Shown: positions 1 through 64,000 of the stretch, one piece after another
Position numbering within the stretch: the stretch's first letter is position 1
Layout of the letters: every line of letters starts with the position of its first letter
From: Solea solea
Taxonomy: Eukaryota > Chordata > Actinopteri > Pleuronectiformes > Soleidae
Assembly (NCBI RefSeq): GCF_958295425.1
Contig: NC_081146.1
Location: 12,322,985-12,386,984 of the forward strand
Direction: 5' to 3'
Length of the DNA: 64,000 nucleotides
Program-made: the position numbers and the translations under genes
The notes under the pieces: model-generated
Told to the model about the DNA's origin: nothing
The model's input: the letters and a program-made list of their open reading frames with translations, nothing else
The model's database searches: none

Positions 1-290
1 GTGTGTTGTGAGCCATTCCACTCGTACTGGTCTGCTTTAAGGTCACACAAATGTGTAACTGGACAAAGCACTGAGCTGTCCACCACCTGCCAACATAAAC
101 TGACGCAGTTAGTTTGGAGCATTGACACCTGCACACGCCCAAAATGTGCTGCAGTGGTTGTAGATGAACCTTTAGTGGCGCGACACCATATTAAGATAAA
201 TGATATAGTTTTTCTCACTCTTGTGTTCCTATGGTTGATGTCTGTGTGACCGCTGGTCCAGCTGAGATGTAAGGACTCTGTGTTTTGCAG

Positions 291-3200
291 GGAGCTGCGG
301 GAGTGAAGGGAGAAAAAGGAGAGACTGGCCCAGCCGGACAAATGGTGAGAAAACATTTTCTTAAAAACATGGACATAGGAGAAACATCATAGACTGTATA
401 TACAAATGGATTTAGTGTTCTGGTTTGAAAAGTGAAGCCTAGGAAATAGGATGGAAGTAGCAGTTAGCCACCAGGGGGTGACTCTACTGGTTGCAAAAAT
501 AAAACTTGATTTATAACTTAGCATACATTTTTATGAGCAGTTAATGTTCTCAATCACTAGTTTCAGGTCTTCTCCAATATAACATTATGTCAGTTTTGTA
601 AATTATGTTCGCATTTAGAGGAGAATAGATGATGCATGACTTGTGACACGTGTTTAAACACACTCCCACAAGTGAAAATTTGGTTTAAACAGCGGGATTA
701 CATTGGGTTTTTGACCAGTGGGAATGAGGGATGAGTTTAATCCAGAGGGGCAACTTTTTTACAGGCTGTCAGTGATTTTCACATGCAGTGATTTTCTCAT
801 GGGTTTTTGTCTGGATCACAAAACTAACCAGTATTTGGTGTGTGTGTGTGTGCGTGCGCGCGAGTGTGTGTGTGTGGCTGTGACTATCTATGTAAATGAC
901 TCCATAACTTGTATACGTGTGGAAATTAAAAATGAGTTCTGGTTAGTTCCTATTCTTAGCTATCTGCTTCTGTGCAGACCATGCTTGAGGCACACAAAGG
1001 CTTAATTTAAGGTGATAAGGAAAAACTCATTTATAATTTCATTCTCATAATATGATTATATCATTGATTATTAGGAAAATACATATTTATAATTGTGCTA
1101 CGTAGCCACCATTAGCATATGGGAATGTGTTAGTTTCTTGTACATAATTAATTCAGCTGTAGTTGAAGCTGCTGCCTCTTTAAGTAATGATTACTTAAGT
1201 TTTGTTTTATCATTGTTTATTGCAGATGTGCAGGGCCGTGTCAAATTTATAAATTCCCTTTAATCAGAATTAGATCCAGGTAAAATGCTGCTTATTCGTT
1301 TCAACATAATTGAGTGTGAGCACAGGAGGAGGAGGTGAATGGGACCATGAACATAAGGATCAAGTAGTCTGTGTGTGTGTTGTTTGGTTGCTGACACACA
1401 CAAAACACACACATGCACGAGCACACACATACACAGCGATCTAATGGAGTCATTGAGATGTGCATAATCATTACCAGCATCTCCATTATTGGGCAGTGAA
1501 CCTATCAGCAGTAACACTGGATTAATTTAATGGTATTCTTCTGAGAGATCTGGACTTCAGCGAGAACGGAGTCAGTATTCCAGTAACAATGTACCAGGGG
1601 ATTTTAATTTCTGTTCATTTATATATTTTTTTATTATTATTATTTGTCTATTTGCATATGTTGAATGAATAGTGGGGACAATTTCTTTGGGTGGAAAAAC
1701 TTTACAGACTTGGCATGCACACCTTCGAGGTGTTAGTTATTGGGCTCAATTAGTTATTCTGCTCAGGATGACATTAAGCAGAGACTAGAATTGTGTTCAC
1801 TCAGCAGACTCAGTGCACCAGTGAACACGCACACACACACACACAGATACACATACGCTGTGTGCAGACTTTCAGCTCATCAGGGGCTTGCCTCTCTTAT
1901 TTTACTCACTAAAAGGTCAGAGTTGATATTAAATGTGTCTTGAGGTGACTTGTTTTGTTGATGTGGTGATATAAAGAATAGACAACACTTTACAAGAAGA
2001 GGACAACACACCGTAAATAAATGTTACTACAGTGTAGTTTGACCAAGGCAACATTTTTAATCAGTTTTAGTGACAACGTTTGGACCAACAGTTGATGAAT
2101 GACATGTATCTCTGAAGATCTGCGATATAACTCATGGGACACACTTTTTTAACAACACTCGTTCGATCACGAGACAAGTGAATGAAAGATTTTGCAGGCA
2201 AAATGTGATGATTGAATCTTGAGAGAGTTTATTTTCAGTTGCCCTGAGCAGGGACATAGTTTGTTGCAGCAGCATGAATAGAGTAAAACAGGAAGAGAAG
2301 AGCTTATTTAAAAAGACAGCAGCATGATGATAGGTTAGGTGGGATGATGGGTTGCTGTGCTTGTAGATCGATGTGACCGTCTGATGATCATTTGATCACT
2401 CAGTTAACAGCCCCAGCTAATGATGGCATCTGACAGTCTGACATCTGACAGAGCACGTGTAGATGTGAGAGAAGAAAAAGACAGGATGAAACATAAATAC
2501 TGCATTTGAAGGAAGCAAATAAAAAAAGAGTATTCCTTCTGACTGAACTTATACTAGAGCTTCATTTCATTGAATACGCTTTGGCTTTATTTGTTCTCTG
2601 CAACAGCCTTATCTGAAAAAACTCATTATCACTACATACTGTATATTAAAGTGTAAAGGACCAGTGTGTAACATTAAGGAGGGCTTATTAGCAGAAATGA
2701 TATATACTTCCCATAAGTATGTTTGTAATTGCTTTAAAATAATAATTGTTTGGTTTTCGTAGCCTTATGGCGCTTTTCCATTAGTACCTGGTACTTTTTT
2801 AGTACCTGCTCTGGCGAGGTTCCAAGTGAACTGAGCCAAAACTTTATCTGACGTCGACAGACTGCCGGCCACTGATTGGTCAGAGTGTCGTCACAGGAAG
2901 GGTCATGAGTGCGCCGTCAGAATCATATAACAAGGAAATCTCAACATTTAACAGAGAAGTCTCTATTAAGTAACAGCACTGCCGAAAGTGGCGATCGATT
3001 TTGCCGTATTTCAGATGATTCAGTACACCAAACTGCTTCACTAGTCACTAGTTTGTGAGTGTGGCGTGTAAAAAGTCACGGCAGTTTCATGCAGCCGTGC
3101 TATGATGACTCCGCCCACGTTGAGAAGGTTCTAAGACAGGGGTGTCAAACTCAAATGACCTGTGGGCCAATGAGCATCTAGTCTGATCAAGAGGGGGCCG

Positions 3201-6200
3201 GTCTAAAGAAAAATAAAGTGGAAAAAAACAACTGTACAGTAGTGGTGGACAATATAAGATATTCATGATGATATTAGACAGAATTGCAAAGTAAAAAGTG
3301 CTTGTTTTGATATAAAATGACGTATACTTCACAATAAAAAACATATTAATGATGCACAAAAAACGGAGAAATCCATGGAAAATTTTGCAAATAATGACAA
3401 GGTTAATTGTACTTAAAACAGCTTAAATATATGTAATTAAATGTTAGTGTAATACATTAATAAAGCAATAATTACAACCGTATGTCTTATAACTATTATA
3501 AAAATATTACTAGCAAATATATTTAGTCTTATATTCTGTCTACATTCCATCAGCTCACTGGCAGCGGTGCCTCAGTGCAGTGGTGGGTGGGCCGCATATA
3601 ATCGATTGGAGGGCCACATGTGGCCCCTGGGCCACCAGTTTGACACCCCTGTTCTAAGAAGTAAAACGAACCAAACTGCAGAGTCGCACCGTGCCGTGCA
3701 TTTTGAAGTGGAAGGAAAACGACACTCTTTCCTGATGCCGTGTGCACATTCTCGCTCAGCTTACGACTTCTCACTTTCTGGCAGATGCCACAAGACATTT
3801 TGTTCAGCCGAGTCCATTTAAAGTGATTGCCACAATTATTTGTTGAGTGTTGAGTGTGGGGGGCCGACATCACCTAAAAGCTCTGTCAGCTCCATCCCAC
3901 CTTCACATTGTGTTGAAGTAGATTATGATGCAGTGCACTCGTAACCTCAGTCTGCAGATCTCCGTGTTATAGACTGAGTACAGCTCTGTCCTCTAAAGAC
4001 TCGCACTTTCATCAAACTTATGAGCTGGAAAAATAATGTCTCTCTTGTATCTTTTATTGGCAAAGATGGGCTCCGATATTTTTTGCACTTTACCAGGGTT
4101 TCATTTGATGCTTTGATGTTCAGAAGATATTTTTTGTTATTTTAGTTAGTGATACCTCTCCCTCCTGCTTTGACCTTTTCTGGCATCAAATTAATGATTC
4201 ATTTTATGTGCTATATTTCAAGTGGTAAGAGGTTAACGCTGCAGAATGAGAAAGCCTTAATGTTATTGTTAAGAGAGTTTCATTCCCTGTCGTGTCTTTA
4301 TATAGGCCCTGTGAAGGTTTGACAGCCCACGTGTTTTCTTCTGCCGTAGCCATTGAGACCACTGCGACAGTGATGAGTGAATAAACAGTACATTGGAGTA
4401 GAATTCAGCTGCAGCGTGAGTCTCCAGTCAGCGCTGACGCTGTAAAAGTTTGAGGGACAGCTCATGCAGAGACCATAAGGGAGAGAATTAATTTATTTTC
4501 CATACCACAAAGCACAACTGGTTTCAGTCCCTGCACTCATCTGCTGATCACTCATCATGTTAAACTAATGCATTGATCTGCCCTCACTGTGCACTGCACT
4601 ATGGTGCTGTGCATCAATATGGTGCTCCTGCAGGGTAAATAATGTTTTGGTGGCTGGAGGGTGATGCTGAAAAAAAGGAAATGAGGGTAATATTTAGTGC
4701 TTGGGCAGGTGTTTATTACACTTTATTTCTGGCTGAGGTAATGGTGGTTTAAGATGACTGTTCTTTATCAACTATTTGTTTTTACTATGTTGAGTCATGA
4801 AATACATTAAATAAAAATCTCTCTCAGGTTGGAGGACTCTTCCACTCACCCCACTCTTTCCCGAGCACATCACGTGACGAGGGCGGTTACATACTAGTGA
4901 ATAATACAGTGTGTACAGGCTGTATTGTACACCTAACCAAAGTGTCATTTAGACCAACAAAGAATACACAAAGAAAATAAGTAGGTGACAACAGACTGTT
5001 AGAATACAATAGAAAAGGTTGCGATTTCTTAATAAAAAAGGATCCTAGAACCCCTGAGTGCATATTTAATATTTTTTCAAGGCTTAAGAAAATCATCACT
5101 TCTTTTAACCAGGCAGACTGAGAGGTTGTAATGCTAGAAGAATTCTGCTATGTGCCAAAAAAGTGTTGAGGGCAATAATATCCCTTTGTTTAGTACTATA
5201 AAGAGTATGTTTATCTGGCAATGGGCTTATTCTAAAGCTACAAAAACAGCAACAGCAATTTTTTATTTTAAAGTGATTATGCACTTATATTATAAGTATA
5301 CTTACTATATAAACATAAATATGAGTAGTATACTCTTTTTTTTTGCCAATAAACCAAATAAAAAAAGTAACACACTCAACTTAATAACCAGTTGAAAGAC
5401 AACTGAAGACTAGTTGAAGAACTAGACTCTGAACCAACTCACCAACGGCTACAACTCTCTCTCTCTCTGACTGCATAGTCCTATTAATAAAAGCCAGCAG
5501 TGCTACCCTGTGCTGCACTATATTACAGAGTAGTAATTCGTTTTGTCAAAGGTGTGTGTGTGTGTGCGTGCGTGTCTCGGCATGTGTGTGTGTGTGGCTC
5601 AGTGGGGGAATATTGTAGCTTCCAGGGCCCTGTTGTAATATACGAGGGACCACAGAGAATATCACAACTCTAAATCATCAATTACCTCTCTTGCTCACTG
5701 CTCTGCTCCCCTCCCCTCTCTGTTTGTTGCTGCAGTAAATACAACATAACCTTGTCATCAGCACCCCTTTCACCCCTGTTTCAATTTGACAGTGAATTTG
5801 ACAGCTACGGTGAATATGGGTAGTGAGTTTGTGTCTCACTTTTTACTTTCTTTCGGTTTATCAGTGTACGAAGTTATCCGGCAATCCCCTTTTTTTCCAA
5901 AACTGGAAAAACAAAAATAAGTAAATGAATATATCCAAAAGAATACCAAAGTGTATGCAGCTGTAAAGCCATTTTAAGTGTTTATTACTGTATCAGTGAA
6001 ATATCTTTGACGCCTATGTAAGTTCATATATCATGAGTTATTGATGACACAGCTGTAATCATAAAAAAATGGTAAATGATGACACAAATGAAAAAATCCA
6101 TAGCTTTAATAGTGCAAATGCCTTTCACATTAATTGCTAGATTCTCATTTTTATTGCTGATCATTTTTCATCCGTTTATACAGAGTTACAGTTGCAGTGT

Positions 6201-9200
6201 TTCTGCTAATATAGTAATAGCAAACATACCAATAATATACAGTTGACCTAGTAGTCTACAACTCTATTATCCGGTTTCACCGACTGTTTTAAAATGTTTT
6301 TTCTATTTTTTTAATGCATTGTGTACACTCACACTCGCAGACATTTGTTCACTTCTTCAATAAACAGTTCAAAGTGGATTTTCTTAGCTTTCTCTTTGTA
6401 TTCCTAAGAGTCTCAATGTGTGTTTTGAGCAGATGAGGCATAATTCCCTGCTCTGTGTATGTGTCTAAGTGAAAGTGTCAGGAGAGTTTATTTCAAATGT
6501 CTTGGGAGACAACACTCTGGCCGACGTCTAACCAACAGCACATCATTAATCATACGAGGCCTGTCCTTTGTGACCCCGTCCTGTAATTTGTAGAACCTTT
6601 TAACACTGTTAACTGCTCTGTTTTATGCGCTCTCTCTACTAATTCTGAAGTGCTGAGATAAATCACCTCAGCACTTAATCCATGACTGTATTTTGGAATT
6701 GACTGTGTGCACTGACCTGCACAGAGCTGGATGAAGGGGAAATGGTGCAGGAGATGGAGCAGCAGGGCAGCCTGCTGATAGAAAGACTTATGTTAATTTA
6801 GACGTTAGAAGCTGGTTCTGTGTACAAATCAAATTTATGGACACTGCTACCAAAGCATCATTGAGCAAGATAGGAAACACCAAATCCTTTTGGATTAGCA
6901 TGTTTTGCCTTTTTTTAAATGCATCCCTTGTTCATCTGTTAATTGTTGTTAATACGGGCAGATTAACCTGCCTTTTTAAAAATAGTTTTCTACAGGTAAG
7001 CTTTTCACACAAGATTCACGCTGTATAATGAGTTACTGTCTAAATTATATGTAAAGTATGGTTCATGTTGTCATAGGTGTTGAACCTGTTTTTCTTTCTT
7101 TTGGTCAGGGTGTTCCTGGAGGTCCAGGCTCAGCTGGACGTGATGGCCCACCAGGACCGAGGGTGAGATAATCATTTATTTATTTGTGATACATTGACTT
7201 ATTTATCTATTTGATATGTGAATGGAGATATTCTGAGAGATGTAGACAACAATTAGTTTGGGAGTAAATGATGTAAAAAACTAAACAAAAACCCCCCACA
7301 CATCTTGAAAGTAAAACAAAAAGAAAAAGGCAAAAGGTCAACAACCTGCCCTCAAAGATCTGAATATAATAGTAGCATCATCTTTCTGCTGAGAAATATG
7401 ACTTTTAGAGGGTGTTTTAAAATGAAAATAAAAACCTTCTTTCTTTTGGAAAAAAAAGCACATTTTTGCAATTGCTGAGGTTTTTAAAACTATGGTCAGC
7501 ACTTCGTGTAGCACTTCTGCACATTTCCCAGGTATTAAATAAACACAGGGTTAGGGTTAAATGTGAAACACATTTGGATGTCTAAAAACAGACTCTGATT
7601 TAAACGTACAACAGGGAGCAGCATTTAGGATCTCTTGTTTTCCCCACATTGTTTTGTATTCCAGCTTTTTTTAAGTTGAATACACACAAACAGCAGCTTT
7701 TTTAAAAAGTGTGACACCTGACTCCAGCTGATGGATCTCAGCATCATCTGCTGTGCCCCAATCCATGGGCTGGATCCTCTGGAGTGTGCATTTGTTGACT
7801 GGATGTTGTCAAAATGCATCACTGCGCAGCAACGTAGGCTGTCCCATTTCAATTTGATTTGTCGAGTCCTTCGAATGTGACTGATGAATGCTGCCAACGT
7901 TTGCCCGGCGAAGGGTGGATCCTTTGTGGCCGACTACATCCCAGCATTCTTTGTGCACCAGTGGAAGAATTGGTGACACAACCAGTATGTCTTCTGTCCC
8001 CAGCCCTTGGATAGGGACACGTGCCTGTTAAAGGCACTCTTTCGTTTCTTTTCCCTGTTTCCATTCATCTTTTTTCAACAACGCTTTTATTTTGAAATAT
8101 GCGCAGCTTTGTACTGAGGAGTCTTTGCAGTTTGTTGAGTAGAGAGGATTGTACATTTATGGCAATTTACAAACTTAAATAACATTTGTCTCTTTGTTTT
8201 TGGATATTTTAATGATGCAATGTTACATATTATATCTTTATTCACATTCACATTCTTCTTCCTTCCAATTTATTCATAAAGACCATTTAAATTTAAATGT
8301 AAAACAAAGGTTGACCAAAGTGCTGTAATAACTGCATACACGTTTCAAATGTAAAGCTGTCTCCATCTGCTTCTCCTTAATACTGAAAGCGGTACAACAT
8401 GAACAATGGAGATCTCAGGCATAAATGCCGTGTGATTTCAGCTCGCTGTAGTTGATGCTGACAGAGGAATCGGGCCCAGCCGGGCGGTAAATAAAAGAAA
8501 AGGAGAACACAGGCGGAGGTTAATCTATCGACAAGCAAAAAAGAGAAGGTTTTATCCGAATGCATTTCATGAACGTGGAGAGAAGAGTTTTGTCTTCCTG
8601 GTTTCTGGCTCCTGGCGAGGTAAAAGATTCTACACATGCATTCGCTGACAGGAGTCCAGATGCTCCCCTCGGTGATGGGTTTTAAAAGATGTCATACATA
8701 GTTTTCAGGCTCGTCATGTGGTTTCCTTCAGGATACTCGACGTATTTTGGCTTGAGCGTCTTCTCACGATGATAGCTTTGGACTTTGGAAAGAAAGTCAT
8801 CACTTTTTATCATTGGGTTTAAAGGTTTATGATTAACGGTGCATGGCTATAGACATAGAGTGAGTTTGTTTCTGCATTTTCCGACTCCCACATGACCTTT
8901 TCACACACACTTTGCTGGACATTTGATGAGAGTTTCTGTACAAAGAGGTCTCTAAGGGTGTAAACGTGGTTCTGAAAGAAAAGTGGGTCCAACAGTTGCA
9001 AGTAAAATAATATTTGTTTGGAATTGTAAGTTAAAATGCACTACAGGTCAAGGCTTTTGTCACAATTTCTTCAGCTTTATTCTGTATTTAACTGAATACA
9101 TAGTCACATTGTCAACGTATCAGCCCACACTGTATCACAGCATGCAGGGCATGTAATTGTTGAGTGTTATCATGTAAAATGAATCATTACGGAGTTATTT

Positions 9201-12200
9201 TACCTGCGATGCATTGTCCTTTTGTCATATTTCTTTAAGATGCTACATATCTGTTGAATAATATTTTATTTGCAGTTATTGTAGAGTGCTAAAAGCACAC
9301 AACAGGTGTGTTTTGAGAGTGTTTTTTTTAGAATTTAGTTTCCAAAGACAAGGAACTAGCAGATTTAGTGTCACACATCTATGCAGGGTAGTCATACTGA
9401 AAGCCATTCAAATATATATTTTTTTCACTGTATGTATTAAAAGCAATAGTGAAGAGACATATGGAATGCTGATAAGAGGTTTTCGGTGCTACAGCAGTTT
9501 CTACCATTCACTTGACAGTGATCTAGGAAGTAGAATAAATCCAGTTAAATGGTAATTATGAACAAGAAGCAGCTTTTGAAAAAAAATCTATGCTGCTTCT
9601 TGTGTTGGTGATTTGATTTTACAGAAGAGTGTCTGAGATTTCTCTCTCAGGCACTCTTCTGTATCATCTGGTTTATAGGAAGAGAACACAAAGATTTGAT
9701 TTACTGAAAAAAAAAATCAATTCTAGTCCAGACACACACACAGACACACACACACTACTTATACTACTACAGCAACAACAAAACTAGTGTATACAAAACA
9801 AAACAATTCAATTGACTCAGATTACAAAAGAACAATAGCACAGCACCAGTCAGTTGAAACAACAATGACTTTTCCGACTTAATTTGTCTTTGTCACTGTG
9901 AAATTGATCAAAGATGGCTAATAATCTTTATTTTGTCACAGATGCTTGCATTTTAGAAGTTTTTCAAGTCCATACTGAATAGGTGTATTCATCCAGATCC
10001 AGGCTTTTAAAAATGTTTATCCTGCTGATTGTTAATTATGTCGTATATATACGTTTTTCCACGACTGAGCACTATTTTCTCCACATTTGTTCTTTGGTTC
10101 CAAGCTCACCCCAAAGCCATTTGCAAAGAAAGTTTGACAGAAATAAAGTTTACTACTGTTAATGGAGATTGGACACAGAGAGAGAGAACCTGCACAGTGT
10201 TGGTGGGAATTCCACCATGCATACAAAACTCTGAATTATATTACTCTCACCCCAGATCCTCAGAGTATAGGTCAAACCATAAACCTGATGCTGCTCAGCT
10301 TCAAAAATGTAAGAGCAGTGATACATTTTCATGAGCTTGACTCCTGTGAGAACAGAAACAAGGATGAATTTCTCATTTGAACCTCAAACAGAAAAAGTTT
10401 AACCAACTTTGGATTCAAATAAAGTCAGTATTCACAGAGTGTGTTTATTGATTGTTATATGATTTTGTATTATGCTCCATCTCATTGTCTCTGAAAGACT
10501 TCCACAACTGGTGCTTTTCGCTTGATTTACTGGTCTTTACGGCACGAAAACAGGCCGACTCCTGTTTTCTTTACAGTTGGGATTTGGTGACCTTTTATGT
10601 TATCTCAAGATTTTCGATGACGAAGCATGTCTGGATTTGTTCCAGACATGCTTCTGCTGAGTCAGACAGGATTTTGCAGTAAAGGTTTGTGATGCCGAGA
10701 GACTTGGTAAGAGCTCTGGCCTCTCTGGCCCACTGCGTTTACTATGGGACTTCATCGTCACTCACTGTAAAGTTTTCTGATGTGACTGAGGTTTGCAGAG
10801 AAGCTTATGGATATACGAGTATGTAATGAATACTGATTTTGTGGTTTGGTAAATAATTTCTTTTCTCAGGGAGTTTATAAAAACCTTAAGGATGTAACAC
10901 TACAGGAAAATTTCCCTCATTTGAAGATAGAGCATGTCATCCCTCTTTTGTCTACTGAATGCAATTGCAATTACTGAATGAAACTGCATATTCAGGACAT
11001 ACTGTCACACACATCCAGTATATTTACTAAGAAAATAAAGCACAGATTGCAGTTTATGAACCTTCATCTCAAGAGATGCAGCAGACTTTCAAATGACTCC
11101 AATGTAAACCCACTGGTGGCACATTTAGATAATACAAAACAATATTATAAAAGTAACAGGTTTGGGTTGGGATACATATCTAGGTTAGGCTTAGTTCACT
11201 GTTCAGTGTGTTTTTTACCATTGCTTCTTGACTCCACCTGCCCCTGTGCTGCCACTGTATACAAACTCATGTCCCCTCAGCCAGGTATGATAGTATTGCT
11301 TGACATGTAGATCAAACTGAGGCACAAAGGCTAACTTGAGATCCATATAAAGATTGTCTATGCTGTGAGGGCATCAGCCTCAAAGTGTGACCACAATTTA
11401 CCACAGACATCCAAGCTAACATGAAAGTATCAGCTGAACCTCAGGTTAAGCTGTTTTCCAGTGCAATCCGATTCCAAACTGTCTGTTGAATTTGAATTGG
11501 CCATAAATATACAGATATACCAAAACCACATTTGTGTTATTTTATACTATATGGTGATGCTGTTCTATGGCATATATTTAGAAAAACACTGGTCTGCAGA
11601 ATTGGCATAGGCTAGAATTTGCCTCTGAAGTGAAAGCTACAATTTATTTTTCATATGTTTTTCTAAAACCACAGCATCATGGAGAAGACAAAAAACATTT
11701 GGTTAAATGCAGTTGATGAACAGTCATCAATGGAAGCAGCCAATGCATCATCTGCTGCGTTTGATCTCCGTTTATTGTATGAGAAAATAATACAATCGAT
11801 ATCAATGAATATAATAATGAACTCCAATAAGTGATACTGTGGGTTTGATGTGGAGATTTAGCAGAATTTCCAAATGCTTCTTAGAACACAGTTTGTGCAA
11901 AACACAAACAAAACCTTAACCCAAAATTCTAAAAGTGCTCATACAAATATTTGATTACACTACTGCTTTCAGGGTCTTCCAGGAAATAATGGACCACAAG
12001 GACGACAAGGACCCAGTGGACCTGTTGTGAGTCTTTGGTTCTCAGCCTCATTTTCTTGGCACCTCACCTGCTCACACAAATTAACAGATTATTCTGCTTT
12101 GTGTTATCTTTACTCTGCATCTGTGCCTCTGTAAACCCTTATGTGTCTTTCTTTCAGGGAGCCCCAGGTGCACCTGGAGCTCCTGGACCAGGTGGGTCTG

Positions 12201-13698
12201 CAGGGCACCAAGGGGATCAAGGAGTTCCGGTGAATAAACATTTTTTATTTTGACATTTAGATTGATGTGAAAGCATCTTGGGTATATTTAATATATATAT
12301 AATTTCTTATAGACAACAGAAATATGTGCAATTGAGTGTTGTGTGCGCCTGAAATGCATTAATTGTCTAGTGTGTAATATTTAGGAGAGTTTATTGGCTC
12401 AAAATTGGCTCTTTTTTTCATATAAAGTCTTCCAGTTTCCTTGAAGTAAAAAATATATTGAAGGGATGACTGCTGATTGATTAAATAATACATTTATATT
12501 TTTGGTCAAATTTACATTTTGTGTTCTGATATCATATAATATATATCAAATCATATATTTTAACAGTGACTCCATGACCATCATGTGCAGGATAAACCCA
12601 ACCTGTCTCTCACATTACCACTCTGAATCCGTAGAGTTTAACATATTGTATCCAAATCAAAAGGACATGACTTCTCCACTATTACTACTCTTCCTTCTTT
12701 TTCCTGATTTCTCCTCTTTAGATTTTTTTCCTCCCATCATGCCTTCCCGCTCTTACGGGGAACAGTAATAGAACAGCTGCCGTACAGTGCAAGTTTGTTT
12801 TAAATATAAATAACAGGGGTGCTTTAGTTCCAAAACTGACAAGAGACAAGAAACAGAGTGTTTATTTTTCTTGTCTTGTTCCACTTTCTGATCTCCCTTT
12901 TTCCTGAACGGGAACCAGCCTGTTAGTCTGAGAACAACTAACATTTACATCCAAAACACTGACAGTGGGTCAGAGTTGTCTTTCAACTGGAAGGTCGAGG
13001 GTTTGATTCCCAGCTTTGCTAGTCCATATGTATGTACAATGTGTCCCTGGGAAAGATGCCAACACCTGTGTGTGAAAGGGTATGAAACAAGAGTTTTGAT
13101 CAATTATTTTGTAATTCAAAATAATCACAGAAGAATTTCCCGACCTCTTCGGCATGACTTTGGTTCAAAGTGGTCGAAGTGTTACTTGTGCCTGGGCTCA
13201 GGGCTCTCTGATTCAGACACATTTATCTGCCATGAGGTGTACTGTATGAATAGGTGAATGTCAAAAATTGTAGTCTAAAGTGGTCATCAAGACTAGAAAA
13301 GCGCTATATAAATACATTTATCAATAAACCATTCAGATTGTATTTGTCTGATCTGGGTACTTCTCAAGATAATAATAATAAATGATCATTTAAAAAGCAA
13401 AATGTTTAGGCTTAACTTCTACAACTACAGTGCGTGATGATTTGTTAACAATAATAATAAGAAGAAGGAGAAGAAGAAGAAGAAAAAGAGAGGTGTACAA
13501 GTGACACAACGACAATCCCAGAAAAGGATGGAGAAGATGTTGTATTCCAGACCTTGTGTGCTGCTAACAGGAACAGATGATACAGTGATGTTGGTGACAG
13601 CTAATCTAGACTCAGGTCAGCTCTGCAGGCCAACAGCAAAGTTTGGCTCAGAGTAGGGGAGTTATAAATCACTTGCCGACACTCTCCCCCACTCACTT

Positions 13699-13735
<37 letters not shown>

Positions 13736-15444
13736 CCAGTGAGAGATCACATCTGCCTCATCTCTCAAGTCTTCAACAGACACAGATTCCTCATATCTAA
13801 GTATGCACATGCAGCAAATGCACCACAGAGAAAAATGCTGTTTAAATCTCCAGAACTCCTTAAATTTTTAGTTTCACACTTCACCTCAGCATGAAATTGA
13901 TCATTCAGTTCTCATTCTACCCTCTACAATTCTTTTATCAGAAACAGCATCCGTTTAAATCTACAGGGAAATGTAGCAATTTGTTGCATCATATTCCTTC
14001 TGACCCGAGGAGACCTTGTAAGAGTTGTTTTTAATGGCTTTGTTAAGGTGGACAAACACGAACACTGCACTGAGAAATGTGTTCAAGGACAGTGGATGTA
14101 TTCTGCTGACAGCATGACAGCAAATAAAGATTCAAAACAGCAGGACTTCAAGCCCCATCAAATTCTTGACCTGATGTGCTGGCGTCAAAATGGAACCCAA
14201 GCTGTTCTTTTTCAGGAAAAAACATGACACATCTGGAAATGTTATTCTCTCTCTGTCAAGAGCAACAGTTATGAAACCATATAAAACAGAGCAGGTGATA
14301 TTGTTGGTGTCTTTGTAAAGTCGAAAAATGTCTAGTCAACTGGAACACATTGGTCTTGATGAATCAGATGTCACATGTTACTTTAGAACATATATTATAT
14401 AAATGTTCTCTCCAATGTTTCAGCCACCTGTGTGTTATTTTTGATTTATCTTGCTTGACTTGGCCTTGACTTGGCCTCCTATATGCCAGTTACAAATTTA
14501 GAAAACAACAACAATTGGTTTGACTGTTTTACCATCCTACAGAGGAAAGTCCTCATAAACAAACATTCCTCTGTGGATGAACTGTAAAACATTTTGAGCA
14601 GAGATATCGCACACTGTGGGATTATATTTTTGATATGTGAGATGCTGTCTGTCGTATGACCATATTTTGGCTGTGACAGAGGATCCAAGAGGAGTAATGT
14701 GGTTTTTGTCCTGGCTGTGGAACACTGTGCCAGCTCTACACCCTGGTAAGGGTATAGAACCAGCCTACATGTGTTTTGTGGACCTGTAAAAGGCCTTGGG
14801 ATGTTCTGTTTGGGAGTATGGGGTGGATGGCTCATTGCTATGCTATAATCTTCTCTTAATATTTACTGTGTACATATGTTGTACATACACACTGACAGGC
14901 AAGGTCAAGGACATGTCCCCTCTAAACATACTAAACATTCCCCTTTCTTTCAAAAGCTGAAACACCATCAAACTGATATTCATCGTTTCAGCAAATGTGC
15001 TTTGGCCAGGAAATGACGCTTTTATTTGCCTCTGGATTATAGAGCATCACACTATGATATGCATTCACTGGCTTTATGAGCCTGGCAGTTTTTTTGAGTG
15101 TGTTGTGATCAGATATTCGTCTGTATGTTTTGCAGTGTTGGCTCCGGCAGTAGCAGAAAGCAAACTTAATCCAAGGACTGACGAGACAGTGTGCTTTTTT
15201 GGTGCTTAGCCATTCTAGCTTTAGGTTCTTTGTCTTTACAACAAAGAACTTATATGGAAACATGTTAGTTTAAGAGCATTTAAATATACCATGTTTGAAT
15301 GTGCACAATGTAAATAACAGGGTGGGAGCATTAGAGGAGAGGGGGAAATAAAGATGAGTACAAATCCCAGTCAAATGTTTATTCTCCTCCTGTGCTTTTA
15401 TGTTCCAGGGTCCTGCTGGTACCAAAGGTGATAAGGGAGAACGA
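291..15444 (+). CDS. col14a1: col14a1 exons encoding the end of the COL2 triple helix
   Basis: Five exons: 291-344 ([18 protein letters not shown]), 7109-7162 ([18 protein letters not shown]), 11973-12026 ([18 protein letters not shown]), 12158-12229 (24 residues, starting [13 protein letters not shown]) and 15409-15444 ([12 protein letters not shown]). Each starts on a Gly codon and ends in phase 0, so any of them could be skipped without breaking the frame. There are no Gly-X-Y interruptions. Donors are GTGAGA, GTGAGA, GTGAGT, GTGAAT and GTAAGT. Confidence 0.88.
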
Positions 15445-18400
15445 GTAAGTCATTCCACTGACACACCTGAAACACTGTTTAGAGCAAATCAAGATTTACT
15501 GGTCCATTTTGCTGTGAAAATATTATTGTTTTGCTTGAGTAAATCTCCTGAAAATTTCTCACTAATTCTCCACACCCTTGTTTTGAAGAAACTAAATGGC
15601 CTTCCAGTCACATTTACTGTTCCTCGTATGTCTTTGGCACAAACATTCACTTTATTTCACTCTCTCAACCTTGTTTAGAGCAAATCAAATCAGTGTTCAT
15701 GGTTCAAATTTGCTGTAGAGCCTTTTTCTTTTTTCTTTTGCTGATGCAGTAGAGAGACACATGAATGAGACCAATAGTTTCTGTCTCTGCTACATTTTAT
15801 CAACTTCTGGGGACAAATGTACGTTGTTGCAGTTCTTTTTTGGTGCAAAGTTTGACATTAACATCCCAGGAAAATAAATACTGTACATGACAGATTTCCA
15901 CACTGTATGTAATTTAAGCTTGCTAGATTCTTCTAATGTGCATATACTCAAAGACCCACATTGTTTTATGTAGTAATAACTGAACAATGCAAAAGTAAAT
16001 AGTAGTAAATAAAATGACCACTTTGACCACATTTTCAGCAACTGTACTTTTGAATGTTACTAATTAGTGGCTCTCAGTCTCTTGAATGAGTCAAACTCCA
16101 CAAACACTGGGTACTACATTTCCAGTAATGCACCTCAGTAGTGCAACAAAAGACATTATACAGCTGTTTACTTGATATTTTTTTTAATCCATGGTAATAT
16201 GATCTAAGGAACACTTTCAACAATGTAAGCAAACGTCTGTTACATTCAAATCATTGAATACCAACAGTGTAGTGGTGTATAAATCTGGAGCAATCTGTTT
16301 TAATGTCAAGACAGCAATATTGCACTAGTATGATTGAAAACACATATAAGTGTCCCCTAAAAGTTACAGAAGTGTATTCTACTGTGCAAAAAAAGGATGT
16401 TAAGCAGTTTGACGGGACTAAAGCTTCTTATCCCCGTGCTGCTGCTGTGTATGCGCAAATGCTCCCTCACAGGTCTGATAGTTTTACTTGACAGAGGTTA
16501 TCAGCACCAGTTCAATTCAAAGCTTCTTTTTTTCTTACTTACTGTACGTGTACGATACTGTACGTGTCTGTCATGGAATCACCACTTTTGTGTTTCATAC
16601 AGAAGTTAATTCACTCTTGGGGGCTGGTGGACCCAGTCCCGGTTGACATGTCACCTCTCTGTCACAGAGATGACGTACACACTCACATTCACAATGTGGT
16701 CAGAGTTTGAGGGCCTGGAGGAAAAAAACTTAACAGACACTGTGAGGTCTCTAGCCACTGCACCACTGTGCCACCCCATTCAAGGCTGTGCTCAGTCTAA
16801 TCAATGCAGAGGCACACAAAGACGTATGGTTACTTTTCCTGCAGTTAATGTACCATAGTGTGCAGTACCATACAACCTAACTGAAACAAGAAAGAGCCTT
16901 ATCACTGTCAAATACAGACAGCAGCAAATGTATTGCTATTATAATAACAAAAGTCAACAATGACATGTCCAGGTTTATATTCTGTTTCTGTGAAATAGTT
17001 TTTTGCTTCTTGTTACTATCTGTTTTGGCCAGTTTATTTATAAGAGGCGTCAGAGTGGGAAGTAAAGGTGGAGTATCCTCATTAAAACACCCATAAAACA
17101 CCCACCCACCAATACATCACCCAGCGGTCTGGAAGTTTATGTTCCTGTGGTTGCTCAAATAGAAAAGTGGTATCAGCCTCCGTCTGTGCGGTTGTGTAAT
17201 TTCACATCCTAACAGCTCTGTTGTGTGTGGTTTGTTCCTCAGGGTGATGTGCAATCCCAAGCTGCGATCCGTTCCATCGCACGGCAAGTGTGTGAACAAC
17301 TCATCCAGAGTGAGTAATGACTGTTTATCATGTGCACCAGGCTATTTTTAACTTGTGTCTCCTGTTTTTTTTATATAAGTTTATATAAAGGTTTTATTGA
17401 TCTAAACCTATGCCTCTATCACTTGCAGGCCATTTGTCTCGCTATAACTCCATACTGAACCAGATCCCCGTCCAGTCGTCAGCATCAGTCCGAACAGTTC
17501 CTGGACCTCCAGGGGAACCAGGTAGGAGAGGCCTTCCGGGACTGCAGGGAGAGCAAGGCGTACCTGGCAGACCAGGTTTCCCTGGTACCAATGGCCAGAG
17601 TGGACAACCAGGAGAAAGAGGTGAACGCATACATCTTATTTTCTCTGTAATAAACAGAATAAACTATTTTGGGTAGAGAATGAACCAGTTTTTTTTTATA
17701 AAGACGAACGTGAATACAGAAGTAGGCCAAGCAACATTAATTGATGTCCCAAAATAAAAAGGTTCCTCCACAGCCAGAGCCACTTATTTGTATGGTTATT
17801 GTGTATAAACATGCTGTTCAACATAGACATTCAGCTGCTGAGAGTAGTCTCTCTGTTAAATAATATAATACTTTATGTAAGCAAAGATGCATTTTTATTG
17901 TCAGGTCTGATTTTTTATAGCGATAAGAACAGTTGGAGCTTCAGCGTCGCTGCTCATTTGCTGTAAAGTATGTCACGGCTTTTTGGACTCTGTGGTCACC
18001 TACAGACAGACAGACTCACAGTAAAGGTCACAGGTCCTACAAGGTTCAGTCCAAACCACAGAGACACAGTAGCTCCAGTATCCATGAGGTCATTGTCCTT
18101 GCCATGAGCCTTTTGAACAAAAATAGCCTTTATGAGGCTCCGTCATCATCACTGAAACATGCAACCCACACTGAAGAACCACACACTGAATGTAGGGAAA
18201 CTGAGAGCAGTCAGGAAATATCAAGTGGTTACATCGTCCTCCTCAATCCTTTGATTCTCCCCTGTTACATTTATTATCATACACACACAGTCTTGTACAA
18301 CATTCTTAGTGAGGACTAGGGTTGCAAAATTCTGGGAATTTTGAAAAATTGGACATTTTCCATGGGAATTAACAGGACTTTATGGGAATATAATGGAATC

Positions 18401-21400
18401 TTTCAGATCAGAACTTAAATGTAGCTGATAAATAATATATTGTACCATAATCTTGGCTAAAATGAAGCATATACAGTTGAATATCGGTCGAGTCAATTCC
18501 CATAAATTCATAGTAATTCCCATGGAAAGTTTCCCATTTTGAAAAATCACGGAATTTGGCAACCCGAGTCTGATTCGCTGACTCACTGCAGAAGCTCAGT
18601 TCATGTCTGTTTTTAACCAGTGTCTTAGTGTGAGAAGTTATACATTGGAGCTTTAATCTAAATCTTACCTCAACCCTAAATCCAAGTCTTAACCCCCAAA
18701 AAGCCCCTTAAAGTTGTGAGGACCATTCAAAATGTCCTCACAAGGTCAAATTGTCCTTACAGACTTGATAAACCTTGATTTTTTTTCTCAATTAACAAAA
18801 TGTATAAATAAATGTATAAATGCTGTCCTGTACAAAGGGAATCTAGTGTCACACAGAGTAACACAGTTCTGTCTTATCTTGAAATCATTTGCTCTCTGCT
18901 TCATCGTTAATTCTCCCTTTTCAGCGAAGCAGGACAAATTAATGTTTTAGTTTTATGTTTGTTTGTTTTTTGTTTTTTTTTTATATGAGAGTAAGATGAA
19001 GAAATATTCCATTAGGTCATTTTAACTGCTGTTTTACCACACAGGAGCCAGCTGTGATGAACGCAACATGCAATGAAAGAGTTATAGAGAAATAAAATCA
19101 TGTAAAAATGTTTTATCACAAGTCAAGTAAAAACCACTGTGTATGATGTTAGTATTAAATGTTCACAGCTGGTTGTACCAAAGCCATTTTTCAATGGGTA
19201 ATACTAAAAGTAATACTTTATATACTGTTAGGTTGTGTAGTTAATTCCAGTGGGTGGTAGCACAGGAGTCATCACAAGGATCATGGACATAACTTTTAGA
19301 CTTTTCTCATGTTTTGTTCATGTTTCATGATTTGGCCTTGTTTGTAAATCAAACCATGTGAAGTTTAAGGTAAAATGTTGCGTCTGTTGAGCCACTTAAT
19401 GACAAATAAGTGGACATCTGAGGGAGTTTGTTGTTTCAATAATATTCATATGAATATGATAATCATGCTATAATATAATAAAACTCAGAGTTACATTTTT
19501 AAGCTTCAGCAGTGGGATAACCAATAGTCTGCTGGCTCCAACTAAAAACTGTTTGCCAATTTTGCCAAAAATAAAATAACATTTAAAAAAATTGTCAAAA
19601 TGACATGTGAATAAATGTGTATCTTTTCGAACTGTACCTGTTTCTAGGTCTGCCAGGAGAGAAAGGAGAGCGGGGGAGTACAGGGATCGGGAATCAAGGA
19701 CCTCGAGGACCACCTGGACCTCCAGGTAAAATACACACAAACACAGATGACAGTCTCAATATTCAGGCAACATTTGTAGCAGCTGCAGCAACTGTAAAAC
19801 ATGTTAATTCACCGTTTTCAGCCTGTGACCCCGACGGAGCTACTGTATGTGGAATGTTATTTCTTTGTGGTCCCTCTGAAACAAACATTTCAAATATTCA
19901 AACAATGGAATTAAAGCGCACAGAGACATAATCTATTTTGGGTTTACTTTCTGTTTACCAAGAAAGGCGAGCAGACGTTTCGCACGATGAATATAATTCC
20001 CAGTATTGATTTTTCTTTGTGCTGTGTGGGGTTTGAGATCTGTGTTATGAAAATGTGTCCCCCTCAGGGCTGGGGATTTTTTTTCTGTTTACTGTTGTGC
20101 GATCAATACGCACAGAACAAGCTGACAAAACTCACTGCAAACTTTTCTCTGATCTAATAACTGTTTAAAAAAAATGCACAAACTTCTGTGTACGAGAATG
20201 AAAATCTCTGCTGAGACAATGGTATAGGGGGAGCGCTGTCTGTCTTTATCTGCTGTGTATTTTTTGGGAATATTTGTGGTGTGATAATTTTAGTTCTTGG
20301 CAAATGAAACTCCCCCTCAACATTCCGATTTTGTATTTCTGCTTACTGCTCTGCAGACAGAAAACCGAAGCCTGTGGCTAAATTTCAGCTTGGAACTCTT
20401 GTTCTTTCTCCTGCCTGCAAGACATTCACTATCATCTCTCTCTGATGCTGAAATGACAAGCACACATTCGCTGTCCCCATTTCTTTATGTCATGCTGTTG
20501 CTGCAGCAGAGGGGGATTTGGAGGAGATTGAAGAAGTGATACTCTGATGACAGCATGCAGCGTGTGATGGCACATTTCTTCACTTTATTTTCTCTGTCTT
20601 CTCTTATACCTTCTCACTAGGTGTTGATTTGTCAAGCATTTATTGGCAAATGACTGTGTGCGCTTGCTTGTCTCTTATAACACCCTTATCCCTCCATCCT
20701 CAGGTCTGACAGGTGAAGGACGGACAGGCAGCCAGGGCCCACCTGGTCGGCCTGGTAACCCAGGGACAGCAGGGAGGCAGGGGAATCCAGGCAGCACGGG
20801 ACCAGCTGGCCCACCAGGATACTGTGACCAGAACTCCTGTCTGGGATACAATGTGGGAGGTAAGTTTCTTTCATTTGTTTTTAGTGGTCTTGTATAAAGT
20901 ACCTAAAAGTATCTTCCCAGAAAATGACTTTGGTAGAAGTTGAAGTCACTTTTTATAATAGTACTTAAGTAAAATGTAAAGTAAATGTTAGTATCAAAAG
21001 TAATGTTTTGATATAAAATGTACGTAAGTTTTCTTTTTCTCTATGGAGCTCCCCCTACAGTTTTGGAGTTTTTACAACACCACCGTAAACTACCGCTTTA
21101 TCCTTACTGTCGTAACAGCTCACCGCTGACGCTTCCCCCTCCCTTCAACCTCTCCTGCCTGTGGAGCCATGTCCATGTCAATCAGCGTCCGTTTTGATTA
21201 AGTCTGTAATACTGTTTGCCACTTTTAGCAGTTTACAATTTTCAGTTTCTAGACAGCCTTTTTCACCTGGAAACTGAAGTTTATGAACTGCTTATTGTCC
21301 TGAGCCAAAGTTTTTATTTATAGAAAATAAGCGCTCTTAGCTCAGGGGACATCTGGGAATCTGCAGGTCTTTCGCTGCCTCATTTGGTAAGGTTGTCACT

Positions 21401-24400
21401 TAGGTAAACTAAAACAAAGGATTTTAAACCCCAAAGTCCCAAGATAACACATTTGAATTACTGATGGAGGCAGCAGTGGATTAACAAATCCATGATGATG
21501 TGTGCCATGATGTTAATTCACAGATTTTCTCTACGGACGCTGGTTCAAGAAGAAAGTGTTTTATAAACTTTACAAAGGTTTTTAGAAAGAAGAAAAGTAT
21601 TAAATGTGGAGCTCAGATTACCAGAAGAGAAATCATGAACACATCTGTAAAATTCAAAACATATCAAAGTCTGTCCTGCTCCCGAGTTCACTCTGAGTTA
21701 ACAGTCTTTTGTGTCTAAAAACTCTGACTACTTGGGCAAAATTGAGCATGCAACTCTCATTCTGCACCACGGAAATAAACAAGACACATGTTCTTGATAA
21801 TCTTCTTTGGCTTCCAACGTTGGGGATATGACAGAAAACGTTTGCATATCACTGCCATAGACAAAAGCAGACACAGAAATTATTCACAGTAAGTCAGGCT
21901 CTGGCATTTGAAATAAAAATAACATTTTGACTGGATTATTTCCCGAAACTAAATCAGAACACAAAACATCCAGACTGTACAAAAACAGCGTTGTTTATTT
22001 AGACTTATTTTATCTGTATTTGTTCTTTTGCAGCTGAACATTATTCTGTCATTAGACATTTTTAAGCGAACTGAGGTATTAAATCAAAGTCTGTGTTTTG
22101 TTTTGCTAATTTCCTTAACGTAAACAGTTTAAACAGTCGAACCACGTCTGGTGCTTCCATTTTATAAACCAGCTTTTATAAGAAGTATTGTTTTCACTGG
22201 GACAGCCGTTTCTTCACACAGTTATTGTTCTCATGAAGCTCATAAAGAGTAATCTGGCTTTTATAGTTGTTCCACTGTGAAGTTTACACATTTACATCCA
22301 CACTGCTGGATTAACACGTCGACTGTCACTGACCCAAACTGTCTGTCTCTATCAGGGTTGCAAAATTTTGTGAATTTTCAAATTTGGAAAGGTTGGGAAA
22401 GTAATATATTGTAGCATAATCCTGGTTAAAACAATCAGATTTGATGCCATACTAAACTATGACATTTTTGTCTCTTTTTGAACAACATTCTATACTATGA
22501 CTTTGTGTCAAATTTTGGACGACATACTAAAGTATGACTATTTTGTGAAATTTTGGACGACATACTAAAGCATGACTTTTTTGTCAAATTTTGGACGACA
22601 TACTAAAGTATGACTATTTTGTCAAATTTTGGACGACATACTAAAGTATGACTTTTTTGTTTGATTTTGGACAACATCCTAAACTTTGAAATTTTAGTGA
22701 CAACATACTAAACCAGGTCTACACTGCCACAGATGGTAATCAAACCCACAATCTTTGACAATAGAGGACAGTGTCTTATCCATTAGGCCACTGAGGCCCA
22801 TTCTCTGATTGATTTTTTGGATGGTTTTGCATCACATACTAAGCATTGACATTTTTGTCTCATCTTGGACGCATTTTAGTATGTCGTCCAAAATGAGACA
22901 AAAAAGTCATAGTATAGTATGTCGTCCAAAATTTGACAAAAAAGTCATAGTATAGTATGTCGTCCAAATTTTGACAAAAAAGTCATACTTTAATATGTCG
23001 TCCAAAATTTGACAAAAAAGTCATACTTTACTATTGCGTCCAAAATGTGACAAAATAGTCATAGTATAGTATGTTGTCCAAAATTTGATAAAATAGTCAT
23101 AGTATAGTTTGTTGTCCAAAATCACACGAAAATGTCATAGTATAGTTTGTTGTCCAAAATGTGACAAAATAGTCAAAACATAGTATGTCGTCCAAAATGT
23201 GACAAAATAGTCATAGTATAGTATGTCGTCCAAAATGTGACAAAATAGTCATACTTTACTATGTCGTCCAAAATTTGACAAAATAGTCATACTTTACTAT
23301 GTCGTCCAAAATTTGACAAAAACGTCATAGTATAGTATGTCGTCCAAAATTCGACAAAAAAGTCATAGTATAGTATGTCGTCCAAATTTTTACAAAAAAG
23401 TCATACTTTAATATGTCGTCCTAAATTTGACAAAAAAGTCAGAGGTTAGCATGTCGTCCACATTTTGAAATAAAAGTCATACTATAGCATGTCGTCCAAA
23501 ACTTGACAAAAAAGTCATAGTATAGCATGTCGTCCAAAATGTGACAAAATAGTCATAGTATAGTATGTCGTCCAAAATCACACGAAAATGTCATAGTATA
23601 GTATGTCGTCCAAAATCGGTCAAAAATGTCATAGTATAGTATGTCGTCCAAAATCAGTCAAAAATGTCATAGTATAGTATGTCGTCCAAAATTTGACAAA
23701 GTAGTCATAGTATAGTATAGTATGTCATCCAAAATTTAACAAAAAGTCATACTTTAGTACGTCGTCCAAAACTTGACAAAAAAGTCATAGTATAGCATGT
23801 CGTCCAAAATTTGACAAAAAAAGTCATAGTATAGCATGTCGTCCAAAATTTGACAAAAAAGTCATAGGTTAGTATGTCGTCCAAATTTTGACAAAAAAGT
23901 CATAGGTTAGTATGTCTTCCAAATTTTGACAAAAAACTCATACTATAGGATGTCGTCCAAAATTTGACAAAAAAGTCAGAGGTTAGCATGTCGTCCAAAT
24001 TTTGAATTAAAGTCATACTATAGCATGTCCAAAAATTGACAAAAAAGTCATAGGTTAGCATGTCGTCCAAAATTTGACAAAAAAGTCATAGGTTAGTATG
24101 TCGTCCAAAATTTAACAGAAAAGTCATAGGTTAGTATGTCATCCAAAAATTGACAAAAAAGTCATAGTATAGTATGTCGTCCAAAATGTGACAAAAAAAG
24201 TCATAGGTTAGTATGTCGTCCAAATTTTGACAAAAAAGTCATAGGTTAGTATGTCGTCCAAAATTTGACAAACAAGTCATAGTATAGCATGTCGTCCAGT
24301 ATGTGACAAAAAAGTCATAGTATAGTATGTCGTCCAAAATTTGATAAAAAAGTCATAGTATAGTATGTCGTCCAAAATCGGTCAAAAAAGTCAAAGTACA

Positions 24401-27400
24401 GTATGTCGTCCAAAATCGGTCAAAAAAGTCAGAGTATAGTGTGTCGTCCAAAATCAGTCAAAAATGTCATACTATAAAAGCATGTCGTCCAAATATTTAC
24501 CAAAAATTCATACTATAGCATGTCGTCCAAAATTTGACAAAAAAGTCATAGTATATAGTATGTCGTCCAAAATGTGCCCAAAAAGTCATAGTACAGTATG
24601 TTGTCCAAAATTTGACAAAATAGTCATAGTATAGTATGTCGTCCAAAATTTGACAAAAAAGACATAGTATAGTTTGTCATCTAAAATTTGACAAAAAAGT
24701 CATAGTATAGTATGTCATCCAAAATTTAAAGAAAAAGTCATAGTATATTATTTCGTCCAAAATTTAACAAAAAAGTCATACTTTAGTACGTCGTCCAAAA
24801 CTTGACAAAAAAGTCATAGTATAGCATGTCGTCCAAAATTTGACAAAAAAAGTCATAGTATAGCATGTCGTCAAAAATTTGACAAAAAAGTCATAGGTTA
24901 GTATGTTGTCCACATTTTGACAAAAAAGTCATAGGTTAGTATGTCGTCCAAAATTTGACAAAAAACTCATACTATAGGATGTCGTCCAAAATTTGACAAA
25001 AAAGTCAGAGGTTAGCATGTCGTCCAAATTTTGAATTAAAGTCATACTATAGCATGTCCAAAAATTGACAAAAAAGTCATAGGTTAGCATGTCGTCCAAA
25101 ATTTGACAGAAAAGTCATAGGTTAGTATGTCGTCCAAATTTTGACAAAAAAGTCATAGTATAGCATGTCGTCCAAAATGTGACAAAAAAAGTCATAGGTT
25201 AGTATGTCGTCCAAATTTTGACAAAAAAGTCATAGGTTAGTATGTCGTCCAAAATTTGACAAACAAGTCATAGTATAGCATGTCGTCCAAAATGTGACAA
25301 AAAAGTCATAGTATAGTATGTCGTCCAAAATTTGATAAAAAAGTCATAGTAAAGTATGTCGTCCAAAATCGGTCAAAAAAGTCAAAGTATAGTATGTCGT
25401 CCAAAATCGGTCAAAAAAGTCAGAGTATAGTGTGTCGTCCAAAATCAGTCAAAAATGTCATACTATAAAAGCATGTCGTCCAAATATTTACCAAAAATTC
25501 ATACTATAGCATGTCGTCCAAAATTTGACAAAAAAGTCGTAGTATATAGTATGTCGTCCAAAATGTGCCCAAAAAGTCATAGTACAGTATGTTGTCCAAA
25601 ATTTGACAAAATAGTCATAGTATAGTATGTCGTCCAAAATTTGACAAAAAAGACATAGTATAGTATGTCATCTAAAATTTGACAAAAAAGTCATAGTATA
25701 GTATGTCATCCAAAATTTAAAGAAAAAGTCATAGTATATTATTTCGTCCAAAATGAGACAAAAAAGTCATACTTTAGTATGTTGTCCAAAATTTGACAAA
25801 ATAGTCATAGTATAGCATGTCGTCCAAAACTTGACAAAAAAGTCATAGTATAGCATGTCGTCCAAAATGTCATAGTGTAGTATCCAATATCACACAAATA
25901 CACCTCAGGATTGCAGGCGTGACTTGTTCCAAACAGGGATTGAACCCCGGTCTTTTATGTTAAAGTCAACAGTGCTAACCACTATACCAACTTCATGGAG
26001 CCATTCTTAATTATGTTGTCCTAAATGACACAAAACATCACGGTATAGCATGTCGTCCAAAATGTCATAGTATAGTATCCAAAAATCACACAAATACGCC
26101 TCCGGATTGCAGGCGTGACTTGTTCCAACCAGGGATTGAACCCGGGTTTTTTATGTTAAAGTCAACAGTGCTAACCACTATACCAACTTCATGGAGCCGT
26201 TCTTAATTATGTTGTCGTCCACATTTTGAAATAAAAGTCATACTATAGCATGTCGTCCAAAATTTAACAAAAAAGTCATAGTATAGCATGTCGTCCAAAT
26301 TGTGACAAAATAGTCATAGTATAGTATGTCGTCCAAAATCACATGAAAATGTCATAGTATAGTATGTCGTCCAAAATCAGTCAAAAATGTCATAGTATAG
26401 GATATCGTCCAAGATCAGTCAAAAATGTCGTAGTATCGTATGTCATCCAAAATTTGACAAAGTAGTCATAGTATAGTATGTCGTCTAAAATTTGACAAAA
26501 AAGTCATAGTATAGTATGTCATCCAAAATGAGACAAAAAAGTCATACTTTAGTACGTCGTCCAAAACTTGATAAAAAAGTCATAGTAAAGCATGTCGTCC
26601 AAAATTTGACAAAAAAAGTCATAGTATAGTATGTCGTCCAAATTTTGACAAAAAAGTCATAGGTTAGTTTGTCGTCCAAAATTTGACAAAAAACTCATAC
26701 TATAGCATGTCGTCCAAAATTTGACAAAAAAGTCAGAGGTTAGCATGTCGTCCAAATTTTTAATTAAAGTCATACTATAGCATGTCGTCCAAAAATTGAC
26801 AAAAAAGTCATAGTATAGCATGTCGTCCAAAATTTGACAAAAAAAGTCATAGGATACATGTCGTCCAAAATTTAACAAAAAAGTCATAGGTTAGTATGTC
26901 GTCCAAAAATTGACAAAAAAGTCATAGTATAGTATGTCGTCCAAAATGTGACAAAAAAAGTCATAGGTTAGTATGTCATCCAAATTTTGACAAAAAAGTC
27001 ATAGGTTAGTATGTCGTCCAAAATCGGGCAAAAATGTCATAGTATAGTATGTCGTCCAAAATTTGACAAAGTAGTCATAGTATAGTATGTCGTCCAAAAT
27101 TTGACAAAAAAGTCATAGTATAGTTTGTCATCCAAAATTTAACAAAAAATTCATAGTATAGTATTTTGTCCAAAATGAGACAAAAAAGTCATACTTTAGT
27201 ATGTCGTCCAAAACTTGACAAAAAAGTCATAGTATAGCATGTCGTCCAAAATTTGACAAAAAAAGTCATAGTATAGCATGTCGTCCAAAATTTGACAAAA
27301 AAGTCATAGGTTAGTATGTTGTCCAAAAATTGACAAAAAAGTCATAGGTTAGTATGTCGTCCAAATTTTGACAAATAGTCATAGTATAGCATGTCGTCCA

Positions 27401-30400
27401 AAACTTGACAAAAAAGTCATAGTATAGCATGTCGTCCAAAATGTCATAGTATAGTATCCAAAATCACACAAATACGCCTCAGGATTGCAGGCGTGACTTG
27501 TTCCAAACAGGGATTGAACCCCGGTCTTTTATGTTAAAGTCAACAGTGCTAACCACTATACCAACTTCATGGAGCCATTCTTAATTATGTTGTCCTAAAT
27601 GACACAAAACATCACGGTATAGCATGTCGTCCAAAATGTCATAGTATAGTATCCAAAAATCACACAAATACGCCTCCGGATTGCAGGCGTGACTTGTTCC
27701 AACCAGGGATTGAACCTGGGTTTTTTATGTTAAAGTCAACAGTGCTAACCACTATACCAACTTCATGGAGCCGTTCTTAATTATGTTGTCGTCCACATTT
27801 TGAAATAAAAGTCATACTATAGCATGTCGTCCAAAATTTGACAAAAAAGTCATAGTATAGCATGTCGTCCAAATTGTGACAAAATAGTCATAGTATAGTA
27901 TGTCGTCCAAAATCACACGAAAATGTCATAGTATAGTATGTCGTCCAAAATCAGTCAAAAATGTCATAGTATAGGATGTCGTCCAAAATCAGTCAAAAAT
28001 GTCGTAGTATAGTATGTCGTCCAAAATTTGACAAAGAAGTCATAGTATAGTATGTCGTCTAAAATTTGACAAAAAAGTCATAGTATAGTATGTCATCCAA
28101 AATGAGACAAAAAAGTCATACTTTAGTACGTCGTCCAAAACTTGATAAAAAAGTCATAGTAAAGCATGTCGTCCAAAATTTGACAAAAAAAGTCATAGTA
28201 TAGTATGTCGTCCAAATTTTGACAAAAAAGTCATAGTATAGTATGTCGTCTAAAATTTGACAAAAAAGTCATAGTATAGTATGTCATCCAAAATGAGACA
28301 AAAAAGTCATACTTTAGTACGTCGTCCAAAACTTGATAAAAAAGTCATAGTAAAGCATGTCGTCCAAAATTTGACAAAAAAAGTCATAGTATAGTATGTC
28401 GTCCAAATTTTGACAAAAAAGTCATAGGTTAGTTTGTCGTCCAAAATTTGACAAAAAACTCATACTATAGCATGTCGTCCAAAATTTGACAAAAAAGTCA
28501 GAGGTTAGCATGTCGTCCAAATTTTTAATTAAAGTCATACTATAGCATGTCGTCCAAAAATTGACAAAAAAGTCATAGTATAGCATGTCGTCCAAAATTT
28601 GACAAAAAAAAGTCATAGGATACATGTCGTCCAAAATTTAACAAAAAAGTCATAGGTTAGTATGTCGTCCAAAAATTGACAAAAAAGTCATAGGTTAGTA
28701 TGTCGTCCAAAATCGGGCAAAAATGTCATAGTATAGTATGTCGTCCAAAATTTGACAAAGTAGTCATAGTATAGTATGTCGTCCAAAATTTGACAAAAAA
28801 GTCATAGTATAGTATGTCATCCAAAATTTAACAAAAAATTCATAGTATAGTATTTTGTCCAAAATGAGACAAAAAAGTCATACTTTAGTATGTCGTCCAA
28901 AACTTGACAAAAAAGTCATAGTATAGCATGTCATCCAAAATTTGACAAAAAAAGTCATAGTATAGCATGTCGTCCAAAATTTGACAAAAAAGTCATTGGT
29001 TAGTATGTTGTCCAAAAATTGACAAAAAAGTCATAGGTTAGTATGTCGTCCAAATTTTGACAAAAAAGTCATAGTATAGCATGTCGTCCAAAATTTGACA
29101 AAAAAAAGTCATAGTATAGAATGTCGTCTAAATTTTGACAAAAAAGTCATAGTATAGCATGTCGTCCAACATTTTACAAAAAAGTCATAGGTTAGTATGT
29201 CGTCCAAAATGTGACAAAAAGTCATAGTATAGTACTTCGTCCAAAATGAGACAAAAAAGTCATACTTTAGTATGTCTTCCAAAACTTGACAAAAAAGTCA
29301 TAGTATAGCATGTCGTCCAAAATGTGACAAAAAAAGTCATAGTATAGCATGTCGTCCAAAATGTCATAGTATAGTATCCAATATCACACAAATACGCCTC
29401 AGGATTGCAGGCATGACTTGTTCCAACCAGGGATTGAACCCGGGTCTTTTTTATGTTAAAGTCAACAGTGCTAACCACTATACCAACTTCATGGAGCAGT
29501 TCTTAATTATGTTGTCCTAAATGACACAAAACATCACGGTATAGTATGTCGTCCAAAATCACACGAAAATGTCATAGTATAGTGTGTCGTCCAAAATCGG
29601 TCAAAAATGTCATAGTATAGTATGTCGTCCAAAATATGACAAAAAAAGTCATAGTATAGTATGTCGTCCAAAATTTGACACCGTAGTCATAGTATAGTAT
29701 GTCGTCTAAAATTTGACATAAAAGTCATAGTATAGTATGTCAACCAAAATTTAACAAAAAAGTCATAGTAAAGTATTTCGTCCAAAATGAGACAAAAAAG
29801 TCATACTTTAGTACGTCGTCCAAAACTTGACAAAAAAGTCATAGTATAGCATGTCGTCCAAAATTTGACAAAAAAAGTCATAGTATAGTATGTTGTCCAA
29901 AATTTGACAAAAAAGTCATAGGTTAGTATGTTGTCCAAAAATTTACAAAAAAGTCATAGGTTTGTATGTCAACCAAATTTTGACAAAAAAAGTCATAGGT
30001 TAGTATGTCGTCCAAAATTTGACAAAAAAGTCAGAGGTTAGCATGTCGTCCAAATTTTGAATTAAAGTCATACTTTAGCATGTCGTCCAAAATTTGACAA
30101 AAAAGTCATAGTATAGCATGTCGTCCAAAATTTAGCAAAAAGTCATAGGTTAGTATGTCTTCCAAAAATTGACAAAAAAGTCAAAGTATAGTATGTCGTC
30201 CAAAATCGGTCAAAAATGTCATACTATAAGCATGTCGTCCAAAATTTGACAAAAAAGTCATAGTATAGTATGTCGTCCAAAATTTGACAAAAACGTCATA
30301 GTATAGTATGTCGTCAAAAATTTGACGTAAAAGTCATAGTATAGTATGTCATCCAAAATTTAACAAAAAAGTCATAGTATAGTATTTCGTCCAAAATGAG

Positions 30401-33400
30401 ACAAAAAAGTCATACTTTAGTACGTCGTCCAAAACTTGACAAAAAAGTCATAGTATAGTATGTCGTCCAAAATTTGACCAAAAAGTCATAGGTTAGTATG
30501 TTGTCCAAAATTTGACAAAAAAGTCAGAGGTTAGCATGTCGTCCACATTTTGAAATAAAAGTCATACTATAGCATGTCGTCCAAAACTTGACAAAAAAGT
30601 CATAGTATATAGCATGTCGTCCAAAATGTGACAAAATAGTCATAGTATAGTATGTCGTCCAAAATCGGTCAAAAATGTCATAGTATAGTATGTCGTCCAA
30701 AATCGGTCAAAAATGTCATAGTATAGTATGTCGTCCAAAATCAGTCAAAAATGTCATAGTATAGTATGTCATCCAAAATTTAACAAAAAAGTCATAGTAT
30801 AGTATTTCGTCCAAAATGAGACAAAAAAGTCATACTTTAGTACGTCGTCCAAAACTTGACAAAAAAAGTCATAGTATAGTATGTCGTCCAAAATTTGACA
30901 AAAAAGTCATAGGTTAGTATGTTGTCCAAAAATTGACAAAAAAGTCATAGGTTAGTATGTCAACCAAATTTTGACAAAAAAAGTCATAGGTTAGTATGTT
31001 GTCCAAAATTTGACAAAAAACTCATACTATAGCATGTCGTCCAAAATTTGACAAAAAAGTCAGAGGTTAGCATGTCGTCCAAATTTTGAATTAAAGTCAT
31101 ACTATAGCATGTCGTCCAAAATTTGACAAAAAAGTCATAGTATAGCATGTCGTCCAAAATTTTACAAAAAAGTCATACTTTAGTACGTCGTCCAAAACTT
31201 GACAAAAAAGTCATAGTATAGCATGTCATCCAAAATGTGACAAAAAAACTCATACTATAGTATGTTGTCCAAAATTTGACAAAAAAGTCATAGGTTAGTA
31301 TGTTGTCCAAAAATTGACAAAAAAGTCATAGGTTAGTATGTCGTCCAAATTTTGACAAAAAAGTCATAGGTTAGTATGTCGTCCAAAATTTGACAAAAAA
31401 CTCATACTATAGCATGTGGTCCAAAATTTGACAAAAAAGTCATAGTATAGCATGTCGTCCAAAATTTGAAGAAAAAAGTCATAGTATAGCATGTCGTCCA
31501 AAATTTGACAAAAAAGTCATAGGTTAGTATGTTGTCCAAAAATTTACAAAAAAGTCATAGGTTAGTATGTCGTCCAAATTTTGACAAAAAAGTCATAGGT
31601 TAGTATGTCGTCCAAAATGTGACCAAAAAGTCATAGTACAGTATGTCGTCCAAAATCGGTCAAAAAAGTCAAAGTATAGTATGTCGTCCAAAATCGGTCA
31701 AAAATTTTATACTATAAGCATGTCGTCCAAAATTTGACAAAAAAGTCATAGTATAGTATGTCGTCCAAAATTTTACAAAAACGTCATAATATAGTATGTC
31801 GTCAAAAATTTGACGTAAAAGTCATAGTATATAGTATGTTGTCCAAAATGTGACCAAAAAGTTATCGTTTAGTATGTCGTCCAAAATGAGACATAGTTTA
31901 GCATATCGTCCAAAATTGCTCAAAAAGTCATACTTTAGTATGTTGTCCAAAAAGTCATTAAAATGTCATAGTTTAGTATGTTGTCCAAAAAGCCACCAAA
32001 ATGTCTTCAATGTATTTAGTTAGACGTATGATTTTTTATTCAGACTTTTTCAGATAATAATACAATTTAGCATCTGAACATTATTTACTGCATCTACTGA
32101 TGCTGCAAACAGATAAGCAGATAAATCCCTCAAACTGAGTTATCCCTTTAATCCCCTCAGTGTTTCCTAAACATGGGAAAATCTACCCATCGTATTCCAG
32201 ATATTATTCCTGAAATTATCATATTTATATACTGTAATTTGAAGGAATTCACAGTTTAGTGTGTGCCTGTGTTTATAAAGTGTTTTTAAATGAGAATTGC
32301 CTGAGTTATTACAGGTTTAACTCTGCAGTCGTGGTGAGTTACTGCAGTAAACCGCCTCACATTGTCTGGTGTTATTCACAACAAGGCATGCATGCTGTAT
32401 GGTCTACCTACACTTCTGTTTTCTGTGTTTTCTGGAAATCTTTATTTGTACTTTCTTGTTTGTAGAAAGAGAATAAAGATCTTTATTATTTATTTGTAAG
32501 GATTGGTCACACTGTAATAGAAGCAGATTCCGAGACACATTTTTCAGCCTCCTAAAAACCGTAACCTAACAGCTGGAAAAGCGTCTGTCGCTGTGGTTTG
32601 AGAGCTTTGGTGTCTTTGGGTTTTCCTCTTGATGTGAAATAACATCTTCTCTCTTACTTTTTTTCCCCTCCCTCTGTTCCCCTCCCTCCGTTTACTCGTC
32701 TTTCTGACTGAAGTTCAACAGGACTATGGGAATGATTACTGAGGAGCTTTCTCCAACATCCTCTCCTCTCCTCCTCCTCCTCCTCCTGCGCTCAACTCCT
32801 TCTGTTCCTCCCTATGTGCCCTGCATAGATTGAAACTGAGGGGAACTGATAAATTTGGTGATTCTCTCAAAGCCTGAACATTTCTTGGGATGGATAATAA
32901 CTCCTGGCCCTGGCCTTAAACCTCTCATCTCGGCACTGTTTTTCACCCAAATTATTCTGGCAGCCTACATTTCATTTGAGCAGAAGAGTGTGTGAAGTTC
33001 TGTTTCTGGAGTTTGTAACAAACAAACAAACAAACAAGAGCCTGATTTGTTTTAGAGCAACTGAGTTGAAGTCTCAGTCACGCAAGTTTTCTCACGATTG
33101 TTTATAACGAACAGAGACTGGACGTTCATCCTGGAACTGTGAGGCTGTGAGTTTCATGTCTCAGAGGTAACATTGGATTTCGTTACCTCTCGTAAGACCG
33201 ACAGTCCAGCGCTGTGATGACTGCAGTGCCAGCTGTCCACGCACGACTCGCTTTGCTACAGCGGCCTACACTTAACGCCACTCCAAGCTCAAATCTTTTC
33301 AAAGCTAATCTTATCTTAATACTGATGAATTCCTTTGATGCTGGTTGGCTGCATTTATTACTAACCAACGCCTTCTGTGTGTATGTTTTGCATATTCTAA

Positions 33401-34042
33401 GCCGGGCAGAAATCTACATTTCATCCCTAATTTGACTCCAATGTGACGGTTTCATTTATTGATCAGATCCGTGCAATATGTGTGATCAGATTTCCCTCTA
33501 ATTATAACCATTAACCAACCCTCTTGCTAACCCAGTCTTTGGAGACTACCCTATTCTTGGTCTCTTAGTATGCTTGAACCCAGTCCTAATGTCAGTGATA
33601 TAAAATTAGACCAATTGCTAAAAAACTAAATCATCTCAAACTGCTGTGACGTTGAGATTTCAACCTGTGCATGCTTCCCATTCCTACTGTGCTTCTCAAA
33701 CTGACCCCGAATATTCCCACCACCCCAGTCCAACCCCTGCCTCACGGTGGCTACCAGCCCTACAATCCCCCGTACAACCCTGCTGCTGCTGTGGCTTACA
33801 ACAACGACCAAGGAGGTCAAGATGAGGAGGAGGAGGAGGAGGAGGAAGAGGAGGGAGAGGAAGAGCAGGACCCCTACTACCATCGCCGTTACCCCTCTCA
33901 GTACTACCCACAGCAGCCTCCCCAACTGGCTCACACTCGCGGCGGTTACTCTGAGGACGTGGAGCTGAGGTCGCCGGGTGTCGCCAGGAGGTTTTCACGT
34001 GATGTTGTAGTCATGGAGGAGAGTGAGGAGGGAGGAGTTTAG
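291..34042 (+). CDS. col14a1: Collagen alpha-1(XIV) chain, 3' part of gene (FACIT collagen)
   Basis: Coding exons read at 291-344, 7109-7162, 11973-12026, 12158-12229, 15409-15444, 17243-17309, 17429-17620, 19648-19725, 20704-20859 and 33729-34042, with 32714-32742 as a possible alternative last exon. All have AG acceptors and GT donors, and the phases join. The 10-exon reading gives 358 codons plus stop. The first five exons are in-frame multiples of 9 bp (54, 54, 54, 72, 36) encoding unbroken Gly-X-Y, as expected for the end of COL2. They are followed by a non-collagenous linker (NC2) with one Cys, then COL1 with two short imperfections, then GYCDQNSC, the Cys pair that FACIT collagens carry at the COL1/NC1 border. 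The product is a homotrimeric extracellular matrix protein bound to fibril surfaces. The linker resembles collagen XIV ([18 protein letters not shown]) more than XII, and the neighbouring mrpl13 agrees. The paralogue (a or b) cannot be told. The 5' part is outside the window. Confidence 0.85.
2645..2765 (+). repeat. Teleost interspersed repeat fragment
   Basis: Begins AAAGGACCAGTGTGTAACAT and runs through CTTATTAGCAGAAATGATAT and TTGGTTTTCGTAGCCTTA. I recognise the pattern from many fish genomes but cannot give a family name. Related fragments occur at 12365-12400, about 50015-50230, and in reverse orientation at about 34850-34930 and 56213-56290. Confidence 0.4.
2766..3720. mobile_element. 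Old non-autonomous DNA transposon, interrupted by a hAT element
   Basis: The left end reads GGCGCTTTTCCATTAGTACC, a terminal motif of common non-autonomous fish DNA transposons. The likely right end is a decayed inverted version near 3700-3720 (GTGGAAGGAAAACGAC). The younger hAT element at 3137-3651 splits it. No coding capacity. The outer boundaries are uncertain. Confidence 0.4.
3137..3651. mobile_element. Non-autonomous hAT-type element with 8-bp target duplication
   Basis: Terminal inverted repeats CAGGGGTGTCAAACT (3137) and AGTTTGACACCCCTG (ending 3651) are perfect over 15 bp. TTCTAAGA occurs immediately on each side (3129-3136 and 3652-3659), a perfect 8-bp target-site duplication as expected for hAT transposition. 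The element is 515 bp and has no transposase ORF. The intact duplication suggests a fairly recent insertion. Confidence 0.82.
9562..9661. repeat. Two adjacent short hairpins
   Basis: First: 12-bp perfect arms ACAAGAAGCAGC (9562-9573) and GCTGCTTCTTGT (9592-9603), loop of 18. Second: 17-bp arms 9622-9638 and 9645-9661, CAGAAGAGTGTCTGAGA against its complement with a single G-T wobble, loop of 6. The second stem is stable but shorter than a normal pre-miRNA. No function is assigned. Confidence 0.6.
10622..10654. repeat. Perfect 14-bp inverted repeat
   Basis: GAAGCATGTCTGGA (10622-10635), a 5-base loop TTTGT, then TCCAGACATGCTTC (10641-10654). The outer flanks also pair partly. It lies within the col14a1 intron with no neighbouring gene or element that would explain it. 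Confidence 0.65.
12960..13325 (+). mobile_element. tRNA-derived SINE
   Basis: The head resembles a tRNA: GTGGGTCAGAGTTGTC followed by GGTCGAGGGTTTGATTCCC, a good Pol III B box. The body (CCTGGGAAAGATGCC) and the 3' part ending AAAAGCGCTATATAAATAC match my memory of common teleost tRNA-SINEs. Same orientation as col14a1. No target duplication was established. Confidence 0.65.
13702..13730. repeat. CA dinucleotide microsatellite
   Basis: An uninterrupted run of about 14 CA units in a col14a1 intron. Confidence 0.9.
15445..17242 (+). other. col14a1 intron, 1.8 kb
   Basis: No exon seen. Around 16620-16790 is a degenerate minus-strand copy of a fish repeat whose complement starts GGTGGCACAGTGGTGCAGTG, a head I recall from fish SINE-type repeats. 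Confidence 0.45.
17243..17620 (+). CDS. col14a1: col14a1 NC2 linker and start of COL1
   Basis: Exon 17243-17309 (67 bp) encodes [20 protein letters not shown] and continues into exon 17429-17620 through a split Ser codon. The linker has about 46 residues, looks helical, and carries a single Cys in ARQVCEQ. COL1 begins at VPGPPGEPG. In FACIT collagens this region provides the flexible hinge and interchain disulfide near the COL2/COL1 boundary. That role is family knowledge, not read from the sequence. Confidence 0.88.
17621..19647 (+). other. col14a1 intron, 2.0 kb
   Basis: No exon seen. It contains the hAT-like repeat at 18317-18567. A 128-codon open stretch at 17933-18319 has no recognisable domain and no splice context. 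Confidence 0.5.
18317..18567. mobile_element. Short DNA-transposon-like element with inverted ends
   Basis: Left end TAGGGTTGCAAAATTCTGGG; right end GGAATTTGGCAACCCGA. The ends are imperfect inverted repeats of about 16 bp. Internal sequence has many GGGAATT-type words. This is a familiar non-autonomous vertebrate repeat, but no clean target duplication is visible. A truncated relative lies at 22354-22434, just beside the satellite array. Confidence 0.5.
19648..20859 (+). CDS. col14a1: col14a1 COL1 exons and COL1/NC1 junction
   Basis: Exons 19648-19725 and 20704-20859, both phase 1. They encode [20 protein letters not shown] and then [20 protein letters not shown], continuing to [17 protein letters not shown]. 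Two places have a Gly dipeptide instead of a triplet (GI-GNQ and GE-GRT). Such imperfections are typical of FACIT COL1. The GYC-x4-C motif marks the start of NC1. The donor at 20860 is GTAAGT in phase 1, so the next exon must supply two bases after a G. Confidence 0.88.
19726..20703 (+). other. col14a1 intron, 1.0 kb
   Basis: I see no exon, repeat or other feature here. Confidence 0.5.
20860..22353 (+). other. Start of the last col14a1 intron
   Basis: Ordinary intronic sequence with no exon or named repeat seen. It leads to the truncated repeat at 22354 and then to the 38-bp array. Confidence 0.5.
22354..22434. mobile_element. Truncated copy of the 18317 element
   Basis: Starts AGGGTTGCAAAATTTTGTGA and contains AATATATTGTAGCATAATCC, matching AATATATTGTACCATAATCT in the fuller copy at 18317-18567. 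The right half is missing. Within about 20 bp the sequence becomes recognisable 38-bp monomer, so the element marks the left border of the array. Confidence 0.55.
22446..22872 (-). repeat. Inverted left segment of the 38-bp array
   Basis: Monomers here read as the reverse complement (GACGACATACTAAAGTATGA). At 22840-22910 the arms face each other: TTTTTGTCTCATCTTGGAC up to 22870, then GTCCAAAATGAGACAAAAAA from 22886, about 15 bp apart. The right side continues in the other orientation to 32005. The segment contains the tRNA-Arg-like relic. Confidence 0.85.
22718..22800 (-). other. tRNA-Arg-like relic inside the array
   Basis: The minus strand reads CAGTGGCCTAATGGATAAGA, close to the D-arm and A box of vertebrate tRNA-Arg, and further on AAGATTGTGGGTTTGATTAC, close to its variable region and B box. 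The stems are decayed, so I call no anticodon. It is more likely the head of an old SINE or a tRNA pseudogene than a working tRNA. Confidence 0.55.
23740..25760. repeat. Higher-order repeat of about 1.03 kb, two copies
   Basis: Approximate copies 23740-24765 and 24766-25760. Shared landmarks: CTTTAGTACGTCGTCC (offset 1028), TTTGAATTAAAGTCATACTA (offset 1029) and CATACTATAAAAGCATGTCG (offset 991). The length is close to 27 monomers of 38 bp. Confidence 0.75.
25926..26002 (-). other. tRNA-like cassette 1
   Basis: Minus strand: GTTGGTATAGTGGTTAGCAC (A box TGGTATAGTGG) and, about 30 bases on, CCGGGGTTCAATCCC (B box). The intervening anticodon-arm region does not fold canonically. It has Pol III type 2 promoter elements but is probably a SINE head, not a functional tRNA. 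Confidence 0.65.
26123..26198 (-). other. tRNA-like cassette 2
   Basis: Same unit as cassette 1, 196 bp away. Here the T-arm pairs fully (CCGGG, loop TTCAATC, CCTGG with one G-T), and the ends GCTCCAT and TTGGAAC pair at five of seven positions as an acceptor stem. Confidence 0.7.
27501..27576 (-). other. tRNA-like cassette 3
   Basis: Copy of cassette 1 at +1574 bp, nearly identical, including the GACCGGGGTTCAATCCC variant. Confidence 0.68.
27697..27772 (-). other. tRNA-like cassette 4
   Basis: Copy of cassette 2 at +1574 bp. It differs by one base at the T-stem (CCAGGTTCAATCCCTGG), which turns the wobble pair into a perfect 5-bp stem. Confidence 0.7.
29421..29497 (-). other. tRNA-like cassette 5
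   Basis: A single cassette, with the same A box and B box (CCGGGTTCAATCCCTGG). It is flanked by truncated monomers and by the same AATTATGTTGTCCTAAATGA tail as cassettes 1 and 3. Confidence 0.68.
32006..33728 (+). other. End of the last col14a1 intron, or alternative 3' region
   Basis: After the array the sequence becomes ordinary. A long pyrimidine-rich tract (32640-32710) precedes the possible exon at 32714. A CTC-repeat lies at 32758-32787. No AATAAA is seen between 32743 and 33728. Confidence 0.5.
32714..32742 (+). CDS. col14a1: Possible alternative terminal exon of col14a1 (short NC1)
   Basis: A strong pyrimidine tract and TTTCTGACTGAAG precede the exon. With the phase-1 G from 20859 it reads VQQDYGNDY and then TGA (32740-32742), giving a chain of 263 codons in this window. 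It competes with the 33729 exon, which begins in the same phase and also with VQ. Against it, no AATAAA lies close downstream, so its 3' UTR would have to run to about 35370. Confidence 0.5.
33729..34042 (+). CDS. col14a1: Terminal coding exon of col14a1 (long acidic, Tyr/Pro-rich NC1 tail)
   Basis: The acceptor is CCACCACCCCAG. Joined in phase to 20859 it gives [15 protein letters not shown], continues with a run of about ten Glu residues in a GAG/GAA repeat, then [18 protein letters not shown], and ends EESEEGGV before TAG (34040-34042). The tail is about 104 residues, with an acidic centre and tyrosine-rich flanks. I do not recognise it from the mammalian protein, so the assignment rests on phase, splice signal, open frame and position. 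Confidence 0.62.
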
Positions 34043-34167
34043 AGGAAGGATGACTCACCTAAAGTGCTTGAGCCCTGCACACAACACACACACACACTTT
34101 TACACATGGACACACACAAGACACTGACGCACACATGTACATTACCCCATCTGAAACTGAGTTGAGA

Positions 34168-34179
34168 CCCCCCCCCCCC
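34168..34179. repeat. Poly-C run in the col14a1 3' UTR
   Basis: About 12 consecutive C bases, 126 bp after the stop codon. Confidence 0.85.
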
Positions 34180-35364
34180 TTCCTCCCCACGCCCAACTCC
34201 CTTCCCTGAGTTTCTCCATCAGGTGAAACAGTGTAAATAGATCTGTGGACTCTTGTATGATATCTATGTAAAGGGGGGGTCCAAAAAGTGCCTGATCTGT
34301 GTTAGTATCACCCAGTGGTAATGCAAAGGTAAGACCGGTCTCTTCCCATTTCAGGACTAAAACCCTTCTGTCTGTTTGAAGCCGCATGTCGACAACCAGT
34401 GAGTGTGTAACTGGACATGTGCTTGTTCTGGTTTCATGTCACGAGGAAGATTACTTTTCATTTCGTCAAGGATGAGCTGGCAACATTTGTACAGGCTGCT
34501 TTTTATAATAATGAATTATGTTTCTCCCGCTTATCTCAGTGTGTTAAGGAAACATTGAAATGTTTTTTTAAGTAATTTCTCCGTTTAGTATCGTTAAGTT
34601 TTGCTTCTCTTAACCAGTATTTGAGCTGAACGATAACGGTTATTTTGGGTAATTCCCCCAAAATGAAACAGAAGCAGTTTAATACGGTTTTCCATTTGAT
34701 TTATTCTCAACACTGTGGAGCACAAAATGATCTCAGTTAAAGATAACATGTGAAAAACTATGAATAATTCTCACCTCTCTCTTCCTTTCCAAGTGTCTTG
34801 GAGAAATGATGTAGCCTTCAGTTAGCCTCAAAACTCAAAAGATGTTTAGTTTGTCTATTGTGCACTATTTTAAAAACACAGTGGTCCAAAATGGTGGCAC
34901 CTGATATAAATATAAAAGGTTTGTTCTGGGGTAATGAAAAACAATTCATACAATTTCTGCCAAATTAAAATCAAAATCAAAATGTCACCTACATTTGTGA
35001 CCAAAATTACATTTGGTCCATCAATATTTACTTATATTGTATGGATAAACATGGAACAGAGCTGCATTGTTTATGTTGTTGCCCGTGTTTGTTTCCTTAG
35101 TTGTTTTTATGCAAAGTTGGGCCCGTTCACTGTGGACACTGTTTTCCAAATGTCTGACCCCTGACCTCGCACTGGAAGGACACCTGGATCCAGCTGTTAT
35201 TTGAAGAATCTGCTGCATCATGAGTAAGGACTGAACCATACATGTAAACTTGCCCTGGTCTATTTGACTTTTAAACGCTTAAACCACTTCAATAAGGTTT
35301 GTGTCTCACCACCATGACCCCCGAGTAGAACATGAACTTATTTATTTTGTTTGCTTTTATAACC

Positions 35365-35370
35365 AATAAA
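35365..35370 (+). terminator. Polyadenylation signal of col14a1
   Basis: AATAAA, 1.3 kb after the stop at 34042, followed by a GT-rich stretch (TGTTGTGTTTTTGCATGTG). It is the first convincing signal after the long terminal exon. Confidence 0.55.
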
Positions 35371-35442
35371 TCTGTAATGAGACTACAATGTTGTGTTTTT
35401 GCATGTGTATGGAAAAAAACCCACAACAAAACATGTTAATTG

Positions 35443-35448
35443 TTTATT
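35443..35448 (-). terminator. Probable polyadenylation signal of mrpl13
   Basis: AATAAA on the minus strand (TTTATT on +), about 560 bp beyond the mrpl13 stop. It lies only about 75 bp from the col14a1 signal, so the two transcripts end tail-to-tail and may nearly touch. Confidence 0.45.
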
Positions 35449-36001
35449 AGCCCATTTTACAATTCCAATAAAAAAAGAACAGATTTATATTTGACACCAA
35501 TATTGGAAATTATCGGACAAGGACAAAAACAAAAACAAAAAAGCTCAGGATAAAGTTATCTTCTTCTAAACCGCAGTGATAACCTGAATGTTGCCATGGT
35601 TATGTAATCACAGGGGGAAAAAAACACAGAATCTGAATCTGATTTTCTATGACCAGAGCTGAGCTGCATATTGAAATCTCAATTATTGAATTCTGCATTG
35701 CTATGATCAAGTCAAAACCAAAACAACTGTCAAGACTTTGAGTTTGCATATTTACACTTGGTGACACTTTAATAAAGTCCAGTCAATCAAGTCACTTCTA
35801 CAACAAAACTCCAGTGCTGCTGCAACATTTTACCTTAAGAGGAAAATCAGTTTGTGTGTGTTTTTCCAATCCTATTGCACCTTCACAGTGGTTTTGACAT
35901 GTATCATAACACTAAATACATTTGAGGAAACTGCTGTGTTGGGTAAAGTATTATTGTGAAAATCTTTCATTGACATCACGTCAGGCAGCTTCGATTTCAT
36001 T

Positions 36002-46655
<10,654 letters not shown>

Positions 46656-47161
46656 TTCGCCGATTCTAACAGAACATCCTCAAAAAATTTGACCCTCAGC
46701 GTGAGTGACGGTCCGTTTGTTAAATAAGTTCAGTTGAAACAAGCGCTGAGGCTTCAGATCCTATGTTGCAGCTCCATCTACCTCATGTAGTGACATTCTC
46801 CAGCATTCAATGCACTTATTTTACCTGCTAATGATTCACAGCGATGCTATGAAGTATTATAAAACACATATATCGGCTACTTAAGCATAATGCGACTCTG
46901 TCAAACAGTAGTTTATTGTATTTATTTATTCTTTGGCTCATACAGTAGTTTCTACCCGGTTCTATTTTGTCGTCGGGCTTCTACGTAGTATCCACTTCCT
47001 CCCCACGACAGAGAGAGCGCGCGGAATTTTGACAGTCAACATTAGCAGTGGTTGAATTTAACTTGTTTTGTTGTTGTTGTTGTTATACATATATATTACG
47101 GACATTTATTTGTCTCAACGACCACACACATTATCGACTTAACCTGTCACCTGAGCTCAAA
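46656..47161. promoter_or_regulatory. Bidirectional promoter region of mrpl13 and dscc1
   Basis: Only 506 bp separate the two start codons, which face away from each other. Near the dscc1 side is GAGAGAGCGCGCGGAATTTT (about 47010-47030). Its reverse contains TTCCGCGCGC, E2F-like, which would fit a replication gene. Purine-rich ACTTCCTCC (Ets-like) lies just upstream. No TATA box stands out. Promoter function is inferred from the geometry. Confidence 0.6.
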
Positions 47162-50100
47162 ATGAGAACTTTAGAGGAGGTGCAGGCGACACTGAAGATC
47201 GCTAAACTGAAAGAGGAGGATCTACACAAAACAATCCACTGTCTTTCTTTTGGGGAAAATGTTTCCTCTGCAGATTATTGCGTGGTGGAGCTGGACGACA
47301 CACTGTGTAAGCACATAGAGGTTGGTCAGAGGTAAGTTAACACACAACAAGCGACACCGTAGCGCGCAACAGTCGAAAAATATATTTAAAAAATATACAA
47401 TAACTTCAACATAATAAATACAGTGTAGTGTCATTAACGTGTCTGTGAACTTCACTGGTGTGCTTTACATGATAATTCACAACCTCTTAAAAATGCTTTT
47501 ATATAATTTCTGGGAATATTGATCAGAAATAAATGTCAGTAACTTCGAATCTGTGAATATCTTTCTAAATTTACTTTATGTTAGTTTTAGGTTGATTTTG
47601 TTGTTCAAGTATTCACTCTAACAGGGCTTTCACTCAGGCAGCGTAAATTAATTTACAGTATGTTTGTAATAAAGAAAAGTGCCCACACTCGAATCTATGC
47701 TAGTTTGTAGTACTGCTCCGTATATTTTTAAGTCTTACATCAACATTCTTTGTTATATTTCATACGAATATAAATATATTACAAATACAAATTTGTCAAT
47801 AGCTTTCAATTCATGTGACCCACTTTTTTTTAACTAATGCCAACTTGTATTACCAGTCTGCATTCCCAGTACAAAGCTTTGTGTTTTGAATTTCAATTAG
47901 AAGTTTAATTCTTTAGTAAAATGATGACTAGATGATGATTAGAACTTCTTTGCAGTGCTGTGGCACAGGATGTACAAGCCAGATGGGTGTAAATACATAG
48001 TTGAATGTAACTGATAAACAACTATTTCCTTTTTGCAGTCTGGTGATTCGGGGGGATAAAGATGAGCATGCAGTGCTCTGTAGTGGTGACAAGACTTATG
48101 ATCTTAAAATAGCCGACACGTCCAACCTGCTGTTGTTTGCACCAGGATGTAAAACTCCAGATCTACTTCCTAATGACCAGAAGAGCTCTCAGGTGGTGCA
48201 CACTCAGGTAAGTCATAAGGAAAAACCCACAAAACATGCTGGAAATATGCTTGTAATTGTTGGATGAGTTCAAGATCCATGTGCATTAAATGATCATACT
48301 TGTGTTCTAGATCTGGGGATTTTGTAACAGCTACTGGGAACTGAGAAAACGACGCCCTAAACTGAGGAAAATGACAAAGCTTTTAATGGAGAATCCTTAT
48401 GAAGGACCTGCTTTAGGAGGGCAGGAGAACACAGAGAACAGGGTAAAACAAATTCATTATAAACATTCTGTTGCAATCAGAATGTAAATATAGGACATGT
48501 ATGCTAAATATTTACTCTTTCAATAGCAGCCTTGGTAGAAATGTGTCATCATGTATGCCACCTGCAAGGTTTACACATCAGAAGCATTTAATTACTGTAA
48601 ATGGTCTTTGTTAGATTAAATATCAATGCAATGCTTGTCTGTCAGTATCTGTTCACAACTTGTCCCTTTCTTATTGAATTTGTATTGTAAATCTGAGTGT
48701 GGTTGGCTATAATAGCTGTTACTGTTTTATGTGTTCCTATATTGTCAGTACACAATGCAGGATCTGTTGGAGAGGATCCAGGCCAGTGAAGAGGAGATAA
48801 AGGCCCACTTCGAAACCATCCATGCTTGTCAGATAGATGGTAAACTGTGACTATTGTTATATAAATCTCATTCAAAGGTATTTATCATTAATGTTAGATG
48901 AAACTGTATGAAAGCTTCTTTCTTTCTTTCAGGCTTCTGGCGGGTCCTAGACTTTGACTATGAGATGAAACTGCTCGGTCATGTAACTCAGCTGGTGGAT
49001 TCTGAGTCTTGGTCCTTTAACAGGGTTCCACTTCAAACCAGTCTGGAAGAGTTAGCCCCACTGGAGCCCAAGTAAGTGAAAGCATGAGGATCCAGATCTT
49101 GTTGGTGGACTAAAGTTGGTAGTAGTACAGTAATGTATAACTACTTTAGTACAAGCCTTGTGCGCCATGCTCTAATAATCCTGTTTTATTCACAGAGAGA
49201 TGATTGAGCATTGTTTGAACTGCTATGGAAAACGTTATACTGAAAACGGTAAAACAAAATCTATGAAGATTCAATTGACAGACTATGAGATTTCTTTGCT
49301 TCAACAACCTGGAACTATTAAACTAAAATCTGTGTCTCCTTCTTCCTCTGTACAGATAAAGTGTTTTATGTATTGCATGAAGATAAAGTTTGTCGAAGCA
49401 TAGCACTAATGCTGCTGCAGAATGCAGTCAAGTTCAACCTGAGGGAGTTTCAGGAGGTTTGGCAGCAGAGTGTTCCAGACGGCATGAGCACAAGACTGGA
49501 TCAGCTAAAGGTTGGTCTGTACCTCACTTACACATTTATACTACTGATGTCGTTTTCATTGTGTTATGTCGACACTTTGCAGACATAACACCATAGAGGG
49601 CCGTGGCTTGTTGGAGTCAGGAAAGCATAAAAATCACCAGACTACTTGTCACTGTTTTCAGGAAAAAAAGACAAATAGTTGTATTTATTTTAAAGTTCTG
49701 TTTCCAAATGCCTTCAAACTAGACTCAATATACAGCATTTTTGTTGCATACTTCTAAAACTAACCTTGGCTAATGTTGTGACTGATTGACCTTGCCAAGA
49801 ATGTAAACACGGTGCTGACAGCTGTGTAAATCTTCCAGAGTGTTGCCTTGGTTGACCGCACGTCCCATCCAGAGACCATCTGCCTGCTGCGAGTGGACGA
49901 TCTCCCAGAGGACACGCTGGATCGCTTCAACCACCTCTTCACACTCAGAGAGAAGTGGACAGAAGATGACATCACACCATACATACAGTGGGTGTTAACA
50001 GCTATGCGATTGCATTTAAAGGTCCAGTGTGTATTATTAGTGACATCTAATAGTGAGATGTGGGTGTAGCCGTTCTTTGTTCTGCTTCAAAACGCATGTC

Positions 50101-50468
50101 AATTACGGCTGCTATAGAAACGTGGTGGTGCAAAACAGCAGTCTCTGTAAAGCAAGGCTCTCCCCTTAAGTACATACCAAATTTTAAAACAGCACACCCC
50201 ACCTACTAAGTACTGTTCCACCAAACTGAGCTGTACCATGATGGAAAAGTGCATAAAAGTAACACTGGACTTTTAATAACATGAACCACCTGATCTTTTG
50301 CTCTCGGTCACACTCGGTTCATTATATTGTGTCATGTTTCACTTTCCTTTGTCCAGAGACCTGTGTGGAGAGAAACAGACTACTGGAGCCCTCCTCACAA
50401 AATATGCTCGGTCATCAATGCAAAACGGGATCAAGGTCTTCAACTCCAGAAGGCCTGTAGCCACATGA
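47162..50468 (+). CDS. dscc1: Sister chromatid cohesion protein DCC1, complete
   Basis: Nine exons: 47162-47331, 48039-48207, 48311-48442, 48749-48839, 48933-49071, 49196-49248, 49356-49510, 49839-49987 and 50357-50468. They sum to 1170 bp (389 aa plus stop, against 393 in human as I recall), with consistent phases. It starts MRTLEEVQATLKIAK. The C-terminal third is highly conserved: MLLQNAVKFNLREFQEVWQQ, RVDDLPEDTLDRFNHLF, LREKWTEDDITPYIQ, DLCGEKQTTGALLTKYARSS and NGIKVFNSRRP. DCC1 with CTF8 joins the CTF18-RFC clamp loader, which loads PCNA and helps establish cohesion in S phase. The C-terminus forms winged-helix domains (family knowledge). A polyadenylation signal AATAAA lies at 50630-50635. 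Confidence 0.95.
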
Positions 50469-50778
50469 ACATGTCCATCAGTGCATTTACATGTGGACCA
50501 TAATGTGGTTTTGTTTGTTATCATTGCGACTAACAACTTCCTAGAAAATGTCATTAGGATTGTGGAAAGAAACTAAATATAATCTGTATTTCAATTTTTA
50601 TGTTGTCTCTAAAATTATTACACACTGATAATAAAGTGAACTGTTTTAATAATTGATTATTTTTGCCTCCTATTCTCTTTAATAAAAGTTACTAATAGAC
50701 CGGAAGCTCTGGGAAGTATATACTTGAGAAGTACGCTGGGAGTATATACTTGACAAGTACAGGAGTACACAAGTATGT
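50469..50778 (+). other. dscc1 3' UTR and short intergenic stretch
   Basis: Contains AATAAA at 50630-50635, about 160 bp after the stop, then two direct copies of a GAAGTATATACTTGA-type word (50710-50760) that lead into the element beginning at 50779. Confidence 0.55.
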
Positions 50779-51784
50779 GGCTGTTTCTCAATACTCCAGT
50801 AAGCAAGTATGTATGCATTGTTCTGCTGTTTGAATGGTGGCTGGCGACAAGTGCTGCAGCCTCATTGCCGCCACCTATGGTGTTGATAAATGAACATATG
50901 AAATACTTCTAATAAATGCATATATATTGTTATTATTTTCACATTTTTAATATTTAACTTCATTTATTAATTTATTTCTATTAAAATATACAATACAAAT
51001 AATACAATGTGGAAAATAGATATATTACAGCATTGTATAGTATGTATATATATATATACATATATGTATATATATGTGTATATATGTATGTATATATGTA
51101 TATATATATATATGTATGTATATATATATGTGTGTGTATATATATAAATATATAATGTGTACAAATATATACTACTCTACATATCTAATATTTACATATT
51201 ATATTTAAATACAGATACAATGACCGTGTGACTTTTTAATATAAATCTAAAATTCCAGGTTAAAATAAAAAAAACATTAATAATATACAAACTTTCAAAC
51301 TGTCAGGTCAAAACGTTTCCATTTAAAACAAAAATAACACGTCAACAACAAATCTATGGATCACACCAAGCATGTAATGACAGAGACGTCTGAGCCAGCG
51401 GATAACATGTCGCTGCCAAACCATAAATACGTCATATCTTAATACACAAACCACATGTTTAAGTTCTAAATGACTAATTTCTCGCCTCAAATGATGTTAA
51501 AACTTTGTTCCTGGACACAGAAATTTTTTTATTTTAGATTTATATTTCTATTATCTGCTGCTATGCTCCGCCTAAATGTATTCTGGGATACATGGCCATC
51601 CCAAGTACGCTTAAGTCACCTCGGATGCATACTTGGTAAAAATGGGCGGAGCGAGAACACTTCCGGGTTTGAGAACCGTCCTCGCTGTTCACTTACTTGA
51701 GAATTGGAACAGCACTTGGACTGAGGCTGAGGACGTTTTCACAAATACGGGAGTACGCAAAAGTATGGATATTGAGAAACGACC
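50779..51784. mobile_element. Non-autonomous DNA element with inverted ends, about 1 kb
   Basis: The left end GGCTGTTTCTCAATACTCC and the right end TATTGAGAAACGACC are inverted repeats, and the similarity continues inward (CAAGTATG and CATACTTTTG). The interior is AT-rich, with a TA/TG microsatellite at about 51038-51146. No transposase frame. No target duplication found. Confidence 0.5.
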
Positions 51785-51997
51785 AAGGTTTTATTGTTTT
51801 CCTGGGCTCTGCAAAGCTGCCGTTTGATGATGATGTCATCAGGAAAACTCACCACTCCTCTCAACACCGTAGCTCCTCCTGGTGCGGGCTAGTCCGTGCA
51901 CATCCGGTTGCGTACAATCAACCGCAGAAGAAGAGCTACTCTCTTCTTTAAAAAAAAAATACTGTCTTTGTAGCTGTTGAGCATATCAGTTGAGAAC

Positions 51998-52282
51998 ATG
52001 TCTTCAAAAAAAAGATTAGTTTGCTCTGTTCAGGGTTGTAGTAAACAATGCCAGACAATCCACAAGCTCCCCATCAATGAGAAAACAAAAGCTCAGTGGA
52101 TATTTTTCGTATTTGATGGGAAAACCCCTGCTACATTTCCCAAACATCTCCATGTATGTGGCAACCACTTCACAGAGGGTTGTTACACAAACTTTGCGCA
52201 ATTCAAAGCAGGACACAGCACCACACTTCGCCTAAAAGAAGGAGCAGTGCCAACAATACGTGCTGGATTACCTGCAGCAGAA
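51998..52282 (+). CDS. THAP-type zinc-finger exon, copy 1
   Basis: Starts at ATG 51998 (MSSKKRLVCSVQGC) and ends before GTAAGT at 52283, phase 0, 95 codons. THAP landmarks: C-x4-C (CSVQGC), HKLP, a Trp (KAQW), C-x2-H (CGNHF), and KEGAVPTIRAG, matching the AVPTIF box with Arg for Phe. THAP domains bind DNA through one zinc and occur in P-element transposases and many host genes. If read through, the frame ends at 52468 with no recognisable domain, so splicing is more likely. Possible downstream exons are 58269-58530 and 58655-58821, which fit in phase. It could instead be an orphan duplicate. Confidence 0.65.
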
Positions 52283-52559
52283 GTAAGTATTTCAAACAGT
52301 AAAACTGTCTGTGTCCTCGTTCTGCCGTTAAGCATTAGCGATAGCCGGCTACAGGCTAAGCTACACGCGTTCGCTCGTGTTTCACTTGCGACTTCTTCTG
52401 TCTCTGGGTCAGACTCCGGGTCAAAGGCGTATGGGATTACGGCGCGGGCTCGTAACACAGCCATTTAACACTGTTTTGATAATGACTAGCAGAGCATCCA
52501 TCGTGCCAGGGGGGGAGCTGCGTGTCTGAGAGCTGACGTTTTACGAATTACGTCACTTC

Positions 52560-52690
52560 CAGGTACCTGGCCAATCACAGGACAGTGAGAAAGCTCTCGT
52601 TGGCTGGCCAATAACAACGCAGTCCGCGTTGTACTTTCAACCATAGAAGAACTACGCTTGTTGTAACTGCTGATCGTGTCGGCTGAGAAC
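52560..52690 (+). promoter_or_regulatory. Promoter-like region before THAP copy 2
   Basis: Two CCAAT boxes in GGCCAAT context at 52571-52575 and 52608-52612, 37 bp apart, as in many NF-Y promoters. A CRE-like TTACGTCA lies at about 52549-52556. The start codon follows at 52691. Confidence 0.45.
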
Positions 52691-52978
52691 ATGTCGAAAA
52701 AAGGTTCCGCGAGTGTTTGCTCTGTTCTGGGTTGTGATAAAAAATACCAGACCCTCCACAAGCTCCCCACCAAGGAGCAACGAAAAGATCAGTGGATATC
52801 TTTCATATTTGATGGGAATATCCCTGCTACATTTCCCAAATACCTCCATGTATGTGGCAACCACTTCACTCAGGATTGTTACACAAACTTCCGGCAATAT
52901 AAAGCAGGACACAGCACCAAACTTCACCTAAAGGAAGGAGCAGTGCCAACAATACGTGCTGGGTTACCTGAAGCAGAA
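52691..52978 (+). CDS. THAP-type zinc-finger exon, copy 2
   Basis: ATG at 52691 (MSKKGSASVCSVLGC), 96 codons, ending EAE before GTAAGC at 52979. It has the same landmarks as copy 1: CSVLGC, HKLP, DQWISF, CGNHF and AVPTIRAG. Copies 1 and 2 are a tandem duplication about 693 bp apart. Similarity extends upstream (GAGAACATGTC) and into the following intron (TCTGGGTCAGACTC). Both copies keep an open frame, start codon and donor, so neither looks like a simple pseudogene. Confidence 0.68.
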
Positions 52979-53296
52979 GTAAGCATTATTTATGTGCTTG
53001 TTCTGTCGTTTAGCATTAGCATGTATGTGCATGTGTGTTTATCATCTCGGTAACCACAACGTTACCCAAGCTACAAGCGTCCTGCAGCAGTATTTGCGAT
53101 GGGCGTGGTTCATTTGTCACAGTCTTCTGACTCTGGGTCAGACTCATTGCAAGCCGTGCATCCGCTTTTCCAGAGGGGGAGTTGCATAGACATACGTAGA
53201 CGCCTCATTGAGCAGGTTGGTCCGTTGCTGCGTTACGTCAGCGCGTCCGCCATATTGGATGTGGCAGATCTGCTTGTAAACTAATAAAAGGAAATG

Positions 53297-53633
53297 CCCA
53301 TTCACACACACACACACACACAACAAATAGGCACCAAAAATAACTATGTAACTTGTAAGTGATGATTATAAATGTTTAGGATATAAGTAAGCACCAAACC
53401 AACGTATGTATTTTTCTAATGCTGAGTGTTTACAGCTACTAATGTGTGTATCACTGTTCCTGTGATGATAAATATTGAAATATTTATATTTAACATTTAA
53501 TCTGTGTCTATGATAACCAGATCCTGAAATGTAGATGTGACACGAGGGTTTTCTGAATAAAGAGCACTAACGTTTACATTTAACTGATTTTGATCAATCG
53601 TTTTTATATTCACATTGAATATATATATATACA

Positions 53634-53692
<59 letters not shown>

Positions 53693-53931
53693 GGGAGGGG
53701 GTTCACATTGATAAACACATATACACACATACTGTATATTTATTAATCGTTTTTATATTCACCTTGATGAACGTATATATGTTCATCAATGTGAATATAA
53801 AAACGATTAATCACACACACATACACACAGACTGCAACTGTATAGCTGTATAGATATGTGTGTTCATCAATGCCCCCTGTGTAGATATATAGTATGTGTG
53901 TATATATGTTCATCAATGTGAACCCCCTCCC

Positions 53932-53976
<45 letters not shown>

Positions 53977-54340
53977 ATATATGTTCATCAATGTGAATTT
54001 AAAAACGATTAATCAAAATCAGTTAAATGTAAACGTTAGTGCTCTTTATTCAGAAAACCCTCATGTCACATCTACATTTCAGGATCGGGTTATTATAGAC
54101 ACAGATTCAATGTTTAATATACTGTAAATATTTCAATATTTATCATCACAGTAACAGTGTTACACACATTAGTAGCTGTAAACACTCAGCATTAGAAAAA
54201 TACATATGTTGGTTTGGTGCTTACTTATATCTTAAACATAAGGAGTAAACATTTATAATTATCACTTTAAAAGTTACATAGTTGTTTTTGGTGCCTATTT
54301 GTTTCCCATATATTAGTGTGTGTGTATGTGTGAATGGGTG
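53297..54340. repeat. Large palindrome, 1.04 kb, with nested inverted repeats
   Basis: Left arm about 53297-53622, right arm about 53984-54340. The reverse complement of the right arm matches the left arm closely, for example AATAGGCACCAAAAA, AAGTAAGCACCAAACCAAC, TTTTTCTAATGCTGAGTG and GAGCACTAACGTTTACATTT, with scattered differences. The central 360 bp hold CA and TA runs and further inverted copies: 53693 GGGAGGGGGTTCACATTGAT against its complement ending 53932, and an internal palindrome at 53742-53812 (arms of 31 with one mismatch). No ORF of interest. Confidence 0.9.
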
Positions 54341-55417
54341 AATAAGAGGCATTAACTTAAAGCACTTTGTAGAAAGGCACTTTCAGAATGGTGTATAATA
54401 CAGTTGTGCTGGAGGTTGTCCACATGGTGGCAGACTGTACTGAAAATGTAGGCCACACACACACATAGGTATGAGTAAGTCTGCTATGTTTTTCTAACAA
54501 CTATGTTGTTTCACTGGCCTTGTCCTTTCTATTATCAATCGTTCACTGACAGACCTGTTTTCTGTTTTTCTTACTTTTCGGCTTAACTTGTTTCTACAGA
54601 CGGGATCCCAGTCTCAGTCAACAATTGGTTGATCAATAAATTGACAGAGGATATATCAATAAGAAATTAGATTACAAATTTCAAGCTGTATTTATTCAAG
54701 TGAAGCATCATATGGTCAGGCTGTGTGGTCAATTCTTTGAGGGCGAGTACAGGTTAATAAATAAAAATCACTATGCTTAATTGATGTGTATACTGCAAAG
54801 CTACTATACAAAGCACAAACATATTGAAATGTAATTCTCAACCTTTTTACAGTGTAAACAGCCAATCTGGCAGACATTGATGTTAATGTGTGCATTTAAT
54901 TGTACAAGTCACAGTTCCACGTGTGTGTGTGACTCACCGTGAGCCTGATCCTTCACTGAAATAACTGTCTGTGTGTAAATCAGTGTCTCTGGCATGGGAG
55001 AGAACATGGACCAGACACTAAAAACTACACAGCATTGTTTCAACAGACATCTGTGTTTTCAAAATTACGTTATCTGTGCTGCTTAGCTGACTAACCCTGA
55101 CATCATCCAGGGAGTACTGACTTATCAGTTCTTGGGGCAAAGCACTCCCAGCTCTTTATAAGAATGTGTTTATGAAATATTTTATGTTGGTCTGCATGGC
55201 GTATAAAAATGAGGTATTGCCTTTACTTCTGATCCGCTATATGATCTTCTATCCGTCTGATCATCTTTCATTTTATTTGTATGTTGCAGGCTGGGCAGTC
55301 TGTCTCTGTCTTGTACAGATTTGTGTCGGTGCCAAAAATGTGCTAAGCAGTTATGTTCGATGTACTGCATCATTAGAATCGGTTCATTAAGAAACGTCAG
55401 ACTCCTGTGTGCTGTGG
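54341..55417. other. Region between the palindrome and the last cpq exon
   Basis: No gene seen. TTTATT at 54691-54696 is a candidate minus-strand polyadenylation signal for cpq. It would give a 3' UTR of about 0.7 kb. Confidence 0.4.
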
Positions 55418-58400
55418 CTACCTAACTAGCATGTCCTGCAGGTCTGCCACAACAAAGGCAACAACGGCCCACAGTGCCGAGCAGAGGTTCATCTCTTGAG
55501 GGTCCTGAACAGTCATGGTATCACCCTCACTATGATGGAACCAAAAATATCGACTGTCTGCCACGTGGAGGCTGGCACCTGAAGGAGAGACAAAAAATAC
55601 AAGCTGTTAGATTTAATGAAAATAAACTGTTTTGAATCTGTCCTTGGGGGCATTTCCTTAGTATGATTCTTGAAATGTTGGAAGGTGTTAATACATTTCT
55701 TGACCAGAGATCAAGAACGTGACTAAGGCCACTAAATTCTCAGAAGGAGAAGGATAAAATAAATAAGATAAGACCAGTAAATAAGATTTTTTCAAAGGTA
55801 CAACGTAATTGAAGGAAAAATCATGTTACTCGTCCTAGTAATAACAACTTTAACTTCCCATTATGATACTTATGGATAAGGGAAATCACAGAAGACAGGA
55901 AAATAGCCAGGCATAATTTTTAATTGTAGTGGAGGCGAAGCTATCTCCAACTGTAACTATGGATTGTCATAAATCGGTTACCAGTATACACAATTTGAAT
56001 TAAAGATATCTGTAATGACAAATCCTGAAAGGGACATAATTATCATAGAAAAATATGTATATCTGAAATTACAATAGTGGACAGGGAGAATGTAATTTTA
56101 GATATTAATTACATGTATCTGAAATAAAGCGTGTAACGTTTAGCAAATTGTTTCTTAATATTGCATGTTGTAGCTGAATATGCCTCACTTCACTCATCTA
56201 TGTAGCTGTCTCAATTCAAAAGATGTTTAGTCTGTCCATTGGTCTAAAAGCTGCTTGATATAAATATAAAAGGTTCATTCTGGAGAGAAAAAAACAGTTT
56301 ATACAATCGGATGATTGTACACTTAAAAAAACTGTACTTTGTTTAATTTTTATTTTTGCCAAATTAAACTAATTTAACCCAACACTCAACCTTTAAAATG
56401 GCGCGCTTTACATGTCACAAAACATTACATATACAGGCGAACTATGTCCTAATTAGCTTAATTAATACAAAATGTATGGTGCCTCTTTTATCCATAAAAA
56501 TATGCACTTCCCTTGGCGATTTTTATTTGATTTTATTCTGGGTTTGATACCGGATCAATATGGCGGCGACGTTGACGTGTGACTCAAGCACGCCGGGACT
56601 TCCGCGAGGATATTACGTCACAGTCATAACTTCCTCCTCACAACCATAACAGACGACACGGCTCACACAATCCAAGCGTTAGTAAGAAGCCAACAAAATA
56701 CAAAACAGAAGAGATGTCGGGTCGCTGTATAATCGCTGGATGTCAGGAAGTTCCGGTGCTGTGTTGTCCGCAGTTGACCGTCTGCGCGTCTCATATCGGC
56801 TGCTTCCTAACTCAGACACAATACAATACAGGTTTCTCAAACTGGATAGTGATAGATGGAGCTTCAGGACAGAATGTGTTGGCACAGACTGCACCGACAC
56901 TCAATCCACAACCTGTAAGTACACTCTCAAACCAGGCACTTGAGTCAGTGCAGTCACCGAGTACACAGAATGCTCACCACTACACGTGAATTTCGCACTC
57001 GCCGGAAATGACGATCACAACTTTACCGCCAAAATAACTTGAACAGTTTTCTCTTTAAAGTTGTAGCACTAACGACGACGTGACGTCAGTCTACAGCCTC
57101 TGCAGATTTTCACAACAGAGCTGCTGTTTAGACCACGTGGTTCAGGGCAGAATACTGCATTCATTGTGATTAGTTCATAGCAAAAATAGTCCTTAAGCTA
57201 TTAAACTGTCCCTCCATCTTACATTAATTCAATTAAATTCAATAGAATTTTGTTTGTTTACCGCCAAATCACAACATACAGTATTTCAAGGCACTGTACA
57301 TAGTAGGTGTGGGTTAAAATATCGATTTGTGCAATACAATAATCAATAAGCCAGGGCAAATATCGATATTTGAATTAATGAATTACAATGTTCTAAAGTA
57401 AACAATTCTTGCCAGTTTCTTCAGTTAGACATATCACGATGTATCGGTACATGATTGTAATATATTGATATAAACCCAAAAGTTCACTCAAAGAGTAAGC
57501 ACTAGGCATCAGTGGAGAGAGAACAAACTCATAACAGGAAGAACTCTCTGACAGGACCAGACTCAAGGATGTGCAGCATCTGCCTTGACAGCTGTGGTAG
57601 AAGGGAAAACGGGGAACAGAGGAGAGGTGGGGACATCATAAGGATGACAATACTGTTAATGCTAATAACAACAATAATAATAATAATAATAGCCTCGCAA
57701 CTGGATCTGGATCCTGCAGTCCAGGAGTCACCTGCAAGACGAGGACGGAGATACAGAGGCCTCCTTTACACCAGGCATTAGAATGCACTTTCTGTGATCG
57801 GAGAGAGCTTCACCACATGCATTTACACCTGGTATTAACATGCATCTCCAGTGTCCACATCAAGATCCGATTGATTAGATCATGGTCAACCCACCACCAC
57901 TATAATGTCGCATCCTGTGTGTCACCATATCAACAAAACATTACCCTCATGTCAGCAGACATGCAATTGTTTATTTAAGATTACTTCTATGTAGCTTACT
58001 CCTCTTTTGTAATAAAAGCGATTAAAGCGTCTGTTAAATGCCTTTGTAACTGAATTTCTTTTTCATTGCTATCTTTATTTATACATGTGGTAGTAGGTAT
58101 GGTTGCAGTAGATGATAATATCAAAAGTATAACTCAAGTCAAAGCTGCAAATATGTGTGTAATAAATGAAGAAAGCAAGTTCATAAAATAAGATATTAAA
58201 ATGCTTTAGCAAAATGGGACATAGAAGTTTGTTGTACTAATTTTTGATGTTTGTGTGTTTTTTGATAGGGTGTTGCTGTTCCCTGTGTTGCCGTACAGAA
58301 TACCAATAATTTCCCTGCAGTAAACCCTGGTAGCTTGCCTGTAGTAACCAGTATATTACCTGCAGTAAACACTGGTAGTTTGCCTGTAGTGACCAGTAAA

Positions 58401-61400
58401 TCAACTACTGTAAACACCAGTAGTTTGCCTCGTGTAAGACATGCAGCCACGCAGACTGTACCACCATCGAAAAGATCAGTTGGTATCCAACTATCCATGA
58501 GGAAGCTGAAAACCAATGTTCGTAATGCAGGTTTGTGGTCTATTTTATATGTGTGTGTGTGTGTATTGTCATTATCAAATCATATATGAGTATATTTTAT
58601 TTTGCTACTGTTGATTTAACTGAGAGACTTCCTGGTGGCCTTTTATCTGTGAAGGGACCCAAGCAACAGTGGCCAGCAAAAGCCGTGGAGTTGACACCCA
58701 CACCTTCAGCCTGGACAGATTGTTTCTACAACCAACACTGGTAAAGAGACCAGCAAAGAGACCTCGACTCAGCATTTCAGACAAGGAGGAGGAGGAGAAG
58801 GGAAGTCCTGAATGCAGCTAGTTCAGGCAGGTTCATGAGCCAAAGATTTGAATGTGAATCCGAGGACTCTTTCTCAGTTGTGGATTAGCAGTCTCAACCT
58901 TTCACAAACTCTCAATGGGAAAGAACAATTAAGAGTCCCACACTATGAAACATGTGCCCCATTTTTCTTATAGAAACTCCTCTTGATAATAAAGGTGCAA
59001 TGTTCTTACCTTGAGTATGCTGTACATAAGTTGTTGGTATCAACAGTTACAAGTTGTTTTTTTTTCCTATTTGTAGTGTGCTGTGGTGAAATAGGCATCG
59101 GGATAATTGAAGTGGTAACTGTATAAGTTTTCTTAATGGAAGTTCAATTGGGATGTATTCCTGTATCTGATACATGAGATCATTCAATGTCTCGATATTC
59201 CCAGGAAAATGTCCAGATAAACAAATGTGATCAGTGTCTTTGAGCAAGGCATCAAACCCTCAGCTGCTCCACTGGAACTGTGACTGTTTTCTCTGTTCAT
59301 TGTTTAAAAAAAAAGGGGGAGGTTTGTGGTCCGCTAGGCTGAAGGTTCAACCACTAATTTGTCTTTAGTTCCTGTTTCTACAAGTTATGAGTACAATGCA
59401 ATGTAATTTCTACTAAACTAGACAAAACCTATGTGACCTATATGACATATAATGTGTCAGAGTTGACTATAAAGCAGGCCTGTATGGAACTGTATAAACT
59501 GCCTGTAGTGTTTTTATTAATCTAGATCCTTTATTATGGTTATTATTAAAGCATCAATGTACAGAGAATTTACACACGAATAAAGTTCCATTCATTATTT
59601 TTGGATAATCATTACTTATTGTGTTATTTACCTACAGTATATATCATGTTTCTAAGATCGAGCTATCCACGTTAATCAACTGATTAAGACTGACACCTAT
59701 TTACTAAATATCTTAACAGTTTCAGTTCAAATATATGATTATTACTGTCACTGAAATCACATACAAGACTAATAATAATAATAAAGTTTGCCTGGCAAAA
59801 AACATCTTAATACCTTTTACTTTGGCTTTATAGTACTTCTTACTTAATGTTAATATGTTAATGCTTTTCCTTAAAAAAAACCAACAAAGATTAAGAACCT
59901 CTGCATGAGAACTAGAAGCAGCCTGTCTAAAAGCTCCTCCGTGTTACATGGATTTCTTTGCTTTTTCTAAAATTCAGATTCACTACTCTTTGCTGTGTAT
60001 CCATCATTAAAAGAAAACAATCCACTATTGAGATTCAACTACATTTTTAACATCTTAAAAATGAAAATAACATCCCTGTAAAAAAACAAACTACTTCCCC
60101 ATACTACACTGTACGTCACTATACCATGTTCATAGTTCACAGATGAGGATGTGATTTTGCAAATGCAGCACTTTAAGAAAGATGATCTAATAAAAAAAAA
60201 ACCCAGATACATAGAAATTAGGAGGAGCTTTTTCCTATTTCTCTATTTTGTCGTGCTGATTTCTGTAAGACGGAAAGTACTGACCTGGTACTCCTGTCTG
60301 CATCCACGGTGATATGTCTGTCCCTTCTCCATGTGCCTCCAGTTTGGTCGTATTAATGGGAGCCAACAGTTTAACCACTTCTTCCATCACCTGTTGATAA
60401 AGACACAGCAAAGAGCTCATTGCAATGTTTTTTTTAGTACACTAGGGTTTTTACAACATGGTTGAACATTTCTTTTCAAAGTAGTAAACAATTTGTGACC
60501 ATGTGCATAAACTAGATTATACTGTGCCACATTGACATCAGTTTTGTGGTTCTGCAGATTTCAAGCCTGGGAAAGTGCTTGTAATTGTGTGACCATGTGG
60601 TGTTCTCAGTCCCCACCTTTCGTGCTGCATCGCTGCCAGTAAACTGCAGAGCCACCGGTGTAAATGTCCCCATGTCAGACTCCATGACGAGGTCAAAGTT
60701 GGAAAGGTTCACCTGAGTGATAGAGAGGGAGTAGATAACGTTTCTGCCAATAAACCCTTCTAAATGTTACACACTGAGCCATTTAAGTCATTTGAATTCT
60801 AAGTATACATTAAATGCTGTGTAGAAACTGAGGAATGTTCAGAGAGAATGCAGTTTATTATGGGCCAAAGCCTGGTAGGCAGCCAAATCCCTGAAGAAGG
60901 AACGTGGAAGACTGTAGGTTACTGTTCAGATCCTTTGTGCAGAGAAAAACTTGGTGGTTTTCCAAAGCCTGAAATTAAACTCCAATCCTGCAGTCTATAC
61001 TTTCACAATGTGGTGTGACTCTTCTTGCTTCTAACTAGCAGAAACCATATTTGCTTTACCGCTGTTACAGTGTTTCCTCCTCAGTTAATACTGCAGTGGA
61101 AGTAAACAGTACCTTGTGCAGATTGAAGTACTGCTGTGCTCCGACTCCACCCTGCTCTTCAGCTGTCCACAGCACTGTCCGTAGGGTTCTTCTGGGACGC
61201 AAACCTAGAGATAAATGAACATACGGCAAAGAATATAAAAAGTACATACAGAAAAAGTGGGGATACCAGCGTCTGTATGAAGTTCTTTGTTTTAAAACTT
61301 GTATGAGAGGCTTACCTTCCAAATCGGAATCTGTCTGTCATTGTTTATGTACATACAGTTGGAGGAAAGTACAGTTTGCAGAGTGAGGAACTGTTTTTTA

Positions 61401-61868
61401 AATAAAAGTTTGGAATATAATACCGTAATTTATGGTGTTCATTCAGCCACCACTGCATATAATGGAAGTGAATGTTTTCTCCCTTACTAATGTATTCTTT
61501 TTTTTTTACTGTATTTTTACATCATTCTACCATCTCTTCAGAGCTGATGAAATATTTATTAAGAACACAAATATTACCAGAGGGTCACACTGGTTACATA
61601 AATGATTTACTTAACTCTGTCAAGTACAGGATTCTTTCTATATACTGTTTTGTATATATGATGTGTATGTTTCATTCTGTGGAAGAACCTTTGTACTTTT
61701 TAATATGATATTTAATTGCTCTGCTATCATATAAGTGTGGGTCTTCTTTGTAATACCTAAGTCCTTAATGAGTGACAAGGCCTCCCATGAAATCATGGCT
61801 CCGCCTCCATCATCCATGGCACCCTGGCCGACATCCCAACTGTCCAAGTGGCCACTCAGTAAGACGAC
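55418..61868 (-). CDS. cpq: Carboxypeptidase Q (plasma glutamate carboxypeptidase), C-terminal part
   Basis: Five minus-strand exons: 61757-61868, 61113-61204, 60617-60712, 60285-60390 and 55418-55578. They are in phase and give 188 residues and a TAG. All active-site regions of this M28 peptidase that fall here are intact: GHLDSWD (zinc-ligand His), GAMDDGGG (bridging Asp), WTAEEQGG (catalytic and ligand Glu), VMESDMG (ligand Asp) and FHHSEGDT (ligand His). Other matches to human CPQ are ISWEALSLIKDLG, LQFTGSDAARK and AHGEGTDISPWMQTGVPG. The enzyme hydrolyses dipeptides in the secretory pathway, lysosome or outside the cell. N-glycosylation sequons occur at NLSN and NTTK. The 5' exons lie beyond the window: I found none in 61869-64000. 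The last intron (4.7 kb) contains an oppositely oriented gene. Confidence 0.93.
56550..56700 (+). promoter_or_regulatory. CpG-rich promoter before the nested gene
   Basis: A local CpG-rich patch with ATATGGCGGCGACG (YY1-like), CGCCGGGACTTCCGCG (Ets-like) and ATTACGTCAC (CRE/ATF-like), ending just before the ATG at 56714. The surroundings are AT-rich, so it stands out as a start region. Confidence 0.55.
56714..58821 (+). CDS. Small nuclear-type protein related to fish THAP-gene C-termini, three exons
   Basis: Exons 56714-56914, 58269-58530 and 58655-58821 join in phase to 630 bp (209 aa plus TAG). N-terminus MSGRCIIAGCQEVPVLCC has several Cys and one His (ASHIGC) and lacks a full THAP pattern. 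The second exon has three imperfect repeats of the form PAVNTGSLPVVTS, then RHAATQTVPPSKRSVGIQLS. The third has TQATVASKSRGVDT, a basic VKRPAKRPRL (nuclear-localisation-like) and an acidic DKEEEEKG end. The ATQT, RSVGxQLS and KRPxKRPRL pattern resembles the C-terminal part of multicopy fish THAP proteins as I remember them, which links it to the THAP exons upstream. AATAAA lies at 58988-58993. The gene lies inside the last cpq intron on the opposite strand. Confidence 0.65.
58988..58993 (+). terminator. Polyadenylation signal of the nested gene
   Basis: AATAAA 167 bp after the stop codon at 58821, on the coding strand. Confidence 0.5.
58994..60284 (-). other. Rest of the last cpq intron
   Basis: No exon or clear repeat seen. 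AT-rich, with a short AAT run at 59770-59784. Confidence 0.5.
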
Positions 61869-64000
61869 CTGACAGAGTTGATGGAAAAAAAACAAATATA
61901 AACATAGAAAAGACAGACTAGAGGAGAGCCAGAGGTGGAACTTTAATACCTTTGTGGTATCAACTGAGTATCAAACTTCCTCTGCTCAAATTTCAAGTTA
62001 ATTTTAGAGCGCAGAAAGTTGTTTGACTGCTAGAAGACAACCTGGCCAGCTAAAACTAAAGAAAATGACCGTAATGTTTAATAAAATCAAATCATTTGAT
62101 TATATAAATAAATTGGTATTGAGAAAAGTAATGTTCAGGAGTCAATAGTGAAGTCCAGATAACAATATCGATATAGTATCAAAATTTTTTTATAGAGATC
62201 CATGGCTACTTGACCATGAATCTGATCAGACAAGTATGAGAAAATGTGAATAGAGCGCTATCATACGCATACTGTGAAAGAAACGTGTCTCACAGTGTTG
62301 TTTTTATAATAAAAAATATTTCTTATCGGAAAGAACAGACAAAGAGACTCAAAGCCAAAAGCCAAAAACACACAGTTCAGTGTAATATCCCCATTTCCAG
62401 GAACTTTACAGGCTGAGATTCCCATCAATGGTCAGCTCCTGACCTTATGTTCCAGGTTACAAAACATTTTTTGACCTAATTAAGCTCTGCCTGGACAATG
62501 ACCCAGTCAAAAGGGAAAGCATGTATCCTACCATACAGCCCTCTCTTCTGAGGGTGACACATGAGTAGCTCAGTTCTATTAATATTTGTTTAAATGTGGA
62601 GGTCACACACCTAAATTATGTTATTTTGAAGTCTAGGAATAGAACTTACAAGGCATTTAATACAAAATACACAGAGAGACATGTGTCTACGTGGAAGGTC
62701 CACGATTTCCCAAGGATTTGTTTTGCAATAGCACACTTCCAAAGCCAACATGTTTTTCATGTGAGGGTTTGTCTGAGGTTACGACAGGTTACTTACAGGA
62801 AACTGTTCCACCTTTGAGTTTGGAGTGTGCTCATAAATACAGAATCTATCTTCCAATAATTCAAGCCACCAGCACTGGTGAAATATAACAATATGAATTT
62901 TAAGTTAAGTTAAAACACATGGTATACATTCTATTTTATTTATCTTTTTGTATGGTCATTCTTGCAGTGGTTGATATCCAAAAGATCTATGTCTATATCT
63001 GTTTTAACATTATATTTAATATACTTTGTTAACTGACTAATAAAAGTCTAGTGTAAATATATAATATTAGCTATAAAGCTTTTTAAGTGGTATGAAAAAC
63101 CTTAATAAATCTCAATAAAGCTCAATCTTCACTTCTGCTATGAAAATAAATAGCGTTTTTGTATTTCTTTACATTAATCCTAGTAGTCTTGTGAAGGTGC
63201 TCCCTGAAATATTAGTTATTTTGACTTATTCTGATGGAATAAGTATATAAGTATATTTCAATTAAATGAAATTTCTGCTGACTATGACTGCACACTCTGA
63301 ATCTTTCCATTTTTTAGAGTGGAGGTTGCAGTTTGTGGTCGTTTCCAATGGTGAAGGGGATTTTGAAAACAGTAACAGGCCAATTGCAGAAGAGGAGGGC
63401 ATGAGACATGTGGCCAGTTTACATCTGATGAGTCGGAGTGGGCATAAACAAAAAGGCCACACATCAGGACATTTAAGATTTGAAGAGTTAGGAAATGAAG
63501 AAGCTGATTGAGTGGAAAAAAGAAATCATAGCAATTCATCATTGTGAGAGGATACTCTGAAAAGTCCCAGCGAGGCTAAACTGTGGAAATGACTCACTAA
63601 AACCTCAGCTGAATGTGTATCTAGGAAGATGTGCACATACATACACAAACCACATTTTCAATGACTGCCAGCCAGCGCACAAATCACTGAATTAGAAATG
63701 ATGTCAAACATCATGCCATGTGTTTCATTTCCCTTTTCTATAATGACGGACCATGCACTGGTTTCCAGACCGGAATAGTAACAGGTGACATCAGAGATGT
63801 TCCTCTAATCCAAGTCTGATTTTTCACTTGTCAGCTCTTTTTTCCTCACAAAAAGAACCTTAGAGGCTGCACTTTGAGAGGAGATTTGGATTACACACAC
63901 TGGGAACTGCTGAAAGAAATGAGATGTAATAAAGTAACACCAAACCGAGTTTGTGTTCTCTGCTAAAGTAAGAGCTCTTGTGTTGAATCAGTAATATTTG
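61869..64000 (-). other. cpq intron running to the window end
   Basis: I looked for minus-strand exons matching the middle of CPQ and found none. Open frames at 63262-63542 on both strands overlap each other and show no recognisable domain. No named repeat seen. Confidence 0.5.

What the first reader, a model, noticed from the sequence alone, without database searches (positions are those of the whole stretch)
25881..29520. tRNA-like cassettes have been captured and multiplied within the satellite
Five segments carry an A box (TGGTATAGTGG) and a B box (GGTTCAATCCC) on the minus strand, in nearly identical form, and four sit in a duplicated pair 1574 bp apart. So a SINE-like or tRNA-derived unit was inserted in the array and then amplified with it. 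One copy (27697) has a perfect T-stem. B boxes can bind TFIIIC, so the cassettes could act as Pol III start sites or as boundary elements antisense to col14a1.
Basis: partly seen in the sequence, partly recalled or inferred. Interest (0 to 1): 0.75.

Follow-up and report, generated by a model that had tools for sequence, protein, structure and literature searches.

The report
tRNA-derived modules carried by dispersed satellite
Five short tRNA-like pieces in this repeat array are local copies of a module found in other arrays of the same 38-base repeat across this genome, in one orientation in every copy read; further arrays of that repeat carry different tRNA-derived pieces, some of them apparently intact tRNA genes.

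Summary
Five 113-115 bp minus-strand cassettes each have perfect A and B boxes; four form a pair duplicated in tandem by 1574 bp. None of 200 shuffles of the window gives such a box pair. They are tRNA-derived but degenerate: Rfam tRNA 17-25 bits, gathering score 29. The sequence up to GGAACAAG is the head of a SINE interspersed in this genome; the SINE body is missing.

The local-insertion story is too small. The cassette, with its own 3' tail, recurs in ten other arrays of the same 38-bp satellite, opposite to the satellite strand in 30 of 30 loci read. So one captured module spread with the satellite, then duplicated here. A tRNA-Arg(CCT) relic at 22725-22797 belongs to a second class that elsewhere includes tRNA genes up to 67 bits. 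In eight arrays picked only by satellite string, 12 of 12 inserts were tRNA-related, in 5 arrays. The satellite 16-mer occurs 146,586 times. Pol III or boundary function is untested.

The parts
22448..22683 (-). 38-bp satellite, inverted part of the array
   Evidence: TRF; satellite-core hits on minus strand 22466-22655 and 22853
22877..31990 (+). 38-bp satellite, main part, 238 copies by TRF (cassettes included in the span)
   Evidence: TRF; 221 core hits
22725..22797 (-). tRNA-Arg(CCT)-derived relic, same strand as the satellite around it; B box damaged (read by eye)
   Evidence: Rfam tRNA 29.7 bits; 57 of 73 identical to recalled tRNA-Arg-CCT; score 82 against shuffle maximum 22 (glocal)
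25899..26011 (-). SINE-head cassette A1 (A box 25979-25989, B box 25936-25946)
26095..26207 (-). SINE-head cassette B1 (A box 26175-26185, B box 26132-26142)
27473..27585 (-). SINE-head cassette A2 (A box 27553-27563, B box 27510-27520)
27669..27781 (-). SINE-head cassette B2 (A box 27749-27759, B box 27706-27716), best Rfam tRNA score of the five
29393..29507 (-). SINE-head cassette C (A box 29475-29485, B box 29430-29440)
25799..27372 (+). first copy of the 1574-bp tandem block that carries cassettes A1 and B1
   Evidence: 97.8% identity of 25799-26735 to 27373-28309
27373..29064 (+). second copy of the block, with cassettes A2 and B2; offset shifts to 1765 and 1689 inside
   Evidence: 98.5% and 98.6% for the later parts
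24065..25841 (+). another block duplication (24065-24850 = 25056-25841) without any cassette
   Evidence: 97.3% at offset 991

Best explanation
The window holds one array of a very abundant, dispersed 38-bp satellite. Early in the history of this satellite the tRNA-derived head of a SINE was captured in it, antisense to the repeat, without the SINE body. Arrays descended from that event carried the module to many chromosomal sites. Here the module reached three copies and then a recent 1574-bp tandem duplication made five (the duplication is shown; unequal exchange as its cause is inferred). The cassettes are passengers of array evolution; they keep A and B boxes and might start short Pol III RNAs that stop at the first T-runs about 100-125 nt past the A box, but this is inference only. 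The satellite took up tRNA-derived sequence more than once: this SINE head, a second SINE-like element, tRNA-Arg(CCT) genes and a tRNA-Leu-like class.
For: Matches in 37 further places, each reaching at least query base 104 of 115, that is into the tail; all 30 loci fetched (5 of the window, 25 outside it in ten arrays) lie in the satellite, opposite strand 30 of 30. Interspersed SINE in the same genome matches the cassette up to GGAACAAG (score 92). Within-array history from copy differences and block identities. A cassette-free block duplication of the same kind in the same array. Cassettes not significantly better conserved than the rest of the block: 2 changes in 226 against 19 in 711, Fisher p 0.13; 0 of 9 variable columns in the boxes, p 0.13. 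Arg class in satellite at 25 of 30 loci, the window's own among them. 12 of 12 inserts tRNA-related in satellite-chosen arrays.
Against: How arrays move is not shown: the array edges compared share nothing beyond satellite-like sequence. The genome search scores only the best candidates (40 of 587) and so favours well-kept copies; 12 of its 42 matches were not fetched. Three of eight satellite-chosen arrays had no insert in the 2.5-4 kb read. In loci brought in by the tRNA searches at least one insert, 1238 bp in L061, has no B box, so not every insert is tRNA-related.
Confidence: 0.75

Rival explanations
1. A SINE inserted locally into this array and was then amplified only here.
For: Five copies differ by only 1-7 substitutions and share flanks in part.
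Against: The same module, tail and orientation occur in ten other arrays.
Confidence: 0.07
2. The cassettes are functional Pol III promoters or TFIIIC boundary elements, kept by selection (not exclusive of the best explanation).
For: A and B boxes intact in 5 of 5 here; B box intact in 23 of 23 and A box in 18 of 23 distinct cassettes that passed a motif filter; A- and B-box windows tie for rank 2 of 105 in conservation over 11 arrays; T-runs follow at a suitable distance.
Against: Search and filter favour conserved cores; other stretches rank as high; two of five copies broke the T-stem and no box conservation beyond chance shows among the five; no structure signal (z -0.9 to -1.5).
Confidence: 0.15
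3. The satellite integrates preferentially beside Pol III genes, so arrays repeatedly start next to tRNA genes or SINEs and take them up.
For: At least four different tRNA-derived classes inside the arrays; one array edge abuts a SINE 3' end (L048, read by eye).
Against: Orientation is fixed within the two large classes, which fits one capture each followed by spread; only 1 of 16 edges listed is at that SINE.
Confidence: 0.15
4. The array is a foldback-type or MITE-type transposon whose terminal inverted repeats are the 38-bp units.
For: The two ends of the window array are inverted copies; one other array, on C27 near 16.53 Mb (L068, L072, L078), also changes orientation. Tetris is a known case (PMC4079207, abstract).
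Against: Most arrays read are one-directional; no shared termini. Target-site duplications of arrays were not tested; none is seen by eye at the window array.
Confidence: 0.08

Closest known systems
V-SINEs of fish (DANA of zebrafish)
   Same: tRNA-derived head; the cassette's tRNA part matches the head of interspersed SINEs in this genome whose body looks like the DANA/Mermaid type (DANA listed as a tRNA-derived V-SINE in passages of PMC3747384).
   Different: The cassette has only the head plus an unrelated 24-nt tail and sits in a satellite; the family name of the SINE is recalled, not tested against a library.
PcH-sat of the limpet Patella caerulea
   Same: A satellite connected with a tRNA-derived SINE (passages of PMC11121367).
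   Different: There the monomer itself is partly SINE and lacks the A and B boxes; here the 38-bp monomer shows no match to the SINE of this genome beyond short words and the boxes are kept.
Schistosome satellite with a functional Pol III promoter
   Same: Satellite carrying a Pol III promoter (one passage of PMC2220036).
   Different: There the promoter is internal to the satellite unit; here it is in modules between monomers, and activity is unknown.
Tetris foldback transposon and TIR-220 satellite (Drosophila virilis)
   Same: Tandem repeats in inverted arms that grew into satellite arrays (abstract of PMC4079207).
   Different: No termini found here and most arrays read are one-directional.
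Tandem tRNA gene clusters (L076 of this genome)
   Same: tRNA genes repeated every few hundred bases.
   Different: L076 has no 38-bp satellite; in L074 the spacer is the satellite.

Membership tests
tRNA-derived SINE (V-SINE type) | tRNA-related head with A and B boxes | tested here: met
   match to interspersed SINE heads
tRNA-derived SINE (V-SINE type) | tRNA-unrelated conserved body | tested here: not met
   match to L011 ends at GGAACAAG; the 24-nt tail scores only 12-18 against three SINEs
tRNA-derived SINE (V-SINE type) | 3' tail shared with a partner LINE | not tested
   no LINE library at hand
tRNA-derived SINE (V-SINE type) | target-site duplication | tested here: inconclusive
   only direct repeats that are satellite sequence were found around the cassettes; the repeats would hide a real one
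tRNA-derived SINE (V-SINE type) | copies interspersed by retroposition | tested here: not met
   for the cassette form: all 30 loci fetched, of 42 matches, lie inside the satellite
functional tRNA gene | score above tRNA model cut-off and intact cloverleaf | tested here: not met
   17.4-25.1 bits against 29; 14-16 of 21 pairs
Pol III / TFIIIC element | occupancy or transcript | not testable with these tools
   no ChIP or RNA data at hand
satellite DNA | long head-to-tail tandem arrays at many sites | tested here: met
   TRF period 38, 238 copies; 146,586 exact 16-mers in 642 Mb, reversed control 0
foldback or MITE element | defined terminal inverted repeats and target-site duplication | tested here: inconclusive
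   inverted ends here, no shared edges elsewhere; target-site duplication not tested

The most novel reading that the evidence does not exclude
The 38-bp satellite is a selfish repeat that uses exchangeable Pol III modules: arrays that acquire a tRNA or SINE promoter spread or amplify better, for example through Pol III transcription, TFIIIC clustering or fork stalling, so unrelated tRNA-derived modules have been recruited again and again, and some arrays became tRNA gene factories that also breed tRNAs with altered anticodons.
Probability: 0.12. Interest if true: 0.85.

Novelty: new variant of a known kind. Interest (0 to 1): 0.5.

Why it matters
SINE-derived satellites are known, but a dispersed satellite that carries several unrelated classes of tRNA-derived module, the two best sampled each in a fixed orientation, and including tRNA genes that look intact, would link satellite spread, Pol III chromatin and tRNA gene birth in one system. 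It also gives a test bed: many arrays with and without modules in one genome, so the effect of a B box on array length, homogenisation and chromatin can be measured directly.

Tried and rejected
Chance motif match: rejected. Intact tRNA gene: ARAGORN finds none at default; the Arg-like relic appears at 95% and the five cassettes only at 85% of its threshold, where 22 hits appear in the window; Rfam scores below gathering. RNA-structure constraint: MFE z-scores of the five cassettes -0.90 to -1.53 and a fold that is not a cloverleaf. tRNA-Gln as direct parent: best of 30 recalled tRNAs (local scores 44-50, shuffle maximum 34), but the SINE head fits better under the same scoring (58-64 for a recalled SINE; 92 for locus L011 with cassette C). 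Related sequences in IMG/VR: none for exact cassette or satellite strings, none for a SINE string; a short degenerate string hit five contigs in which neither ARAGORN nor Rfam at gathering score finds a tRNA. The SINE string is absent from the prokaryote contigs. Protein search with a cassette ORF: no homologue. Papers: six sequence strings in no held paper; no title or abstract on a tRNA-bearing satellite in fish in the listings. Single-linkage clustering of inserts merged nearly all classes and was not used.

Results against the reading: (161 inserts, 74 distinct, in loci mostly brought in by tRNA searches) one 1238-bp insert of L061 has no B box; one search shows inserts the motif did not class, among them a piece in L019 that looks like the SINE 3' end. 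Of the 21 block mismatches, 10 lie at 26663-26722 where the offset changes, so the non-cassette rate there is overstated.

Rows dropped before counts: one search used 23 distinct cassettes from 30 loci (motif filter that itself asks for a near B box); one row per array, 11 rows; one search listed 16 edges and compared the 15 with more than 40 bp of flank; one search left out 6 of 74 distinct inserts (N runs or 700 bp and longer); one search showed 27 chosen loci. L080-L083 overlap L079 and were not counted as arrays; L092 proved to lie outside the array. L067 was left unassigned by the motif and counted there as opposite; one search shows it in sense. L044 is the window's own copy beside the inversion and was also counted as opposite; the repeats next to it are on its own strand.
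Full report
What is there. The window holds a 38-bp tandem repeat: 22448-22683 in reverse and 22877-31990 forward. Five minus-strand cassettes of 113-115 bp interrupt the forward part. Each has TGGTATAGTGG and GGTTCAATCCC without mismatch, starts 43 or 45 nt apart. Consensus A-B pairs: 5 in the window, none in any of 200 dinucleotide shuffles.

Local history. The cassettes fall in three kinds, A (25899, 27473), B (26095, 27669) and C (29393). A1-A2 and B1-B2 differ by one base, A-B by five to seven, C from the rest by three to seven and a two-base indel. The pair A-B lies in a block 25799-27372 that is repeated head to tail at 27373-29064 (97.8, 98.5 and 98.6% in three stretches). The array has another such block duplication with no cassette in it, 24065-24850 = 25056-25841, 97.3%. 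So cassettes are copied by the ordinary growth of the array. In the 937-bp stretch there are 2 changes in 226 cassette bases and 19 in the other 711 (Fisher p 0.13; 10 of the 19 lie where the offset changes); none of 9 variable cassette columns falls in the 22 box columns (p 0.13). Neither speaks for selection on the boxes.

tRNA character. Rfam's tRNA model gives 25.1, 22.0, 20.1, 20.1 and 17.4 bits, below its gathering score of 29. Laid on a cloverleaf, 14 of 21 (A copies) or 16 of 21 pairs (B, C) form, against about 8 in letter shuffles. RNA folding is not remarkable. Against 30 recalled vertebrate tRNAs the best is Gln for all five. A recalled fish SINE head fits better (58-64; shuffles at most 37).

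The parent is in the genome. The own-genome search answered after several failures. Of eight loci around other TGGTATAGTGG sites, three (L009, L011, L013) are interspersed SINE-like elements; cassette C matches L011 with score 92 from the A box to GGAACAAG, after which the SINE goes on into a body that the cassette lacks. The cassette's last 24 nt match nothing in those SINEs. The DANA/Mermaid name for this body is recalled.

Not a local event. Searching the genome with cassette C gave 42 matches (40 of 587 candidates were scored): 5 in the window and 37 elsewhere. All 30 loci fetched lie in the same 38-bp satellite; 25 are outside the window, in ten arrays on contigs C1, C24, C32, C35 and C40. 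The cassette is opposite to the satellite strand in 30 of 30. The tail (CTGCAATCC... with changes) is present in the aligned copies from all of these arrays. A shared tail and fixed orientation point to one capture followed by spread with the satellite. The nearest relatives are on the same contig, 0.4 and 3.1 Mb away.

A second module. At 22725-22797, between inverted and forward parts of the window array, lies a relic of tRNA-Arg(CCT): Rfam 29.7 bits, 57 of 73 identical to the recalled gene. A genome search with it gave 41 matches (40 of 46 candidates scored). Of 30 loci fetched, 25, the window's own among them, are in the 38-bp satellite and 5 are not. The module is in sense to the satellite in 23 of 25 by motif; the other two are L067, in sense by alignment, and the window's own copy, whose neighbouring repeats are on its strand. 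One array, L074, carries seven tRNAs of 32-67 bits, among them Arg-CCT copies with a normal anticodon and one Arg-like body with a Gly anticodon. Elsewhere ARAGORN, at relaxed thresholds, reads Gln, Trp and Leu anticodons in Arg-like bodies. A tRNA-Gly cluster, L076, has no satellite.

Sample by satellite only. The exact 16-mer GTATGTCGTCCAAAAT occurs 77,865 times forward and 68,721 times reverse in 642 Mb, its reversed control never; at one 38-bp monomer per match that is about 5.6 Mb, a lower estimate. Eight arrays were picked only by a satellite string: two, six. This is not a random draw. In 2.5 to 6.5 kb of each, five had inserts of 45 bp or more, 12 in all; three had none. All 12 score above each of 60 shuffles against 24 recalled tRNAs, the weakest only just (32 against 31). 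They are a second SINE-like element (5 inserts), the SINE head of the window (3) and a tRNA-Leu-like class (4). In loci brought in by the tRNA searches not every insert is tRNA-related: a 1238-bp one in L061 has no B box. The Leu-like sequence has 17 matches between 6517008 and 6529087 of C36 and 3 near 7.36 Mb (40 of 80 candidates scored); apart from L088 these were not read.

Edges. Sixteen array edges were listed and 15 compared: nothing is shared beyond satellite-like sequence. One edge abuts the 3' end of the SINE (L048), one a LINE-like tail (L074; kind recalled). Junction phases differ between classes. So I cannot say how arrays move.

How it probably works. Shown: a SINE head inside the satellite, its presence in many arrays in one orientation, local block duplication. 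Inferred: unequal exchange; spread of arrays with the module on board; separate capture of at least four tRNA-derived classes. Not shown: transcription. If Pol III did start at the cassettes, the first T-runs lie at 123-147 nt from the cassette start, so RNAs would be short and end in satellite.

Setting. Collagen ORFs are on the plus strand at 17401-17676 and 20628-20897; MRPL13 is at 40521-40700 minus. That agrees with col14a1 by recalled synteny, but an exon after the array was not proved (the ORF at 33656 has no Pfam hit).

Verdict. Observation confirmed; interpretation right about the tRNA/SINE origin and co-amplification, wrong about scale. A satellite with a captured SINE is a known kind; a dispersed satellite with several tRNA module classes is described in no title or abstract that my searches listed.

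Noticed in passing
window 22725-22797: tRNA-Arg(CCT)-derived relic close to the point where the satellite changes orientation.
   Followed up: yes
L074 (G000:C41:16087500-16095500): Satellite array with seven tRNA-Arg-class genes, some apparently intact, one with a Gly anticodon; all in sense to the satellite.
   Followed up: partly
L045, L047, L050-L052, L078: Arg-like tRNA bodies with Gln, Trp or Leu anticodons inside the satellite: possible tRNA identity drift.
   Followed up: no
L088 (G000:C36:6527300-6529800): tRNA-Leu-like modules with a long variable arm, antisense to the satellite, repeated along the array.
   Followed up: partly
L048 start and L074 start: Array edges that abut the 3' end of a SINE with a TGAC tail and a LINE-like TTCTGA tail.
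   Followed up: no
L068, L072, L078 (one array on C27 near 16.53 Mb): Orientation switch inside the array, as in the window.
   Followed up: no
L061 95-1332: A 1238-bp stretch near the start of an array, between satellite-like hits, without a B box; a non-tRNA insert or flank.
   Followed up: no
window 22353-22379: CAGGGTTGCAAAATT start just left of the array, resembling a hAT-type transposon end (recalled); a near copy at 18317.
   Followed up: no
window 51974-52468 and 52667-53053: Two adjacent ORFs with THAP domains, similar to each other by eye.
   Followed up: no
L076 (G000:C3:20586000-20592000): Nine tandem tRNA-Gly(TCC) genes, mostly about 590 bp apart, with no satellite.
   Followed up: partly
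window 42997-43066: Perfect TAATT repeat, 14 copies.
   Followed up: no
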